64,000 nt of DNA from Magnetococcales bacterium. Lineage in GTDB: Bacteria; Pseudomonadota; Magnetococcia; Magnetococcales; UBA8363. Position 1 is the stretch's first letter. Every line of letters starts with the position of its first letter. Positions 1-64,000 of the stretch are shown one piece after another. The stretch is from the NCBI GenBank assembly GCA_015228815.1, contig JADGCV010000008.1, forward strand, positions 56,463 to 120,462, read 5' to 3'. The notes under the pieces were generated by a model. The model was not told the origin of the DNA and made no database searches. It worked only from the letters and a program-made list of their open reading frames with translations. Made by a program: the position numbers and the translations under genes.

Positions 1-203
1 AGGACTCTCAATGCCAGACCGACATGAATTTCGTCATGACCGGCGATGGTCGTTTTGTCGAAATCCAGGGTACTGCCGAAGGCAATCCGTTCACCCGGGA
101 ACAATTCAATGCCTTGCGAACGCTTGCGGAACAGGGGATCAACGAGTTGGTCCAATTGCAAAAGAACGCCCTTTCTCTTTCTCCCCAGGTTCATGATTAT
201 TGA
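1..203 (+). CDS. rph: Ribonuclease PH, C-terminal end (partial)
   Basis: The reading frame is open from the window edge (codons begin at base 3) and stops with TGA at 201-203, leaving 66 residues. The peptide contains [20 protein letters not shown], the conserved C-terminal block of RNase PH, a phosphorolytic 3'-5' exoribonuclease that trims tRNA 3' ends. Only the last quarter is present, so the catalytic core cannot be checked. It converges with hemW across a long inverted repeat. The family match is strong despite the truncation. Confidence 0.9.
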
Positions 204-365
204 AAGAAAAAAGGGGTCTTAAGGGATTGCCCCCAGGGTTTTGATTCTTCTTTTGAATTTTCTTTTGATTTTGTTTTTCACGCGCCATTTCACCCGAATG
301 GCGCGTAAAAACAAAGTCAAAACCCTGGGGGCAATCCCTTAAGACCCCTTTTTTCTTTCAATAAT
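196..365. repeat. 49-bp perfect inverted repeat between convergent genes (repeat family copy 1)
   Basis: Arms at 196-244 and 317-365 are perfect reverse complements over 49 bases. Each arm carries the family core: TTGAAAGAAAAAAGGGGTCT next to a C/G-rich block. The 72-base spacer holds a second perfect 10-bp hairpin (280-289 with 297-306, arms ACGCGCCATT/AATGGCGCGT). The element overlaps the rph stop and lies between rph (+) and hemW (-). As RNA, either strand gives a G/C stem followed by a T-rich stretch, so bidirectional termination is likely. Related copies lie at 12528, 30220, 34559 and 63924. Confidence 0.85.
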
Positions 366-416
366 TTTGAACACGAAGAAGGATTTGAATCGTTACATTT
401 TCCGAAGGGTTCAGAT

Positions 417-1640
417 TCAGATCAGCCGGACCAGGCAGTCGTCGAGAAAATCAAGGCCCCTGGCGGTCAGGCGAATGATGGAATCATCCAGTTCGAGGAA
501 ACCTTCTTCGACAAGAAAATCGACCTCCTCCTTTTTTGTTTCCGCCAGATCCTTTCCCGCGATGCGATGATAGAGCCTTCTCGAAATGCCGGAGGACAGC
601 CGTAAACCCATGAGAAGACAAAGACCCGCCTCTTCTTCCGGGGGTGAATATTCGATCCAGGCATGAGGGGAACGTCCCGCTCGGGTCGCCCTGAGATAGG
701 CCTCCAGAGGCCAATGGTTGACGCAACGGATGACATGATCTCCGGCCAGGGTGATCCTGCCATGCGCGGCGGGTCCGGCCCCCAGGTAGTCTCCGGAACG
801 CCAGATTTCCAGATTGTGCCGGCAGTAGCGACGATTGCGGGCATGGTTGGAGATTTCATAGCGTTCCCAACCCCTTGATCCAAGAATTTGCAGGGTTTCC
901 AGATAAAGATCCGCCGCCGTTTCCGCATCGGGCAATACCCATCGACCATCCTGTAATTTTCGATCCAAAAATGTTCCCGGTTCGACCGAGAGGGCATAAC
1001 AGGAAAGATGTTCCGGTTCCAGGTTCATGGCGCAATCGAGTTCGTCGCGCCAAAGATCCAGGGTATGTCCTGGAGAACCATGAATCAAATCAAGGTTGAT
1101 GTTGTCGAACCCCGCGCGTCGTGCCGCGGCGAAGGTCGTGCGTGCCTGATGGACGGAATGTGGTCGGCCCAGCACGTCAAGACGGTGGTCGTCGAACGCC
1201 TGGACGCCCAGGCTCAGGCGGTTGACACCACAGGCACGCCATTCCGATAATTTTGACAAGTCCGTCGATTCAGGATTGGCTTCGAGGGTGATTTCCACAT
1301 TCCGGTCCAATGACCAGCACGAAACGATGTGTTCGAGAATGCCTCCGATCAGTCTGGGGGAAAGGATCGAAGGGGTCCCGCCTCCAAGGAAGATCGAGGT
1401 GACCCGTCGTTCCCGGGTATTCATGGCACGGGCTTGAAAATCAAGGTCACGAAGAAGCCCCTGGAACCAGGCCTCGGAATCGGTCGCGCAATGCGTCACC
1501 GAATGATAGGCGCAATAATGACATTTGATCCTGCAAAACGGTACGTGTACATAGATGGCCAGGGATTGGGCAGTGGTCGGGGATGACTGTTCCGCTCCCT
1601 CCCTGGGTTCAGGACCGTCGAAAGAAAAAAGGGGGCGCAA
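417..1640 (-). CDS. hemW: Radical SAM heme chaperone HemW (coproporphyrinogen III oxidase-like)
   Basis: The 407-residue protein has the HemW N-terminal signature YVHVPFCRIKCHYCAYHS, with the CxxxCxYC cluster that binds the SAM-associated 4Fe-4S centre. Next comes the FLGGGTPS glycine-rich motif, a TIM-barrel core and a C-terminal HemN-like domain. HemW delivers heme to respiratory enzymes, and true HemN function is unlikely given this N-terminus. The longest frame starts at TTG (1640), 4 bases after the stop of the upstream transporter gene. A start nearer the YVHVPF motif would give the usual length of about 380 residues, so the exact start is open. Confidence 0.88.
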   Translation of the reverse strand: MRPLFSFDGPEPREGAEQSSPTTAQSLAIYVHVPFCRIKCHYCAYHSVTHCATDSEAWFQGLLRDLDFQARAMNTRERRVTSIFLGGGTPSILSPRLIGGILEHIVSCWSLDRNVEITLEANPESTDLSKLSEWRACGVNRLSLGVQAFDDHRLDVLGRPHSVHQARTTFAAARRAGFDNINLDLIHGSPGHTLDLWRDELDCAMNLEPEHLSCYALSVEPGTFLDRKLQDGRWVLPDAETAADLYLETLQILGSRGWERYEISNHARNRRYCRHNLEIWRSGDYLGAGPAAHGRITLAGDHVIRCVNHWPLEAYLRATRAGRSPHAWIEYSPPEEEAGLCLLMGLRLSSGISRRLYHRIAGKDLAETKKEEVDFLVEEGFLELDDSIIRLTARGLDFLDDCLVRLI

Positions 1641-1644
1641 CGCA

Positions 1645-2553
1645 TCATCCTTTCAACAGGGTGGCCAGGAGCGGCAAAAGAATCAGAGACAGGAAAATGC
1701 CCCAGCCGACCATGGCGGCGGCAAGCTCCACCGCCAGACCCGAGGCCGCGGCAATGGCGCCGGCGGTGATCATGGGAGGCATGCCCGCCTCGAAAACGGC
1801 AATGATGGCGGGAGGGGAGGTCCATCCCAGGAGCAGACACATTCCCAGGGCCAGGGCGGGGGCCAGGACCATCTTGATTCCAAGTCCGGTCACGAGGGGC
1901 GCCAGGTAGACCCGGGAAAGGTGCGATTTCAGGCTGAATCCCACCGCCACCATGACGACCGGCACGAGGGTGTCGGCAAGACGTTGCAACACCGGCATGA
2001 TTTCCGGACTCTTCAAAAATCGCCCCGCGACAAGCGCCGTCATCAGGGCGGCAAAGGAGGGAAAGGTCAGAATGCGACGCAGGATCGCCGTTGGCGGGAG
2101 TCGCGGTCCCCCAGTCTCCTGGTACCAGGTGGCCACGATCGCCCCATAGGTCGAAAGGGCGAGAAATGATCCGGTCTGATCGTATAAAATACCATAGGGC
2201 ACCTGATCCGGTCCGAACATCGCCTCGATCATCGGAATTCCCAAAAACGAGGTGTTGCCCAAAGGAACCGTCAACATCAGGCAACCGGTGACCTCCCGCG
2301 ACCATTTCAGTCTCCGGGACACGACAACGACCAGAATTGCCGAAAGGAGGAGCATGAGCCATGGAATGAGGACCGGTATCATGAGATCGGTCGAAAATTC
2401 AAGACGTGGAATCTGGATCAGAATCAATGCCGGCAACGAAACATGGAGGACATATTGATTGAGCGCCTGCGGGGTTTCCCTGGGAAAAACGGAAAGCCGG
2501 CGAAGGGCCATTCCCAGGAACAACAGGATCATGATGAAGACAAGGTTGTTCAT
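1645..2553 (-). CDS. AEC (auxin efflux carrier) family transporter
   Basis: A 302-residue, highly hydrophobic protein starting MNNLVFIMILLFLGMALRRL. It has about ten membrane segments in two halves and the AEC pattern of conserved Asn/Gly/Pro in segments 1 and 6, for example LGNTSFLGIPM. AEC proteins export or exchange small organic anions such as malate, or are orphan permeases. The substrate here is unknown. I chose ATG at 2553 because it begins the first membrane segment; a longer frame to 2601 only adds a hydrophilic leader. The gene lies 4 bases upstream of hemW on the same strand, so the two are probably co-transcribed. Confidence 0.8.
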   Translation of the reverse strand: MNNLVFIMILLFLGMALRRLSVFPRETPQALNQYVLHVSLPALILIQIPRLEFSTDLMIPVLIPWLMLLLSAILVVVVSRRLKWSREVTGCLMLTVPLGNTSFLGIPMIEAMFGPDQVPYGILYDQTGSFLALSTYGAIVATWYQETGGPRLPPTAILRRILTFPSFAALMTALVAGRFLKSPEIMPVLQRLADTLVPVVMVAVGFSLKSHLSRVYLAPLVTGLGIKMVLAPALALGMCLLLGWTSPPAIIAVFEAGMPPMITAGAIAAASGLAVELAAAMVGWGIFLSLILLPLLATLLKG

Positions 2554-2901
2554 TGGCCGATTTTTCGATCCGGGGAAAGCGATGGCGGTGGACAGGAACA
2601 AGCCAGGGCAACGAGGATTGAAGAAATCAGCAAGAGATGGAAAACGGGTCCATCGGGTGTTGTTGGCGCGGGCATCATTTTCATTGATGGCATGGAAAGT
2701 GCGTATAACGGTTCGTTAATTCCAGTTGAAGAATCCTTGGAATTGATCGTGTCGCGAAGGACCGCCTGGTTTGGCGGACGGGTTCAAGATTGCGTCGGGA
2801 GTCATGGCGATGGCATTCCTTGGGTGTTGGAAATTTGACGGAATCGAGGGAAAGTTCGTTCGAACCGCCTTTGCATCTTTCATGGACGGGAACGGTCGCA
2901 A
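2554..2901. other. Intergenic region between divergent genes
   Basis: 348 bases separate the AEC transporter (-) from the kinase/FGE gene (+) and must hold promoters for both directions. I see no convincing -35/-10 pair, operator palindrome or small gene. Open frames here are short and have no recognisable content. Confidence 0.5.
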
Positions 2902-5900
2902 ATGAAAAAAGGTCTCATTCTCGCCGGACGTTATGCACTCCAGCAGGAACTTGGTCAGGGTCTTTTCGGGGATGCCTATCTGGCCCATGACGAGAGTACC
3001 GGACTGACGGTCACCGTCAAGACGCTCGCCGAGCGGGTGCGCCGGGACGATCGCATTCTGGCCGACATAAAACGCAATTTTCAGTTGTTGCAAAATCTGG
3101 ATCATCCGCACATCGTCAAGATGCACGCCCTGGAGTTCGATGCCCTGACGCAGGAACATTTTCTGGTGCGGGAGTATGTTTCGGGGATGACGTTGACGGA
3201 ACATCGGATACGCAACGGGGGTGGCCGGTTGCCTTTGGCGGAAGCATTGGAACTATGCCGGCAGATTGCCTTGGCCCTGGATCATGCCCACCGTTCGTTG
3301 CTGCATCGTGATCTGAAGCCGGACAACATCCTGATCACTCCGGCGGGGGAAGTCAAGCTGATCAATTTTTGTCTGATTCCGGAACCTCTGGCCAAGGAGA
3401 TTCGTTTCGAGAACATGGTCCGGGATCTGGAATCGGCCAGCCGGATGCATGGCTACATGGCCCCGGAACAGTTTTTTGGTTTTCCGCCGCCGGGACCGGC
3501 GGCGGATCGGTATGCCCTGGCGGCCATCTTCCATGAATTGATTTCAGGCCGTTCCCCCTTCGATCAACCGGAACCGCAGGCGTTGATGCATGCTGTCTGC
3601 AACATGGCGCCGCCGCTGTTGAAGGAAGTTGGGAAACGGAGGAACCGCCTGGTCCAACTGGCGATGTCCAAGGATCCTGGAAAAAGGTTTCCTTCCGCCA
3701 TTTCGTTCATCGAGTCCCTTGAGGCGTCACCGCTGGCTCTGATGGGTCACTATGCCGGACCTTTGCTGGTGGCCCTTTTGGTGGTCGTGGTGACGGCTGG
3801 TTTGGGGTGGTACTACCGCGGACATGTCGGCGTGGACGGGTTGATGACGGCCATGCCTGGTATTTCGGCGGAGGTGACGGCGCCATCATCCCGGAGTGAT
3901 TCGCTCCGGAGTGTCGCCCCTCGGGAGGATGGCGAGGCGGTCGCGACGGTCGAACAGGGACAGACGGTCATGCTGCGGGTCGAGAGCCGACCGGGTGGGG
4001 CCCGGGTGACCCTGGATGGCAAACAGTTGGGGACGACTCCCTTGACGGTCGGTCAGGTGATTCGCGGGCGGTATGCCTTGAGGTTGGAAAAGCAGGGGTA
4101 TAACGACGTTGTGGTGGATATGGAACTGGCCGAGGATACGGTCGTGGATTTGAGTCTGGATGAAATTTTGCCGGAAGAAACGGTTGCGGCGGCTCGGGGG
4201 GGCAAGGCCGCCAAGGAAGGGGTGTCGGGAAAGGATTCCACCACGGGGGATGGGGTGCGGGATCAGGTGGCGCTTCCGCTCCGACCGGCCCAGGAATCGG
4301 CGGCAATGGAACTGGCCGGGAATGGGGCGGCTTTGTCGGAGAAAGGGGGTTCCGGGGCGGGGGCTGGCGTGAAGGAACCGACGGCGGTGGAAGATTCGCC
4401 GGTGGATCGCTCCGGCCTGTCGCGGGAACAGGGTGTTTCGACGGACGGATCGACCGTGGCCGAGGGGTCGGATGGAGGTGTTTCCGGGGCGATGAAGGTT
4501 GACTCCAGGCCGGAATCCGCGGCGGTTGGGAAAAACGGTATCGATTCGGGTGAATCTCCGGCCAGGGTGGGTGAAGGCGATCCCGAGGGGGTGAATGATC
4601 GGGAGGCGGAACGGGTGGTTTTGCCTGGGATTCCGGAGACCACCGCCACCGAGGCCATTCATGCGGCAATCTGGGGAACGGAGGTGGTTCGAGTGGCCGG
4701 TGTCGATGGCCCGGTCTCCATTCCCGAGCCTCCTCCCTTGGCGCGGCGATCCGGGAGTTCCGCCGTGGAGCCGTCGATGGCGGATGATCGGGGTTCATCG
4801 AGCGAGCCATTTCTGGAGGGCGATTCGCGGGTGAGGGGGCAAGGTGAACCTGGGCCTGTTCCGGCGCCGAAGCGTGTCCTCGCGGCGGGGGCCGATGGCC
4901 AGCCTTTGGCGGCGGCGGGAAAAGTGGCGGATGGTGATGGTGGGGTCAGCCGCATGGAGGGGGTATCCCTGGCCGAGGCCATGGGGGAGGGGATTCCTTT
5001 CCGGGACGGCAAGGGGGATGAAATGTTGCCGTCGCGGGGGGCGGTGCCGTCGAAGATTGGCGGGGATGGGGATTCCCAGGCGGCGGTTTTGCCCGACGAT
5101 CCCCGCATCCTCGGATGGCTCAAGGAGGCGGCGCGTCATTTTCGCGCCATGCGTCTGACCTTTCCCCAAGGTGAGAATGCCTTGGAGCGGTATGACGCCG
5201 TTTTGGCCCTTGTTCCCGATCACAAGGCGGCCCTGGAGGGAAAACAAAAGATTGCCGATCGCCTTTTGTCTCTGGCCGAGGAGGATATCGAGGAGGATCG
5301 TCTTTCGCAACCCGAGGGGAGGAATGCCCTGTCACGGATCGCGGTGGCGCGCCGGATCGATCCGGAAAACGCGAAATCTCTCCTTCTGTTGAAGGCGGTT
5401 GGCGAAAAATATGTCGCCCTGGCCCGGCAGGCGGCCAGAAGGAGCGATCGACCGATCGTGGAAGCCCGGCTGGCCCAGGCGGCCGAGCTGGCTCCCGAAA
5501 GCACCCTGGTGGCCGAGGCCTACCGTGATCTGCTGCAACGGGAATGGGTTCCCCAGCCTGGGCCGGCGCTGGCCGGTTCCGCGAACCCATCCGCCACGGG
5601 TGTGAATACAGAACACGATCCTGTTCCGGCAACCACGGAAAAACCTGTCGCGATTGCGGCCATTCCTCTTTCGCCGGCTCCGGGTTCCACGGGCCAACCC
5701 CCTTCGGCGGCGAAGGCAACATGGCAGGATCCGGTGACCGGCATGGAATTCATCGAAATTTCCGATGGATGTTTCAATATGGGGAACGAGGATGGCGATG
5801 CGGATGAATCACCGGTCCACAAGGTATGTCTTGACCGTTACCGGATCTCCAGACTGGAGGTGACCCAGGGGGTATGGAAAAAGGTGATGGGGGCCAACAA

Positions 5901-6447
5901 CAACCCCTCCAGGTTCAGCCAGGACGATCAACTTCCCGTCGATTCGGTCTCCTGGCTCATGGCGATGGAGTTCATTCAGCGCCTGAACGAAAAATCCTCG
6001 GTGATGTTTCGTTTGCCGACCGAGGCGGAATGGGAAAATGCCTGTCGGGCCGGAGGGACGGATCCTTATCAGTTCGGTTCCGTCATCCGGACCACCCAGG
6101 CCAACTTCAATGGTTCCCAACCGCTTCCCGGAGAGGAAACCGGTTCTTTCCGCAGGACCACGACCCTGGTCGGTTCCTTTCCTTCCAACCGTTTCGGGCT
6201 TCATGACATGCACGGCAATGTCTATGAATGGGTCGAGGATTGGTATGTGAAGGACTATTACCAGAAATCACCCCAACGCAATCCTCTGGCGAGCGATGAC
6301 AGTTCGTCGCTTCATGTCCTTCGTGGTGGGGCGTGGCACAGCAATTCGGGTAATCTGCGTTGTGGTTACCGTTATCGCGGGCGCCCTGATTTCAATAATT
6401 TTGGCAACGGCTTCCGGCTGGCAAGTTCCGTGACCGGTGGCGGGTGA
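2902..6447 (+). CDS. Membrane Ser/Thr (pseudo)kinase with PEGA and FGE-sulfatase domains
   Basis: 1181 residues. Residues 9-270 are a eukaryote-like protein kinase: glycine loop ELGQGLFGDAY, ATP lysine K40, HRDLKPDN at 135-142, APE motif present. The DFG motif at 155-157 reads NFC, so the metal-binding Asp is Asn and activity is doubtful. One membrane helix (about 283-303) places the rest outside. A PEGA domain follows (about 345-420, with GTTPLTVG), then a long low-complexity Gly/Ser/Glu/Pro linker, a helical TPR-like stretch (about 735-880), and a C-terminal FGE-sulfatase domain (about 940-1178) with FNMGNEDGDADESPVHKV and RLPTEAEWENACR. The FGE end is not DGR-like. Its partner is unknown; it may be an envelope sensor. 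Confidence 0.85.
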   Translation: MKKGLILAGRYALQQELGQGLFGDAYLAHDESTGLTVTVKTLAERVRRDDRILADIKRNFQLLQNLDHPHIVKMHALEFDALTQEHFLVREYVSGMTLTEHRIRNGGGRLPLAEALELCRQIALALDHAHRSLLHRDLKPDNILITPAGEVKLINFCLIPEPLAKEIRFENMVRDLESASRMHGYMAPEQFFGFPPPGPAADRYALAAIFHELISGRSPFDQPEPQALMHAVCNMAPPLLKEVGKRRNRLVQLAMSKDPGKRFPSAISFIESLEASPLALMGHYAGPLLVALLVVVVTAGLGWYYRGHVGVDGLMTAMPGISAEVTAPSSRSDSLRSVAPREDGEAVATVEQGQTVMLRVESRPGGARVTLDGKQLGTTPLTVGQVIRGRYALRLEKQGYNDVVVDMELAEDTVVDLSLDEILPEETVAAARGGKAAKEGVSGKDSTTGDGVRDQVALPLRPAQESAAMELAGNGAALSEKGGSGAGAGVKEPTAVEDSPVDRSGLSREQGVSTDGSTVAEGSDGGVSGAMKVDSRPESAAVGKNGIDSGESPARVGEGDPEGVNDREAERVVLPGIPETTATEAIHAAIWGTEVVRVAGVDGPVSIPEPPPLARRSGSSAVEPSMADDRGSSSEPFLEGDSRVRGQGEPGPVPAPKRVLAAGADGQPLAAAGKVADGDGGVSRMEGVSLAEAMGEGIPFRDGKGDEMLPSRGAVPSKIGGDGDSQAAVLPDDPRILGWLKEAARHFRAMRLTFPQGENALERYDAVLALVPDHKAALEGKQKIADRLLSLAEEDIEEDRLSQPEGRNALSRIAVARRIDPENAKSLLLLKAVGEKYVALARQAARRSDRPIVEARLAQAAELAPESTLVAEAYRDLLQREWVPQPGPALAGSANPSATGVNTEHDPVPATTEKPVAIAAIPLSPAPGSTGQPPSAAKATWQDPVTGMEFIEISDGCFNMGNEDGDADESPVHKVCLDRYRISRLEVTQGVWKKVMGANNNPSRFSQDDQLPVDSVSWLMAMEFIQRLNEKSSVMFRLPTEAEWENACRAGGTDPYQFGSVIRTTQANFNGSQPLPGEETGSFRRTTTLVGSFPSNRFGLHDMHGNVYEWVEDWYVKDYYQKSPQRNPLASDDSSSLHVLRGGAWHSNSGNLRCGYRYRGRPDFNNFGNGFRLASSVTGGG

Positions 6448-6542
6448 GATGGACCCCTTCGCAAGGACAATTTTTCGTGAAAATGAAACGGGTTGAGACG
6501 AGAATGGGGAACAATCCAACCACGAGAAGGAAGACCCCCTCC

Positions 6543-6833
6543 ATGACCCTGGCTGAAGAAATTTACCAACGCGCCCAACATTTGCCCGAGGACAAGGTTG
6601 TAGAGGTTCTTGATTTCATTGGATACATTGAAATGATGTTGGAGCGGCGACAACGGGCTGGTCAACCATCCACTCCGATTCCGGAAAAGTTGGCAACTTT
6701 TGTCACCGCCACCATTCCGATCATCGAAGATGAAGCCCCCACTGACGATTGGCCGGAACCCATCCATGGAGTTCATTGGGACGATCACATTTCCTTGCGG
6801 CGGGAAGACATGTATGGTGATGATGGGCGATAA
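6543..6833 (+). CDS. Antitoxin, DUF2281-like, of a PIN-type toxin-antitoxin pair
   Basis: A 96-residue acidic protein starting MTLAEEIYQRAQHLPEDKVV, with LDFIGYIEMML, the helix pattern of short DUF2281-type antitoxins that precede PIN toxins. The frame stays open upstream to 6444, where a GTG overlaps the stop of the kinase gene, but family length and composition favour ATG 6543. The C-terminal WDDHISLRREDMYGDDGR resembles toxin-contacting tails. The next gene starts inside this one (from 6814), the usual coupling for such pairs. The toxin appears broken, so the antitoxin may be an orphan. Confidence 0.7.
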   Translation: MTLAEEIYQRAQHLPEDKVVEVLDFIGYIEMMLERRQRAGQPSTPIPEKLATFVTATIPIIEDEAPTDDWPEPIHGVHWDDHISLRREDMYGDDGR

Positions 6834-7271
6834 TCTTCTGTTTCTGGACACGAATATTTTGGTTTATGCTGGTGTGGCCGAGTCCCCGTATCACGGAATA
6901 TGTGTCCATTTTCTCAAGGAGCAGCGTCGTTCCGGTGTCACATTAGTGGCCAGTCGCCAAGTCATGCGGGAGTTCATGGCGACACTTTCCCGTCCACAAT
7001 GGGCTTTCCCTGTCGTTCAGAGGGAAAAAATTGTGCGTATGGTTGTTGCGTTCCAGAGACGCATGGCGGTTTGTGACGACCACACCCTGGTCGGTACCCA
7101 TTTGTTGCGACTCTTCGCGGAAATACCCGTGGGCGGCAAACAGGTACATGATGCCAACTCGTCGCCACCATGCTGGCCCATGGTATTCCCACCCTGGCCA
7201 CCTACAATCTGGCCGATTTTCGCCGTTTCGAGCCTTTCATCCGCCTGATCACGCCGGGAACATCGTCATGA
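6814..7271 (+). pseudogene. PIN-domain toxin (VapC-like), single-base frameshift near 7158
   Basis: The frame begins at one of the ATGs at 6814, 6820 or 6823, overlapping the antitoxin stop. It encodes LLFLDTNILVYA (first catalytic Asp), MREFMATL (conserved Glu) and VHDAN (third acidic residue). After VHDAN at about 7158 the frame turns into Pro/Trp-rich junk ending at 7248. Moving to the frame whose codons start at 7158 restores a typical PIN end: LVATMLAHGIPTLATYNLAD, then FRRFEPF and a stop at 7269-7271. One missing C (AACCTC to AACTC) explains this. Either the toxin is inactivated or the assembly has a one-base error. Confidence 0.8.
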
Positions 7272-7331
7272 GTCTCACCATCGGCAATCCGTGGGGCATC
7301 CGGTGTTGATCCGGGAGAGTGTGTGACATGG

Positions 7332-7366
7332 TTGACGTGCGGATAATAATTCGATATTAATGGAAT
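7332..7366 (+). promoter_or_regulatory. Putative arsR promoter with overlapping operator
   Basis: TTGACG at 7332-7337 is followed after exactly 17 bases by TATTAA at 7355-7360, a plausible sigma70 -35/-10 pair. An ATTC-N10-GAAT inverted repeat (7349-7366) covers the -10 box, and the arsR ATG follows at 7376. An operator over the -10 of an autoregulated repressor gene fits ArsR control. The boxes were matched by eye. Confidence 0.5.
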
Positions 7367-7375
7367 TGTCAAAAT

Positions 7376-7732
7376 ATGGATCTGATCAAGGCTTCTCGTT
7401 TGCTTGGGGCATTGGGTCATGAATCGCGTCTGGCCATTTTTCGTCTGTTGGTGGAGGCGGGACAGGAAGGGGTGATTGCCAGTGCCATTGGGGAACGGCT
7501 GGGGATGGCGCCTGCGACCTTGTCGTTTCACCTGGCCCATTTGAGCCGGTCGGGTCTGATCGAGGGGCGGCGCGAGGGGCGTTTCATCCATTATTCGGCC
7601 CGATTTCCGGTGATGGAGGCGTTGATTGCCTTCCTGACCCACAACTGTTGCCAGGGAAAGGAATGCCTGTCGCGTCCCTTTGGCGGTGGTTGGCGAATGA
7701 AGGATCCATCCAACGTGGAGGAGGAGCGGTGA
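7376..7732 (+). CDS. arsR: ArsR-family arsenite-responsive repressor
   Basis: 118 residues with a winged helix: ALGHESRLAIFRLL, then recognition helix GMAPATLSFHLAHLSRSGLI and wing REGRFIHYSA. The classic ELCVCDL metal site of helix 3 is absent. Instead, C91, C92 and C97 in NCCQGKEC near the C-terminus resemble the arsenite site of the second ArsR type (for example in Acidithiobacillus). It heads an arsR-arsC-acr3 operon; its stop overlaps the arsC start by 4 bases. Expected role: repress the operon until As(III) binds. Confidence 0.9.
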   Translation: MDLIKASRLLGALGHESRLAIFRLLVEAGQEGVIASAIGERLGMAPATLSFHLAHLSRSGLIEGRREGRFIHYSARFPVMEALIAFLTHNCCQGKECLSRPFGGGWRMKDPSNVEEER

Positions 7733-8145
7733 ACGATAACGGAAAGACGGTATTGGTGCTGTGTACCGGCAACTCATGCCGGTCGCAGATGGCCGAGGTG
7801 ATTGTGAACCGGGAATTGACGGGAAAGGTTCGGGCGTTGTCGGCGGGGACGAGACCTCAGCCCAGGGTGGCGGAAGGGGCCTTGTCGGCACTTGCCCTGG
7901 CGGGATATCCGACGGAAGGTCTTTTTCCGAAGGATGTCACGGCCATTTTGCACGAGCGGATCGATCTTGTTGTCACCGTTTGCGACAATGCCCGCGAGAC
8001 CTGTCCTGTGTTTCCCCGTCCGATACCGCATCTTCATCTTCCGTTCCACGATCCGCATGGGGAGGGGCTCGACAGTTTCATCAGGGTGCGGGACGATATT
8101 CGTACCCGGTTGGTCCCGGAGATTTGGGCGGCGTTCGGGCTTTGA
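7729..8145 (+). CDS. arsC: Arsenate reductase, thioredoxin-coupled low-molecular-weight phosphatase type
   Basis: 138 residues from GTG 7729, which overlaps the arsR stop (GTGA). The P-loop LVLCTGNSCRSQMAE gives the CX5R nucleophile motif, and TVCDNARETCPVF supplies the two further cysteines used to pass the disulfide to thioredoxin. This is the pI258-type ArsC, unrelated to the glutaredoxin-type enzyme. It reduces As(V) to As(III), which the next gene exports. Longer upstream frames only extend into arsR. Confidence 0.92.
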   Translation: MNDNGKTVLVLCTGNSCRSQMAEVIVNRELTGKVRALSAGTRPQPRVAEGALSALALAGYPTEGLFPKDVTAILHERIDLVVTVCDNARETCPVFPRPIPHLHLPFHDPHGEGLDSFIRVRDDIRTRLVPEIWAAFGL

Positions 8146-8157
8146 TTGGAGACCGGA

Positions 8158-9231
8158 ATGGAAAACAATGGGGTGGGAACGGGTGTTCATCGGCGGGAAG
8201 ATCGGTTTGCCATGGGTTTTTTCGAACGTACCTTGACATTCTGGGTCTTGGGGTGCATCGGTCTGGGAATTGCCTGTGGACGGATGGCGCCTGGTGTTTT
8301 CCAGGCCATTGGTGGGATGGAGGTGGCCAGGGTCAATCTTCCGGTCGGATTTTTGATCTGGGTGATGATCATTCCGATGCTGGTCAAGGTTGATCCGGGG
8401 GCGTTGCATGAAATCCGGCGGCATGTGCGCGGCATTGGGGTGACGCTCTTGATCAATTGGTTGGTGAAGCCATTTTCGATGGCTTTTTTCGCCTGGCTGT
8501 TCGTGCGCCATCTTTTTGCCCCGTTGTTGCCGGTGGCGCAATGGGACAGTTATGTCGCGGGGTTGATTTTGTTGGCGGCGGCTCCGTGTACGGCCATGGT
8601 ATTTGTCTGGAGCCGTCTTTGCGGTGGCAATCCTTTGTATACCCTGACCCAGGTCGCCCTCAACGATCTGATCATGGTTTTTGCCTTTGCGCCCCTTGTG
8701 GCGTTGCTTCTGGGGATTTCCTCGATTACGGTTCCCTGGGACACCTTGTTGCTTTCGGTCGGGCTCTACATTGTCATTCCCGTACTATTGGCGCAACTTT
8801 GGCGTCGGAGTTTGATGGCACGGGGGCCGGAGGGCTTCGAGGCGGCGGTGAAACGGACCGGGCCATGGTCGATCGCGGCGCTTCTGGGGACGTTGGTCTT
8901 GTTGTTCGCCTTTCAGGGGGAGGCCATTCTTCGGCAACCCCTGATCATCGCCTTGTTGGCGGTTCCCATTCTCCTTCAGGTCTTCATGAATTCGGCCTTG
9001 GCGTATGGCTTGAACCGGATGGCTGCGGTGCCCCATGACATTGCCGGTCCATCCGCATTGATCGGCGCTTCCAATTTTTTTGAACTGGCGGTCGCAACCG
9101 CCATCAGCCTCTATGGATTTGAATCGGGGGCGGCGCTGGCGACGGTGGTGGGGGTCTTGATCGAGGTTCCGGCCATGTTGCTGGTGGTGCGGATCGTGAA
9201 TGGTTCCAAGGAATGGTACCAGCGCGGCTGA
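8158..9231 (+). CDS. acr3: ACR3-type arsenite efflux permease
   Basis: 357 residues from ATG 8158, 12 bases after arsC; a TTG at 8146 is possible. It has about ten membrane segments. Signature stretches are IPMLVKVDPG, the AAPCTAMVFVWS segment with the conserved Cys thought to pass arsenite, and GASNFFELAVATAISLYG in segment 9. ACR3 exports As(OH)3 driven by the proton gradient. With arsR and arsC upstream this is a complete minimal arsenic-resistance operon. Confidence 0.92.
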   Translation: MENNGVGTGVHRREDRFAMGFFERTLTFWVLGCIGLGIACGRMAPGVFQAIGGMEVARVNLPVGFLIWVMIIPMLVKVDPGALHEIRRHVRGIGVTLLINWLVKPFSMAFFAWLFVRHLFAPLLPVAQWDSYVAGLILLAAAPCTAMVFVWSRLCGGNPLYTLTQVALNDLIMVFAFAPLVALLLGISSITVPWDTLLLSVGLYIVIPVLLAQLWRRSLMARGPEGFEAAVKRTGPWSIAALLGTLVLLFAFQGEAILRQPLIIALLAVPILLQVFMNSALAYGLNRMAAVPHDIAGPSALIGASNFFELAVATAISLYGFESGAALATVVGVLIEVPAMLLVVRIVNGSKEWYQRG

Positions 9232-9426
9232 GTATTTTGCCGCAACGATGATGAAGATTTTTTTCCAATCCCCATGGGATGTTCCGTACAATGGGGACGG
9301 GGACAGGCCGGGTCGAAGCGATAAAAGTCAACCTCATGTGCGGAGTACGAATGCAAATAAGTGGAAAACGGGAGCGGATCGGGCTATCATGGCCCATTGT
9401 GGATGTGTCTTCTTTCTGATGATCGG

Positions 9427-9900
9427 ATGGTGGGCGTGCGTTTGGCGAAGATCCTTCTTGTTTTGGCGGCAACGATGGCACTTGGATCCTTCATGTTCGA
9501 TTCCGGGGGAACCGATCCCTTTTCCTCCGCTCTGTATACCCTGGTATTCGTGGTCCTGGCGGGACTGGTGTTGTTTTTTCTCCGTGGTTTCCTGATGAAT
9601 GGAGAAGAGACCGGAGGAGGGGCGGAAGGGGACTCGGTCATTTCCGGGACGCGGGAGGCCTTTCGTACCCTTCGGGTGATTCACCACGAAGCGACCTGGG
9701 GGGTGGTTGCCCGTGGCCGTTGCCTGGGCATGTTCAAGAATGCCCCGATTCATGAATGGATCCGCACCTCCGACCAACGCGAGGCCGACTACTCCGGGGT
9801 TTCCAACGCCCCCCTGCCGGAGGAATGCACCTGCATTGAAATCCCCGAACGTTCCGAACTGATCGTCCCCCCCGGTTTGATTTATACCATCCGTTCATGA
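9427..9900 (+). CDS. Hypothetical two-helix membrane protein coupled to mutS
   Basis: 157 residues from ATG 9427 (an in-frame ATG at 9361 would add a hydrophilic leader). Two membrane segments near the N-terminus (about 5-22 and 35-55) are followed by a cytoplasmic domain of about 90 residues containing [13 protein letters not shown] and [17 protein letters not shown] recognise no family. Its stop overlaps the mutS ATG (ATGA at 9897-9900), so the two are translationally coupled. This is the only clue to its role and does not by itself imply a DNA-repair function. Confidence 0.65.
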
Positions 9901-12527
9901 CCTCCAAGGATACGAGCCTGACGCCGATGGTCGCCCAATATTGGGAGATCAAGGCGAAGCATCCCGATGCGTTGCTGTTTTATCGCATGGGTGATTTTTA
10001 TGAATTGTTTTTCGAGGATGCGAAGATTGCGGCGGCGGTATTGGACATCGCCCTGACGACCCGTGGCAAGTCGGCGGGAGAAGAGATTCCCATGGCGGGA
10101 ATCCCGTGGCGCAATCTGGACCAGTATCTGAAAATTGCCGTCGAGGCAGGACACAAGGTGGCCATCTGCGAACAGATGGAACCCCCGAGTGGCAAGGGAC
10201 CGGTACGGCGGGATGTGATGCGGGTGGTGACCCGCGGCACGTTGACCGAAGAGAACATGTTGGATCCGGGGTCCAACAATCATTTGGTGTCGGTGGTGGC
10301 GGCCAGGGGGAAGGAGGAAGGGCCGGCCCTGGGGGTGCTTGATCTGTCCACGGGGGAATTCCGGGTTGCCTTGGCCGAATCGTGGGATCATGCGGCGGGA
10401 TTGTTGTCGGCATGGCGACCGGTGGAGATTCTGGTTGCCGAGGGGTGGCAACCGCCGGTGGTCATGGATTCCTGGAAGGAGCGGCTGACGCGGCGTCCGG
10501 CATGGGAGTTCGATTTTCGCCAGGCGCGCGGGGTGTTGCTCGATCATTTCCAGGTGGCGAGTCTTGAAGGCTTCGGGCTGGAACACGCCGTGACGGGGCA
10601 GGCGGCGGCGGCGGCCTTGATCGGATATTGCCGGGAATCGCAGCGGGCCGCCTTGAACCACATCAACGCCCTGTCGGTCCTGGTGCCGGGGCAGGGGATG
10701 GTTCTGGACGACACCTGCCGCCGCAACCTGGAAATCAATGCCAGCCTGCGTGATGGCAAGCGTCGGGGCAGTCTTCTCGGGGTCCTGGATGAGACGGTCA
10801 CTGCCATGGGCAGTCGTCTCATGGGGCAGTGGTTGAACGATCCGTTGCAGGATGTCGTGGCCATCGGACGACGTCAGGATGGGGTGGCCTGGCTGGTGGC
10901 CCAGGGGGTGAAACGGGAAGGGTTGCGGCAGAATCTGCGATCGGTGCGTGATCTGGAGCGGGTATTGGGACGGATCGTGATGCGCCGTGCCACGCCCAAG
11001 GATTTGGCGGCCTTGCGCGATACCCTGGCGGTTCTGCCGCGTTTGTTGGCTTTTTTTTCCGATGCCGTGGGAGAAGCGCTTCCGGACATCTTGCGCAAGG
11101 TTCGTCTGGGACTTGAAGGATATGAGGGGCTGTTGGCGCTTCTGGAGAAGGCCCTGGCCGATGCGTTGCCGGCGGCGCTCAAGGATGGGGCGGTATTTCG
11201 TCCGGGGTTCCATCCGGAACTCGACCGTTTGCGCGACCTGTCCGGAGGGGGGCGGGAGGGTCTCATGCGCCTTGAGGCGGAGGAGCGGGAAAAGACGGGA
11301 ATTTCCAGCCTGAAGATCAAGTTTCACCGGACCTTCGGCTACACCATCGACATCACCCATACCCACAAGGACAAGGTTCCTTATCATTATCAGCCGCGGC
11401 AGACGATGACCGGGTCGATGCGTTATACCACCCCGGAGTTGAAGGAGTTCGAGGCGCAGATTCTCGATGCCGAGGAGCGGTTGTCGCAGTTGGAGTCCGA
11501 GCTTTTCGAGGGTCTTTCAGGGGAGGTGACCAACCATGCCGGCCATTTGCAGCGCAGCGCCCGGCAACTGGCGATCCTCGATGTCCTGGTCTCTTTCGCC
11601 GACACGGCCTATCGGCGGGGCTATTGCCGTCCCGAGGTGAATGCGGGCGATGAAATCCGCATCATTCAGGGGCGCCATCCGGTGGTGGAGGTGTTTACCG
11701 AGGGTGATTTTGTCGCCAATGATGCCCTTTTGGACCGGGAAGGCAACCGCATCGGTCTGATCACCGGACCCAACATGTCGGGCAAATCCACCTTCATGCG
11801 TCAGGTGGCGCTGATGGTCCTGATGGCCCATACCGGATCCTTCATCCCTGCAAAATCGGCGGTGATCGGTTTGACCGATCGTATGTTTACCCGGGTCGGG
11901 GCGGCGGATGACCTGGCGGGAGGGCGTTCCACCTTCATGGTGGAGATGACCGAGACCGCCTACATTTTGCACCATGCCACGCCGCGTTCTCTGGTGATTC
12001 TCGACGAGATCGGTCGCGGCACCGCCACCTTCGAAGGACTTTCCATCGCCTGGGCGGTGGTGGAATTTCTCCATCTGAGTGGCCGGGGCCGCACCCTGTT
12101 CGCCACCCACTATCATGAACTGACCGCTCTGGAGAAAATGTTTCCCGGCATTGTCAACCATACGGTGGAGGTTCGCGAGGTGGAGGGGCGACCCCTGTTT
12201 TTGCATGCCATCATTCCGGGGGCGGCGGATCAATCCTACGGCATCCACATTGCCGAACTTGCCGGTTTGCCGCCCCTGGTTACCGAACGGGCGTGGGAGG
12301 TGTTGGCCGATTTGCAGCAGAGGGAACGGGGCGTCGTCCGTTCCCCGATCAAACCTCCGCCCCGGCGCCGCAAGTCGGTCGATCCCGCCCAGATGAGTCT
12401 TTTCCCCGATTTCCACAACGCCGCCCTCATGGATTTTTTGAACGCCCTCGAACCCGACAAGATGTCCCCCCGCGAGGCTTTGGAGGCGATCTATCGCCTC
12501 AAGGGATTGCTTGATCTAAAAAAATAA
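9897..12527 (+). CDS. mutS: DNA mismatch repair protein MutS
   Basis: 876 residues, standard MutS length. The N-terminal mismatch-binding domain carries [11 protein letters not shown], with the Phe and Glu that contact the mispair. The connector, lever and clamp domains follow. The ATPase domain has Walker [10 protein letters not shown], Walker [17 protein letters not shown] and [13 protein letters not shown]. The C-terminal tail SLFPDF resembles the beta-clamp-binding motif. It starts mismatch repair with MutL, which is not in the window. The gene is followed by a copy of the palindromic repeat family. Confidence 0.97.
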
Positions 12528-12580
12528 ATTATTAAAAGAAAAAAGGGGTCTGGGGGATTGCCCCCAGGGTTTTGATTTTT
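12528..12580 (+). repeat. Repeat family copy 2 with hairpin, after mutS
   Basis: Starting at the mutS stop codon, this is a single arm of the family found at 196, 30220, 34559 and 63924 (AAAGAAAAAAGGGGTCT core). It contains the hairpin CTGGGGG-ATTG-CCCCCAG at 12550-12567, followed by a T-rich stretch, and is the likely mutS terminator. Unlike copies 1, 3 and 4 it does not end in a second inverted arm, and the flanking genes are co-directional. Confidence 0.7.
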
Positions 12581-12651
12581 GTTTTTTCATACTTCCAGTC
12601 CGGCATGGATACGGAGCGTGGAACGACATGAATGAGTGAAAGAAGAAAAAC

Positions 12652-14619
12652 ATGGCAATAACCTGGCTCCATTTATCCGATGTGCATTTTACCAATAATA
12701 AAGAGTACGATCAGGAGGTCATTCTGACCGCTCTGATTGATTCCATGCAATGGTTTCGTGAGCAGCATTCATTGCGTCCGGATTTAATTTTTCTTACTGG
12801 GGATTTGGCTTATTCTGGAGAAAGAAGCCAGTATGAATCCGCTGAAAAATTTCTGGATGCTTTGATCGTCGCTACAGGGATAGACAAAGGTCGTCTTTTC
12901 ATCGTGCCAGGCAATCATGACGCGGACCGGAAAAAAGCAAGAGGATTGGCGCGCACTCTTGTCGATGACAATGATGCGAACCAGTATTTCTCTCCGGATG
13001 GTTTATTGCATCATATTTCCGATAAACAACGGGCTTTCGCTGATTGGTACAACGGCTATTTTGGCAAAAAGTTTCCGGAGGATTCCAGTTGTGGACCTGT
13101 GGAAATGATCGAGATTGACGGCTGCAAAATTGCCATTCTCCCTTTGAATAGCGCCCTTTTCAGCCAAGATGATCGTGACCAAGGAAAACTCTGGTTGGGA
13201 CGTCGTGCCCTGGATCGGGAAATTGACAAGCTGAGGCCGTTGAATGCGGATTTGAAAATTGCCCTCATCCATCATCCTTTCGATTGGCTGAACGATCACG
13301 AGAAGGCGAATATCAAAACGAAACTGGCGGATGCGGTGGACATCGTTTTGCGCGGGCACCTTCACGAAAACGACATCGAGAACACGATTGGGAGCGGTGG
13401 TTCTCTTTTCCACATGGCGGCTGGAGCTGGGTATCAAACGTCTAAATATCCCAACAGGGCGCTTTTCGCCACAGTGGAAGCCGGTCGGATCACCGTTTTT
13501 CCCATCCATTACGTCGATAAGCCGAAAGAGTCCTGGGTCCATGATACAGGCTTTTTTGCGCGGCAGCCTGGGTACGTACAAAGTTTTTCCCTGCCAAAGG
13601 TGAAAGGAGGATGTGCCGTTGTTTCTCCTTCCACAGGGGCAAAGGATAACCAATCCCTGGAAAAGGTGAGAGGAGGATGTGCCGTTGTTTCTCCTTCCAC
13701 AGGAGTAAAGGATGTCCAACAGAATCCAGATATATTTTTGAAATCAGGCACCTTACCGGAGTGGGCAGAAGCATTGGGTTTGGACCGTCATGGGTTTTGG
13801 GCGACCTTTTCGCTGGCAGGTGTCAAACAGAAAATGCGCTGGATCCCACCCGGACGGTTCTGGATGGGTTCGCCCGAGGATGAGCCGGGACGTTTTGAGT
13901 ACGAAGGTCCACGGCATGAGGTAACTATTGAAAAAGGGTACTGGCTGTTCGATACTCCCTGCACGCAAGCGCTTTGGCAGGCGGTGATGGACGACAACCC
14001 GAGTGAATTCCAAACCCCCGACCGACCGGTGGAAGGGGTAAGTTGGGACAATGTTCAGGAGTTTTTGCAACGGATCAATAACCGCCTGCCCGGCCTCGAT
14101 TTGGTTCTGCCGTCGGAGTCGCAATGGGAGTACGCCTGCCGTGCCGGTACCGATACGGCTCTTTACACCGGTGACATTGAAATCCTTGGAGATAATAACG
14201 CCCCGGTTCTTAGTCCCATCGCCTGGTATGGCGGCAACAGTGGCGTCGATTTTGAGTTGGACAAAGGGGTAGACAGCAAGGGCTGGCCGGAGAAGCAGTA
14301 TCCACATGAGAAGGCCGGGACCCACCCGGTGGGTCGTAAGGCGCCCAATTCATGGGGGTTGTATGATATGCTGGGAAATGTGTGGGAATGGTGCGCGGAT
14401 TACTGGCACAATAGCTATGAAGGCGCCCCTGTTGATGGAGCACCCTGGCTTGATGAAGGTGAAGCCGGCGGCTCCCGTGTCTTCCGTGGCGGGTCCTGGT
14501 CCGGCTCTGCGCGTCTCGTGCGTTCGGCGTGCCGCCTCAGGCGCCTTTTCGCCGCCCGCCACGTCTATCTGGGCTTTCGCTGTGCCCGAGCTCACGACCG
14601 GATGGATTTCCGGGTATGA
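12652..14619 (+). CDS. Metallophosphoesterase fused to FGE-sulfatase (C-lectin-like) domain; candidate DGR target
   Basis: 655 residues. Residues 1-290 are a calcineurin-like phosphoesterase with all metal motifs: LHLSDVHF, LTGDLAYSG, VPGNHDADR, LIHHPFDW, LRGHLHEND. A linker (about 310-370) carries a 22-residue-period tandem repeat containing GGCAVVSPSTG twice. Residues 395-650 are an FGE-sulfatase domain (RWIPPGRFWMGSPEDEPGR, LPSESQWEYACRAG, GLYDMLGNVWEWCADYW). The C-terminal stretch (14473-14589) matches the downstream paralogue except at clustered, mostly NNC codons, as in DGR variable regions. There is no signal peptide, so it is probably cytoplasmic. I infer an effector domain joined to a diversified binding domain. 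Confidence 0.85.
   Translation: MAITWLHLSDVHFTNNKEYDQEVILTALIDSMQWFREQHSLRPDLIFLTGDLAYSGERSQYESAEKFLDALIVATGIDKGRLFIVPGNHDADRKKARGLARTLVDDNDANQYFSPDGLLHHISDKQRAFADWYNGYFGKKFPEDSSCGPVEMIEIDGCKIAILPLNSALFSQDDRDQGKLWLGRRALDREIDKLRPLNADLKIALIHHPFDWLNDHEKANIKTKLADAVDIVLRGHLHENDIENTIGSGGSLFHMAAGAGYQTSKYPNRALFATVEAGRITVFPIHYVDKPKESWVHDTGFFARQPGYVQSFSLPKVKGGCAVVSPSTGAKDNQSLEKVRGGCAVVSPSTGVKDVQQNPDIFLKSGTLPEWAEALGLDRHGFWATFSLAGVKQKMRWIPPGRFWMGSPEDEPGRFEYEGPRHEVTIEKGYWLFDTPCTQALWQAVMDDNPSEFQTPDRPVEGVSWDNVQEFLQRINNRLPGLDLVLPSESQWEYACRAGTDTALYTGDIEILGDNNAPVLSPIAWYGGNSGVDFELDKGVDSKGWPEKQYPHEKAGTHPVGRKAPNSWGLYDMLGNVWEWCADYWHNSYEGAPVDGAPWLDEGEAGGSRVFRGGSWSGSARLVRSACRLRRLFAARHVYLGFRCARAHDRMDFRV
13596..13713 (+). 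repeat. In-frame tandem duplication in the linker of the MPE-FGE gene
   Basis: Two near-identical 52-base copies (13596-13647 and 13662-13713) with 66-base periodicity, separated by 14 bases. The period is a multiple of three, so the frame is kept and GGCAVVSPSTG appears twice. It probably arose by recent slippage or recombination in the interdomain linker. Only a few substitutions separate the copies. Confidence 0.85.
14473..14589 (+). other. Candidate DGR variable region 1
   Basis: 117 bases at the 3' end of the MPE-FGE gene, aligned without gaps to 15520-15636. Between the shared TCCTGG and CTGGGCTTTCGC, 15 of 23 codons encode different residues, and 13 of those 15 keep the same third base (11 are NNC in both). 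Invariant codons interspersed are GCG, GTG-CGT-TCG-GCG and CGC. This fits adenine-targeted mutagenesis of AAC codons in a template repeat. No template or reverse transcriptase is seen in the window. Confidence 0.7.
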
Positions 14620-14697
14620 ACAGACCTTTTGTCCAGGGCGTTCCCCATGGTTCGCCAAAACTCATTGCCGGCGGTGTGCTGGTAGCCTTGGCGGAGT

Positions 14698-14728
14698 CCG
14701 GGCAAAGGCGCATCGCCCGGTTTTTTTT
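14698..14728 (+). terminator. Intrinsic terminator after the MPE-FGE gene
   Basis: A CCGGGC (14698-14703) / GCCCGG (14715-14720) stem with an 11-base loop is followed directly by eight T (14721-14728). It lies 78 bases after the MPE-FGE stop and just before the ATG of the next FGE gene, so the two paralogues are probably separate transcription units. Confidence 0.8.
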
Positions 14729-14745
14729 ATCTTGAAGGCTCCGGC

Positions 14746-15648
14746 ATGTCCCTGACCTCCGCGATCGATACCTCCTGGCATCCCCTGGTCAACGGCTGTC
14801 CACCCCCCTGGGCCAGTGGCTGGGGTGAGGACCAGTGGGGCGTTTTTGTTGAAATCTCCATCGGTGAGGTCCATCAGCGCCTGCGCTGGATCCCACCCGG
14901 ACGGTTCTGGATGGGTTCGCCCGAGGATGAGCCGGGACGCTATAAATACGAAGGCCCACGCCATGAGGTAACTATTGAAAAAGGATACTGGCTGTTCGAC
15001 ACCCCCTGCACGCAAGCGCTCTGGCAGGCGGTGATGGACGGCAACCCGAGTCGTTTCAAAACTCCTGACCGACCGGTGGAAGAGGTAAGCTGGGACGATG
15101 TTCAGGAGTTTTTGCAACGGATCAATAACCGCCTGACCGGCCTCGATCTGGTTCTGCCGTCGGAGGCGCAATGGGAGTACGCCTGCCGTGCCGATACCAC
15201 CACGGCTCTTTATACCGGAGACATTGGAATTATTGGTAAAAATAACGCCCCGGTCCTTGATTCCATTGCTTGGTATGGCGGCAACAGCGGCGTCGATTTC
15301 AAGCTGGATAAGGGGGCAGACAGCAAGGGCTGGTCGGAGAAGCAGTATCCGCATGAGAAGGCCGGAACCCATCCGGTGGGCCGCAAGGCGCCTAATCCAT
15401 GGGGGTTGTATGATATGTTGGGAAATGTGTGGGAATGGTGCGCGGATCACTGGCATAATCGCTATGAAGGCGCTCCTGTCGATGGAGCACCCTGGCTTGA
15501 TGAGGGTGAAGCCGGCGGCGACCGTGTCATTCGCAGCGGGTCCTGGCTCGACGGAGCGCGCATCGTGCGTTCGGCGTACCGCTACGGGAACTTCTCCGGC
15601 AACCGCGGCGACTCTCTGGGCTTTCGCTGTGCCCGAGTTCATCCGTGA
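14746..15648 (+). CDS. Stand-alone FGE-sulfatase (C-lectin-like) protein; candidate DGR target
   Basis: 300 residues. A leader of about 45 residues with PPWASGWGEDQWGVFVEIS is followed by a full FGE-sulfatase domain nearly identical to the C-terminal domain of the upstream MPE-FGE protein (RWIPPGRFWMGSPEDEPGR, LPSEAQWEYACRA, GLYDMLGNVWEWCADHW). Identity is high through the body but collapses at clustered positions in the last 40 residues, ending LGFRCAR as in the paralogue. The cysteine pair of true formylglycine-generating enzyme is incomplete (RSAYRYG replaces the first Cys context), so ligand binding is more likely than catalysis. No signal peptide is seen. Partner unknown. Confidence 0.82.
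   Translation: MSLTSAIDTSWHPLVNGCPPPWASGWGEDQWGVFVEISIGEVHQRLRWIPPGRFWMGSPEDEPGRYKYEGPRHEVTIEKGYWLFDTPCTQALWQAVMDGNPSRFKTPDRPVEEVSWDDVQEFLQRINNRLTGLDLVLPSEAQWEYACRADTTTALYTGDIGIIGKNNAPVLDSIAWYGGNSGVDFKLDKGADSKGWSEKQYPHEKAGTHPVGRKAPNPWGLYDMLGNVWEWCADHWHNRYEGAPVDGAPWLDEGEAGGDRVIRSGSWLDGARIVRSAYRYGNFSGNRGDSLGFRCARVHP
15520..15636 (+). other. Candidate DGR variable region 2
   Basis: 117 bases at the 3' end of the stand-alone FGE gene, co-linear with 14473-14589. The ending CTGGGCTTTCGC plus TGTGCCCGAG is identical in both and could be the initiation-of-mutagenic-homing stretch. Two AAC codons persist here (15589-15591 and 15601-15603) where copy 1 has CGC and GCC, as expected if the template codon is AAC. 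A strong hairpin follows at 15683. Confidence 0.7.
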
Positions 15649-15682
15649 GCCAGGCAGGCAAGCAGGCAGGAGCGGAGCAGCC

Positions 15683-15732
15683 CATGTCCGGCGTTGCCCC
15701 GGCAAGCGGAGCGCCGGGGTGCGCCGGACATG
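15683..15732. repeat. Strong hairpin downstream of candidate variable region 2
   Basis: CATGTCCGGCG (15683-15693) pairs perfectly with CGCCGGACATG (15722-15732). Inside, CCCCGGC (15697-15703) pairs with GCCGGGG (15713-15719) around a 9-base loop. No T-run follows, so it is not a standard intrinsic terminator. Phage DGR targets carry a cruciform-forming hairpin just after the variable region, and this one lies 46 bases after it, a wider gap than in the phage example. Confidence 0.75.
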
Positions 15733-15799
15733 GACTGCGGAGCGGTCAACGCGGGAAGGACCTTGAAAACTTGGCGCAACTGGAACGTCGGGAGTCGGC

Positions 15800-16822
15800 A
15801 TGACCACGGATCACGATGGTCTCTACCATCAACTCTACTCCCACCCGCGGATGATGTCGGACCTGGTCAGGCAGTTCGTCAATGAACCCTGGGTGACCGA
15901 TTTGGATCTGGAACACATGGAGCAGGTCAAATCCAAATTTCACGTTCCGGGACTGCCCAAGAGGGAAAGTGATGTCATCTGGCGTATTCCCCTCCGGTCC
16001 GGATCCGACGTCTACCTCCTGGTGCTGCTGGAATTCCAGTCCGAGCCGGATCGATGGATGGTTCTGCGAGTGATGGTGTACATGTGTTTGCTATGGCTCC
16101 AGTTGTTGCACGAAAAAAAGATCCCGACCGGGGGACCGTTGCCGCCGCTCTTTCCGGTGGTTTTGCATAATGGCGACAGGCCATGGCTGACACCGGTACG
16201 GCTGAGCGATCTGATTGGCTTGCCGCAAGGGTCACCGTTATGGTCCTACCAACCGGACGGGAAGTTTTTGCTGATCGACGAAGGCCGCTATCCGAAACAG
16301 GACCTTGAGAACCGTGACTCCCTGTCCGCCCTGGTATTCATGGTCGAGCAATGCACCAATCTCGAGGACCTGCCGGACCTGGCCAAGGCGATCATCCGTT
16401 GGCTGGAGCGGCATCCGGAATGTGTCGAACTGCGGCAGGTATTGGCCGCCATGCTTTTGAACGCAATGAATTCGCTGAGTGAGGCGCAGAAACTGCCCGT
16501 GAATGATAGGATCGATCTATTGGAGGTACCGACCATGTTGCAGACCCGAATGGAGGCATGGAAAGAAGCATGGAAAAACCAGAAACTGCAGGAATGGCAA
16601 ATGGAATGGCGACGGGAAGACGCCGCTTCCATGCTGCTTAAACAGATGGAATGGCGACAGGAAGAAGCCGCTTCCATGCTGCTCAAACAGATGCGCCGCA
16701 AGTTTGGTCAGACCCCGGACTGGGCGACCGAGAAGGTGAAGGCAGCGCATCTGGAATTGATCGAGACATGGGGTGAGAACGTCCTGTTTGCGAATTCCGT
16801 GGACGAGGTATTTTCATCCTGA
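15800..16822 (+). CDS. Rpn-family recombination-promoting nuclease / putative transposase
   Basis: 340 residues from ATG 15800 (GGGAG seven bases upstream). The N-terminal two-thirds is the PD-(D/E)XK domain of the Rpn/PF04754 family: SDVIWRIPL then VYLLVLLEFQSEPDRWM supplies the acidic and EFQ catalytic pattern. A helical, charged C-terminal part ends in a DUF4351-like domain. Rpn proteins are DNA endonucleases that promote RecA-independent recombination and often occur as many divergent copies. A perfect-frame 45-base duplication lies at 16601-16690. Unlike the second Rpn gene at 48365, it lies in the DGR-like island. Confidence 0.82.
   Translation: MTTDHDGLYHQLYSHPRMMSDLVRQFVNEPWVTDLDLEHMEQVKSKFHVPGLPKRESDVIWRIPLRSGSDVYLLVLLEFQSEPDRWMVLRVMVYMCLLWLQLLHEKKIPTGGPLPPLFPVVLHNGDRPWLTPVRLSDLIGLPQGSPLWSYQPDGKFLLIDEGRYPKQDLENRDSLSALVFMVEQCTNLEDLPDLAKAIIRWLERHPECVELRQVLAAMLLNAMNSLSEAQKLPVNDRIDLLEVPTMLQTRMEAWKEAWKNQKLQEWQMEWRREDAASMLLKQMEWRQEEAASMLLKQMRRKFGQTPDWATEKVKAAHLELIETWGENVLFANSVDEVFSS
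16601..16690 (+). repeat. 45-base tandem duplication inside the first Rpn gene
   Basis: Copies 16601-16645 and 16646-16690 differ at three or four bases and encode MEWRREDAASMLLKQ and MEWRQEEAASMLLKQ. The unit is helical and in frame, so it lengthens a coiled-coil arm before the DUF4351-like end. Confidence 0.9.
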
Positions 16823-16950
16823 CCTGGGCCTGCTGGATCGGACAAGGGTGCCGTGATGTCCGTGCTGGTTCAGCGTGAATTCGACAAACGGCCATCCCGG
16901 GGAAGCCAAACCGCAACCATCCTGGTACTGCGGAAATGACGAAAACTTTT

Positions 16951-16994
16951 CCGGGGCGTTGCCCCGGACCCCACCAGGGGGATGATCCCCCTGG
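16951..16994. repeat. GC-rich double palindrome ahead of the hybrid kinase
   Basis: Two adjacent hairpins: CCGGGG/CCCCGG (16951-16966) and an almost perfect 21-base palindrome CCAGGGGGAT-G-ATCCCCCTGG (16974-16994). It sits 28 bases before the chosen kinase ATG. Elements of this composition are commonly dispersed in proteobacterial genomes, but only one copy is in this window. It may act as an attenuator or as terminator for the Rpn gene. Confidence 0.6.
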
Positions 16995-17022
16995 ACCCGC
17001 AATGGTTTTTTGGAATTCCTCC

Positions 17023-20000
17023 ATGAATGATGAGCCTGCAACCGACAACAAGATTCCCTTGCTGCTGTTGGGAACCAACAGCCGGTTTAACAAACGTCTC
17101 GCCCCCTGGTGGCCCCGCTGGGGGTATCAGGCGATGATGATCGATGACGGGGAAAAGGCCCGTTCGTTCTTGAAAACTTTTTCGTTGGAACTGGTCCTGA
17201 TCGATCTGGTCTGGTCGCGCCGCGATGGCCATGCCACCCTGGGAATGCTCAAGGAATTCACCGGTTCGGCAACCACATCGGTCCTGGGATTGATCAACCA
17301 TAATGAAACCTCCGAGGAAATCCGTGAGGCGGTCGAAGCGGGGGTTGACGATTTTTTTGTCATGGCGGGCAATCTGGCCCTGCTGGAAAACCGGATTCAT
17401 ATATTGCTCGAAGCGGCACGGGGAAAGCGGATGATCGTCGCCCAGGAGGAACGGCTTAACGCCATCCTGCAACGGGCCGCCGACGGCATCCTCACCACCG
17501 ACGGCGATGGCACCATCCTTGCCGTCAACAGTGGCGCCTCCCGTATCTTCGGCTGGGAAGAATGGGAGATCGTCAACGAAAAGGCGGATCGCTTGATCCC
17601 CGGAATATTGAAATACCTTTTTCCCATCGGGGAAACGGTCGATGGCGATGCCATCGCCGGTTATGGCATCGAAGGGTTGGGGATCCATGCCGATGGGTCA
17701 CGCCTGCCACTCCATTTCTCGGTCGCCCGGATCCGGGTCGATCGCGCCGTCCGCCATTCCATCATCATCCGTGATCTTTCCGCCCTCAAGGAGGTCGAAA
17801 ACGAATACCGCAGACTGGCCAATGTCCTGGAATACAACCCCAGCATGGTCATGATCACCAATCCCCAGGGGATCATCGAATACGTCAATCTTAAGTTGAT
17901 CGAGGTGACCGGGTACCCCATGGAAGAACTGGTGGGCCGGGATCAGAAAATCCTTAAATCGGGGGTGCAGGATCGCGAGTTCAACGAAACCCTGTGGAGT
18001 ACCATCCATCAGGGACAGGTGTGGCGCGGCGAAATACAAAACCGCAAGCGCGATGGCAGCCTGTACTGGGCCTGGGTCAATATTTCACCGATCCGCGGTC
18101 CCGATGGCTCCATTCAACAGTTTGTCGCCACCTCGCGCGATATTTCCGCCGAAAAGGCCATGGCGGAACGAATGGCCCAGGCGCAGCGGGAACGCCAGGA
18201 GACCCAGGCGCAGATGGAAGCGATACTCAACAACATGTCGAGCATCGTCTTTCTCAAGGATTATCTGGGACGCTACCTGTTCATCAACCGCTCTTTCGAG
18301 ATTTTTCTCGGTCTTTCGACCTCTGCCGTCCTGGGTCAACGGGCGCGCGATCTGTTTGGTCCCGAACTGGCCATCCCCATGGAAGAGGCCGATCGCGAGG
18401 TCCTCGACCGCAAATGTCCCGTGGAATCGGAAATTATCATCAGTGGCGCCGATGGCGAACGGGTGTTTTTCATGACCCGGTTTCCCCTGGCCATCGGCGA
18501 CAATCCGACGACCGTCCTTTGCGGCATCGGTACCGACATCACCAAACGCAAACGGATGGAACGGGAACTCCAGGTGGCCAAGGAACAGGCCGAGGCGGCC
18601 AACCGCGCCAAGAGCGATTTTCTGGCCAACATGAGCCATGAGGTGCGGACACCCATGAACGGGGTGGTCGGAATGCTTGAATTGTTGGATCGCACCGAAC
18701 TCGATCCCCATCAGCGCCATTACCTGGCCACCGCCATCAAATCGGCGGAACTGCAATTGGCGGTGATCAACGATATTCTCGACTTTTCCAAGATCGAGGC
18801 GGGAAGGCTCGAACTGGAAGAGTCGCCGTTCGATCTGGCCGAAACGGTGGAGGAAACCGCCGCCATGCTCGCCGACCGGGCCCACGCCAAGGGGCTGGAA
18901 CTGGCGGTGTTCATCGATCCCGACCTTCCCGCCCGGCTGACGGGTGATTCCTTGCGCCTGCGTCAGGTGTTGGTCAACCTGATCGCCAATGCCATCAAGT
19001 TTACCGAAAAAGGGGAGGTGGTCGTCGAGGTTCGCCGCGAAAAGGTTGGCCGGGAGGAGATGACCGTCGGTTTTCGCATCAGTGACACCGGCATCGGCAT
19101 GGACCCGGCGGTTCGGGAAAAAATATTCCAACCCTTTACCCAGGCCGACGGTTCCACCACCCGCAAATATGGCGGGACCGGCCTGGGACTGGTCATTTCC
19201 CGGCAACTCGTCGAGGCGATGGGTGGGCAAATCAAGGTCGAAAGCCAGCCGCAAGTCGGTTCCACCTTCCGTTTTTCGCTTCCGTTGGCCAAATGCGATC
19301 CGGGAGGCCAGGAAGTGATCGAAAGCCTTCGCGCCGCCCATGTTCTCATCGTCGATGACAACGAAACCAACCGTGGCATTTTGGAAAGCTATTTCAAATC
19401 CTGGGGGGTTCCTTTTCGCAGCGTCGATTCGGGGGAGAAGGCGTTGGCCCTGCTGCGGCGACAAAAAGATCCGGACAATCGCCGTGCCACGTTTCGGGTG
19501 GCGATTCTTGATTTTCACATGCCGGGAATGGATGGCCTGGAACTGGCGCGGACCATCCGCCACGACCCGGAAATCCCCCCGGTCCATCTGATGCTCTTCA
19601 GTTCCGGGATGCAACCGGGCCGGGAGGCGTTGCGGGCGGCGGGGATCGATCTGTGTCTCATGAAGCCCGCCGGAAAAACCAAGATTCTCGACGGCCTGGC
19701 CGGATTGATCCGTTCACGCCCCACTCCGGCGCGGGAGGGGGGGGGCGTGGATCCGGGGGAGGTCCGGTCGCCACGGTCACGGCTTCAGGGACGGATTCTG
19801 TTGGTCGAGGATACGGTCATCAATCAACAGGTGGCGCTGGGGATGCTCAGACACCTGGGTCTGACAGTCACCCTGGCAACCAACGGCGCCGAGGCGGTGG
19901 AACAGGTGTGGCGTCACCCGTTCGATCTGGTATTGATGGATGTCCAGATGCCGGTGATGGATGGCCTGGAGGCGGCCCGTGCGATTCGCGCCTGGGAGGC

Positions 20001-20742
20001 CCGCCACCCCAGCGGCAAAACCCTTCCCATCATCGCCATGACCGCCCATGCCCTGGAACAGGATCGTCGGACCTGTCTCGACGCGGGCATGGACGACCAT
20101 CTGCCCAAACCGGTCCGTTGGGACATGTTGGAACGGATGCTCCTGCGCTGGATGGGCAACATCGTCTGGCCCACGGAGGGAAACAAGGATGAGGACAGGG
20201 AGGGGTTCCGGGAGTCGGAGACCGGAGGGATGAAGGAGGGCGAGGGCGGTGGAACCTCGGGACGGGAAAAGAATCCGCTGGGTGTGGTGCTGCCTTCAGC
20301 GACGGTGGTCGGCGTGGTGGATGCCTCCGTGGGGGCACGGGGGGGGGATGCGGGGATCGATTCCCGGGCGTTGGCGACGGTGGCGATGATCTTCAAGAAC
20401 GATCCCGATGCGGTGGAACGGTTGATCCGGGAATACCTTGTTTCGGTTCCAAGGCACCTGGAGACGATGGCGGCTGGATTGTCCGGAGCGGATTTCGATC
20501 AGGCGTCGCGAGCTGCCCACAGTATGAAATCGCAATCGGGGTATGTGGGGGCGACGGCATTGGCCACCCTCGCCCGGGAGATGGAATCGTTGCGGCAGGA
20601 TCCGGGGCGGGAAGATCGAAGCAGGGAAATCCTCGAACGGATGCGTGGTTCCTGGCCGGAGGTCCGGAACGCCCTGGAGGAATGGCTGCGCGGGTTTCAG
20701 GCGGACAATGCCAGGGTGGATCGAGGGGCAGGTCCGGTTTGA
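17023..20742 (+). CDS. Hybrid sensor histidine kinase with REC-PAS-PAS-PAS-HisKA-HATPase-REC-REC-HPt
   Basis: 1239 residues from ATG 17023; upstream ATGs at 17002 and 16936 lie at or in a palindromic repeat and are less likely. Order: N-terminal receiver-like domain (LVLIDLVW near 57), three PAS domains (from about 144, 262, 394), HisKA with NMSHEVRTPMNG (about 536), HATPase with GTGLGLVISRQL, receiver 1 (ILDFHMPGMDG, about 828), receiver 2 (VLMDVQMPVMDG, about 971) and an HPt domain (AAHSMKSQS, about 1165). No membrane segment is visible, so signal sensing is cytoplasmic. No cognate output gene is adjacent. Confidence 0.92.
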   Translation: MNDEPATDNKIPLLLLGTNSRFNKRLAPWWPRWGYQAMMIDDGEKARSFLKTFSLELVLIDLVWSRRDGHATLGMLKEFTGSATTSVLGLINHNETSEEIREAVEAGVDDFFVMAGNLALLENRIHILLEAARGKRMIVAQEERLNAILQRAADGILTTDGDGTILAVNSGASRIFGWEEWEIVNEKADRLIPGILKYLFPIGETVDGDAIAGYGIEGLGIHADGSRLPLHFSVARIRVDRAVRHSIIIRDLSALKEVENEYRRLANVLEYNPSMVMITNPQGIIEYVNLKLIEVTGYPMEELVGRDQKILKSGVQDREFNETLWSTIHQGQVWRGEIQNRKRDGSLYWAWVNISPIRGPDGSIQQFVATSRDISAEKAMAERMAQAQRERQETQAQMEAILNNMSSIVFLKDYLGRYLFINRSFEIFLGLSTSAVLGQRARDLFGPELAIPMEEADREVLDRKCPVESEIIISGADGERVFFMTRFPLAIGDNPTTVLCGIGTDITKRKRMERELQVAKEQAEAANRAKSDFLANMSHEVRTPMNGVVGMLELLDRTELDPHQRHYLATAIKSAELQLAVINDILDFSKIEAGRLELEESPFDLAETVEETAAMLADRAHAKGLELAVFIDPDLPARLTGDSLRLRQVLVNLIANAIKFTEKGEVVVEVRREKVGREEMTVGFRISDTGIGMDPAVREKIFQPFTQADGSTTRKYGGTGLGLVISRQLVEAMGGQIKVESQPQVGSTFRFSLPLAKCDPGGQEVIESLRAAHVLIVDDNETNRGILESYFKSWGVPFRSVDSGEKALALLRRQKDPDNRRATFRVAILDFHMPGMDGLELARTIRHDPEIPPVHLMLFSSGMQPGREALRAAGIDLCLMKPAGKTKILDGLAGLIRSRPTPAREGGGVDPGEVRSPRSRLQGRILLVEDTVINQQVALGMLRHLGLTVTLATNGAEAVEQVWRHPFDLVLMDVQMPVMDGLEAARAIRAWEARHPSGKTLPIIAMTAHALEQDRRTCLDAGMDDHLPKPVRWDMLERMLLRWMGNIVWPTEGNKDEDREGFRESETGGMKEGEGGGTSGREKNPLGVVLPSATVVGVVDASVGARGGDAGIDSRALATVAMIFKNDPDAVERLIREYLVSVPRHLETMAAGLSGADFDQASRAAHSMKSQSGYVGATALATLAREMESLRQDPGREDRSREILERMRGSWPEVRNALEEWLRGFQADNARVDRGAGPV

Positions 20743-20933
20743 GATTCTGTTTGAACTGCGTGGTCCTGGAAAGATGACGCATTTTCAAATTCGGCCATCA
20801 GTGCATCGACACCATACCGTGGCGTTGTACTCCCGCCAATGGCTGATGCGGTCATGATGTTTTTGGGATGTGGTTCTCATGCCTCCATTGTTCAAGTGGC
20901 TGGAATCGCGGGCAATCATGCAACAACGCTGTT

Positions 20934-22538
20934 TCATCGGCGTTTTCCGCGCCGGGCGATCATGGCGAAGATCAGTTTGACTTCGTGGATGCCGAGGATT
21001 CGGCAGGTGACGAAAAAGAGAGACCCGGCAGTTACGATGGTGCCGGTCAGGAGAAGGGCACGCACGGTCAGGGAAACGTCCGGACTTTCCAGGTAAGGGA
21101 GCATGAAAACAAGGAGGGCCGCCATGAGCGTCGAGGCGGCGATCGTTTTGAAACCCGCAGTCCAGAAGCCGGGTAGCGGTTTGAAGCCGGTTTTCCGATG
21201 CAAATGGTGTAGCAGCAGTCCGGCGTTGATCAGGGCCGACAGGGTGGTGGCCAGGGCGAGTCCCGCATGTTTCAGGGGAAACATGAGGATCAGGTTGAAG
21301 ACCATGTTGGAGAGCATGGCGATGATGGCGATGCGGACGGGAGTTTTGGTGTCCTTCAGGGCGTAAAAGGCGGGGGCGGTGACCTTGATGAGGGAGTAGA
21401 AGGTCAGTCCGAGCCCGTAACCCAGGAGCGCCTGGGCCGCCAGACGGGTGGTTTCGGGGGTGAATGCCCCCCGTTCGAAGAGCAGGGAGAGGAGGGGCTC
21501 GCGCAACACAACCAGGGCGACGGTGGCGGGAATGTTCAAAAGCAGAGTGAAGCGCAGACCGGCATCCAGTTGATGATGCAATCCTTCCATGTCTCCGGCG
21601 GCGGCCCGGGCCGACAGGGCGGGAAGAATGGCGGTCGCCATGGCGATGCCGACCAGCCCCAGCGGAAATTCGACCAGGCGGTCGGCATAATACAGATAGG
21701 AAATCGACCCCTCCGGCAGCCAGGAGGCGAGAAACAGGTCGAACAACAGGTTGATCTGGGCCACCGAAACCCCGAGGACCGAGGGGCCCATCAAGTGCAG
21801 GATGCGGCGGATGGCCGGATGACCGGGATCCCAGCGCCAGGAAAAACTCATGCCGATTTTTTTCAGGGCGGGCCATTGCAGGGCCAGTTGCGTGACTCCG
21901 CCGATGAACACTCCGATCGCCAGCCCCGTGGCAGGCTCATCAAGGTGGGGGGCAACGAAAAAAGCACAGCCGATGAGGGACAGATTCAACAGCATCGGCG
22001 TGGCGGCGGGGATGCCGAAGCGGTTGTGGCTGTTGAGAATTCCTCCGGCCAGGGCCACCAGGGCGATGAACAATATGTAGGGAAAGGTGATCCGCGTCAG
22101 ATCGATGGTGAGTTGTATTTTCTCGGGGCTGTCGCCAAATCCGGGGGCGAGGAGAAAGATCAACCATGGCATGAACAGTTGACACACCACCACAAGAAGG
22201 GTCAGAACCACCAGCAGCATGGTGAAGACCGCCTGGACCGCCTTGTGGGTTTCCTCGCGGTCATCCCTGGCCAGATAGTCGGAGAAAACGGGGACGAATG
22301 CGGTGCTGAAGGCCCCCTCGGCAAACAGTCGTCTCAGGAAATTGGGCAGTTTCAAGGCGACGATGAAGGCATCCGCGCCCATGCCTGCCCCAAAGCCGCG
22401 GGCGATGACCACGTCGCGGGCAAATCCCAGAATGCGGGAAAACAGGGTGAAAAGGCTGACGATCCCCGCTGAACGCAACAGATTGCGCAGAGACGGGGAC
22501 CCGTGCTGTTCGCGGGTTGCGGGGTTGGAAAACGACAC
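20934..22538 (-). CDS. murJ: Lipid II flippase MurJ
   Basis: 534 residues from GTG 22538, chosen for the AAAGGA 11 bases upstream; a longer TTG frame to 22580 has no family support. It has about 14 membrane helices and the MurJ N-terminal hallmarks: SILFTLFSRILGFARD-type opening (here FTLFSRILGFARD) and ADAFIVALKLPNFLRRLFAEGA, then FSTAFVPVFSDY. MurJ flips lipid II across the inner membrane for peptidoglycan synthesis. It is divergent from rpsT, a common proteobacterial pairing. Confidence 0.93.
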   Translation of the reverse strand: MSFSNPATREQHGSPSLRNLLRSAGIVSLFTLFSRILGFARDVVIARGFGAGMGADAFIVALKLPNFLRRLFAEGAFSTAFVPVFSDYLARDDREETHKAVQAVFTMLLVVLTLLVVVCQLFMPWLIFLLAPGFGDSPEKIQLTIDLTRITFPYILFIALVALAGGILNSHNRFGIPAATPMLLNLSLIGCAFFVAPHLDEPATGLAIGVFIGGVTQLALQWPALKKIGMSFSWRWDPGHPAIRRILHLMGPSVLGVSVAQINLLFDLFLASWLPEGSISYLYYADRLVEFPLGLVGIAMATAILPALSARAAAGDMEGLHHQLDAGLRFTLLLNIPATVALVVLREPLLSLLFERGAFTPETTRLAAQALLGYGLGLTFYSLIKVTAPAFYALKDTKTPVRIAIIAMLSNMVFNLILMFPLKHAGLALATTLSALINAGLLLHHLHRKTGFKPLPGFWTAGFKTIAASTLMAALLVFMLPYLESPDVSLTVRALLLTGTIVTAGSLFFVTCRILGIHEVKLIFAMIARRGKRR

Positions 22539-22775
22539 GGTGGAATTATTCCTTTGACGTTGACCCGGTAAATTTGCCAAACTGCGATGTTTGTGAATCC
22601 GTTCGCGGTTGCCACCCCCAAGGAAACGCCGATCCGATCGGAAGGTACAGGTTCCTTGGTGGAATGAAGGGCCGCATTGTGGATGACCTCTGGTTGGCGA
22701 TGCCCGGGAATCCCGAACCAGAGGCCTTGAGAACGAATCAACCGACTTGAATACAACAAAAGGAGCGCATCTTCA

Positions 22776-23051
22776 GTGGCCAACATTAAATCCGCCATCA
22801 AACGCAACCGTCAGACCGAGAAGCTGACCCAACGCAATCGTGAGGTCAAGTCCCGTTATCGCACCTACAGCAAGAAAGTGCTTGAAGCGGTACGGTCCGG
22901 CAATCTGGAAACCGCTCAGGCGGCCTTGAAGGAGGCGACCAGCGTGATTGCGGTGACGGCGCGCAAGGGGGTGATTCATCCCAATCAGGCCTCCCGGAGG
23001 ATCAGCCGACTCAATGCCCGGGTCAAGGCAATGGTGGCGGCTCCGGTTTGA
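22776..23051 (+). CDS. rpsT: 30S ribosomal protein S20
   Basis: 91 residues starting at GTG 22776 (AAAGGAG 9 bases upstream), opening ANIKSAIKRNRQTEKLTQRN, the S20 N-terminal helix that binds 16S rRNA. It is basic and all-helical, with the expected HPNQASRRISRLN C-terminal motif. Single-gene unit, divergent from murJ. Confidence 0.96.
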   Translation: MANIKSAIKRNRQTEKLTQRNREVKSRYRTYSKKVLEAVRSGNLETAQAALKEATSVIAVTARKGVIHPNQASRRISRLNARVKAMVAAPV

Positions 23052-23283
23052 GGAGTGGGAGCGAGCTGTTGTGTCACCAAAGAGGGACCGTTCGGCTTCC
23101 AGCGGCGCCGGGCCATCGGTGTTCCGGGTGGAGGTGATCCGTGACGGTCCTCAGGGAAGGTGGGGATTCGCCCCGCCGTCATCCCTGTCGTGGCTGTTTG
23201 GGGCGGACCGCCAGATGGCGCCGGTCGGTTATCGTGCCGTGACGGCATTCCCAATCCAGGCCTGACAACCATAAAGAAACCTC

Positions 23284-24852
23284 ATGGAATTTGCCCAACT
23301 TCCCATTCCCGCTCCATTGCTGGAGGGGATCCGCGACGCCCATTTTGTCCAATGCACCCCGATTCAGGCCCTGACCCTTCCCCTGACCCTGGAGGGGAAG
23401 GATGTCGCGGGTCAGGCGCAGACCGGGACGGGAAAGACGGCGGCCTTTCTCATCGCCACACTGAGCCGCCTGCTTGCCGCCCCCCAGGGGCGTGGGCCTT
23501 CGGGTGGGGCCGGTGACGATGCCCCCCACCACCCGGTCAGTCATCCTCGGGCCCTGATCATCGCCCCGACCCGCGAACTGGTGGTGCAGATCGAGCGCGA
23601 TGCCCGGCAGCTTGGCTGCCATGCCCCCTTTCGGATCGCCGCGGTCTATGGCGGGGTCGATTACGAAAAACAAATGCATCTCCTGACCGATGGCGAAATC
23701 GATCTTCTGATCGGCACTCCGGGGCGTCTGATCGACTATTACAAACAAAAATTTTTCCGGGTCGATCGGGTCGAGGTGTTGGTGATCGACGAGGCGGATC
23801 GCATGTTCGACATGGGATTCATCGCCGATCTGCGTTATCTGTTGCGGCGGCTTCCTTCCTACGAACAACGATTGTCGATGTTGTTTTCCGCGACGTTGTC
23901 CTATCGGGCACAGGAGCTTTCCTACGAATTCATGAACAGCCCCGTGATCCTTGCGACCGTGGACGATGTCCGGACGGTCCGGCAGGTGGTGCAGGCGTTG
24001 TATCATGTCGAGGGGCGGCGCAAGATCAGTTTTCTGGTGGGACTGCTCAAGCGTGATCTGAAGGAGACCGCAGGGGGGGGCGCGGGCCGGGTCATGATCT
24101 TCGTCAACACCAAGCGGATGGGAGAAAAGCTGAAAAAATGGCTGCGGGCGAATGAAATCCAGGCGGGTTATCTTTCGGGGGATGTGCCGCAGGCGGTCCG
24201 TTTGAAGGTGTTGCAGCGGTTCGGGGACGGGGCGATTCCTGTCCTGATCGCCACCGATGTGGCGGGACGGGGGCTGCACATCGATGGGGTCACCCATGTC
24301 ATCAACTTCGACCTCCCGGAAAATCCGGAAGATTACATCCACCGCATCGGACGTACCGCCCGTGCCGGCGCCAGAGGCGATGCCATTTCCCTGGTGGATG
24401 AGGATGGGGCCTATCATCTGGAAGCGATCGAACAGTGTATCGGCGCGAGAATCCCGATACAGGAAGACGATCTTGAACTGTATGTTGCCCTGACCCGTCC
24501 GGTGGTTGATCCCAAGGAAGAGGATGGGGAGGAACGTTTGCGGCAACGCCCCCGGACCTCCCCGGGAAAAGGTCGGGCGAAGGGCGGTCGGGGACGGGAT
24601 TCAAGACGTCGTTCCCCGGTGCGGGAAAACAGTGTGACCGAAGGTATTGCGCCAACCGTGGTCGGAGACGGACTGCCCGTGGCCGAAGGGGTGCCGGGCG
24701 TGGCGACTGAAGGGGTGGCGGAGGAAAAGAAAAAACGGCGACGGCGCCGCAGGAAGAAAAAGGGGAACGAGGGGGGCGCGATGATGGCCGATTCGGGAGA
24801 ACCCGCCGCCGGGGAGCCTGCCGGGCCTCCCTTGTTCGAGGAAAAAGAGTGA
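23284..24852 (+). CDS. rhlB: DEAD-box RNA helicase, RhlB-like
   Basis: 522 residues. Full motif set: Q-motif CTPIQALTLPLTL, Walker A AQTGTGKT, PTRELV, GTPGRLIDY, VIDEADRMFDMGF, SAT, and HRIGRTARAGARGDA. The N-terminal block and RLIDYYKQ region are closest to RhlB, the degradosome helicase that works with RNase E. The C-terminal tail (from about residue 415) is rich in Arg, Lys, Gly and Pro (KKKRRRRRRKKKG), likely RNA-binding, and longer than in enteric RhlB. RhlE is the alternative name if the RNase E contact is absent. Confidence 0.85.
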   Translation: MEFAQLPIPAPLLEGIRDAHFVQCTPIQALTLPLTLEGKDVAGQAQTGTGKTAAFLIATLSRLLAAPQGRGPSGGAGDDAPHHPVSHPRALIIAPTRELVVQIERDARQLGCHAPFRIAAVYGGVDYEKQMHLLTDGEIDLLIGTPGRLIDYYKQKFFRVDRVEVLVIDEADRMFDMGFIADLRYLLRRLPSYEQRLSMLFSATLSYRAQELSYEFMNSPVILATVDDVRTVRQVVQALYHVEGRRKISFLVGLLKRDLKETAGGGAGRVMIFVNTKRMGEKLKKWLRANEIQAGYLSGDVPQAVRLKVLQRFGDGAIPVLIATDVAGRGLHIDGVTHVINFDLPENPEDYIHRIGRTARAGARGDAISLVDEDGAYHLEAIEQCIGARIPIQEDDLELYVALTRPVVDPKEEDGEERLRQRPRTSPGKGRAKGGRGRDSRRRSPVRENSVTEGIAPTVVGDGLPVAEGVPGVATEGVAEEKKKRRRRRRKKKGNEGGAMMADSGEPAAGEPAGPPLFEEKE

Positions 24853-24915
24853 TCCGCGAATGGCCGGGTGGCGTATCGCGTCCATTGGAAACCTTTTTGA
24901 CGGAAAGTGCATATC

Positions 24916-25377
24916 ATGACCGAACAACAACCGGACCAGGCGCCTTCAAACCAGCCGGTATTCAATGTCGAGCGGCTTTATATCAAGGATTTGTCTTTCG
25001 AAAATCCCAATGCCCCGGAGGTGTATTTGCGGCGCAACGATCCCACGGTGGAGTTTAATCTGGGGACCGGAGTGACCCAGAAGGGCGAGGATCGTTATGA
25101 GGTGACGTTACAGGTCAATGCCCGGGTCAAGGATGGGGAGGAGGTCCTGTTTCTGGTGGATGTGACCTATGCCGGTCTGTTCCGGATTCGCAACCTGCCG
25201 CGGGAACATCTGGGGCCGACATTGGGCATTGAATGTCCACACATCATTTTTCCCTATGCCAGGCGGATCATTTCGGATCTGGTGATGGAGGGTGGGTTCA
25301 AGCCGATGGTGTTGGATCCCATCAATTTTGCCGCCTTGTACCACCAGGCCAAGGAGCGGGAATCCGCTGGAAACTGA
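24916..25377 (+). CDS. secB: Protein-export chaperone SecB
   Basis: 153 residues from ATG 24916; a GTG at 24907 is in frame but less likely. It has the conserved SecB blocks FNVERLYIKDLSFENPNAP, VTYAGLFRI, LGIECPHIIFPYARRIISDL and GGFKPMVLDPINFAALY. SecB tetramers hold preproteins unfolded and hand them to SecA. The length is normal and the gene appears intact, co-oriented with the helicase gene. Confidence 0.96.
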   Translation: MTEQQPDQAPSNQPVFNVERLYIKDLSFENPNAPEVYLRRNDPTVEFNLGTGVTQKGEDRYEVTLQVNARVKDGEEVLFLVDVTYAGLFRIRNLPREHLGPTLGIECPHIIFPYARRIISDLVMEGGFKPMVLDPINFAALYHQAKERESAGN

Positions 25378-25423
25378 TCTGCAAGATTCGATGGCGATCA
25401 GGATTTTTATAGAGCTTTGAGGA

Positions 25424-25820
25424 TCATGGCGCCATTTCCAATTGCTGGCGGACATGATCCAGGAAGCGTTCCACCAATGCGGTGGTTGCCGCACGGTCGA
25501 TCTCTTCGTCAAATTCGGGATAGGCGCCATAGCGGAAGGTGGTGGCAAAGTCGGTGAAACCCAACAAGGCGTTGAAGGATTCCGGCAACATTGCGCCAGA
25601 TCGTTCCAGAAGGGCGTTCAACGCCAACAGATCGTGTTTTTTGGGAAACTTGGCATCACCGCAGGCAAAGCCATGCCTTCAGACCCTTCTCAATGGCCTG
25701 TTGGACGTGGAATCCGAAAATTGCCACATCGAAATGATCAGAATCGCCCATCGCTGCCAGAGCGCGGAAATCCTTGCCCGCCATCAGCAGATAGGTTTCC
25801 GCCTGGTCGGTGTCGCTCAT
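25424..25820 (-). pseudogene. HEPN-domain protein, frameshifted near 25656
   Basis: ATG 25820 opens MSDTDQAETYLLMAGKDFRA and continues through FHVQQAIEKGLKAWLCLR, the first half of a HEPN domain, then hits TGA at 25656-25658. Reading one base further on (frame of the 25424 stop) gives GDAKFPKKHDLLALNALLER and the rest of a HEPN fold, ending VRQQLEMAP. One extra base near CTGCGGTGAT explains the break. HEPN proteins paired with MNT nucleotidyltransferases are usually ribonuclease toxins. The start overlaps the MNT gene by 83 bases. Confidence 0.8.
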
Positions 25821-26136
25821 AGAGGGGTATCCCTTCCCGAAGGGCATGGGTGATGATGTGGTTGGCGGAGTGTTGCCAGCGGTCCACCTCGTCCTGGCTG
25901 TAGAGCAGGATATCCTTGGGCATGGGGAAGGATGCCAACAGCTTGCGAATCTTCTGAAGTTCACGCCATCGGCTTCGTTCCTGAAACCCTTCGTCCACAA
26001 CCACCAACAGGTCGATGTCCGAATCTTCGTTGGCGTCACCCCGCGCCAGGGAGCCGAACAGGATGATCCGCTCCGGGTGGACGGTTTCCACTATGGAAGC
26101 GCTCATGGCGGTCAGGTCGGCGTCGGTAATGGTCAT
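25738..26136 (-). CDS. MNT-type nucleotidyltransferase antitoxin of a HEPN/MNT module
   Basis: 132 residues from ATG 26136 (MTITDADLTAMSASIVE). The nucleotidyltransferase signature IILFGSLARGDANEDSDIDLLVVV carries the GS motif and the DxD metal-binding pair. The C-terminal part runs past the HEPN start (25820) in another frame and ends at 25738. In known pairs the MNT protein modifies the HEPN toxin with AMP and neutralises it. The HEPN partner here is broken, so this may be a surviving antitoxin. The gene lies 88 bases downstream of glnS. Confidence 0.8.
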   Translation of the reverse strand: MTITDADLTAMSASIVETVHPERIILFGSLARGDANEDSDIDLLVVVDEGFQERSRWRELQKIRKLLASFPMPKDILLYSQDEVDRWQHSANHIITHALREGIPLYERHRPGGNLSADGGQGFPRSGSDGRF

Positions 26137-26224
26137 GGGGCGCTGAAGTGTTGCAATGTGGCGCGTCTCTTGGCGAATGGAATACATTTTTCCATACCGG
26201 CGCATGAAGGGGATGTTCTCTCCT

Positions 26225-27925
26225 TCATCCCTTTTTTTCAATCTTGTTCCAACTGTCACGCAGAGAGACGCTGCGGTTGAAGACGGGATTTCCCGGTTGG
26301 GAGTCGTGGCGGTCGGGAGAAAAATATCCGAGGCGCTCAAATTGAAAATGCTGTCCCGGTAGCGCCCGGGCAAGACTTTCCTCGACGGGGCGCTCATCGA
26401 GAACCTGGAGCGAGTCGGGATTGATGTGGTCGAGGAAAGAACCGCCTCGCTTGGCGTCAATCGGTTGTGCCACCGTGAACAGGCGATCGTACAGGTTGAT
26501 CCGCGCCTTGAAATGGCGCTCCGCCGAAACCCAGTGGATGACCCCTTTGACTTTTCGTCCTTCGGGCGCTTTGTTCATCGTATCCCGATCGACCTGGCAT
26601 CTGAGCGCTTCGATCCGACCGCTGCGGGGATCCCTGATGATCTCCTGGCAACGGATGACGTAGGCATGGCGCAGCCGGACCTCGCCTCCGGGGATCAAAC
26701 GTTTGTAACCCTTGGGGGGGGTTTCGTTGAAATCGTCCCGTTCGATGAACAGTTCCCGCGTCAAGGGGATGGTCCGGGTTCCCAGCGACTCGTTTTGTGG
26801 ATGGTTGGCGAGTTTGATTTCTTCGAGGTGTCCCTCGGGAAGATTGTCCAGAATCACCCGCAGCGGGTCGAGGACTGCCATGGCCCGTGGGGCGTTGTGT
26901 TCCAGATCGTCGCGCAGGCAGTTTTCCAGGAGGGCCATTTCAACATGATTGGGGGCCTTGGTGATGCCGATCAGGCGGCAGAAATGGCGGATGGAGGCGG
27001 GCGTGTAGCCGCGTCGCCGCAATCCGGAGATGGTCGGCAGCCGGGGATCGTCCCATCCCGACACATGACCTCCCGAGACCAGGGTGGTGAGCATCCGCTT
27101 GCTCATGACGGTGAATTCCAGCTCCAGGCGGGAAAATTCAATCTGCCGCGGATGACAGGGAAGCTCTTCGGCCAGTTGATCGAGGATCCAGTCGTACAGG
27201 GGGCGGTGATCCTCGAATTCCAGGGTACACAGGGAATGGGTGATCCCCTCCAGGGCGTCCGAAATGCAATGGGTATAGTCGTAGGTCGGATAGATGCACC
27301 AACGGTCACCCGTCTGATGATGATGCGCCCGCCGGATCCGGTACAACGTGGGATCGCGCATGTTGATGTTGGCGGAGGACATGTCGATCTTCGCCCGCAG
27401 GGTGTGCGTTCCATCGGGGTATGCCCCGGCGCGCATCGCCCGGAACAGGGTCAGGTTTTCCTCGACCCCCCGGTCGCGATAGGGACTTTCCCGTCCCGGT
27501 TCGGTCAGGGTTCCGCGATGATCGCGCATTTCGTCGGCGGAAAGGCTACAGACATATGCCATCCCCTTGCGAATCAACACCTCGGCCAATTCATACAAAC
27601 GCTCGAAATAATCGGACGCATAATACAGGTGGATCCCCCAGTCGAATCCCAGCCAGCGGACATCTTCCTGGATCGATTCGACATAGGCGATCTCTTCCTT
27701 CTCGGGATTGGTATCATCGAAGCGCAGATGACAGCGGCTACCGGGATATTGGAGGGCGATGCCAAAATTCAGACAAATCGATTTGGCATGGCCGATGTGC
27801 AGGGTGCCATTGGGCTCGGGAGGAAAACGGGTCACGACCTTCCCTTCGTTCGAATGGCGCTCCAGATCCTGTTCGATGATGGTACGGATGAAATCGGTCT
27901 GTTTTTTTTCGTCATTCGCGGACAT
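26225..27925 (-). CDS. glnS: Glutaminyl-tRNA synthetase
   Basis: 566 residues with [20 protein letters not shown] (HIGH motif), [12 protein letters not shown], and VMSKRML as the KMSKS equivalent. [15 protein letters not shown] and the C-terminal beta-barrel anticodon-binding domain are both GlnRS-type, not GluRS-type. It charges tRNA-Gln directly. Length and motifs are intact. The final residues ([10 protein letters not shown]) are slightly longer than usual. Confidence 0.96.
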
Positions 27926-28148
27926 TCAGGTACACCTTGAACGTTTGAAAGTTTGGGTTCCCGGTCAGGAAATGGTACGCTTCCAGGCAATATCTTGAAA
28001 ATGAACCCTGAGGGTACATGGGTTTTCCCGGGACAAAGGCTTGTGTTTCATGGACACGGGCCCTCCGGTCCGCTTTGGACCGCGCCATCGAGAGAATACC
28101 GGTATCCTGTCATGGAGAATAGCAAGGGTAATGCCAGAGGAGAATGTC

Positions 28149-28694
28149 ATGGCGCAACTTTTTGAATTTATTCCGGTGTTGATTTTCTTTTTGGTCTACC
28201 AATTTACCGATCTGGTGACCGCGACCATCGCCTTGATGGTCACCATGGCCATTCATGCGGCGGTGGAGTGGCGGATCAAGGGTAAACTTGAACGTTCCCG
28301 CTGGCTGGCCCTGGGCCTGGTTCTGTTGTTTGGCGGCGCGACCGTATTCACCAGGAATCCACTCTTTATCCAATGGAAACCGACCATTCTGCAATGGATT
28401 CTGGCCCTGGTGTTTCTGGGAAGTCATTTTGTCGGCGGGGGCAAGGTCGTGATCCGGCGTTTGTTGGAGGGAAAGGTGGCGCTTCCGGATGCGGCGTGGG
28501 TCCGTCTCAATCTGGGATGGGTCGTTTTTTTCTTTGTGACCGGGGGGCTCAATCTTTGGGTTGCCTGGACGTTTAGCGAGGAAATATGGGTCCGGTTCAA
28601 ACTTTTTGGCTTGATGGGATTGACGCTGGTGTTCGTTCTTCTCCAGGCGGTGTACCTGGTCCGGCACGCCCGTCCTGGCGATGAAGGGCAATAG
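28149..28694 (+). CDS. yciB: Inner-membrane septation protein YciB/IspZ
   Basis: 181 residues from ATG 28149, the family length. It has five hydrophobic segments. MAQLFEFIPVLIFFLVYQFT at the start, NPLFIQWKPTILQWILALVF in the middle and NLWVAWTFSEEIWVRFKLFG near the end are the family blocks. YciB is linked to cell envelope synthesis and septation; its exact chemistry is unknown. The end overlaps the start of the next gene by 14 bases. Confidence 0.9.
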   Translation: MAQLFEFIPVLIFFLVYQFTDLVTATIALMVTMAIHAAVEWRIKGKLERSRWLALGLVLLFGGATVFTRNPLFIQWKPTILQWILALVFLGSHFVGGGKVVIRRLLEGKVALPDAAWVRLNLGWVVFFFVTGGLNLWVAWTFSEEIWVRFKLFGLMGLTLVFVLLQAVYLVRHARPGDEGQ

Positions 28695-30273
28695 AACCAT
28701 CATGTCCGGTCCTGGGGGTATCGGGTCATGGATGGCAATGACTGTCCTGGTGGTCGCCTTGGCCATTCCAGGCGGGGCGGAGGAGGTTGTCGGGGGCGGG
28801 CAGATTGGGGTGAACACCCGTTTTGCGACACAGGTTTCCAACCGTGTTTCCGACGTCGTGGATCACTCCTTTCCCTTTCTGACACGCCGGGTTCGCGATC
28901 TTGTCGCCGGCGGTCATCCCGAGGCGGCCATCCGTTTTCAGGAACGGCTGTACACGGGGTTGTCGCGGAGCGCGGGAAAGGATCATCCCCGTTCCTTGCG
29001 TGCCCTGGGTGATCTGGCCCGGCTGTGGGTTGCCGCGGGTCGTCTTCGGGAGGGGCGCGTTGTCTTCGAGCGGTTGGCACAAAATCTGGATCGGGTTTTG
29101 GGCCCGCACCATCTGGAAACGGCTCTGGCCCGTCTGGGTCATGCCCAGGTGATTCTCCACTGGCCCGAGCGGGCCGCGGAGGCCCTCGATCTCATCGGCA
29201 TGGTGGAACCGGTATTGAATCAATTCCTGTGGCCCGATCATCCGCAACGGATCATGCTTCCGCGGCTTCGGGCCAGGGCGCTCGTGGCACTCGGGAGGAA
29301 TGAGGAGGCGGAGCGTTTTCTTTCCGAGGCGCTCCAACAGGGCCGGTCTCTGTTTGGTCCGGACGATTCCAGGATCGTTCCGATTCTTGCCGAACGGGGA
29401 GCGATCCGGATCCGGATGGCGCGGTATCGCGATGCGGTCACCGATCTGGAACAGGCGCGTTCCATTTTGGGGCGGGGAGGGGCTTTGCTTTCCTTTGCGG
29501 AGCACTTCCAGGTCCTGGAGCGTCTTGCGGAAGGTTACCTGGCGCGCGATGACCTGGAACAGGCCTTGGAGATCCTGGAAGAAAAAGTGGCGCTTCTGGA
29601 AAGCGGGCCGGGAATCGGGGAGGATCTTCGCGCCAAATCGTTGACCGATCTGGGTATGGTCGAACTGGGGCAGGGGCGGTTGGCGCGGGCAGAGGTTCAT
29701 TTACGGCAGGCGTTGGCTCTTGTGGACGTGTTCAAGGAACGTGATCATCCACAACGGGCCTTCATTCTGACCCATTTGGGTGATGTCTACTGGCGCCAGG
29801 GGAAAAAAAAGGATGCCGTGCGTTCCTTTGCCGCCGCCGAAGCCGCCGCCGCCTCTTTCTTTGCCCGGGATGCGGTGGGTCATGCCAATTGGCTTGCAAG
29901 CATGGCGATCATTCTGCATCAGGATGGAATTTTCGAACCCGCGAAGGGGATGTTTTCCCGATCGTTGCATCTTTTGGAGGGGGCCTTGGGTCGGGAGGAT
30001 CCGGCGGTGGTGCGGGTTCGGCGATCCCTGGCGTTTCTTTCCAGTCGGGAGGAAGAAAAAGGGCCCCGGAATTCCTTGCGGACGCAAGCCGCGCCGGGTG
30101 GAAAGGAGAAGTTTGATTTCATTTTCGAGGAAAAGGGGGGCGTGTTGCATGGATTCCAGGATGGGGCGGGGGTGGTCGATCCGTTCTCCATGGACGGTAA
30201 CTATTCGGTGATCGAGATGATTGAAAGAAAAAGGGATCCCCGCGAAAGCAGGAACCCCTTTTTCTTTCAATAA
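28681..30273 (+). CDS. Exported TPR-repeat protein
   Basis: 530 residues. MSGPGGIGSWMAMTVLVVAL (from the second Met, 28702) and the following AIPGGAEE look like a signal peptide. Residues about 60-430 are tandem TPR units of the long, NB-ARC/kinesin-light-chain-like spacing (for example HPRSLRALGDLARLWVAAGR and RARALVALGRNEEAERFLSE), a protein-binding scaffold. The last 17 codons are supplied by the palindromic repeat at 30220-30271, giving the odd ending KRDPRESRNPFFFQ. It overlaps yciB by 14 bases, so translation is probably coupled. Role unknown. Confidence 0.75.
   Translation: MKGNRTIMSGPGGIGSWMAMTVLVVALAIPGGAEEVVGGGQIGVNTRFATQVSNRVSDVVDHSFPFLTRRVRDLVAGGHPEAAIRFQERLYTGLSRSAGKDHPRSLRALGDLARLWVAAGRLREGRVVFERLAQNLDRVLGPHHLETALARLGHAQVILHWPERAAEALDLIGMVEPVLNQFLWPDHPQRIMLPRLRARALVALGRNEEAERFLSEALQQGRSLFGPDDSRIVPILAERGAIRIRMARYRDAVTDLEQARSILGRGGALLSFAEHFQVLERLAEGYLARDDLEQALEILEEKVALLESGPGIGEDLRAKSLTDLGMVELGQGRLARAEVHLRQALALVDVFKERDHPQRAFILTHLGDVYWRQGKKKDAVRSFAAAEAAAASFFARDAVGHANWLASMAIILHQDGIFEPAKGMFSRSLHLLEGALGREDPAVVRVRRSLAFLSSREEEKGPRNSLRTQAAPGGKEKFDFIFEEKGGVLHGFQDGAGVVDPFSMDGNYSVIEMIERKRDPRESRNPFFFQ
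30220..30271. repeat. Repeat family copy 3 between convergent genes
   Basis: ATTGAAAGAAAAAGGG (30220-30235) pairs perfectly with CCCTTTTTCTTTCAAT (30256-30271) around a 20-base loop. The copy ends AATAATTTTGAAC like copy 1. It sits between the convergent TPR gene (+), whose reading frame it enters, and the coiled-coil gene (-) at 30300. Probable bidirectional terminator. Confidence 0.8.
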
Positions 30274-30299
30274 TTTTGAACCGGAAGGGTCTGATTGGG

Positions 30300-31367
30300 T
30301 TACGGTTGCTCGGCCAGTCGCGCCAGGGCGTCGGCTTGAGCGCTTTGGGCCTGAAGCAGTGTACCCAGGGTTGCCGATTCCCGTTCCATTCCTTGCAGTC
30401 GCTCTTCCTTGAGGCGCACTTCTTTCTCAAGGACTTGGATCCCGGCGTTCAGTGTCTCGATCCGTTCCCGGAATCGCCCTTCCATCGCCATATCCTCGTC
30501 CGAATGACGTTCCATCCGTTCCTTGAGCCTTTTTTCCCGATCAAGGCTGTCCATCAGGTCTTCATGGGAAACGGTGGAAAAAATCATGAAACCCTCCGCG
30601 CGTCGTTCTTCCGTATGCAGTTGTTCCCGAGCGACCTGGGCATTTCGATTCCGTCGATCCTGGAAATTTTTCTCCTCCAGGATCAACCGTTCCCGTTCAC
30701 GGAGCGAATTGTCAAGTGTCCGACGGGCGTTTTCCAACGCACCCCGGGCGGCATCGAGGCGAATCCGGTTGAGTTCCAATGTCCGATTCATTTGTTGGTG
30801 TCGTGAAGTTGCCGCTTCGATGGCGGCCTTGCCATGATTCCGGACCCATTCTTCGTGGATGATCCGGGCTGTTTCCTCGGCGGAATGGGCCGTGACCAGA
30901 AGTTTTTGGATTTGAAAAACGTATTGTTTCTGTCGCTCCCTGGCTTCCCGGTCCAGGACCGCCACTTCACGGGTGTATTTTTCCTCCTCGTTTATGGTCC
31001 GTACCCAATCTTCATGACTCATGGCGCCGGACCACCCCTCCTGGACAATCTGTCGAAGACGATCCGACTGCCGCCGCATGTCGCGGATCGTTTCCTGGTC
31101 TTCGATCCATCCTTGCTTTCGTTGGGCATCGAGTCTTCGCGCCTCTTCCATGGCCTCCGCGCCTTTCTTCAGGGCGCTGGCCATCGCCGCCTGGGGCGAG
31201 GGGGGCAGAGGGGATTCGAAGGCCAGCCGGGGAAAAACGGAGCCGTTTCCGTCCGCAATTTCCTGGGACGAAGGCCGTTCATTCGCGAAAATGTCGTGTA
31301 CCAAAAGGATGGCGAGGAAAAAAAAGCAAACCAGGGATGCAGACGTTGCCTTGGGTTTTGTCTTCAT
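30300..31367 (-). CDS. Exported long coiled-coil protein
   Basis: 355 residues from ATG 31367, where MKTKPKATSASLVCFFFLAI gives a signal peptide (LLVHDIFANE follows). The remainder is almost wholly helical and charged, rich in Arg, Glu and Gln with heptad patterns (for example REVAVLDREARERQKQYVFQ), broken by a few short linkers. I know no family. Cell-envelope location is likely. It converges on the TPR gene, also exported, but no functional link is shown. A longer frame to 31409 adds a non-signal leader. Confidence 0.7.
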   Translation of the reverse strand: MKTKPKATSASLVCFFFLAILLVHDIFANERPSSQEIADGNGSVFPRLAFESPLPPSPQAAMASALKKGAEAMEEARRLDAQRKQGWIEDQETIRDMRRQSDRLRQIVQEGWSGAMSHEDWVRTINEEEKYTREVAVLDREARERQKQYVFQIQKLLVTAHSAEETARIIHEEWVRNHGKAAIEAATSRHQQMNRTLELNRIRLDAARGALENARRTLDNSLRERERLILEEKNFQDRRNRNAQVAREQLHTEERRAEGFMIFSTVSHEDLMDSLDREKRLKERMERHSDEDMAMEGRFRERIETLNAGIQVLEKEVRLKEERLQGMERESATLGTLLQAQSAQADALARLAEQP

Positions 31368-31648
31368 GAGAATCCGTCCCGCCAGTCCGGAACCGGCAAA
31401 GGGTCGCAAGGGCCATGTGTCGAATTTTGTGAAATCTTGGATGAATTCATCAAGGTCTGCAATTTGAAAGCCAACGATGGAATTGCCTGTCGATCTGGAC
31501 TGCGCAACGAAGATCCGCGGAAATGATCCAAGAACAGGCCTGTTTCTTGCTTACACTAATGCCATCGATCGGGAAGCGCGTCGTTTCGATCAAATTTTGA
31601 CGGTTTTCGATCCTTCCAGGAACCAACATTTTTTTCAGGTGGTGGCGC

Positions 31649-31885
31649 ATGAAAAGTCGAGTCGAATCCTTCACCCAGAGTGCATCCCTTTCTCCGGAAC
31701 AGAAATTGTGGATTGCCGTCCTCGAAACGGCGGTCGAGGATGCCTTGACCCACAAGGATCCGGATGAAAAGGAGGCGGCCCGCAAATGGTTTCGCGAAGG
31801 AGGATCTCATTTCAGGTTTGTCTGTGATCTGGCCGATTTCGATCCCGAATATGTCCGCAAACAGGTGATGCGGCTGATCAACTGA
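31649..31885 (+). CDS. Small conserved-looking hypothetical protein
   Basis: 78 residues, charged and helical, with ETAVEDALTHKDPDEKEAAR and KWFREGGSHFRFVCDLADFD, then PEYVRKQVMRLIN. The C-terminal part has a compact DNA-binding-like look (short helices, final basic helix), but I cannot assign a family. The ATG at 31649 is the only sensible start. It stands alone between the divergent coiled-coil gene and the glycosyl-phosphate transferase gene. Confidence 0.6.
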   Translation: MKSRVESFTQSASLSPEQKLWIAVLETAVEDALTHKDPDEKEAARKWFREGGSHFRFVCDLADFDPEYVRKQVMRLIN

Positions 31886-32099
31886 CCAGGGAGTGTATCG
31901 TGGGGGGATGTTTTGCGATGAAGCGACGGAAAAACCGGGAAAAGGTTTTCGGGGAATCCTCGCTACCGGTCATTTTCCCGGCATGAGGGTGAGCAAACAT
32001 TGTTTTTCATGACAATTCATGCTCTCATCCTGCCGATCACGAGCGATTCCGGGTCTCGGCGCAAGTGCATGGGCTGGGTCAGGAGTTTGGACACTTCCA

Positions 32100-33521
32100 G
32101 TGAATAAAAGTAACGGTTTGATCAAACGCAATCTCAGGGAACTGGATCTGCTCATGCGGATCCTGGATATTGCCGTATTGCTTTTCTCCGGTCTTTTTTC
32201 CCTGTATTGGAGTTTCGGCAGCCTGTCGCATCCGCGGGAGACCGTGACCATCGGCCTGTTCGCGGTGTTGATCTGGCTGGTGGTGGCCAATGCCAACAAC
32301 AATCTGTACCGTCAATGGCGCGGCACCAGCCTTTGGATCGAAATAGGCACCGTCAGCTGGGTGGTGGCGCTGGTCATCATGACCGTCGCCATGATCATCC
32401 GCGACCTGTTGGTCGTTTCCCGCCCCATTCCCGATTTGCTGTTTGGCAAATGGCTTTTTTTGTGCTGGTTCATGCTGATGGTTTATCGCGTCTCGTTGCG
32501 CCATTTTTTGCGCTGGATGCGACGCAAGGGGTACAATCACAGACATATCGTGATCGCCGGGGCGGGAGATCTGGGTCGGAAAGTGATCCGGGAACTCTCC
32601 CAGGCGACCTGGACCGGCCTCGATGTCGTCGCCTTTTTCGACGATTGTTATCCCGACAAGATACCACATCAGGTCGAAGGGATTCCTGTCGCCGGAACCT
32701 TGGATGATCTGAATTCCTTTGTCGAAAACAATTCAATCGATCAGGTTTGGATCGCCCTGCCGCTGCGGGCCGAACCGCGAATGAAAAAACTGATCCGCTC
32801 CCTGCGTCACAGCACCGTCGATATTCTCTTCATCCCCGACATCTTCACCTTCGATCTTCTGAACCATTCCATCACCCAGATTTCCGGCATTCCGGTCATG
32901 AATCTTTCGGTCACGCCAATGGTGGGATTGAACCGGAAAATCAAGGCGGTGGAGGATCGGGTCATTGCCTTTCTGATTCTTCTGCTGTGTTTGCCGCTCA
33001 TGTTGCTGATCGCCCTCAAGGTGAAAAGCAGTTCTCCCGGTCCGATCATTTTCCGACAGATTCGCCATGGGTGGGATGGCCGAAAGGTTGAAGTGTGGAA
33101 ATTCAGGACCATGTACCTGCATCAGGAACCCAAGGGACAGGTGATTCAGGCGACGCGCAATGATTCCCGCGTCACCCCGATCGGCCATTTTTTGCGCCGG
33201 ACAAGCCTGGATGAACTTCCCCAGTTCATCAATGTCCTTCAGGGAACCATGTCCATCGTCGGTCCCCGTCCCCATGCCGTGGAGCATAACATTCTCTACC
33301 GCGACGAAATCGACCAATACATGAAACGGCATATCGTCAAACCGGGAATCACCGGTTGGGCCCAGGTCAACGGTTTTCGCGGAGAGACCGATACCATCGA
33401 AAAAATGCAACGCCGGGTCGAATTTGATTTATACTATATTTCCAATTGGTCTCTTCTTTTTGATATTCGTATTATCTTATTGACCGTCGTCAGACTGTTT
33501 TTCAGCAAAAATGCCTACTGA
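32100..33521 (+). CDS. Initiating polyprenyl-phosphate sugar phosphotransferase (WcaJ-like)
   Basis: 473 residues from GTG 32100 (GGAG 14 bases upstream; ATG 32154 is an alternative). Four to five N-terminal membrane helices are followed by a CoA-binding-like domain (HIVIAGAGDLGRKVI), then a further helix and the C-terminal catalytic domain with SSSPGPIIFRQIRHGWDGRK, WKFRTMY, RRTSLDELPQFINVLQGTMS and VGPRPHA. Enzymes of this type put the first sugar phosphate, usually glucose or galactose, on undecaprenyl phosphate to start capsule or exopolysaccharide synthesis. It precedes a Wzz-like gene by 27 bases. Confidence 0.9.
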   Translation: MNKSNGLIKRNLRELDLLMRILDIAVLLFSGLFSLYWSFGSLSHPRETVTIGLFAVLIWLVVANANNNLYRQWRGTSLWIEIGTVSWVVALVIMTVAMIIRDLLVVSRPIPDLLFGKWLFLCWFMLMVYRVSLRHFLRWMRRKGYNHRHIVIAGAGDLGRKVIRELSQATWTGLDVVAFFDDCYPDKIPHQVEGIPVAGTLDDLNSFVENNSIDQVWIALPLRAEPRMKKLIRSLRHSTVDILFIPDIFTFDLLNHSITQISGIPVMNLSVTPMVGLNRKIKAVEDRVIAFLILLLCLPLMLLIALKVKSSSPGPIIFRQIRHGWDGRKVEVWKFRTMYLHQEPKGQVIQATRNDSRVTPIGHFLRRTSLDELPQFINVLQGTMSIVGPRPHAVEHNILYRDEIDQYMKRHIVKPGITGWAQVNGFRGETDTIEKMQRRVEFDLYYISNWSLLFDIRIILLTVVRLFFSKNAY

Positions 33522-33548
33522 ACCGGACAGTCCAATCATCCATGGAAA

Positions 33549-34544
33549 ATGACCGGCGGTCGGTGCATCATGTCCTCAAGATTGCCCACCGTCCACCCTC
33601 TGGAGGCTTTTCCGTTGGACAACCCGAGCAGGGAAGCGCCATCGCTTCCATCCTACCAGACCATCCCCATGGCCTTTCTGGCGCCACCTCCGGTCGAGCA
33701 TGAAATCGACATGCTCGAATTCTGGAAAATGTTTATCCGGGCCAAATGGTTCATTCTGTTGGTGACCGTGTTGACGACCGCGGGATCGGTCTATCTGGCC
33801 AAGACCGCGACGCCCATTTATCGGGCCGAGGTTTTGATCGCCGCGGTTGACGACAAGGGAGGTCAGGCGTTGAGTGGCGGGCTGTCGGGACTGGCATCCA
33901 TGGCGGGTCTCGACATTGGCGGCGGAAGGACGGCCAGTTCAAACCTGGCCATTTTGAAATCGCGGCATTTCCTGGAAAATTTCATCGAAGAGGAAAAACT
34001 TCTTGATGTCCTCTTGCCCCTTGGGCCTGATTCTTCTCCTCCGGAAAAGAAGGAAAACGGGGAACGGGAGCGGACCCGGTTATGGCATGCCGTCGTGGCC
34101 TTCGAGGGGATTCTTTCGGTTTCCACCGAGCGAAAGGATGGGGTCATCGCTGTCGCCATCGAGTGGCACAATCGGGAACAGGCGGCGCTTTGGGCCAACC
34201 TGCTCATCGAAAGACTCAATGATCATCTGCGCCGTGTGGCCATCGAGGAATCGGAAAAAAGTGTTGCCTTTCTCCATAGTGAATTGGCCAAGACCCAGGT
34301 GATGCAATTGCAACAAGTTCTGGCCAACCTGCTGGAAACGCAGATTCAAAAAACCATGATGTCCCGTGTTCGTCCCGATTTCGCCTTCAACATTGTCGAT
34401 CCCGCAGTGGCGCCACCCGAGGGGGTGATCGCTCGTCCCAGGCGCAAATGGATGGTGGCGGTGGGGTTCGGGGCAGGTTTGGGATCGGGGTTGTTTTTGG
34501 CGTTACTCGCGCATTTGTTGCGGGGGAGAAAAACTCCTGAGTAA
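33549..34544 (+). CDS. Wzz-type polysaccharide chain-length determinant
   Basis: 331 residues (ATG 33549; ATG 33570 equally possible, neither with a clear ribosome site). Features are a Pro-rich cytoplasmic leader, EIDMLEFWKMFIRAKWFILL with the first membrane helix, a periplasmic domain with GIYRAEVLI-like opening (here PIYRAEVLIAAVD), a helical hairpin, and the Pro-rich second helix region (AVAPPEGVIARPRRKWMVAV). There is no C-terminal kinase. It controls polymer length in Wzx/Wzy pathways and follows the initiating transferase in a two-gene unit. Confidence 0.85.
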   Translation: MTGGRCIMSSRLPTVHPLEAFPLDNPSREAPSLPSYQTIPMAFLAPPPVEHEIDMLEFWKMFIRAKWFILLVTVLTTAGSVYLAKTATPIYRAEVLIAAVDDKGGQALSGGLSGLASMAGLDIGGGRTASSNLAILKSRHFLENFIEEEKLLDVLLPLGPDSSPPEKKENGERERTRLWHAVVAFEGILSVSTERKDGVIAVAIEWHNREQAALWANLLIERLNDHLRRVAIEESEKSVAFLHSELAKTQVMQLQQVLANLLETQIQKTMMSRVRPDFAFNIVDPAVAPPEGVIARPRRKWMVAVGFGAGLGSGLFLALLAHLLRGRKTPE

Positions 34545-34558
34545 TGTATATGAACACT

Positions 34559-34614
34559 ATTGAAAGAAAAAAGGGGTCTGGGGGCAATCCCCCAGACCCC
34601 TTTTTTCTTTCAAT
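34559..34614. terminator. Perfect 26-bp stem bidirectional terminator (repeat family copy 4)
   Basis: The 26-base arms 34559-34584 and 34589-34614 are perfect complements around the loop CAAT. The G/C core (GGGGTCTGGGGG) is followed on both strands by six T and CTTT, a textbook bidirectional intrinsic terminator. It lies between the convergent wzz-like (+) and hybrid-kinase (-) genes and is the most complete copy of the family. Confidence 0.9.
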
Positions 34615-34663
34615 ATTTTTTATATATCAGTACACTGTCAATGGTTCGCTCCAATTACAGTTA

Positions 34664-37474
34664 TCAGGATACCAGGGCATCGAGGACTTCGATCAGGCGT
34701 GATTTGCGGATCGGTTTGGACAGGTGCAGGTCGCATCCCGCTTCCAGGACCCGTTGGGCATCCTCGCGCATGGCATTGGCGGTCAAGGCAATGATGGGGG
34801 TGTGTCGCAGGCCATTGCCCGCTTCCCATTGGCGGATCATGCGGGTGGCGACATATCCATCCATGATCGGCATCTGGACATCCATGAGAACGGCCCCGAA
34901 GTCACCCTCCTTGAATTTTTTTAAGGCCTGGGCGCCATTGGCGGCGATCTCGACCGAATATCGGGTTCCCTTGAGATAGGCAGTGATGACCATCTGGTTT
35001 TCTTCCGCGTCTTCCGCCAGAAGAATCCGGGAATGAGTGGCGTGGGCCGATAGGGGTTCGACGGTTTCGGAATCGGTCGGTGGAGAACCATCGTCGGCAG
35101 CGGGGGCGATCGTTTCGGTCACGGGATGCAGCGGGATCAGGAAAAAAAACGTGCTGCCCTGTCCCCGTTCACTTTCGACCCAGATTCGCCCTCCCATCGC
35201 CGCGACGAGCTGCCGACAGATCGCCAGACCCAGACCCGTGCCGCCATGGCGCCGGGTCACGGTGTTGTCCTCCTGGGTGAACGGCTGAAAGATGCGCTCC
35301 TGGTTTTCGTCGTTGATTCCCCGACCGGTATCGGAAACGGCAAACAGGATGCGTCCCGAGCGTTCCAGGCGCACTTCCAGTTTGACATGCCCCTTGTCGG
35401 TGAACTTGATGGCATTGCCCAGAAGGTTGAGGAGAATCTGACGCAATCGTTGCGGGTCGCCCTGACACTGGGCGGGTACATTGTTGGCGATCTTGATTTC
35501 CAGGGTCAGGCCCTTGTCCCGCGCCTGAAGGGCGAGAATCTGGAGGGTGTCGTTCAAGAGGGCGGTCAGATGAAAGGGCATCGATTCCAGAATCATTTCG
35601 CCCGCTTCGATTTTCGACAGGTCGAGAATATCGTTGACGAGGGCCAGGAGACTGGCGCTTGCCCGATGGAGTGCCGCGAGAAATTGTTTTTGTTCGGGAG
35701 TCGTGACCGATTCGGTCAACATGTCCCCCATGCCGATGATGGTGTTGAGGGGGGTGCGGATTTCATGACTCATGGTCGCCAGGAAACGACTTTTAGCGTG
35801 GTTGGCCTCCTCGGCCTGGATCCGGGCGCTTCGCAATTCCTGGTCGAGTTGTTTGCGTTCGGTCATGTCCAGACCGATGCCCGTCAGGTAATACGCCCTG
35901 GAAATTTCGATCCGGGTACCCGAGAAGAGATAGGGAATGGTTCGTCCATTCCGGGTCGATAGATGGGCCTCGGTGGTGGCATGACCATGCAGGAAGACCT
36001 CCTCGATGCTGGATGCGATTTTTTCCCGGTCTCCGGCGGCAATGAATTCCAATGCGTGTTTTCCGGAAATTTCCTCTCGTGAATACCCGGTCACCTCCAG
36101 GAAATTTCGGTTGCATCGTACCAGATGCCCCTTCTGATCGAACAGATAGAACAGACCGGAAAGGCTTTCGATGATCGAATCGGAGAAAAGCCGTTCGTTC
36201 AAGACCTGGGTTTCGAATTTTTTTCTCTCCGTGACATCGACAAAGGTGGCCAGGAGGTCTTCACCGAAAGTGGTGCCACCGATTTCGATGGTTTTTACCG
36301 TGCCATTTTTGCAGGTCACGTCGTATTCGATGGGAGAGATGTCTGTCCCCTCCGCCATTGCCTTCCGGACCGCGGCGCTCCAGGAATCGATGACCTGGCG
36401 CCGGTATTGGGGATCGGGATAGGCCCGCGGCCACCAGTCGTTCAGGGTGGGAACGTCGTTCGTGGTGTATCCCAGGAGACGGGAAAATCGTCGATTGGCA
36501 TGAAGGACGATGCCATTCTTGTCCACGTAACCCAGGGGTATGGACATTTCCATGAAAAGTTGCAGAAATTTTTGTTCACTTGCCTTGAGGGCCTGCTGTT
36601 CCCGTTGCAATGCCACCGTTTTTCTCCGGGCCATCAGGTAGAAATGGATGGTCAGGGCGAGTGCCCATGAAAGGAGAAGGCCGAAGATCAGGAGGGCGTG
36701 GTGGACGTTGGGGTAAAGTGAATTGAAGGGATCGTCCGATTGCAGGCGCAGGGTGTGCAGGGCGTTCCACAGGGCCAGGGTTACGGTGGCCGTTCCCAGG
36801 CCGATCGAATTGGGAAACCAGGGGGGGAAGAAGACGCTCCGGTCGGGTTCTTGATACCAGGCCAGGGCGGTCAGTCCGAGGCCGAGGAGGACAAATGCCG
36901 AAGCGGTGTGCAGGGCCATGCGTGTCATGTCGCCCCAGCCATAGGCGGCTTCGAGTTGGAACGGGTAGCCGATCAGGGCCACCGCTCCCAGGGCGATGAC
37001 CACTCCGCCGATGATGCCCACCATGCGGTTGGCCGTATTTTTTGTTTCGTGGAAACCACCGATCAGAAGCGCCGTCGCCGACAGGGCGAAACAAAGGGCG
37101 GCATTGGGGGCCATGCGACCGGGATGGGAGGTTTTCAACAGGATGTAATGCTTCATGAAAAGCTGATCCAGGCCCAGGTCGATCGGGATCAGGTATTCCA
37201 GGAGGGTCAGTCCCGCCAGGATCAGCGCTGCCGTGGCCAGGGTCCGGGAGAGGCCGATCTTTCCGGACAAAAGGGCAAGCAACCCTCCACCCGACAGGAC
37301 AAATCCCAGGGCAGTGTTGTATTGCATCGGGACAAGGTCAGGGTGGACCTGGATCCAGCCGGAATGATGAAAATGCCAACCGGCAAGGACCATCAGGCCA
37401 AGGACGATCACCCCCGAGCCACCAAGAATGGCGATCGTTTTGCCGGCAACTTTGGCCAATGGAGTTGGTTCCAT
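34664..37474 (-). CDS. Membrane hybrid histidine kinase with PAS-PAS-HisKA-HATPase-REC
   Basis: 936 residues. Roughly the first 290 residues form eight to ten membrane helices (a MASE-like sensor). They are followed by two PAS domains (about 300-415 and 430-540), HisKA with TMSHEIRTPLNTII (His near 566), HATPase with NAIKFTDKGHVKLE and GGTGLGLAICRQL, and a receiver with VLMDVQMPIMDGYVATRMIR (Asp near 861). There is no HPt domain, so a separate phosphotransfer protein is needed; the kinase at 17023 carries an HPt. No neighbouring output gene is evident. Ligand unknown. Confidence 0.92.
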   Translation of the reverse strand: MEPTPLAKVAGKTIAILGGSGVIVLGLMVLAGWHFHHSGWIQVHPDLVPMQYNTALGFVLSGGGLLALLSGKIGLSRTLATAALILAGLTLLEYLIPIDLGLDQLFMKHYILLKTSHPGRMAPNAALCFALSATALLIGGFHETKNTANRMVGIIGGVVIALGAVALIGYPFQLEAAYGWGDMTRMALHTASAFVLLGLGLTALAWYQEPDRSVFFPPWFPNSIGLGTATVTLALWNALHTLRLQSDDPFNSLYPNVHHALLIFGLLLSWALALTIHFYLMARRKTVALQREQQALKASEQKFLQLFMEMSIPLGYVDKNGIVLHANRRFSRLLGYTTNDVPTLNDWWPRAYPDPQYRRQVIDSWSAAVRKAMAEGTDISPIEYDVTCKNGTVKTIEIGGTTFGEDLLATFVDVTERKKFETQVLNERLFSDSIIESLSGLFYLFDQKGHLVRCNRNFLEVTGYSREEISGKHALEFIAAGDREKIASSIEEVFLHGHATTEAHLSTRNGRTIPYLFSGTRIEISRAYYLTGIGLDMTERKQLDQELRSARIQAEEANHAKSRFLATMSHEIRTPLNTIIGMGDMLTESVTTPEQKQFLAALHRASASLLALVNDILDLSKIEAGEMILESMPFHLTALLNDTLQILALQARDKGLTLEIKIANNVPAQCQGDPQRLRQILLNLLGNAIKFTDKGHVKLEVRLERSGRILFAVSDTGRGINDENQERIFQPFTQEDNTVTRRHGGTGLGLAICRQLVAAMGGRIWVESERGQGSTFFFLIPLHPVTETIAPAADDGSPPTDSETVEPLSAHATHSRILLAEDAEENQMVITAYLKGTRYSVEIAANGAQALKKFKEGDFGAVLMDVQMPIMDGYVATRMIRQWEAGNGLRHTPIIALTANAMREDAQRVLEAGCDLHLSKPIRKSRLIEVLDALVS

Positions 37475-37648
37475 GGAAACCCTGTCATTCGATCGATGAT
37501 CGATCTACTATAACAGAGGCTGGATGGATTTTCCCGCGTAAACCGTTTTCCGTGTTGGTTTCAGTTTATAAATTTTTTGGTAACTGCCCAGGTATTCCCG
37601 CTCAGGCTTATTGTTGCCAATGGTTACGATTTTCGAGTACACGTGACA

Positions 37649-38281
37649 TCAAACGTTTAGAAGATGGCCGATTATGTTGACCAGGACGGGTCCAAAGGCT
37701 TCCAGGCAGCCATCCTCCGTCTTCTTGTCAAGGTCTTCCCGTAAGATTCCAAGGAGAATGTCGTCGGCAAGCTGCAATTCATCGGGTTTCATCCCTGCCA
37801 CGTAAATTAAAGCGTCTATTGCTATTTTTCGTTTACCACGCAGTTTTCGGCAATTCAGTTTGAGAATGCGAACGGTCTCCTTGGCATTTTCCGTTAAACC
37901 TTTGACATTTCCGGAAATAAAAAACCGAAGATTAGTTTCACATTCTGGATCCAGGGGGGTCAGGGGTAAAGGGTGACGGCCATGCGCCTTTCCGCACTGA
38001 TTCTTGGTCTCGCAGGAGGCGACGATATTGGTGAAATCGAGGGTCCGGTGTGGGGCGGTCGATTGGGGAACAACATGCTCATTGTGGCTGGATTTGTCAT
38101 CAATGAGGTCGCAACAGTAGGCGCAAAGACAGTGTTGTTCAATAAGACAAGTTCCTCTTATCTGTTGGCGCAATTCTTGTCCGGCAGGGGAATTCTCAAG
38201 ATCGGCGTAGGTGGTATTGGGATTATAGCGGATCCATTTTTCCAGTTCGGACGGAGGCGCACCTTTGTGAATCCTTCTCAT
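37649..38281 (-). CDS. ptuB: HNH endonuclease of a Septu-type defence module (PtuB-like)
   Basis: 210 residues, opening MRRIHKGAPPSELEKWIRYN, the start typical of the TIGR02646 family. The HNH core lies at LCAYCCDLIDDKSSHNEHVV followed by the His/Asn region ending CETKNQCGKAHGR, with cysteine pairs for zinc. Its ATG overlaps the TGA of the ATPase gene (ATGA at 38278-38281), so the two are translated together. Septu (PtuA/PtuB) protects against phage, with PtuB the DNA-cutting effector. No retron reverse transcriptase is adjacent, so this is not the retron-linked form. Confidence 0.82.
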   Translation of the reverse strand: MRRIHKGAPPSELEKWIRYNPNTTYADLENSPAGQELRQQIRGTCLIEQHCLCAYCCDLIDDKSSHNEHVVPQSTAPHRTLDFTNIVASCETKNQCGKAHGRHPLPLTPLDPECETNLRFFISGNVKGLTENAKETVRILKLNCRKLRGKRKIAIDALIYVAGMKPDELQLADDILLGILREDLDKKTEDGCLEAFGPVLVNIIGHLLNV

Positions 38282-39603
38282 GAGGTCTCTTCCGTCTGCT
38301 TCCGATGTCGTGCCTGCAACCGACGCAGGAGCAGTCGGGCTTTGGTGACCTCAATGTGGTTCACGGGCAACAGTCTTTTCAGATCGGTCAATAGGTTCTC
38401 TGCTTTTTCTTCATTTCCTTGCTCGATGGTCTCCAACAACCGATCAATTTTTCGTTGAATCTTGGGCGCCCGGATTTCGACATCCATCTCTTGCATCAGA
38501 ACCTGATTGACATCCAGTCCGAAGGTTGGATCGCAGTTCTTGAGTTTGCCATCGGCCAGGACGAAACAACAGGGTTTCCGTTCCTGGCTGATGACGATGG
38601 GGGAGTGGGTCGTCAGTATGAATTGCACATTGGGAAAGGTTTTGACCAAATTGCCCATGATGGTTTGTTGCCATTGGGGGTGAAGATGCAGGTCTACCTC
38701 GTCGATCAAAACGATTCCTTTTCCTGTCAGAGGATTTTTCAGACCCGGATTCATCATGGCCAGACGCCGGGCAATATCTCCGACCAGGGCGAGGAACGAT
38801 TTTTCTCCGTCCGAAAGCTGAACGACATCGAGGGTTTGACCATTCTTGTCGATCATCATCCGCAGGCGTGGACGACGTTGGATGCGCAGGTTGGCGAATC
38901 CGGGGATGAACGAGGTGATGGCGTTTCGGACCGCATCGAGTTGCGGGTCCCCGGATAAAGAAGGCAGACGATTCAATTCATTTTCCAGCCGGTCTTGATG
39001 GCCGTTTCTTGATTGATCGAAAAGATTGGCCTTTGCCTCGTTTTCGCTGTCTTCGCACTCCCGAAACCATTCGAAAAATCGTCGAAAATCGACGCCTTGT
39101 CGCAGGGCATTGTCATATCCGTCGATCTGGTTGAAATGATGACGAACCTTGATTTTAAGCGGAATGTCCAGAACGACACGTGTGACCGGATAGTAGGCGA
39201 TGAGGGGCAGGGACGCCTGTTGTTCATCGGTCGAAAGTGCCTCGCGAAAGATGTCTGCCAATCGGGTGGCGGCGCCGAGCTTGCTTCCCTGGTTTTTTTT
39301 TCCGCCTTTGCGTGTCTTTGCCAGGGACCAGCGGAAGGATTGGTCTTGGTGTTCGACTTCCAGCGTGATCCGTGTTTCCGTTTCGCCGTTGAGAATGTCA
39401 TCATCGCTCGGGGTGCTGCCGCTTCCTTTTTCTCGAAGGATGCGCGCCACCAGCCAACTCAATCCCATGGCAACAGCTTCAAGGATCGAACTTTTTCCCG
39501 ATCCGTTGTTGCCGACGAGAACGACCTGGGAACAATTCACCAGAGAGAGATCCAAATGTTCGAAGCGGCGGAAGCATGCCAAAGAGATGTTGGTCAGTTT
39601 CAT
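38278..39603 (-). CDS. ptuA: AAA/SMC-like ATPase of a Septu-type defence module (PtuA-like)
   Basis: 441 residues from ATG 39603 (MKLTNISLACFRRFEHLDLS); the frame runs further upstream into the neighbouring gene but without family support. Walker A VGNNGSGKSSILEAVAMGL, signature-like QLSDGEKSFLALVGD, Walker B GIVLIDEVDLHLHPQWQQ and the H-loop FILTTHSPIVI are all present. It is an OLD/RecF-like ATPase of the AAA_15/AAA_21 type. In Septu, PtuA senses infection through ATP-controlled assembly with PtuB. The gene starts 22 bases after the SPOR-protein stop and may share its transcript. Confidence 0.85.
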   Translation of the reverse strand: MKLTNISLACFRRFEHLDLSLVNCSQVVLVGNNGSGKSSILEAVAMGLSWLVARILREKGSGSTPSDDDILNGETETRITLEVEHQDQSFRWSLAKTRKGGKKNQGSKLGAATRLADIFREALSTDEQQASLPLIAYYPVTRVVLDIPLKIKVRHHFNQIDGYDNALRQGVDFRRFFEWFRECEDSENEAKANLFDQSRNGHQDRLENELNRLPSLSGDPQLDAVRNAITSFIPGFANLRIQRRPRLRMMIDKNGQTLDVVQLSDGEKSFLALVGDIARRLAMMNPGLKNPLTGKGIVLIDEVDLHLHPQWQQTIMGNLVKTFPNVQFILTTHSPIVISQERKPCCFVLADGKLKNCDPTFGLDVNQVLMQEMDVEIRAPKIQRKIDRLLETIEQGNEEKAENLLTDLKRLLPVNHIEVTKARLLLRRLQARHRKQTEETS

Positions 39604-39625
39604 GAAGTCATCCCGGAAATCCGGA

Positions 39626-40312
39626 TCAATGGGCGACGATTCTTCCCTGAATCTGCAACCGTTCCTGAAGCAGTTTGGCGACCTCGGTGACCTTTTCGTG
39701 GCTTTCGAAGGGACCCGCATGGACCTGTTCCCAGGTCAGCCCCTTGAAGGACATCGGGCGGCGGTAGCCGGGGACGCCGGCGTCGATGATCTGCCGCATC
39801 AGCAGGTCGGCATGGGTGGCATCCATGGAACTGCCGACGTGAAGGCTGAAGCCACGCATCGGCGGCATGCTGGGACCGTTGGGTCCGAGAACCATGCCGT
39901 TGGTGGATGGAGGCAGTGTCCCGAGGGCGGTCGATGGTTGCGACAGTCCCGGCGTCCCGAGGATTGCCGGCGATTGCGGCAAGGCAGGGGCCGTGGCGAC
40001 GGCGGGAAGTGGCGGCATCGGCGGTGGACCCTCGACGATCAGATGCGATGGCTGTTGAATGACCGGGACCGAAGAGGGGATGACCAGGGGAGTATGGGCG
40101 AAATCGCCCGTGGACTGGTAATTGTAGGGCGATTGGGCATAGTTGGGATAATAGATGAACTCTCGAAGTGGTTTGACTTCGGGGGTGGCATCGGTCATCC
40201 CCTTGGGACTGCCGCCATCGGCATGAACGGAGCCTCCCAGAACCAGGAGGATCATCGCCAGGCCCGAAATCAGGGGAGATGTTCCAGGGCGTTTGGCTTT
40301 GGAAAGGTTCAT
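39626..40312 (-). CDS. Exported SPOR-domain protein
   Basis: 228 residues from ATG 40312 (GAAGGGAAACCACC just upstream fits better than for ATG 40336). The signal peptide segment is ISGLAMILLVLGGSVHAD. The middle is Pro/Ser-rich. The C-terminal domain FSLHVGSSMDATHADLLMRQ through RPMSFKGLTWEQVHAGPF is a SPOR fold, which binds septal peptidoglycan lacking stem peptides. It is the last of four genes for exported proteins (42331 to 39626). Confidence 0.8.
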   Translation of the reverse strand: MNLSKAKRPGTSPLISGLAMILLVLGGSVHADGGSPKGMTDATPEVKPLREFIYYPNYAQSPYNYQSTGDFAHTPLVIPSSVPVIQQPSHLIVEGPPPMPPLPAVATAPALPQSPAILGTPGLSQPSTALGTLPPSTNGMVLGPNGPSMPPMRGFSLHVGSSMDATHADLLMRQIIDAGVPGYRRPMSFKGLTWEQVHAGPFESHEKVTEVAKLLQERLQIQGRIVAH

Positions 40313-40407
40313 GGTGGTTTCCCTTCGATTTTTCATGAAGAGGTCGGGGATGCCCTGCCTTCAGGCGCGTTCCCGGCAGGGCCATCCCGATGGAAGTCTT
40401 GATTCCG

Positions 40408-41199
40408 TCAACGGGCGTAGGCGAATGTGTTGGCCGGCATGGAGGTCGTGTAGCCTCCTTGACCCGCCAGGGTCCCCTGTTGCCCGACGATGGTGGTCTG
40501 CGGCGGCAACCCCGCGGTCTGTTGCGCCATCATCCCCGGAGGAATGGACATCGTGGCGCCTTGCTGGGGCAGCATGGCCGATTGTTGCATCATGGGCAGG
40601 CTGCCCCCCTGAAAACCGGCCAGGGAGGGGCTGCCCGCGGACAGTTGCGGCACCTGCATCGACTGTTGCGGCATTTGCATCGGCATGGGTTGCTGCGGCA
40701 TTTGCATCGGCATCGACTGTGGCGGCAATTGCAGCGATTGCTGCGGCATTTGCATTTGCATCGATTGTGGCGGCAGTTGCAACGGTTGCTGCATCATCGG
40801 ACCCGACTGGTAACTGGGCATGTTGAGCGGCGGCAGCGACGGCGCCGAGACCTGATAGGAAATCGGCTGCATCATGGGAATGCGTGGTTGTTCGGGGGCG
40901 GTCGGCGACACCGAGGTGTAGACGGTCGGCTCGTGCAGCGGTGAAAGCGCGGGCATGGCCATCGCTACCGGTTGCGCGATGATCGGCGCCGGCGGGACCG
41001 ACGCCTGGGGGAACACCGGAGCCGGGACCCTTGGCTCGGCGGCATGCATCAGCGAAGAATAGAGGGCAGCACCTCCCAGAACGGTGGCAGTGGCGGCGTC
41101 GGCATGGGCCTTGTGGCCAACGGTCAGGCTGGCGGTCAGCAGGACGGCGCCGGCCAGGAGGGAGATGGACGAGCGACCTTTTACCGAAGATGTAGTCAT
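40408..41199 (-). CDS. Exported Met/Gln/Pro-rich repeat protein
   Basis: 263 residues from ATG 41199, where AAGGA lies six bases upstream; earlier ATGs at 41205 and 41238 are worse placed. The signal peptide is SLLAGAVLLTASLTVGHKAH. A Gly/Ala stretch (ATVLGGAALYSS) is followed by low-complexity Pro/Gln/Met sequence containing repeated QLPPQSMQMQMPQQ-type units (DNA 40656-40800). Methionine-rich envelope proteins can bind Cu(I), but nothing here shows this. I recognise no family. Third gene of the exported-protein cluster. Confidence 0.7.
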   Translation of the reverse strand: MTTSSVKGRSSISLLAGAVLLTASLTVGHKAHADAATATVLGGAALYSSLMHAAEPRVPAPVFPQASVPPAPIIAQPVAMAMPALSPLHEPTVYTSVSPTAPEQPRIPMMQPISYQVSAPSLPPLNMPSYQSGPMMQQPLQLPPQSMQMQMPQQSLQLPPQSMPMQMPQQPMPMQMPQQSMQVPQLSAGSPSLAGFQGGSLPMMQQSAMLPQQGATMSIPPGMMAQQTAGLPPQTTIVGQQGTLAGQGGYTTSMPANTFAYAR

Positions 41200-41234
41200 G
41201 TTCATTCCTTCATGTGAGCGGAAAAACATTGCGT

Positions 41235-41594
41235 TCACTTTCCTCTACCATGGTAGAGCGGTGATCCCGTGGCCTCGGGAGACGCATATCGGGCTGCCAG
41301 TTTCTTCAGTCCGACCCCCATGACCTCCAGAGGGCGGGTGCCGGGAGCTCCCTGCTCCACGACGATGGGCTGATACGGGTCGTTGACCGGTGAAAAATAA
41401 TCCCAGGCCCCCGCCTGCGATGGATTCAAATGCCACCAATAATCGACAGGATGGGCGAACTTCTCGGGATAGGTGTGGACGATGACCTCGTCCTGCTCCT
41501 GATGGGGTACCATCAGCTGTCCCGCGTCGGCTGATTCAAGCCCGGGCAGAAGGCCCATCAGGAGCGTCAGCATCAGTTTCTTTTTTCGACACAT
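41235..41594 (-). CDS. Small exported hypothetical protein
   Basis: 119 residues from ATG 41594 (AAGGAACGGGCC upstream). The signal peptide MCRKKKLMLTLLMGLLPGLE continues SADAG. The mature part has aromatic/Pro motifs (HPVDYWWHLNPSQAGAWDYF) and no cysteines. I recognise no family. The frame would extend to 41639 overlapping the lipoprotein stop by 4 bases, but the ribosome site supports the later start. Second gene of the exported-protein cluster. Confidence 0.65.
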   Translation of the reverse strand: MCRKKKLMLTLLMGLLPGLESADAGQLMVPHQEQDEVIVHTYPEKFAHPVDYWWHLNPSQAGAWDYFSPVNDPYQPIVVEQGAPGTRPLEVMGVGLKKLAARYASPEATGSPLYHGRGK

Positions 41595-41635
41595 GGCCCG
41601 TTCCTTACGCTTGCTTGATGCCCAACCGTTTCCGT

Positions 41636-42331
41636 TCACTTCGGTGGAAGGACATCTTCCGGAGGAATGGTTGGTTGAACCTTGGGTATCGGTGGTGGCG
41701 GCGGCGGTGGTGTCTCCTTGGGTTTGACAGGGGGTGGCGGTTCCGGTGCGGGTGGTGGCGCCGGTGGTGGTGGCACCTGTATCACGGGCGCCGCCAGGAT
41801 CTGCGGCGGCATCACGATGGTTTCCACGAATTCCACCCGTGGCGGATGGACGACGATTTCCGCCTGATTGAACGAAAAACCGGGTTGATTGATGATGACC
41901 GGCGGCGCCGGGATCGGCATCGGCGGATTGCCTACCCAGATCGGCGCCTGGGGGATCACCGCCGAAGGGTGTTGCACGGTAATCGGCGATTGTTGCAATA
42001 TCGTGGCGCCGAAGGGCTGGGACATGGCCATCGAACCGTCCGCCAGAGGTACCATGGTGTTGGCGGGCATCGGCCCCGCCATGCCCGCGACCGCGCCAGG
42101 GGCCATGAAGGGCGGCAGTGCCGGAGCCATGGTTCCAGGTTGCGCGGCCAATCCGCCGTTCAACCGCGCCGGTGGGGTCTTCACCACGACGGCGGCGGGC
42201 ATGTCATAGATGGGAAGGTCCGCCATGGTCGGATCGATGGTATGGCCACACGAGGCCATGGCAGGGGTCACGAGGCCCGCAAGCATGAGACGTTTGCCGC
42301 GTTTACCCAGGTGCCTGAGCAAATCCTTCAT
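41636..42331 (-). CDS. Proline-rich putative lipoprotein
   Basis: 231 residues. GAGGAGATACAG precedes ATG 42331. MKDLLRHLGKRGKRLMLAGL is a basic leader followed by VTPAMASCGH, an acceptable lipobox with Cys at 28. The body is Pro/Ala/Met-rich, and the C-terminal third has Pro runs (PPPPAPPPAPEPPPPVKPKE) as in envelope-spanning linkers. No domain recognised. First gene of the exported-protein cluster, 75 bases after the sigma54 activator gene on the same strand, so read-through is possible. Confidence 0.65.
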   Translation of the reverse strand: MKDLLRHLGKRGKRLMLAGLVTPAMASCGHTIDPTMADLPIYDMPAAVVVKTPPARLNGGLAAQPGTMAPALPPFMAPGAVAGMAGPMPANTMVPLADGSMAMSQPFGATILQQSPITVQHPSAVIPQAPIWVGNPPMPIPAPPVIINQPGFSFNQAEIVVHPPRVEFVETIVMPPQILAAPVIQVPPPPAPPPAPEPPPPVKPKETPPPPPPPIPKVQPTIPPEDVLPPK

Positions 42332-42406
42332 CTGTATCTCCTCGCCACTTCACGACTGCGGTTGATTCGGGGATATGGCGTATATCGGAATCGGCTGATG
42401 GGGAGA

Positions 42407-44107
42407 TTAGATGATTTTCAAACTTTCAAGCTTGCGATACAGCGTGCTGCGGCTGACGCCAAGGAGTTTTGCCGCTTTGCCCTTGTTGAAACGGACCTGT
42501 TCGAGAATCTTCAATATCCGGGTTCGTTCCGAGTCGCCTCCATCCTCATGGATGAAGGACTGGGTGGTGGGGCTGGTCCCGGCGACGAGGGCGGCGGGGA
42601 GATGGCCCAGGTCGATGATCCGCTCGCGGCAGACCACGAAGGCCCGTTCGATGACATGTTCCAGTTCACGGACATTCCCCGGCCAGGAATAGTTTTGCAG
42701 GACGTTCATCACTTCTTCGGTCACCGAATCGATGGACTTGTTGAACTTGACGCAAAATTTGCGGATGAACTGGTCGGTCAGCAGACTGATGTCATCCACC
42801 CGTTCCCGGAGGGGCGGGAGTTGTATCTCGACGACGTTCAGGCGATAGAAAAGATCTTCCCGGAAGGTCCCGGCGGCGACCCGTTCGGGCAGGTTGCGGT
42901 TGGTGGCGGCGATGATGCGGACATCGACCGGTATCGGATGGGCGTCGCCGACCTTTTCGATGGTCTTCTCCTGGAGAACCCGCAACAGCCGGGTTTGCAT
43001 TCCGGGGCTGATGTCGCCGATCTCGTCGAGAAACAGCGTTCCCTTGTCGGCCATCTGGAAGCGACCGATCTTGTCGCGGAAGGCCCCGGTGAAGGCCCCC
43101 TTGACATGGCCGAAGAGTTCGCTTTCCAGAAGGGTTTCGGTCAGGCCGGCACAGTTGACCTTGATCAGCGGACCCTTGCCCCGCGCCCCCTGGAAATGGA
43201 GCGCTTCTGCCACCAGTTCCTTGCCGGTACCGCTTTCGCCGGTGATCAGGACGGTCGTTTCGACGGCGGCCAGGTCTTCGATGAGGGTGAAGATCCGTCT
43301 CATGGCGACGCTTTGTCCCATCATGCCGTGGAAACGGCTCCGGTCACGGCGACTCTGTTCCATCTGGGCCATGCGGGTGAAATCGAGGATCACCACCACT
43401 GCCCCGGTGAAGGCGCTGCCATCGTCCAAAAGCGGCGAGACCGAGACATGGATGACCTGATTCCGGCCATGGGCATTCTGACAGGTCAATTCCGCCCGTT
43501 CCACCGGACGACGTTCGTCGAAAACACGTTGGACCAGCTCCCGAAGGGCGGCGCAGGGGATGATTTCCAGGAACGAGCGACCGATCATGTCCGAGGACAG
43601 ACCACAGATGCGCAGCGCGGCATCGTTGATTTCCCGAATGGCATGGCGGGCGTCCACCGAAATGATCGCCTCCTGGACGCTGCGGAAGATCGCCTGAAGA
43701 TTTTGTTGAATGGCGTTTCGTTCGTCGCGCAGCGCCTTGTGTTCCAGGGCGCGGCGGACCCGTTCGAGAAGGGTGTTGGGGGCGACCGGTTTGGGAATGT
43801 AGTCGAAGACACCCTGGTGCAGCGCCTCCTGGGCCGTTTCCAGGGTCGGGTTGCCGGTCACCAGAATGACGTAGGCCCCGGCGTCGGTATGGCGCAACCG
43901 CCGCACCAGATCCAGACCGGTGGCGTCACCAAGCATGATGTCGGAGACCACCAGATCGAAGGTGTTTTTCCCGAGCAGATCGCTCGCCGTCGCCATCGAA
44001 TCGGCCTTTTCCACCTCATGGCCCGCCTCACGCAGGACGACCGCGAAAAAATGAAGGATTCCCGGATCATCATCGACACAGAGAATCTTTCCTGGAACCT
44101 TGGGCAT
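42407..44107 (-). CDS. Sigma54-dependent response regulator (REC-PAS-AAA-Fis)
   Basis: 566 residues from ATG 44107; the frame extends to 44212 but the receiver domain begins right after MPKVPGKILCVDDD. The receiver has Asp near 55 (VVSDIMLGDATG). A PAS domain follows (about 125-240), then the sigma54 AAA domain with ITGESGTGKE (about 289) and GAFTGA (about 337), and a C-terminal Fis-type helix-turn-helix (KAAKLLGVSRSTLYRKLESL). No histidine kinase gene is adjacent. The divergent cytochrome operon has a -24/-12 promoter and palindromes that could bind this protein. Confidence 0.92.
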   Translation of the reverse strand: MPKVPGKILCVDDDPGILHFFAVVLREAGHEVEKADSMATASDLLGKNTFDLVVSDIMLGDATGLDLVRRLRHTDAGAYVILVTGNPTLETAQEALHQGVFDYIPKPVAPNTLLERVRRALEHKALRDERNAIQQNLQAIFRSVQEAIISVDARHAIREINDAALRICGLSSDMIGRSFLEIIPCAALRELVQRVFDERRPVERAELTCQNAHGRNQVIHVSVSPLLDDGSAFTGAVVVILDFTRMAQMEQSRRDRSRFHGMMGQSVAMRRIFTLIEDLAAVETTVLITGESGTGKELVAEALHFQGARGKGPLIKVNCAGLTETLLESELFGHVKGAFTGAFRDKIGRFQMADKGTLFLDEIGDISPGMQTRLLRVLQEKTIEKVGDAHPIPVDVRIIAATNRNLPERVAAGTFREDLFYRLNVVEIQLPPLRERVDDISLLTDQFIRKFCVKFNKSIDSVTEEVMNVLQNYSWPGNVRELEHVIERAFVVCRERIIDLGHLPAALVAGTSPTTQSFIHEDGGDSERTRILKILEQVRFNKGKAAKLLGVSRSTLYRKLESLKII

Positions 44108-44190
44108 GGGAATGAATGGCGGGGGGGGGAGGACGATGGATGAAAACGCCGGGCCAGCGCGTGAAACAGAATGCGTCATGGAACAAAATG

Positions 44191-44221
44191 TGTCAAGACA
44201 AATTGTCTCCATGATCGGACA
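44191..44221. promoter_or_regulatory. Putative activator-binding palindromes
   Basis: TGTCAAGACA (44191-44200), the odd-centred perfect palindrome AGACAAATTGTCT (44196-44208) and a TTGTC...GACAA pair (44204-44221) overlap. They lie about 75-100 bases upstream of the -24 element at 44291, the usual distance for a sigma54 enhancer site. The likely ligand is the Fis-type activator at 42407-44107. Confidence 0.5.
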
Positions 44222-44290
44222 AAAAAGGGATGTGATTTATTTTTCTTCTGTTATCATTGTTGAATTCAATCGATTTTCGCCATTCGATGA

Positions 44291-44307
44291 CTGGCATGAT
44301 CGATGCG
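44291..44307 (+). promoter_or_regulatory. Putative sigma54 (-24/-12) promoter of the cytochrome operon
   Basis: CTGGCATGATCGATGCG: GG at 44293-44294 and GC at 44305-44306 are separated by exactly 10 bases, as in the -24/-12 consensus TGGCAC-N5-TTGC. It lies about 130 bases before the heptaheme cytochrome ATG (44437). Confidence 0.6.
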
Positions 44308-44436
44308 TGTTATATTTCTGAAGATAAATTTTTCAGAAGATGAATTTCCAGTCGTTGGCAATGCACTGTCGGGGGATGGCCCTTCGTGGACGGGATGAAC
44401 GTGGTCCGATTGCACTTGAATGGTGGAGAGGATGTC

Positions 44437-45462
44437 ATGAACCATGGAGCGATGACGGCGTGTCCAGCCGGGGGTGGGATCGTTCGTTTTTTGCGGGGTG
44501 GCGGACCGGGGGGGGGAACGGGAAGATGGGGCGGCTGGTTGCATATCCTTGTTTTTCTGTTGGTTCTGATGATTGCCGGGCCGGTGTCTCGTGCCGCCGC
44601 CTCCGGGGTCGGATCGGGGACGGCGGGGATGGACGTGGCGGAGGTGGAACGGCAAAACGCCGTCTGCCAGCGCTGCCACGGGATGCCGACGTTGGGTTAT
44701 AGCGATGGTTCCGCGGCGTTTCGCGACCTCCATGTCGCCTACGAAACGTTTTTACGGTCGGATCATGGCCGGCAGGCCTGTGTTTCATGTCACAAGGGGG
44801 ACTTCGCCACGCTGCCGCACCGGCCCGAGGGGATCACCGAGTTTACCTCGTGCGCCGATTGTCATCAGGGGGAAAAACTGATCCAACGGATGCGCCTGGT
44901 GGGGATCACGGCCCAGTTTCAAAAGAGCGTCCATGTGCAGCGGCAGGTGAAGGGATTCGATTGTTTTTCATGTCATGATCCTCATGAGAGCCGGCTGGAA
45001 AATCGTTTGCAGGCCGAAGCGGATGTGGTGGGACGCGATAATGCCCTGTGCCTGGAATGCCATCGGGAAACCGTGGCAAACGAGGAGCGTCATCAGGTCA
45101 TACCCAGGCCGGGGATGCATCTGGCGGCGGTGCGCTGTCTGGATTGTCATACTCCGCGACCGGGATCGGTGATTCATGCCATCGAACCGGCCACACGGGC
45201 GGAACGCCATTGCGTCGCCTGCCACAGCCGTGATTCGATCCTGTTGACCAAACTCTACAAATACCGTCTGCATGAAAGCGAACGGCAGTTGGGGTTCATC
45301 AACGGGGTGGTCTTGAGCGATTACTATGTGATCGGGATGACGCGGCATCCGCTGTTGGACGGCCTGGGAATCCTGGGGGTGGGCGGGGCGCTGCTGGGGG
45401 TGTTGCTGCATGGGGCAGGGCGTTGGATCGCGACGCGAAGGAGAGTGAAAAATGAACTTTGA
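44437..45462 (+). CDS. Membrane-anchored heptaheme c-type cytochrome
   Basis: 341 residues from ATG 44437 (GGAGAGGATGTC upstream). An N-terminal membrane/signal helix (WLHILVFLLVLMIAGPVS) is followed by seven CxxCH motifs: CQRCH, CVSCH, CADCH, CFSCH, CLECH, CLDCH and CVACH. A C-terminal helix (LGILGVGGALLGVLLHGAG) has a basic tail. It is periplasmic and probably an electron carrier between quinol and the next two proteins. Its end overlaps the cytochrome b gene by 11 bases. I cannot name a family beyond cytochrome c3/NapC-like multiheme proteins. Confidence 0.85.
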   Translation: MNHGAMTACPAGGGIVRFLRGGGPGGGTGRWGGWLHILVFLLVLMIAGPVSRAAASGVGSGTAGMDVAEVERQNAVCQRCHGMPTLGYSDGSAAFRDLHVAYETFLRSDHGRQACVSCHKGDFATLPHRPEGITEFTSCADCHQGEKLIQRMRLVGITAQFQKSVHVQRQVKGFDCFSCHDPHESRLENRLQAEADVVGRDNALCLECHRETVANEERHQVIPRPGMHLAAVRCLDCHTPRPGSVIHAIEPATRAERHCVACHSRDSILLTKLYKYRLHESERQLGFINGVVLSDYYVIGMTRHPLLDGLGILGVGGALLGVLLHGAGRWIATRRRVKNEL

Positions 45463-46117
45463 TGAGGTTACCAGAAAAAAAGTCATGCTCTATCCGTTGT
45501 GGTTGCGCCTCTGGCACTGGAGCAACGCGATACTGTTCATCCTGCTGTTGGTCAGCGGCGTCAGTCTTCATTTTGCCGATCCCGATGCCCCGGTGATCGC
45601 CTTTGCCACGGCGCGGGTGCTGCACAATGTCTGTGGACTGTTGATGAGTGTGGGATTCGCCGTGTTCGTGGTGGCCAATCCGTGGAGTGGCAATCTGCGG
45701 CATTACCGTCCGGTGATGAAGGGGCTTTTGCGGCGGTTGCTCGAACAGGCTGACTTCTACTCCCGGGGCATCTTCGCGGGGCGTGCGCATCCGTTTCCGG
45801 CGACGTGGAGTCAGAAGTTCAATCCGTTGCAGCAGATGACTTATCTGGCGGTCATGTATCTGCTGGTGCCGGTGGTCATCGTCACGGGGTTGATGTTGTG
45901 GGTGCCGGAGTGGGCCCCCGGGCGGATCCTGGGCATGGATGGCCTGTGGCCCGCGGCGGTGCTTCATTATCTGGTGGGGGTGGCGTTGGCGGTGTTTTTC
46001 ATTGGTCATGTGTATCTGGTCACGGTGGGAAGAACGATGACCAGTCAGATTGAAAAAATGCTTTCTGGATGGGAAGAGATTACCATTGACAAGGAGAACG
46101 ACCATGAACGCCGGTGA
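45452..46117 (+). CDS. Cytochrome b561-type membrane subunit
   Basis: 221 residues; AGGAGAGTGAAA precedes ATG 45452. Four membrane helices with LYPLWLRLWHWSNAILFILL (helix 1 His), ARVLHNVCGLL (helix 2 His) and later LHYLVGVALAVFFIGHVYLV (His pair) are typical of diheme b-type subunits of the thiosulfate reductase/hydrogenase class (PF01292). It would oxidise or reduce quinol and connect it to the periplasmic multiheme cytochromes encoded on both sides. Its end overlaps the octaheme gene start. Confidence 0.88.
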   Translation: MNFDEVTRKKVMLYPLWLRLWHWSNAILFILLLVSGVSLHFADPDAPVIAFATARVLHNVCGLLMSVGFAVFVVANPWSGNLRHYRPVMKGLLRRLLEQADFYSRGIFAGRAHPFPATWSQKFNPLQQMTYLAVMYLLVPVVIVTGLMLWVPEWAPGRILGMDGLWPAAVLHYLVGVALAVFFIGHVYLVTVGRTMTSQIEKMLSGWEEITIDKENDHERR

Positions 46118-48266
46118 GGGAGTTGGAAAAGGGACGCGAAGAAAAATCATCATGATCCGATGGTTGATGATCGCGCTGATTGTTTGGGCGGGGGTGACAT
46201 GGTTGTATCCGCTGTTCTTCGAGAGTTATACCGGGGTTGTCAACGCCCCCTTGACCTATGAAGGGTCGAAGGAATTGAACGACCGGGAAATCAAGTCGCT
46301 TGCCGAGGAACTGACTCGGCCCTATCGCGAACGAAGGGGACGGGAACTTATTCCCGACGAGGGCAATCCATTCATTGAGCGTCTGCGACGCGAACGGGTG
46401 ATGGGATTGAAATCGGTGATCGATGACAGCCCCTACCCCCATATCGTCTATTTTCAAAGGGCGGGGATTCACCGTTACGAGGGACCGTCCACCTGTTTGC
46501 AGTGCCATGCCGACATGCATGCAAACGATGGCAAGGGGGGATGGAAGAAGGTGAATACCATGGACGATGTCGTGGACACGGTCCATTTCCGGTTCCAGAA
46601 AAACTCAAGGGGATTTTCCACGTTTGGTTTCGATGGCCGGGAGGTCAATGCGGGGGATTCGTTGATCAACATTCCCATGGGCAAAATCGACCGGGCGTGC
46701 GGCATTCCGGGATCGTTTTCCTGGACGGGCTGGGCGGAACTGGTCAAGAGCAAACCTGAATCGGCGCACGGCGAGGTGGTCATGCGTTCGGAGGGGTGTG
46801 GCCAGTGCCATATCGGTGGCAACTATCATCCCGCGACCGAAAAGATGATGCCGGTCGGCGATGTCGCGGCGACGGCCAAGGAGGGGATCGACTGTTTGAT
46901 CTGCCATGCCGATGTCTATGACATGAACCAGCGGGTCGTCATTTCGGACAAGAACGGACGGCGTTGGAACCAGGACCGTTCCTTGCGCGCGGCGCTGACG
47001 GTGGGGACCCCCAAGGTGGACAGTTGCCTCAACTGTCATCAGCACAACCTGGGTGGCGACGCTTTCGCGGGAAACCGGGCGGCGAAAAACCTGGGCCATG
47101 TCAACGAACGGTTTCTTCATGATGGCGCCAAACGGGCGACCCCGTTCAGCCCATCGACCGATGTCCATTCGGCGGCGGGCATGAGCTGTCTGGATTGTCA
47201 CGTTCCCGAGGGACACAAGATTCCCCGTGGCCTGCACGGGGTCGATCTGGTGGCCAACGATCTTCCGGAGAAACCGGTCTCCTGCGAGGGGTGTCATACG
47301 GCGGCGCCACATGTGCGTGATGTCGAAAACCGGGCCATCCTCAACGGCCATGTCGCCCGTCTGGCATGCGAAACCTGCCATATCAAGGAACTGGCCCCTT
47401 ACAATGTGGTTTTGCGCGATTGGGTCTATCCGGTCTGGAACAAGGAGGAAGGGGTCTTTACCTATGTCGATGTCTATCAATCGGGCAAGCCGGGCAAGGG
47501 GATGACCTATCTGTGGTTCAATGGCAACGGCACCTTCCTGGCGAACGCCCTGGGGGACAATCCCACCGGGGACAACCGTTACAACCCTTTGATGAATCAA
47601 CTGGTCAAGATCGACGATCCCGAGGTGTTGGCGGCCATTCGCGCTGCTGCTGAAAAATTGAAGGAGTCCTATCCCGACATCGACGTGGAACAGTATGTGC
47701 GCGAGGCGGCCAACCCTCTGAGCCATTTTACCCCCGAACAGATTGAGAAACGGCGGTTGTGGGTCGAGGAGAAAATCCGTCCCTTGATGAAGAAGGGGAT
47801 CAGCCGCATCACCCCGTTCAAATTGTTCAACGCACGCATGTATGAGGACATGGGCAATCAGGGGTTGTTCGGGGCGATGATTCTGCCGTTCGACTATGCG
47901 ACCTACTATGAGACGGGCGATCCGGTCAAATCGGTCAAGACCGCCATCAAGAGTCCGATCGTCCGCCGCATGTACGAAACTCCGTTCAAGGTGTACATGA
48001 TGGATGCCTTCATGACCTATTTCGGTGTCGAAACCTGGTCGGCGGATTTTCCTCTGAACGAAAAGGATGAATTTAAAAACGTCGAAAAACACTGGATGCG
48101 GCAGATGGCATCGCTCATGGTCAATCATGGCATCAAGAAGGATGGTCGGACCTGTCGCGAGTGTCATGCGGAGCAGGGGATTCTCGATTTCGACAAACTT
48201 GGCTACACCTCCGACCGTGCCCGCGAACTGCGGCATCTTCCCGAATTGGAGAACAAACCTCAGTGA
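46104..48266 (+). CDS. Octaheme c-type cytochrome, possibly tetrathionate-reductase-like
   Basis: 720 residues from ATG 46104 (AAGGAGAACGACC upstream; overlaps the cytochrome b gene by 14 bases). One N-terminal membrane helix (IRWLMIALIVWAGVTWLYPL) is followed by eight CxxCH motifs: CLQCH, CGQCH, CLICH, CLNCH, CLDCH, CEGCH, CETCH and a last CRECH near the C-terminus. There is a gap of about 270 residues before the final heme. Eight hemes and the anchor suggest the octaheme tetrathionate reductase (OTR) group, but it is longer than Shewanella OTR, so the substrate (tetrathionate, nitrite, hydroxylamine or other) is unsettled. Confidence 0.8.
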   Translation: MNAGEGVGKGTRRKIIMIRWLMIALIVWAGVTWLYPLFFESYTGVVNAPLTYEGSKELNDREIKSLAEELTRPYRERRGRELIPDEGNPFIERLRRERVMGLKSVIDDSPYPHIVYFQRAGIHRYEGPSTCLQCHADMHANDGKGGWKKVNTMDDVVDTVHFRFQKNSRGFSTFGFDGREVNAGDSLINIPMGKIDRACGIPGSFSWTGWAELVKSKPESAHGEVVMRSEGCGQCHIGGNYHPATEKMMPVGDVAATAKEGIDCLICHADVYDMNQRVVISDKNGRRWNQDRSLRAALTVGTPKVDSCLNCHQHNLGGDAFAGNRAAKNLGHVNERFLHDGAKRATPFSPSTDVHSAAGMSCLDCHVPEGHKIPRGLHGVDLVANDLPEKPVSCEGCHTAAPHVRDVENRAILNGHVARLACETCHIKELAPYNVVLRDWVYPVWNKEEGVFTYVDVYQSGKPGKGMTYLWFNGNGTFLANALGDNPTGDNRYNPLMNQLVKIDDPEVLAAIRAAAEKLKESYPDIDVEQYVREAANPLSHFTPEQIEKRRLWVEEKIRPLMKKGISRITPFKLFNARMYEDMGNQGLFGAMILPFDYATYYETGDPVKSVKTAIKSPIVRRMYETPFKVYMMDAFMTYFGVETWSADFPLNEKDEFKNVEKHWMRQMASLMVNHGIKKDGRTCRECHAEQGILDFDKLGYTSDRARELRHLPELENKPQ

Positions 48267-48292
48267 TCTGATTCACCAAACCATCGATGGAG

Positions 48293-48316
48293 CCGGGAAG
48301 GGATTTCCCTTCCCGG
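48293..48316. terminator. Hairpin after the octaheme cytochrome gene
   Basis: CCGGGAAGGG (48293-48302) pairs perfectly with CCCTTCCCGG (48307-48316) around ATTT, 26 bases after the octaheme stop. There is no following T-run, so it may be a 3'-end stabiliser or factor-assisted terminator. Confidence 0.55.
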
Positions 48317-48364
48317 TGGAGGTCGTGAAGCAGTCGGGGCAGGAGCGTTTTGGGGAATGGCTAC

Positions 48365-49345
48365 ATGAAACAGCGCCGTCTGATCAGTTTTGACTGGGCC
48401 TTGAAGCAGTTTTTGCGCAACAAGGCGAATTTTGAAATCCTCGAAGGATTTCTGAGCGAACTGCTCGGAGAGGAAATGCTTATCGAGGAAATCCTGGAGA
48501 GCGAAAGCAACCGGGAAGGGCGGTTCGACAAGTTCAATCGTGTTGACATCAAGGTGAAGAATACCCAGGGGGAGTTGATCCTGATCGAATTGCAATATCA
48601 ACGCGAATTGGATTATCTGCAACGTCTGCTGTACGGAACCGCCAAGGTGGTCACGGAACACATCGATGAGGGAGAACCGTATTCCGACATTCCCAAGGTA
48701 ATTTCGGTGAGCATCGTCTATTTCGACCTTGGCCAGGGGACGGACTATGTTTATCGGGGCAGGACGACCTTTACCGGGTTGCACACGAAAGATGAATTGA
48801 ATCTCAGCGAAGGACAGAAGGCATTGTTCCATTCCCGTTCGGTGCCGGACCTGTTTCCCGAATATTATCTGATCAGGGTCAACCGTTTTGACGATGTGAC
48901 GCGGGACACCCTGGATGAGTGGATCTATTTTTTGAAGAACGAGGAGATTCGCGATGAATTTACCGCCCGTGGTTTGCTCAAGGCCAAGGAGCGGCTCGAT
49001 ATCATGAAACTTTCGGAGTCGGAGCGAAGGTCCTATGAATATTATAAAGAGGACCTTCATGACCAGGCCAGCATGGTTCAATCGACTTACGGAATAGGGC
49101 GGTTGGAGGGGCTGGAGGAAGGTTTGCAGAAAGGTTTGCAGAAAGGTTTGCAGAAAGGTTTGAAGGAAGGGCGGCAGGAAGGGATGGCGGATCTGTTGAT
49201 ACGGCAGTTGACGCTGCGTTTCGGCGCCATGCCCGAGGAAATTCTCAAACGTATTTCCGGGGCCGGTTCCGCAGCCCTGGAGGCATGGAGCTTGCGTTTT
49301 GTCACGGCCCGGTCGTTGGCGGAGGTGTTTTCGGACAAGGAGTGA
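48365..49345 (+). CDS. Rpn-family nuclease / putative transposase (PD-(D/E)XK)
   Basis: 326 residues from ATG 48365 (MKQRRLISFDWALKQFLRNK). RFDKFNRVDIKVKNTQGELI followed by LIELQYQRELDYLQRLLYG provides the D and ELQ catalytic pattern of the PF12784 nuclease branch. The tail contains a four-unit GLQKGLQKGLQKGLKEG repeat (49121-49168) and a DUF4351-like end. It is related in function, not closely in sequence, to the Rpn gene at 15800. It sits between the cytochrome and nor operons and has no clear link to either. Confidence 0.82.
   Translation: MKQRRLISFDWALKQFLRNKANFEILEGFLSELLGEEMLIEEILESESNREGRFDKFNRVDIKVKNTQGELILIELQYQRELDYLQRLLYGTAKVVTEHIDEGEPYSDIPKVISVSIVYFDLGQGTDYVYRGRTTFTGLHTKDELNLSEGQKALFHSRSVPDLFPEYYLIRVNRFDDVTRDTLDEWIYFLKNEEIRDEFTARGLLKAKERLDIMKLSESERRSYEYYKEDLHDQASMVQSTYGIGRLEGLEEGLQKGLQKGLQKGLKEGRQEGMADLLIRQLTLRFGAMPEEILKRISGAGSAALEAWSLRFVTARSLAEVFSDKE
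49121..49168 (+). repeat. 12-base tandem repeat inside the second Rpn gene
   Basis: GGTTTGCAGAAA occurs three times head to tail (49121-49156) with a degenerate fourth (GGTTTGAAGGAA, 49157-49168). It encodes repeated GLQK and is a likely slippage hot spot that changes linker length without frameshift. Confidence 0.9.
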
Positions 49346-49363
49346 CGGGACCGACCGAACGTG

Positions 49364-51202
49364 TCATCCGGTCAACCGGTGGTAAAGGAGGGGCAGTTTG
49401 CGTGGCAACTCCGATGCCTGCCGGATCTGGGCAAACCCACCCGGCCCGAACAGGTGCGTCGAGTAGTTCGTTGCTTCTCGGTCCATGGTGACGCAAAAGG
49501 GTTGGACTCCGGCTTTTTGCGCTTCCAACACCGCCATGCGCGTGTCTTCGATGCCGTATCGGCCCTCATAGTGATCGATGTCGTTGGGCTTGCCATCGGT
49601 GAGTAACAGCAGTAGCCGCCTGGCCGCCGGTTGTCGGGCCAGTAGGGTGGTCCCATGGCGGATCGCCGCTCCCATGCGGGTGTAGAAGCCGGGTTTGACG
49701 GCCTGGATGCGTCCCAGGATCCGATCATCGCAGGGGGTGTCGAAGGATTTGATTTCATGGAAGCGCACATGCGTGTGCCGGCGGGAGGAGAACCCGTAGA
49801 GGGCGAAGCGGTCGCGGGAGGCCGAAAGGGCTTCCGCGAAGAGAAACAGGGCGTCGCGGATCAGATCGATGATGCGCGTTTCATCGTTGATCCAGGTGTC
49901 GGTGGAGAGGGAGAGGTCCGCCAGCAACAGCGTGGCAAGATTGCGATCCTGACGGCGCAAATCCCGATAAAGATGGTCCTCGGCCACGGAATCCGTTCCG
50001 GCCAGACGTGCCCCCTGGTAGCGAATGTAGGCTTCCAGATCCAGTTCCATCCCGTCACGCTGCCGCTTTATCCAGGAGCGCCCCAGCCGCACGGACGCGA
50101 ACTGGGCCCGCAGCCTGCGGGCCGTTCCTGCCAAATGTTGGGGCAACGCCATGGGTTGGGCATTTCGGGCGACCATGGGCTGGATGCGGCAGTGGTTGGG
50201 GAGCAACCGTTGTTGACGCCAATCCCACTCGGGCAGGAGGATGCCTGCGCCCAGGGAAATGTCATCGCGGGATTCGGGAGGCAGGTCCAGATCGAAACGA
50301 AGCCGCCTGGCGCTCGACTGGCGGTCCCGGGTGAGACCGAGGAATTCCAGGTCGTCGGCGGTCTTTTCCGCTGTTTCCAGATCCTCTTCCTCATCGGTGG
50401 CGCGGTCCACGTTGATGAAATCGGCCCAACTGAAGATTGATTCAAAGCGGTGCAGGAGCAGCCCACCTTCTTTTTTTGGCGGCGCCATGTAGCGTCCCTG
50501 CCGCCGCTTTTTTTGTGCGGCACTTCGCGATTCGCCCGAACCGTTTTTCCGTGTGTCATCATCTGGCCTGGCCCCTGCGTTCGCCATGACGGGGGGGGTG
50601 GGATGGGACCACAATGGAACCGGCCAGGGCGTTCCTGCCGCCGTTGGCAGGAGCGGTACGCTTCCCGGTTTCTTGAGCGCCGCGCACACCGCGCGTTCCC
50701 GGGTCGCCTGGTCCGGGGGCAATTTGGCGGGGTCGGGCCGCTGGGCCAGATGGGCCGTTACCAGTCGCTCATAACGAGACTGCATTCCCGGGAACTGGTG
50801 CAGCAACCGGTGGGTGTGGTCCTGGTTGCTCGCGAACCAATCTTCGGATTCGTTTTTCTCCGCCAGGGCCGCCAGGGCCGCCATCCAGAGATAGAGTTCC
50901 CGGTTCAATCCGGGTTCGGGGAACAGATCCAGGGTTGCCGGCAGGCGCAGGGCACGCCCGTCGCGCCAGAACCAGGGGGTTTTCGCGTCGTTTCCGGCCA
51001 ACCGGTCGAGCCATCCCCGGCGGGCCTGATGCCGGGAATCGGTGACCGCCTCGATACCCAGTCTCCCATCGCCACCCAGGGCGCGGAACAGCACGCCCAC
51101 CGGGATCCGGACATCCTCCAGCGCCACTCTGGCCGCGGGATGGCGGCGCGAGGCGCTTTTTGCAATCATTCGGTCCCAGAGGGCGCCGACATGCTTTTCC
51201 AT
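49364..51202 (-). CDS. norD: Nitric oxide reductase activation protein NorD
   Basis: 612 residues from ATG 51202 (AAAGGAAACCATC upstream). The C-terminal third is a von Willebrand A domain with the MIDAS motif LLADLSLSTDTW and LLLTDGKPNDID. The N-terminal part is helical with an acidic/Arg-rich middle, as in NorD. With NorQ it is needed to activate NorCB, probably by inserting the non-heme iron. The start lies 37 bases inside the preceding ferredoxin gene. Last gene of the operon. Confidence 0.92.
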   Translation of the reverse strand: MEKHVGALWDRMIAKSASRRHPAARVALEDVRIPVGVLFRALGGDGRLGIEAVTDSRHQARRGWLDRLAGNDAKTPWFWRDGRALRLPATLDLFPEPGLNRELYLWMAALAALAEKNESEDWFASNQDHTHRLLHQFPGMQSRYERLVTAHLAQRPDPAKLPPDQATRERAVCAALKKPGSVPLLPTAAGTPWPVPLWSHPTPPVMANAGARPDDDTRKNGSGESRSAAQKKRRQGRYMAPPKKEGGLLLHRFESIFSWADFINVDRATDEEEDLETAEKTADDLEFLGLTRDRQSSARRLRFDLDLPPESRDDISLGAGILLPEWDWRQQRLLPNHCRIQPMVARNAQPMALPQHLAGTARRLRAQFASVRLGRSWIKRQRDGMELDLEAYIRYQGARLAGTDSVAEDHLYRDLRRQDRNLATLLLADLSLSTDTWINDETRIIDLIRDALFLFAEALSASRDRFALYGFSSRRHTHVRFHEIKSFDTPCDDRILGRIQAVKPGFYTRMGAAIRHGTTLLARQPAARRLLLLLTDGKPNDIDHYEGRYGIEDTRMAVLEAQKAGVQPFCVTMDREATNYSTHLFGPGGFAQIRQASELPRKLPLLYHRLTG

Positions 51203-52182
51203 GATGGTTTCCTTTCGGATCGATGTGTTGGGATGGCCTGGGGCAGTTCTGTATATCCACCGGAGCGGGGAAGGACCGCAGGTCCGCTCATCCATGTCAG
51301 GGGGCTTCCAGCAAGGGTGTTTCCCCGTTCCCGGTCACAGGCTTGCAGACAGAGACCGCACTGGGTGCAGGTGGCGATCGCGTTTTTTCCGCCACGCGGT
51401 TTCAGTCGCATGGGGCAGGCCGTGTCGCAGGATTGAGGACACCCCCGGCAGTTACCGGCCCGTTCTCGGGCGAACAAAGGGAGCAGGGCGGTGCGGTTGG
51501 CCATCCACGGCAGGCTTTGAAAGAGTCCCGCCGCACAGCCGAAACGGCAAAAAAGATGGCGGGCAAACAGGAAATCGATGAAGAACAGCAACGTACCGAT
51601 CCCGATGAACCGTGCCTGGTTTGGTGTCGGAGTGGCATGGAGCAGGTTGTGGAACACCTCCGGGGGGGGGATCAGGTAGGTGAGGCCGAACACCGCCCAG
51701 ACAAAGGCCATGACAAGCGCGGCAAGGAGGGTCACGATCCAGCCCCAGGGGTTGTTTGGTCGGGTGGCCGGCTCCCACAGGGTCGGTTTGCCCCGTGCCC
51801 GGATCATGAGCGCATTGATCATCGCCACCACCGAGAAGTGGGGGCAGAGCCAGCCGCAGTAGAGCCGACCGTAACGCCAGGAGACGATCAACACCACGGC
51901 GATGATCAGGACCACCGGGATGATGGCATGGGTCAGAATCGACAGGCCTGCCGTCAGGGGATCCACTGGCGCTTCTCCGGAGATGCCGGCAAGCCCCAGG
52001 GAGAGCTTTCGGCCAAACAGGATGAAGCCGCCCGTGTCCAGGTCGAGCCGGAAGAGATCCAGGGCCGGCGCCAGCAGGAACAGCAGAAAAAACAACACCC
52101 GGGTGACCAGACGTCCGGCCTGGAGACGGTCATGGGACAAACTCCGCGTACACGGGCGGCAATTATTGACCGAACGTGGCAT
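51166..52182 (-). CDS. Membrane polyferredoxin (NapH/CcoG-like) in the nor operon
   Basis: 338 residues. About five membrane helices, a membrane-proximal YCGWLCPH motif, CRFGCAAG, and two 4Fe-4S motifs near the C-terminus (CRGCPQSCDTACP and CTQCGLCLQACDR). It resembles NapH and CcoG, which move electrons or handle metals for oxidases. It lies between norQ (20-base overlap) and norD (37-base overlap), so expression is coupled to the NO reductase. It could supply electrons for assembly of the iron centre; this is inference. The standard norCBQD set lacks it. Confidence 0.82.
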   Translation of the reverse strand: MPRSVNNCRPCTRSLSHDRLQAGRLVTRVLFFLLFLLAPALDLFRLDLDTGGFILFGRKLSLGLAGISGEAPVDPLTAGLSILTHAIIPVVLIIAVVLIVSWRYGRLYCGWLCPHFSVVAMINALMIRARGKPTLWEPATRPNNPWGWIVTLLAALVMAFVWAVFGLTYLIPPPEVFHNLLHATPTPNQARFIGIGTLLFFIDFLFARHLFCRFGCAAGLFQSLPWMANRTALLPLFARERAGNCRGCPQSCDTACPMRLKPRGGKNAIATCTQCGLCLQACDRERGNTLAGSPLTWMSGPAVLPRSGGYTELPQAIPTHRSERKPSWKSMSAPSGTE

Positions 52183-52975
52183 GGATGACTTCCATCAGGG
52201 CTTCGACGGTTTCCGGTTCGTCGCTCAAAGGCTCGGCAATCGCTGCCCGGCAGGCTGCTACCGGTTCAAAGCCTCCCTGGATCAGCCGGGCGGCATAGAC
52301 CAGCAGGCGGGTGCTGACCGCCTCCTCCAGGTCATGATCCTTCAGGGCGCGCAACGCATTGCCCAGATTGACCAATCGACCTGCCATGGCCGGCCCGGTC
52401 GCGCTTTCGCCGATCAGGATTTTCGTCTCCAGTTCCGGGGCGGGCAGGGAAAGGTTGAGGGCCACGAAACGCTGCCGGGTGCTGGGTTTCAAGCCTTTCA
52501 TCAGGTTTTGGTAGCCGGGGTTGTAGGAGATCACCAGCATGAACTCGGGGGGGGCCGGCAGCTCCTCGCCGGTTCGTTCGATGGGCAGGCAGCGCCGATG
52601 ATCGGCCAGGGGGTGCAGGACCACGGTGGTGTCCTTGCGCGCCTCCACCACTTCGTCGAGATAGCAGATTCCCCCCTCCCGCACCGCCCGGGTCAGCGGT
52701 CCGTCGTTCCAATAGGTGGCCCCCCCGTTGCCGATCAGGTGCCGTCCCACCAGGTCGGCGGCGGTCAGATCATCGTGGCACGAGACGGTAAACAAGGGTC
52801 GCCCCAGCCGATGGGCCATGTGTTCCACGAAGCGGGTCTTGCCGCAGCCGGTGGGGCCTTTGATGAGCAAAGGCAGTTGATTGCGCCAGGCGTATTCGAA
52901 CAGGGCGGTTTCGTTGCCCAGCGGTTGGTAGAACGGCGCGTCGTGCAGGGCGGTGGCGGGTGTTTTCATATCCAT
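52163..52975 (-). CDS. norQ: MoxR-type AAA ATPase NorQ
   Basis: 270 residues from ATG 52975 (GAGGAAGATCGTC upstream). Walker A LLIKGPTGCGKTRFVEHMAH, the DLVGRHLIG segment, Walker B GGICYLDEVVEARKDTT and sensor FMLVISYNPGYQNL are typical of NorQ/CbbQ. It works with NorD to activate the NO reductase. It sits 68 bases downstream of norB in a five-gene operon. Confidence 0.94.
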   Translation of the reverse strand: MDMKTPATALHDAPFYQPLGNETALFEYAWRNQLPLLIKGPTGCGKTRFVEHMAHRLGRPLFTVSCHDDLTAADLVGRHLIGNGGATYWNDGPLTRAVREGGICYLDEVVEARKDTTVVLHPLADHRRCLPIERTGEELPAPPEFMLVISYNPGYQNLMKGLKPSTRQRFVALNLSLPAPELETKILIGESATGPAMAGRLVNLGNALRALKDHDLEEAVSTRLLVYAARLIQGGFEPVAACRAAIAEPLSDEPETVEALMEVIHATFGQ

Positions 52976-53042
52976 GACGATCTTCCTCGAAGGTCGTGAG
53001 AAAGAGGAGACGAACCGGATGGCCCGGTCCGTCCCTGAAACA

Positions 53043-54437
<1,395 letters not shown>

Positions 54438-54878
54438 TTATCCTTCGATGTTTGGTGGCCAGCCGGCTGTATCGATCTTGTTGGTCCATTTCAGGAATTC
54501 AGCCACCGCGTTCAGTTCCTCTTCCGACAGGTTGAAGGCAGGCATTTGTCGCCGTCCCGCCACGCCGGTTGGCATGGCGGCGATCCAGGATTTGATGAAC
54601 TCCTTGCCGCCATTGTCTCCGCCGCGCCGTTCGTAGACGTTTCCCAATTCCGGCGCGAAATAGGCCCCTTCGCCCAACAAGGTGTGGCAGCCGATGCAGT
54701 TGTTGTCCTCCCAGACTTTTTTTCCCAGGGCCACCGCCGGAGTGATGTTTTCCCGGTGGTCTCGTTCGGGCAGGGCGCGGACCGTGCCCAGGGTCAGCAC
54801 CAGGAACAGAAGAATGAAAAACATGGAACCGCCGTAGAAAATGTTGCGGGCGGTTGATTTGGTAAATCGTTCACGCAT
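54438..54878 (-). CDS. norC: Nitric oxide reductase subunit C
   Basis: 146 residues from ATG 54878 (AAAGGAG about 11 bases upstream). An N-terminal membrane anchor (NIFYGGSMFFILLFLVLTLG) is followed by a monoheme cytochrome c domain with CIGCHTLLGEGAYFAPELGN and the distal Met in GRRQMPAFNLSEEEL. It passes electrons from soluble cytochromes to NorB. First gene of the operon, with a putative sigma54 promoter about 90 bases upstream. Confidence 0.95.
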   Translation of the reverse strand: MRERFTKSTARNIFYGGSMFFILLFLVLTLGTVRALPERDHRENITPAVALGKKVWEDNNCIGCHTLLGEGAYFAPELGNVYERRGGDNGGKEFIKSWIAAMPTGVAGRRQMPAFNLSEEELNAVAEFLKWTNKIDTAGWPPNIEG

Positions 54879-54970
54879 GGTTTGGATCACTCCTTTCAAT
54901 GTGGCATTGTTTGCGCCATGTGCGGTGCGGGTGTTGATTCCCGGTCGCTGAATATCAATGAGAACAGTCA

Positions 54971-54988
54971 AGGCGAATTTTGTGCCAT
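54971..54988 (-). promoter_or_regulatory. Putative sigma54 (-24/-12) promoter of the nor operon
   Basis: Read on the minus strand: TGGCACAAAATTCGCC. GG and GC are exactly 10 bases apart (plus-strand CC at 54985-54986 and GC at 54973-54974). The -24 half TGGCAC is perfect; the -12 half is TCGC instead of TTGC. It lies about 95 bases upstream of the norC ATG. Confidence 0.7.
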
Positions 54989-55054
54989 GGAAACAACATG
55001 TTGAAAAAACTGTGAAAAATTAAAATTTATTCTGGAAATGGTTGGTGCAAGAGT

Positions 55055-55077
55055 GTTAACATTACAGTCAAGTTTAC
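55055..55077. promoter_or_regulatory. Two GT-N7-AC sites resembling NorR enhancer elements
   Basis: GT-TAACATT-AC (55055-55065) and GT-CAAGTTT-AC (55067-55077) follow each other 12 bases apart. The second is the core of the inverted repeat ACAGT-N7-ACTGT (55064-55080). Enterobacterial NorR binds three GT-N7-AC sites upstream of its sigma54 promoter. Here there are two, about 70-90 bases upstream of the -24 element. They also lie just ahead of the activator gene, so autoregulation is possible. Confidence 0.55.
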
Positions 55078-55116
55078 TGTCAGCATGCAGCGTATGAACA
55101 TCATCGGGTGAACAGC

Positions 55117-56520
55117 ATGGAGTCCCTGCGTCCTTTTCTCGACGGCCTGGAAGAGGGGGTTCTCTTCCTGGACCGGAATCGATGCATCATCGCCATCAAC
55201 CGTGCCGCGTCGAGGATGATCGGCCAGGATTGCGATGCGGTGATCGGTCAGTTCTGTCCGGGCCTGTTCAACGGAACCGAATGTGCCCGGGCCTGTGCCG
55301 CGCGGGAGGACTGTGCCTTGATTCCGACCCGCGATCAGCAGACGCGCATGCTGGATCTGGCCATGGACCGACCGGACGGAGTCCAGATCATTTTGCGCAT
55401 GTGGGCGGTATTGCTTTCCGATGAAGCGGGATTGGAGCGCTATGCGATCATCCTGAGGGATCGGACCCGGGAGGCGTTGCTGGAGGAGGAGGCCCGGGAA
55501 CGGCTGCGTCTGGGCGGCATGATCGGCCACAGCCCGGCCATGCGGGAGCTTTTCCGCGCCATCATGCGGGCGGCCATCAGCAACGCCACCGTTCTGATCC
55601 AGGGCGAGAGCGGAACCGGCAAGGAGTTGATTGCCAAGGCGCTGCATGACAACTCGACCCGGAGCAAAGGTCCCTACGTCCGGGTCCATTGCGCCTCGTT
55701 TCCAGACACTCTTTTGGAGTCCGAACTGTTTGGTCACGTCAAAGGGGCGTTTACCGGGGCACGGAGTGACCGGATCGGTCGTTTCGAGGCGGCCCACGGA
55801 GGGACGATCCTGCTGGATGAGATTGGCGAGATTTCTCCGGTCACCCAGGTGAAACTGCTTCGGGTGTTACAGGAGAGGGAGGTGGAGCGGTTGGGAGAGA
55901 ACAAACCGAGAACCGTGGACATCCGGATTGTCACGGCCACCAACCGGGACCTGGCCGCCATGGTCCGCCAGGGCAGATTTCGGGAGGACCTTTATTACCG
56001 GTTGAATGTCCTGCCGATTCAGGCGCCGCCGTTGCGTGAGCGGCTGGGAGATGTCCCCCTGCTCGTCGAGGTGCTGTTGGAGGAACTGTCACAACAGTAT
56101 GGCCGGGATGGGGTCCGGTTTTCCGGCGAGGCCATGGCCATCTTGAATGACCATGACTGGCCCGGCAACGTGCGGGAATTGGGTAATGTCCTGGAATATG
56201 CCCTTGTGCATTCCCTGGGAAGGGTGATCCGACCGGAACACCTGCCCATGGGGGCCTTGAAAAAAATCGCGCCGTCCGGGAAACGTGCGTTTGCGGCTGC
56301 TGAACCATCATCCCGCAAAGTGGCGCACTATTATCGTAAAACCAGTGACGAATCGGAGAGGAAGCGGATCCTCGACGCCCTGAGGGAGACCGGTGGCAAC
56401 AAGGTTCTGGCGGCGGAAAAATTGGGAATGTCCCGCACCACCCTGTGGCATCGATTGAAACGATACGGAATGGACAAGGGGTGTGATTCCGGACAGGATG
56501 ATCGGGAGAAATTTTCTTGA
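55117..56520 (+). CDS. Sigma54-dependent activator, PAS-AAA-Fis, probable regulator of nor
   Basis: 467 residues from ATG 55117 (GTG 55108 also possible). The N-terminal sensor (1-115) is PAS-like, not the GAF domain of NorR, and carries a cysteine cluster CPGLFNGTECARACAAREDC that could hold iron, an Fe-S centre or a redox switch. The AAA domain has IQGESGTGKE (about 164) and GAFTGA (about 210). The C-terminal Fis helix-turn-helix includes AAEKLGMSRTTLWHRLKRYG. It is divergent from norC with sigma54 and enhancer-like sites between, so NO-responsive control is a reasonable inference. Confidence 0.88.
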   Translation: MESLRPFLDGLEEGVLFLDRNRCIIAINRAASRMIGQDCDAVIGQFCPGLFNGTECARACAAREDCALIPTRDQQTRMLDLAMDRPDGVQIILRMWAVLLSDEAGLERYAIILRDRTREALLEEEARERLRLGGMIGHSPAMRELFRAIMRAAISNATVLIQGESGTGKELIAKALHDNSTRSKGPYVRVHCASFPDTLLESELFGHVKGAFTGARSDRIGRFEAAHGGTILLDEIGEISPVTQVKLLRVLQEREVERLGENKPRTVDIRIVTATNRDLAAMVRQGRFREDLYYRLNVLPIQAPPLRERLGDVPLLVEVLLEELSQQYGRDGVRFSGEAMAILNDHDWPGNVRELGNVLEYALVHSLGRVIRPEHLPMGALKKIAPSGKRAFAAAEPSSRKVAHYYRKTSDESERKRILDALRETGGNKVLAAEKLGMSRTTLWHRLKRYGMDKGCDSGQDDREKFS

Positions 56521-56548
56521 AACGGCGTCCCATCATGGATTGACTGGG

Positions 56549-56592
56549 GGAACTATTTGCCAGTTGGCAGCGGCAGAAAGTTCCACTTTTTT
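56549..56592 (+). terminator. Probable intrinsic terminator after the nor activator gene
   Basis: GGAACT (56549-56554) pairs with AGTTCC (56579-56584), with an inner TGCCA/TGGCA stem, and six T follow after AC (56587-56592). It lies 28 bases after the activator stop. Confidence 0.5.
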
Positions 56593-56618
56593 CAGGGATT
56601 GAAATTCAGGGATTGAAA
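56591..56618 (+). repeat. Perfect 14-base tandem repeat
   Basis: TTCAGGGATTGAAA is present twice with no spacer (56591-56604, 56605-56618), just after the terminator-like hairpin. It lies in a gene-free stretch, so replication slippage is the simplest origin. Confidence 0.85.
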
Positions 56619-56734
56619 AAATGTAATTGAATCAATGGTGATCTGTTTGGATGTGGATTGGCATGGTCGTTGAGTTCATGATTCCGGATGGCATCTTTCA
56701 CGAATTTCTTCATCTGTTCCAGGGAAACACCGAC

Positions 56735-57100
56735 ATGGCTCTGACTCAGGTACGCTGCCCCGCTTGCAACGGTCTCAATGTGGTCAAATATGGAAAACAA
56801 CCCAATGGTGAACAGCGCTATTGTTGCCAGGATCCGCGCTGTGAGCGGACCATTTTTCTGTTGAACTATCGTCAAGCCGCGCAATCGATGCGGTACAGTC
56901 CACCGGAAGTTTCTTCCAGGCGCACCCGGATCATCGAACTTGCCTTGGATGGCGCCGATGTCAACGATATTTCACGGATTCTCGGCATACCCGAAGGGGA
57001 GGTCGTGGGGGTATTCCAGCAGCTTTCCCGGTTGTCCGCGCCGCCGACCGGGGTACGCAGCCGCAATCGCCGCACCGCGGCCAAGATTGCCGCAGGTTGA
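56735..57100 (+). CDS. IS1 InsA-like zinc-ribbon/helix-turn-helix protein, orphan
   Basis: 121 residues from ATG 56735 (AGGGAAACACCGAC upstream). VRCPACNGLNVVKYGKQPNG and RYCCQDPRCERTIFLLNY form the zinc ribbon of IS1 InsA. RRTRIIELALDGADVNDISR then ILGIPEGEVV is the following helix-turn-helix. There is no InsB DDE catalytic domain downstream and no IS ends are evident, so it is either a domesticated DNA-binding regulator or an IS remnant. The frame is intact. It converges with the small secreted-protein gene six bases away. Confidence 0.72.
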   Translation: MALTQVRCPACNGLNVVKYGKQPNGEQRYCCQDPRCERTIFLLNYRQAAQSMRYSPPEVSSRRTRIIELALDGADVNDISRILGIPEGEVVGVFQQLSRLSAPPTGVRSRNRRTAAKIAAG

Positions 57101-57106
57101 TCGGCG

Positions 57107-57400
57107 TCAGTGATGATCGCGGGATGCAAGAGCGGGTCTTTCGGCAGCGCCGAGGACCACGGGGAGCATTTCCGGCCTGGAGTGCGATCGGGGGACCATC
57201 GCCTTGAGTCCCGTGCGGCGCGGATTGTACTTGTCGCCGCCGAGATCGCGCGCCCCTCCCAGAATGAAGCCGACCAGGATGAGGGCGGCGTCTTCCTTGT
57301 CGGCATGCGCCGGTGCCGCCGACGCCAACAGCCCACCGCTCACCGCCAGGGCGATCAGTCCGTTGATTCCCTTGCGATTCCCTCCACGAAAGCCTGCCAT
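57107..57400 (-). CDS. Small exported hypothetical protein
   Basis: 97 residues from ATG 57400; GGGGGACCGGATC upstream supports this start over 57433. The signal peptide is INGLIALAVSGGLLASAAPA, followed by a short Gly-rich segment (LILVGFILGGARDLGGDKYN) and a basic tail. No family is recognised. Codon usage looks normal but supporting evidence is limited. Confidence 0.55.
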   Translation of the reverse strand: MAGFRGGNRKGINGLIALAVSGGLLASAAPAHADKEDAALILVGFILGGARDLGGDKYNPRRTGLKAMVPRSHSRPEMLPVVLGAAERPALASRDHH

Positions 57401-57743
57401 GATCCGGTCCCCCATAATGATATTTGATGACATGATCTAGTAAGCAAGAATCAAGCCAGAATATTGAACAATGTGCCACGGAGGAATTGTTTTCTCCTGT
57501 CGAAGCCTTTTTGTGACCGGAACGAAATGGAATTCATGTGGCATCATGATGGATTCCATTCATGGAATGGAAATAGAAAATTCTTATTATAAAAATTTTT
57601 CATTTATGTAAATATTATGAAGAAATGTCTCAATATTTTCCATTCGATCTACGAATAATCCAATTAAGCGTGTTCTGTCAGGGATTCGTGACTGTCGTCG
57701 GGGGACGATGGGGTCATGATCGGATGGTCAATGGGATAAAATC
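57401..57743. other. AT-rich intergenic region before the GAF activator
   Basis: 343 bases, more AT-rich than its surroundings, with no gene. It contains short palindromic stretches around 57525-57570 (repeated ATGGAATTCATG/ATTCCAT motifs). No -24/-12 element with correct spacing was found. Confidence 0.5.
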
Positions 57744-59309
57744 ATGAACAAACCTGGGGACATCCACCAGAGGCTCGTCAACCTTAAATCACTGCTCGAC
57801 CGGATCAATCGGGCGTGGGGGACGCATGATTACGAGGACCTCATGCAGTTTTTCGTGGAGATTTTTCCGGCGCTCTTCAGTGCGGAGCGATGCAGTATTT
57901 TTTTGACCGATGCCGATTCCGAGGATATTTGGTTGCAGTTTGGTACCGGGTTGAAAGAAAAAGAAATCATAGCGCCGAAGAGTGGCAGCATTGTTGGTCA
58001 GGCCATCACCACCGGAAAACCGGTGATTCGTGGCCGACTGGACCAGAGTGCCGGATTCCATCAGGAGGTTGATCGAAGGACCGAATTTACCACGCGCAAC
58101 ATTCTGTGTGTTCCCATCATCAGCATTGTGGGAAATTATACCCTTGGGGCCGTTGAAATATTGAACAAAGCGGAGCCGAATGATTTTGATGAAACGGATG
58201 TGGCGTTGCTGCGGCGAATTGTCAAGTTCCTGGCGCTTTCGATCGAAAACAATCGTGTCAGCGAGGAGATCATTCGGATTTCCCGCGGGATGCACGAGGA
58301 GATCACCCGGACGGGTGAAATTTTGAAAGGGAAGCATCGTTTCATTGCGACCAGTCAGGCGATGCGGCAGGTTTTGGATGTGGCAAGCAAGGTGGGTCCG
58401 CTGCCGGTGAATGTTTTCATCACGGGAGCCAGCGGAACAGGCAAGGAGGTGATTGCCCGGTTGATTCATGAATCGAGCGAGGATCGCCGCAACCGTCCTT
58501 TTGTGGCGGTCAATTGTTCCTCGATTCCTGAAACATTGATGGAAAGTGAATTTTTTGGCTATGAGAAGGGGGCGTTTACCGGCGCTGTGAGTGCGCGCAT
58601 GGGTCGGTTCGAGGAGGCCTCGGGGGGGACGTTGTTTCTGGATGAGATTGCCGACATGCCGTTGTCGATTCAACCCAAGTTTCTGCGCGCGATTCAGGAG
58701 AGCGAGGGGAAGCGGTTGGGGGGGCAGAAGATTCATCGTTATCAGTTTCGCATCATCAGTGCATCGAGCCGGGACCTGCGTGAAGAGGTGAAGAAGGGGG
58801 GGTTTCGCGAGGATTTGTTTTTCCGTCTGTTTTCGGTGGACATCACCATTCCGCCCCTCAACAGGCGCCGGGAGGACATCATACCGTTGGCATTGATGTT
58901 TCTGGAGGAGATCAATGCCCGGTTCAACAAGAATGTTCGCGGCTTTTCCGGCGAGGTGATGGAATTGTTTGAAATCCACGACTGGCCGGGAAATGTCCGG
59001 CAGTTGCAGCATGAGGTCGAACGGTTGGTTGCTCTGACGACCGATGGGGAAACCATTTCCGTGGATCACTGTTCCCTGCGGGATCCAGCGTTTTCCGACC
59101 GGGAGGGGGACAGCGATTCCTTTTCATTGCCTTTTCACCGCAGGAATACCGAGATCAGGCTTATTCTGAAGGCGCTGCAAAAGACAAAGGGAAACAAGAT
59201 CCAGGCGGCGGCATTACTGGAGATTACGCGGCAATCGCTGCACAACAAGATCAAACTGTACCAGATCGAAAAGAAACTCAGTCCCACCTTTCGTTTGATG
59301 GAGGAGTGA
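57744..59309 (+). CDS. Sigma54-dependent activator (GAF-AAA-Fis)
   Basis: 521 residues. A GAF domain (about 20-175: [20 protein letters not shown] and [20 protein letters not shown]), AAA domain with [12 protein letters not shown] (about 229) and GAFTGA (about 276), and a C-terminal Fis helix ([20 protein letters not shown]). It has the NorR-like domain order, but it lies 2.6 kb from norC and faces the glycan genes. It probably controls the glycosyltransferase/radical SAM genes downstream, though no -24/-12 site was found in front of them. Confidence 0.88.
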
Positions 59310-59506
59310 AGCAGGATCATGTCGTGTCCAGGTCTCGTCAACCCCGGTTGGCGTTTCGTGGGGGCGTAATTGACAACATGGGGGGCACTGTCATGACGAT
59401 TTTGCGCAATGGAACTTCAGTCATGGAACTTGAATCTCCATAAGGGTACCATGAAACCTGATCATCATGACATGCATCCACCTCGAAGTTCCGAAGGGAA
59501 CGAACA

Positions 59507-60445
59507 ATGGCCAACCAGACCGAACATGGAGAAATATTTCTCCAGGAACAAATACATGCCATCTCCATCATCATTCCTTGCAAGAATGAAGAAAAAGCCA
59601 TCGAGATGACCATAAAAAATATCCAACAGGCCATGGATGAGACGGACATCGACTATGAGATCATCGTCGTTGACGATGGATCCTCGGATCGAACCCGTAC
59701 ACTGGCCCTGGAGGCCAACGCCAGGGTTCTGGTTCATCAAATCAACCTGGGATATGGCAATGCCATCATGGATGGCATCCGGATTTCCCGTTTTGCCACC
59801 ATTGCCATCATGGATGCCGATGGCACCTACCCCGCCAATCAGCTTCCTCTGCTCATCCGCAACCTGTCCAGCTACGACATGGTCGTCGGACAACGAACCT
59901 GGACACCCGACAACACCTCCCTCCTGGGACGGTTTTTTCGCAGGGCGCTCTACTATACCATTTTATTGCTGTCCGGCATCAAGTGCCCAGATTTTAACAG
60001 TGGATTCAGAGTCTTCCATAAATACAACATTTTGGACTACCGTTCCATCCTGTGTCCCACCTTTTCCTTCACCACCACCTTGACCGTATTGTTTCTGCAA
60101 ACGCATCACAGCGTCTTTTTTCTCCCGATCGACTATGCGAAGCGGGTGGGCCGGTCCAAAGTCAATTATTTCAAGGATGCATTTCGTACATTCGCGTTCG
60201 TCTTTGCGATCACTTCGGTATTCAGACCCTATCGCATCAACCTGCTCCTCATGATCATTGGAATTATTTTCAACATGCTCATCCTTCTTGCGTCCCATCA
60301 ATTCACGATTGGCGGCGGCATGCAAGTGGGTTTGCATCTGCTTGCCTCCATCCCGCTGCTGATCGCTTCGTTTTCAGTCGATTCTTTTATCAATTCCCGG
60401 ATCTATCACAAGGAAATTTCAAAACTTTCAGAAACAAAACTTTGA
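59507..60445 (+). CDS. Family 2 glycosyltransferase (dolichol-phosphate-mannose synthase type)
   Basis: 312 residues; AAGGGAACGAACA precedes ATG 59507. The GT-A fold has ISIIIPCKNEEKAIEMTIKN, IIVVDDGSSDRTRTLALEAN, LGYGNAIMDGIRIS and the metal motif IMDADGTYPANQLP. Two C-terminal membrane helices (INLLLMIIGIIFNMLILLA and HLLASIPLLIASFSVDSFI) anchor it. Such enzymes attach a sugar to undecaprenyl phosphate for later transfer. It is followed 47 bases on by the radical SAM gene, probably in the same operon. Confidence 0.88.
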   Translation: MANQTEHGEIFLQEQIHAISIIIPCKNEEKAIEMTIKNIQQAMDETDIDYEIIVVDDGSSDRTRTLALEANARVLVHQINLGYGNAIMDGIRISRFATIAIMDADGTYPANQLPLLIRNLSSYDMVVGQRTWTPDNTSLLGRFFRRALYYTILLLSGIKCPDFNSGFRVFHKYNILDYRSILCPTFSFTTTLTVLFLQTHHSVFFLPIDYAKRVGRSKVNYFKDAFRTFAFVFAITSVFRPYRINLLLMIIGIIFNMLILLASHQFTIGGGMQVGLHLLASIPLLIASFSVDSFINSRIYHKEISKLSETKL

Positions 60446-60492
60446 CCCGGCATGAAATTCCAAACTGGAATTCGATCATCCAGGGGGATCAA

Positions 60493-61914
60493 ATGAGAAT
60501 TCTTTTCCTTGCCGTGCCCAAATCAATCGCTACCGGAGCGGTCAAACCTCCTCTGTTCAAATCTCCGCCGATCACTTTTGTCTGGCTCTCCGCCTTTCTG
60601 AAACAGGCACGGCATGAACCCGAAATCCTCGACGGCTATTCCCTGGGGCTGACCGAAGAACAAATTTTCACCCGGATTGCCATCGCAAATCCCGACATGG
60701 TGGGATTTACCTCCTTTACCTGCGAATTTTCCGACATCATGTATCTGATCCGCCGACTGAGAAACCGGTTTCCCCGGATCAGGATCATCGTGGGGGGTTA
60801 TCACGCCAACAGCCTGCCGCGGGATTTTTTTTGCGATGCCATCGATTACGTCTTGTCAGGCGAAGCGGAACAGACCCTCCCCCGTCTTTTGACCCGGCTC
60901 GAACAAGGAGGCGGGGAATTATCGGACATTGCCGGTCTGCACCACCGCCATCCCGAGTCCGGGACCTGGATCTCCAACCCGACGGGGCACTATATACCCA
61001 ATTTCAACCATACGCCGCTGCTCCCCTATGAAATGGTCGCGAACAATGGGTACACGCCATGGTGGACCTCCATGGATGCCAGGACGGAAAAATACATGGC
61101 CACGGTGACTGGCAAGGGATGTCCCATGACCTGCTCCTTTTGTGATATTTCAAAGACCGAAGGTGCCCGGTACCGCGCCATGGATGCGGAACGGACGGTT
61201 CGTGAACTGGCCCATCTCCATCATGATTTTGGCATTACTCATGTCGAAATCCGGGACCCTTATTTCACCATCGATCTGAAACGGGTTGCAGCCATCGCAC
61301 AAATGCTCATCGACCGCAACATCAGACTGAACTGGGGATTTTCCAGTACCATTCACCGTATCAAGGATCTGGAACTTTTGCGTCTTTTGCGTCGTGCCGG
61401 TTGTGGATTCATCTTCTTCGGAGTGGAAAGTGGCAATCGGGCCATTCTCAAACGCGAAAAGAAAGTCACCCCGGAACAGGTCATCGATGTCGTGCGCATG
61501 ACCCGGAAGGCGGGAATTTTCGCTCATTGCGGATTCATACTGGGATTGGAAGGAGAAACGGAAGAAAGCATTCGGGAAACTATCGATCTGGCCATCAATT
61601 GTCGTCCCGATGCCGCGAACTTCACCATCGCCGTCCCTTATCCGGGAACGGAATTGTTCCAATCCTTCAAGGAGAAAAACTATCTCAAGACATTTGATTG
61701 GAAGGAGTACCGTCAGGACAATCCCGTTTTCGAGACCGAACATCTCAATCGGGAACAATTGATCTATTGGCTGGAACAATCACACCGACAGTTTTTCTTT
61801 CGTCCCGCCTACCTCATCGATCGCCTGTGGCATATCCGCTCATGGAGGCAGTTCAAAGTACACGCCAGGATTGGAATCAGTATGTTTTTCAAGACGCTCT
61901 CCTATAAAAGCTGA
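60493..61914 (+). CDS. B12-binding-domain radical SAM enzyme
   Basis: 473 residues from ATG 60493 (GGGGGATCAA upstream); the open frame upstream overlaps the glycosyltransferase and is a shadow. The N-terminal cobalamin-binding-like domain includes ILDGYSLGLTEE and IIVGGYHANSLPRDFF. The radical SAM core has GCPMTCSFCDIS (CxxxCxxC). IFFGVESGNRAIL and HCGFILGLEGETEESIRET are typical of this class, which includes methyltransferases and ring-forming enzymes. The substrate is unknown; the neighbours suggest a glycan or lipid carrier. Confidence 0.87.
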   Translation: MRILFLAVPKSIATGAVKPPLFKSPPITFVWLSAFLKQARHEPEILDGYSLGLTEEQIFTRIAIANPDMVGFTSFTCEFSDIMYLIRRLRNRFPRIRIIVGGYHANSLPRDFFCDAIDYVLSGEAEQTLPRLLTRLEQGGGELSDIAGLHHRHPESGTWISNPTGHYIPNFNHTPLLPYEMVANNGYTPWWTSMDARTEKYMATVTGKGCPMTCSFCDISKTEGARYRAMDAERTVRELAHLHHDFGITHVEIRDPYFTIDLKRVAAIAQMLIDRNIRLNWGFSSTIHRIKDLELLRLLRRAGCGFIFFGVESGNRAILKREKKVTPEQVIDVVRMTRKAGIFAHCGFILGLEGETEESIRETIDLAINCRPDAANFTIAVPYPGTELFQSFKEKNYLKTFDWKEYRQDNPVFETEHLNREQLIYWLEQSHRQFFFRPAYLIDRLWHIRSWRQFKVHARIGISMFFKTLSYKS

Positions 61915-61943
61915 CTTTCGGTCTTTCTTTGGCCATGAATCAA

Positions 61944-63839
61944 TCAGACAAGCCGATTCAGATGTCTGTGCCAGTTGATGAACTGGAGAATTCCCAACAA
62001 TGCGAATCCAATATTGATCCTGCCGGTCCGATGGTCGGCCCATGCATGAACGACTTCGGGCCAGCGCAGCCATCCCAGGGGCTGATGCATTGCCCAATGC
62101 ACATGATCCTGGAAGACTTCGAACATGGGACCCGGATGACGAAACCAGGAATCGACCGGAGGGAGGAACCCCGCCTTTGGTTTTGTGAGATATTCTTGCG
62201 GCAAATGACGGGTAACCATTTGCCGCGACAAAAACTTGCCCTTTCCTCCTCTTCTTTTGGCCCGATCGGGCAGTTGAAAACAAAACTCGACCAGCTCCCG
62301 ATTCAACAAAGGGACCCTGACTTCCAACCCATGGGCCATGCTCATCCGGTCCACCTTGGCCAGCACACTGGGGAGAAAATGGTCCAGGTCCGCCGCCTGC
62401 CGTGCGGTGAGACTGGAACACCGCACGGCAAGCGCGTCATCAATCCGTTGCACATAGGTTTTTAAAGGGTTCAGATCACGAACCTGACGCAGAAAGGAGG
62501 GTTCATAGAGTCGTTCCTTGAGCGGATCAAAAAAGATACGGCGGAAGGAGGCATGGTCATATCCCGGACCCGCCGCAGCCGATAGCAGCAAACGTTCCGC
62601 CACCAACCGATGACTGTAGCGTCCGGAATCGGCTGAAAAACGGCTCGTCAGAAACAGAATGGCATCCCGCACCCCTTTTGGAATGCCACGCAGCCACGGC
62701 ATCAACGTGCCCGCCTTGTAGGTATCGTAACCGGCCAGAAGTTCATCCCCACCGTCACCCGACAGGACCACCGTCACCCGATTTCGCGCCTCCCGGGCCA
62801 ATTGATACATGGGAAAACAGGAGGCATCCGCCATCAATTCCCGCATGGCGTCAAGCGTCGCCAGGATTTCCGCCTTCTCCCAGGTGAAACCAATCCGGCG
62901 AAAAGGCAATTCCAGTATGTCGGCACATTGGGCCGCCAACGTGGATTCATCGAATCGGACCTCCTTGAATCCCAGGGAGAAGGCTTCCGGTCTCCGACCC
63001 GAGGCCCGAATCGACGAGGCCACCAGGCCCGAGTCCAATCCCCCCGACAGAAAAATTCCGAGCGGCGCATCGCTCACCAGTTGCGATGTCACCGCGTGCC
63101 GCACCTTTTCCTGGAACGCTTCCAGCAGTTCATCGTCGCCAAGGGTGGAGGTCTGTCCCAGTGGCAATTGCCAATATCGATGCAGTCGGATGCGTTCGAC
63201 CGAAAGTTCCAGGAAATGTCCTCTCGGAAGTTGCCGCACCCCCCGCAATCCCGACAGGGGCGCGGGCAGATAATTGAAGGTGAAATAATGATCGAGATCG
63301 GCGGGTTCAAGCTCGGGAACCGGCATGCCGGGGCCGAACATGGCCAAGGGTTCCGACGCAAAAACCGTTTTCCCTTCCGTCTGCCGATAGAATAAAGGTT
63401 TCACCCCGAAATGGTCGCGCACCAGATACAAGGAGTGTGCATTTCTGTCGAACAAGGCAAAGGCGAAGATGCCATCCAATCGTTGCAGACAGGCGGTACC
63501 CCATTCTTTCCAGGCCGCCAGGATGACCTCGGTATCGGTTGCCGTGCGGAACCCATGGCCGGAATGTTCCAGTTGGCGTCGAAGCTCCCTGAAATTATAG
63601 ATTTCCCCGTTATAGCTGATCATCAGAGTTCCATCCGCCGAGGACATGGGCTGTTTTCCCGCGGAAGACAGATCCAGGACCGCCAAACGGGCATGTCCCA
63701 GGAAGAGTCCCGGTTCGGCATGAAGCGCGGAAGCATCGGGACCCCGGTGCGAAATGGCGGCCACCATGGCTTCCATTCGGGACATGGATTCAACACGACC
63801 GGTATGCTTTGGTTCGAACCAGCCAACGATACCACACAT
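61944..63839 (-). CDS. asnB: Asparagine synthetase (glutamine-hydrolysing)-type amidotransferase
   Basis: 631 residues. MCGIVGWFEPK gives the nucleophile Cys2 of the class II glutaminase. ISYNGEIYNFRELRRQLE and LVRDHFGVKPLFY follow. The synthetase domain has the PP-loop FLSGGLDSGLVASSIR and SLGFKEVRFDESTLA. The length is typical for AsnB-like enzymes in polysaccharide clusters. It may make asparagine or amidate a glycan carboxylate. It converges with the radical SAM gene, 29 bases apart. Confidence 0.9.
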   Translation of the reverse strand: MCGIVGWFEPKHTGRVESMSRMEAMVAAISHRGPDASALHAEPGLFLGHARLAVLDLSSAGKQPMSSADGTLMISYNGEIYNFRELRRQLEHSGHGFRTATDTEVILAAWKEWGTACLQRLDGIFAFALFDRNAHSLYLVRDHFGVKPLFYRQTEGKTVFASEPLAMFGPGMPVPELEPADLDHYFTFNYLPAPLSGLRGVRQLPRGHFLELSVERIRLHRYWQLPLGQTSTLGDDELLEAFQEKVRHAVTSQLVSDAPLGIFLSGGLDSGLVASSIRASGRRPEAFSLGFKEVRFDESTLAAQCADILELPFRRIGFTWEKAEILATLDAMRELMADASCFPMYQLAREARNRVTVVLSGDGGDELLAGYDTYKAGTLMPWLRGIPKGVRDAILFLTSRFSADSGRYSHRLVAERLLLSAAAGPGYDHASFRRIFFDPLKERLYEPSFLRQVRDLNPLKTYVQRIDDALAVRCSSLTARQAADLDHFLPSVLAKVDRMSMAHGLEVRVPLLNRELVEFCFQLPDRAKRRGGKGKFLSRQMVTRHLPQEYLTKPKAGFLPPVDSWFRHPGPMFEVFQDHVHWAMHQPLGWLRWPEVVHAWADHRTGRINIGFALLGILQFINWHRHLNRLV

Positions 63840-63923
63840 GGACCTTCTGCTTGATCAAGATTCAATAGGGCGTGTCAATTTTTAAGAAAAAAGGTAACTC
63901 CCCAGGTACCCCCAGGGTCCAGG

Positions 63924-63947
63924 ATTATTGAAAGAAAAAAGGGGTCT
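63924..63947 (+). repeat. Repeat family copy 5 (single arm)
   Basis: ATTATTGAAAGAAAAAAGGG plus GTCT, identical to the first 24 bases of copy 1. No inverted partner is seen before the window edge. It lies upstream of the asnB start. Confidence 0.75.
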
Positions 63948-64000
63948 AATGGTATGGTCCGCCCCGTTCCCAACGGCCTCGAAATGGGCCAAGATGGAGT

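What the first reader, a model, noticed from the sequence alone, without database searches (positions are those of the whole stretch)
14473..15636. Two FGE-fold genes with DGR-style variable 3' ends
The MPE-FGE gene and the FGE gene share near-identical domains but diverge sharply in a co-linear 117-base 3' segment (14473-14589 and 15520-15636). Of 23 codons between TCCTGG and CTGGGCTTTCGC, 15 encode different residues and 13 of these keep the same third base, mostly C (pairs such as GGC/GAC, CTC/TAC, CGC/AAC, GTC/GAC). GTG-CGT-TCG-GCG and CGC codons stay fixed. Ordinary drift would put changes at third positions. The FGE/C-lectin fold is a known DGR target. No reverse transcriptase or template is in the window, so any DGR acts in trans.
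Basis: partly seen in the sequence, partly recalled or inferred. Interest (0 to 1): 0.9.

Follow-up and report, generated by a model that had tools for sequence, protein, structure and literature searches.

The report
Hypermutated sensor genes, mutator lost
Two neighbouring genes of an uncultured bacterium, likely a Magnetococcales species, end in a stretch that varies at the sites where relatives' mutation templates carry adenine, but no matching template or reverse transcriptase is in the assembled genome and the first gene runs into the sequence that follows the template in relatives, so recombination likely cut the mutator out and would have frozen the pair.

Summary
In detail: 15 of 23 codons differ in residue and 13 of those 15 keep the third base. 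The DGR reading is right about origin, wrong about the present. Sister genome G002 keeps a full cassette in the same order: long FGE target, HRDC gene, DGR-type RT, adenine-rich template (TR), short FGE target. Columns that vary among the genome's three variable repeats (VRs) of this type fall on adenines of the G002 TR: 18/20 A against 9/73 non-A, p=1e-10. The window genome has no matching TR. Its FGE-type DGR (contig C9) mismatches the window VRs at 20/73 non-A sites, against 0/73 and 1/73 for its best targets: action in trans fails. Between the window genes HRDC, RT and TR are absent (165 nt, against 1,939 in G002), and VR1 runs into the sequence that follows the TR in four relatives (84% identical to G002): likely a VR x TR recombination scar. 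G007 carries a second, weaker one. Constant VR sites of the pair now differ about as much as the gene bodies (5/66; intact G002 pair 0/73), so rewriting has likely stopped.

The parts
12652..14619 (+). Gene 1 (target 1): metallophosphoesterase-FGE fusion, 655 aa; its last 10 codons are read from template-flank sequence (tail ...CARAHDRMDFRV)
   Evidence: PF00149 residues 6-239, PF03781 residues 394-646; tail seen only in the window protein among 120 listed relatives
14488..14580 (+). VR1 core (GGSW...LGFR); diversified codons 14500-14568
   Evidence: codon comparison; adenine-column test
14569..14590 (+). Shared block CTGGGCTTTCGCTGTGCCCGAG at the position of IMH/IMH*; interval in which sequence switches from VR type to template-flank type
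   Evidence: alignments of VR and TR flanks; first template-type base 14591; role as IMH is by analogy with BPP-1 (passages)
14581..14728 (+). Scar: sequence that follows the template repeat in intact or decaying cassettes of relatives
   Evidence: 84% to G002, only match in the own genome; z 19.8-23.7 against four TR flanks, -0.5 to 2.9 against seven VR flanks
14746..15648 (+). Gene 2 (target 2): FGE domain alone, 300 aa
   Evidence: PF03781 residues 48-297; 79% to the short target of G002
15535..15627 (+). VR2 core; diversified codons 15547-15615
15677..15738 (+). Inverted repeat after VR2 (17-nt arms, 94%), in the place of the retrohoming stem-loop; none found after VR1
   Evidence: VR2-type flank shared with G002 VRs
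15800..16822 (+). Transposase_31 (Rpn/YhgA-like) gene downstream of the pair, in the same island between mutS and the kinase gene
   Evidence: PF04754 E 1.9e-25; mutS and kinase adjacent in G005 and G001

Best explanation
The pair is a set of two orphaned DGR target genes whose variable ends were likely written by a retroelement that lay between them and was likely removed by recombination between the first variable repeat and the template repeat. Shown: variation on relatives' template adenines; no matching template and no G002-type RT in the assembly; cassettes with the same gene order in relatives; VR1 joined to template-flank sequence. Inferred: a crossover within the 22-bp shared block 14569-14590 that took away the HRDC gene, the RT and the TR; that the pair no longer diversifies and now drifts at the ordinary rate; and that the proteins are FGE-fold sensors, one with a phosphoesterase effector, in a defence or conflict system.
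For: Intact cassette G002: T1, HRDC, RT, TR, T2. G002 VRs against their TR: 14/20 and 12/20 A changed, 0/73 other sites each; columns variable among the three own VRs: 18/20 A and 9/73 other for the G002 TR, 19/21 and 8/72 G006, 16/19 and 11/74 G003, 16/20 and 11/73 G007. TR flank after VR1: 125/156, 116/156, 116/150, 119/153 identical to four relatives. In 48 genomes the flank occurs six times in five genomes, four times after a TR, twice after a diversified VR (window, G007:C137). Best match of the G002 RT in the own genome is the C9 RT at 36%. Constant-site differences 5/66 for the window pair (6.9 expected from body divergence), 0/73 for G002 (11.5 expected), 1/73 for G007:C39 (25.9 expected).
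Against: The FGE body of gene 1 is sister to that of gene 2 (support 100/98), not to target 1 of G002, so the pair was also duplicated or gene-converted and gene-by-gene orthology is not simple. The own TR is unknown, so some of the 9/73 or 5/66 non-A changes could be adenine sites, and function may constrain constant sites. The assembly is a 96-contig draft; no reads were available to confirm the junction. An RT-bearing allele may exist in the population. Ectopic recombination of a solo MPE-FGE gene with a TR-T2 piece would give the same join; MPE-FGE genes without a nearby RT exist (L137 = G023:C38). G007:C137, the second scar, matches its flank less well (97/151, z 8.4).
Confidence: 0.74

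Rival explanations
1. A matching DGR still exists in cells of this organism, in the unassembled part or as a population variant, and goes on diversifying the pair.
For: 96 contigs, 99.2% complete. Dore et al. report strain variants with and without intact RT at the same DGR locus.
Against: Neither RVT_1 nor the G002 RT finds a further RT; no template-like site; constant sites of the pair have drifted; VR1 has lost the VR-type flank.
Confidence: 0.14
2. The join arose by ectopic recombination: a solo MPE-FGE gene met a TR-T2 piece of a DGR elsewhere (for instance the C1 locus, which lacks RT, TR and short target), not by deletion inside one cassette.
For: MPE-FGE occurs without an RT nearby in G023 (L137); the C1 locus, syntenic with the G002 DGR locus, lacks RT, TR and T2; the pair lies in an island between mutS and a kinase that is empty in G005 and G001.
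Against: Gene order T1-flank-T2 is that of intact cassettes; G007:C137 keeps MoxR upstream of T1 and has the same kind of join, which fits deletion within a cassette.
Confidence: 0.2
3. The C9 DGR writes the window VRs in trans now.
For: It has RT, TR and Avd-like gene, and a target on another contig (C16, 1/73 mismatch) suggests that it can act in trans.
Against: 20/73 non-adenine mismatches for both window VRs and the C1 VR.
Confidence: 0.03
4. No DGR: ordinary divergence under selection of a surface loop of the FGE fold.
For: FGE domains without an adjacent DGR share a similar C-terminal frame, for instance GGAWHSNSGNLRCGYRYRGRPDFNNFGNGFR at window 2902-6447.
Against: Differences fall on template adenines (p 9e-8 to 1e-11 over four templates) and the template flank is present.
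Confidence: 0.02

Closest known systems
Clade 5A-type cellular DGRs with two C-type-lectin targets beside a MoxR-like ATPase (Dore et al. 2024, PMC10907252; Results read, Discussion part 1 of 2)
   Same: One long target with N-terminal extension and one short CLec-only target; MoxR-like ATPase upstream in G002, G007:C137 and the own C1 locus; FGE subtype of the CLec fold; a metallophosphatase domain is listed among their targets
   Different: RT clade was not tested by a tree here; the window locus has no RT, TR or MoxR gene between mutS and the kinase, and its N-terminus is a phosphoesterase
Degenerate DGR loci of Thiohalocapsa PB-PSB1 (same paper) and partial loss of the core DGR in Treponema denticola al-2 (Nimkulrat et al. 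2016, PMC4891356; passages)
   Same: Target genes persist where RT or TR is gone; some loci vary between strains
   Different: There loss is tied to transposons, MITE-like arrays and deletions; here VR1 is joined to the template flank, which points to VR x TR recombination
BPP-1 type mutagenic retrohoming (PMC12875486; passages)
   Same: Adenine-directed variation; near-identical block at the 3' ends of VR and TR; inverted repeat after the VR (kept at VR2)
   Different: HRDC gene where BPP-1 has Avd, in the G002-type cassette; no live element in the window; the passage calls TR-VR recombination rare in the E. coli reporter
C9 DGR of the same genome (NACHT-FGE, TIR-FGE and FGE targets)
   Same: FGE targets, adenine-rich TR, RT with IGxxxSQ
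   Different: Avd-like (bAvd) accessory instead of HRDC; RT about one third identical to the G002 RT; other template constants

Membership tests
DGR target gene (VR-bearing) | Variation concentrated on adenine positions of a template, other positions kept | tested here: met
   18/20 A against 9/73 other columns with the G002 TR, similar with three more; tested with relatives' templates since the own one is missing
DGR target gene (VR-bearing) | C-terminal C-type-lectin/FGE fold carrying the VR | tested here: met
   PF03781 in both genes, VR inside its C-terminal end; no structure predicted
DGR target gene (VR-bearing) | IMH-like block and inverted repeat after the VR | tested here: inconclusive
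   block after both VRs; inverted repeat after VR2 only; block not tested for function
Complete DGR cassette | RT gene at the locus or with matching template elsewhere | tested here: not met
   genome RTs only on C9 and C10; C9 template mismatches at 20/73; C10 repeat does not resemble the VRs
Complete DGR cassette | Template repeat matching the VR at non-adenine sites | tested here: not met
   none in the assembly
Complete DGR cassette | Ongoing diversification in a population | not testable with these tools
   no reads; the 90% cluster of gene 1 has one member
Antiphage or conflict-system sensor | Effector domain related to known defence proteins fused to a diversified sensor | tested here: inconclusive
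   MPE part matches DS8_antiphage (134.7 bits, cut-off 790), DS9_1 (61.7 of 420) and PADLOC PDC-S60 (122.2 bits) over the phosphoesterase region only
Antiphage or conflict-system sensor | Measured protection or ligand binding | not testable with these tools
   needs bench work

The most novel reading that the evidence does not exclude
VR x TR recombination is a locking switch: a hypermutating sensor locus excises its own mutator at the retrohoming block and fixes a receptor pair, a bacterial counterpart of an irreversible receptor rearrangement, and the template flank left behind is a scar that marks each locked locus. Two such scars of apparently separate origin are seen here (window and G007:C137).
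Probability: 0.12. Interest if true: 0.85.

Novelty: new variant of a known kind. Interest (0 to 1): 0.55.

Why it matters
How DGRs stop, and whether hosts keep what they made, is little studied. A VR joined to a template flank can be read from a single genome without population data, and drift of non-adenine VR sites relative to gene-body divergence gives a rough clock for when rewriting ended. Together they would make loss of the mutator and retention of hypermutated sensors in putative bacterial immune systems countable across genomes.

Tried and rejected
Trans action by the C9 DGR: rejected, 20/73 non-adenine mismatches. The C10 RT lies beside an Lcl_C gene with a 160-nt repeat; the repeat is not clearly adenine-specific (13/30 A and 22/130 other sites changed) and does not resemble the window VRs. 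Terminator at the end of the spacer: the scan found none; the stem that I see by eye has an 11-nt loop. RNA structure of the spacer: 34 predicted pairs, 2 with both sides changed, six sequences: too weak to claim. Other orphan arrays (G005:C142, G001:C64, C76 and C218, G023:C74, G026:C74, G003:C109, G019:C133, G038:C136) have VR-type or unrelated flanks, not the scar. G001:C64 may keep the tail of a template spacer before its last FGE gene (scores 50 and 57 against the two G007 sequences, shuffled maxima 30 and 37; not above shuffles against the window; G005 weaker). The tree used 22 of 26 rows; four without the anchor motif were dropped. In one search a fixed 170-residue stretch replaced a body without the anchor motif; the rows concerned were not printed, and I believe they are the C9 rows. 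Result against a simple picture: one of C9's own FGE targets has 13/73 non-A mismatches and a C6 gene 4/73. Spacer tree support: window with G002 0.78, the two G007 spacers 1.0. Empty-site test: of the seven relatives with mutS I looked at four; G005 and G001 have mutS and kinase adjacent, G002 has other genes there, the G007 contig ends. Literature: full-text searches with recombination, deletion, orphan, degenerate or loss terms gave no description of VR x TR chimeras (one search listed 25 of 452 hits); they cover open-licence papers only.
Full report
What was checked. The window is G000:C8:56463-120462 of a 4.2-Mb draft genome in 96 contigs, 99.2% complete. In the 212 codons upstream third positions lead (35 of 63 changes); in the 39-codon 3' segment positions 1 and 2 lead (25 of 30 changes). 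Gene 1 is a metallophosphoesterase-FGE fusion, gene 2 an FGE domain alone.

Is there a DGR in the genome? Yes. RVT_1 gave two hits. The C9 hit (L040) is a DGR: bAvd gene (PF22296), template GGSWNNPASNLRVGNRNDNLAGNRNDNLGFR, RT, and FGE genes with NACHT, TIR or no further domain. Its TR fits its NACHT-FGE target at 73 of 73 non-adenine sites and a C16 gene at 72 of 73, but both window VRs and the C1 VR at only 53 of 73. A search for GTGCGTTCGGCGNNCCGCNNC with up to 3 mismatches gave 21 sites: the two window VRs exactly, the C1 VR with one mismatch, and 18 sites with three. Of these 18, 17 have no GSW or GFR in any frame nearby; the other has one AAC only and low adenine content. A pattern for adenine-rich templates hit only C9 in this genome.

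Where the writer was. A protein search with gene 2 matched 27 of 41 genomes, the own one included. One relative contig of the same genus (G007:C39, 83,640 bases) has the length and RT match of JACSDG010000007.1, Magnetococcales bacterium C5_bin.1; so the organism is most likely a Magnetococcales species. In G002 the RT lies between the counterparts of the two window genes. That locus (L106, minus strand) reads: AAA ATPase of MoxR type; 918-aa protein with C-terminal FGE and VR; HRDC gene; RT with GLPIGALTSQ and RYMDD; template GGSWNDNARNVRAAYRNRHPSDNRNDDLGFR; 301-aa FGE gene with VR. The G002 VRs differ from the G002 TR at 14/20 and 12/20 adenines and at 0/73 other sites each; four G007 VRs from the G007 TR at 9-14 of 20 adenines and 1-3 of 73 others.

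Adenine test for the window. No template of its own is left, so four relatives' templates were used. Among the three VRs of this type in the genome (VR1, VR2 and C1:18476-19240), 18 of 20 columns that are A in the G002 TR vary, against 9 of 73 others (p=9.6e-11); G006 19/21 against 8/72, G003 16/19 against 11/74, G007 16/20 against 11/73. Ten of the eleven columns with three different bases are A in at least one template.

The scar. After its VR, gene 1 does not continue like the VRs of G002, G007, VR2 or C1 (GAGTTCA...). It continues like the sequence after the TRs of G002, G006, G003 and G007:C39 (GAGCTCACGACCGGATGG...): 125/156, 116/156, 116/150 and 119/153 identical, z 19.8-23.7 against shuffles; seven VR flanks score z -0.5 to 2.9. 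In 48 genomes of the order this flank occurs six times in five genomes: after TRs in G002, G003, G006 and G007:C39, and after diversified VRs in the window and in G007:C137. Among the 120 protein relatives listed (of 3,236 found) only the window protein has the tail read from this flank. The switch falls in the 22 bp between the last diversified codon (14566-14568) and the first template-type base (14591), the position of the IMH/IMH* block of BPP-1 (passages of PMC12875486). The simplest account is a crossover between VR1 and TR that removed about 1.8 kb (1,939 nt between VR1 and gene 2 in G002, 165 nt here). The G007:C137 spacer groups with the G007:C39 spacer (support 1.0), not with the window, its gene 1 has no MPE match and its gene 2 groups with G005 and G001 genes (95/91); so the two scars are probably separate events, though the C137 match is weaker (97/151, z 8.4).

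A complication. In the FGE-body tree gene 1 and gene 2 of the window are sisters (100/98), ahead of G002's short target. So gene 1's FGE body was copied from, or converted by, gene 2, or the reverse. This does not touch the flank evidence, but it means that gene 1 is not a simple orthologue of G002's long target.

Other stages of decay. On own contig C1 the locus syntenic with G002 (MoxR-type ATPase, long FGE target, antiporter gene named by me from its sequence) lacks RT, TR and short target. In G006 the RT is reduced to about 100 C-terminal residues with an in-frame TAG, beside a good TR and near a contig end.

Has diversification stopped? Retrohoming rewrites VRs from the TR, so constant sites of two VRs should stay alike while gene bodies diverge. 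G002: 0/73 against 11.5 expected from body divergence; G007:C39: 1/73 against 25.9; G007:C137: 3/73 against 23.7. Window pair: 5/66 against 6.9 (P 0.30), or 7/73 against 7.6 with the G002 template as mask; four of the five differences are transitions. Window VRs against the C1 VR: 4/66 each against 12.9 and 12.6 (P about 0.002). So homogenisation reached past the split from C1 and seems to have ended about when the window pair began to diverge. This is inference: the own TR is unknown and function may hold these sites.

Context. Between mutS and a kinase gene the pair and a Transposase_31 gene form an island; G005 and G001 have mutS and kinase adjacent. The MPE part is rare: 2 of 48 genomes of the order at E<=1e-30, the other being G023, whose contig has the length of nNGHbin2's JADGAR010000013.1. 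It resembles the phosphoesterase part of antiphage proteins, far below their cut-offs. Dore et al. propose that such diversified CLec domains are antigen sensors, untested by experiment. A defence role for this pair is inference by analogy.

Verdict. Observation confirmed; origin by a DGR strongly supported; present action in trans not supported; best reading is an orphaned and probably frozen pair left by VR x TR recombination. Degenerate DGR loci are known; this route and scar I found in none of my full-text searches.

Noticed in passing
L040:6215-6340 (G000:C9, minus strand): The VR of the TIR-FGE gene of the C9 DGR aligns to the C9 TR with a 2-nt gap and its reading frame leaves the FGE frame there: a DGR target apparently broken inside its VR.
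   Followed up: partly
L047 (C16:1-3500) and L043 (C6:103000-110000): FGE genes on C16 and C6 carry VRs that fit the C9 template at 72/73 and 69/73 non-adenine sites: likely remote targets of the C9 DGR. A second C6 FGE gene has a VR three codons longer.
   Followed up: partly
L051:99-5125 (C10:105000-111000): A second RT with GLPIGNLTSQ follows a peptidase M23-fn3-Lcl_C protein, and a 160-nt stretch at its C-terminal end recurs after the RT at 78% identity: maybe a further DGR or an Lcl_C duplicate; changes are not clearly adenine-specific.
   Followed up: partly
window 2902-6447: A 1,181-aa ORF that reads like a protein kinase (by eye) ends in an FGE domain whose end lacks the VR type of the finding.
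   Followed up: no
window 15800-16822; L110:3970-5010: A Transposase_31 (Rpn/YhgA-like) gene follows the window pair, and a similar-looking gene (by eye, not searched) lies between FGE genes of G006; such nucleases are named for promoting recombination (recalled).
   Followed up: no
L238:904-1879 (G002:C118): In G002 the site after mutS holds small genes that look like a HEPN/nucleotidyltransferase pair (by eye), so the site may be an insertion hot spot.
   Followed up: no
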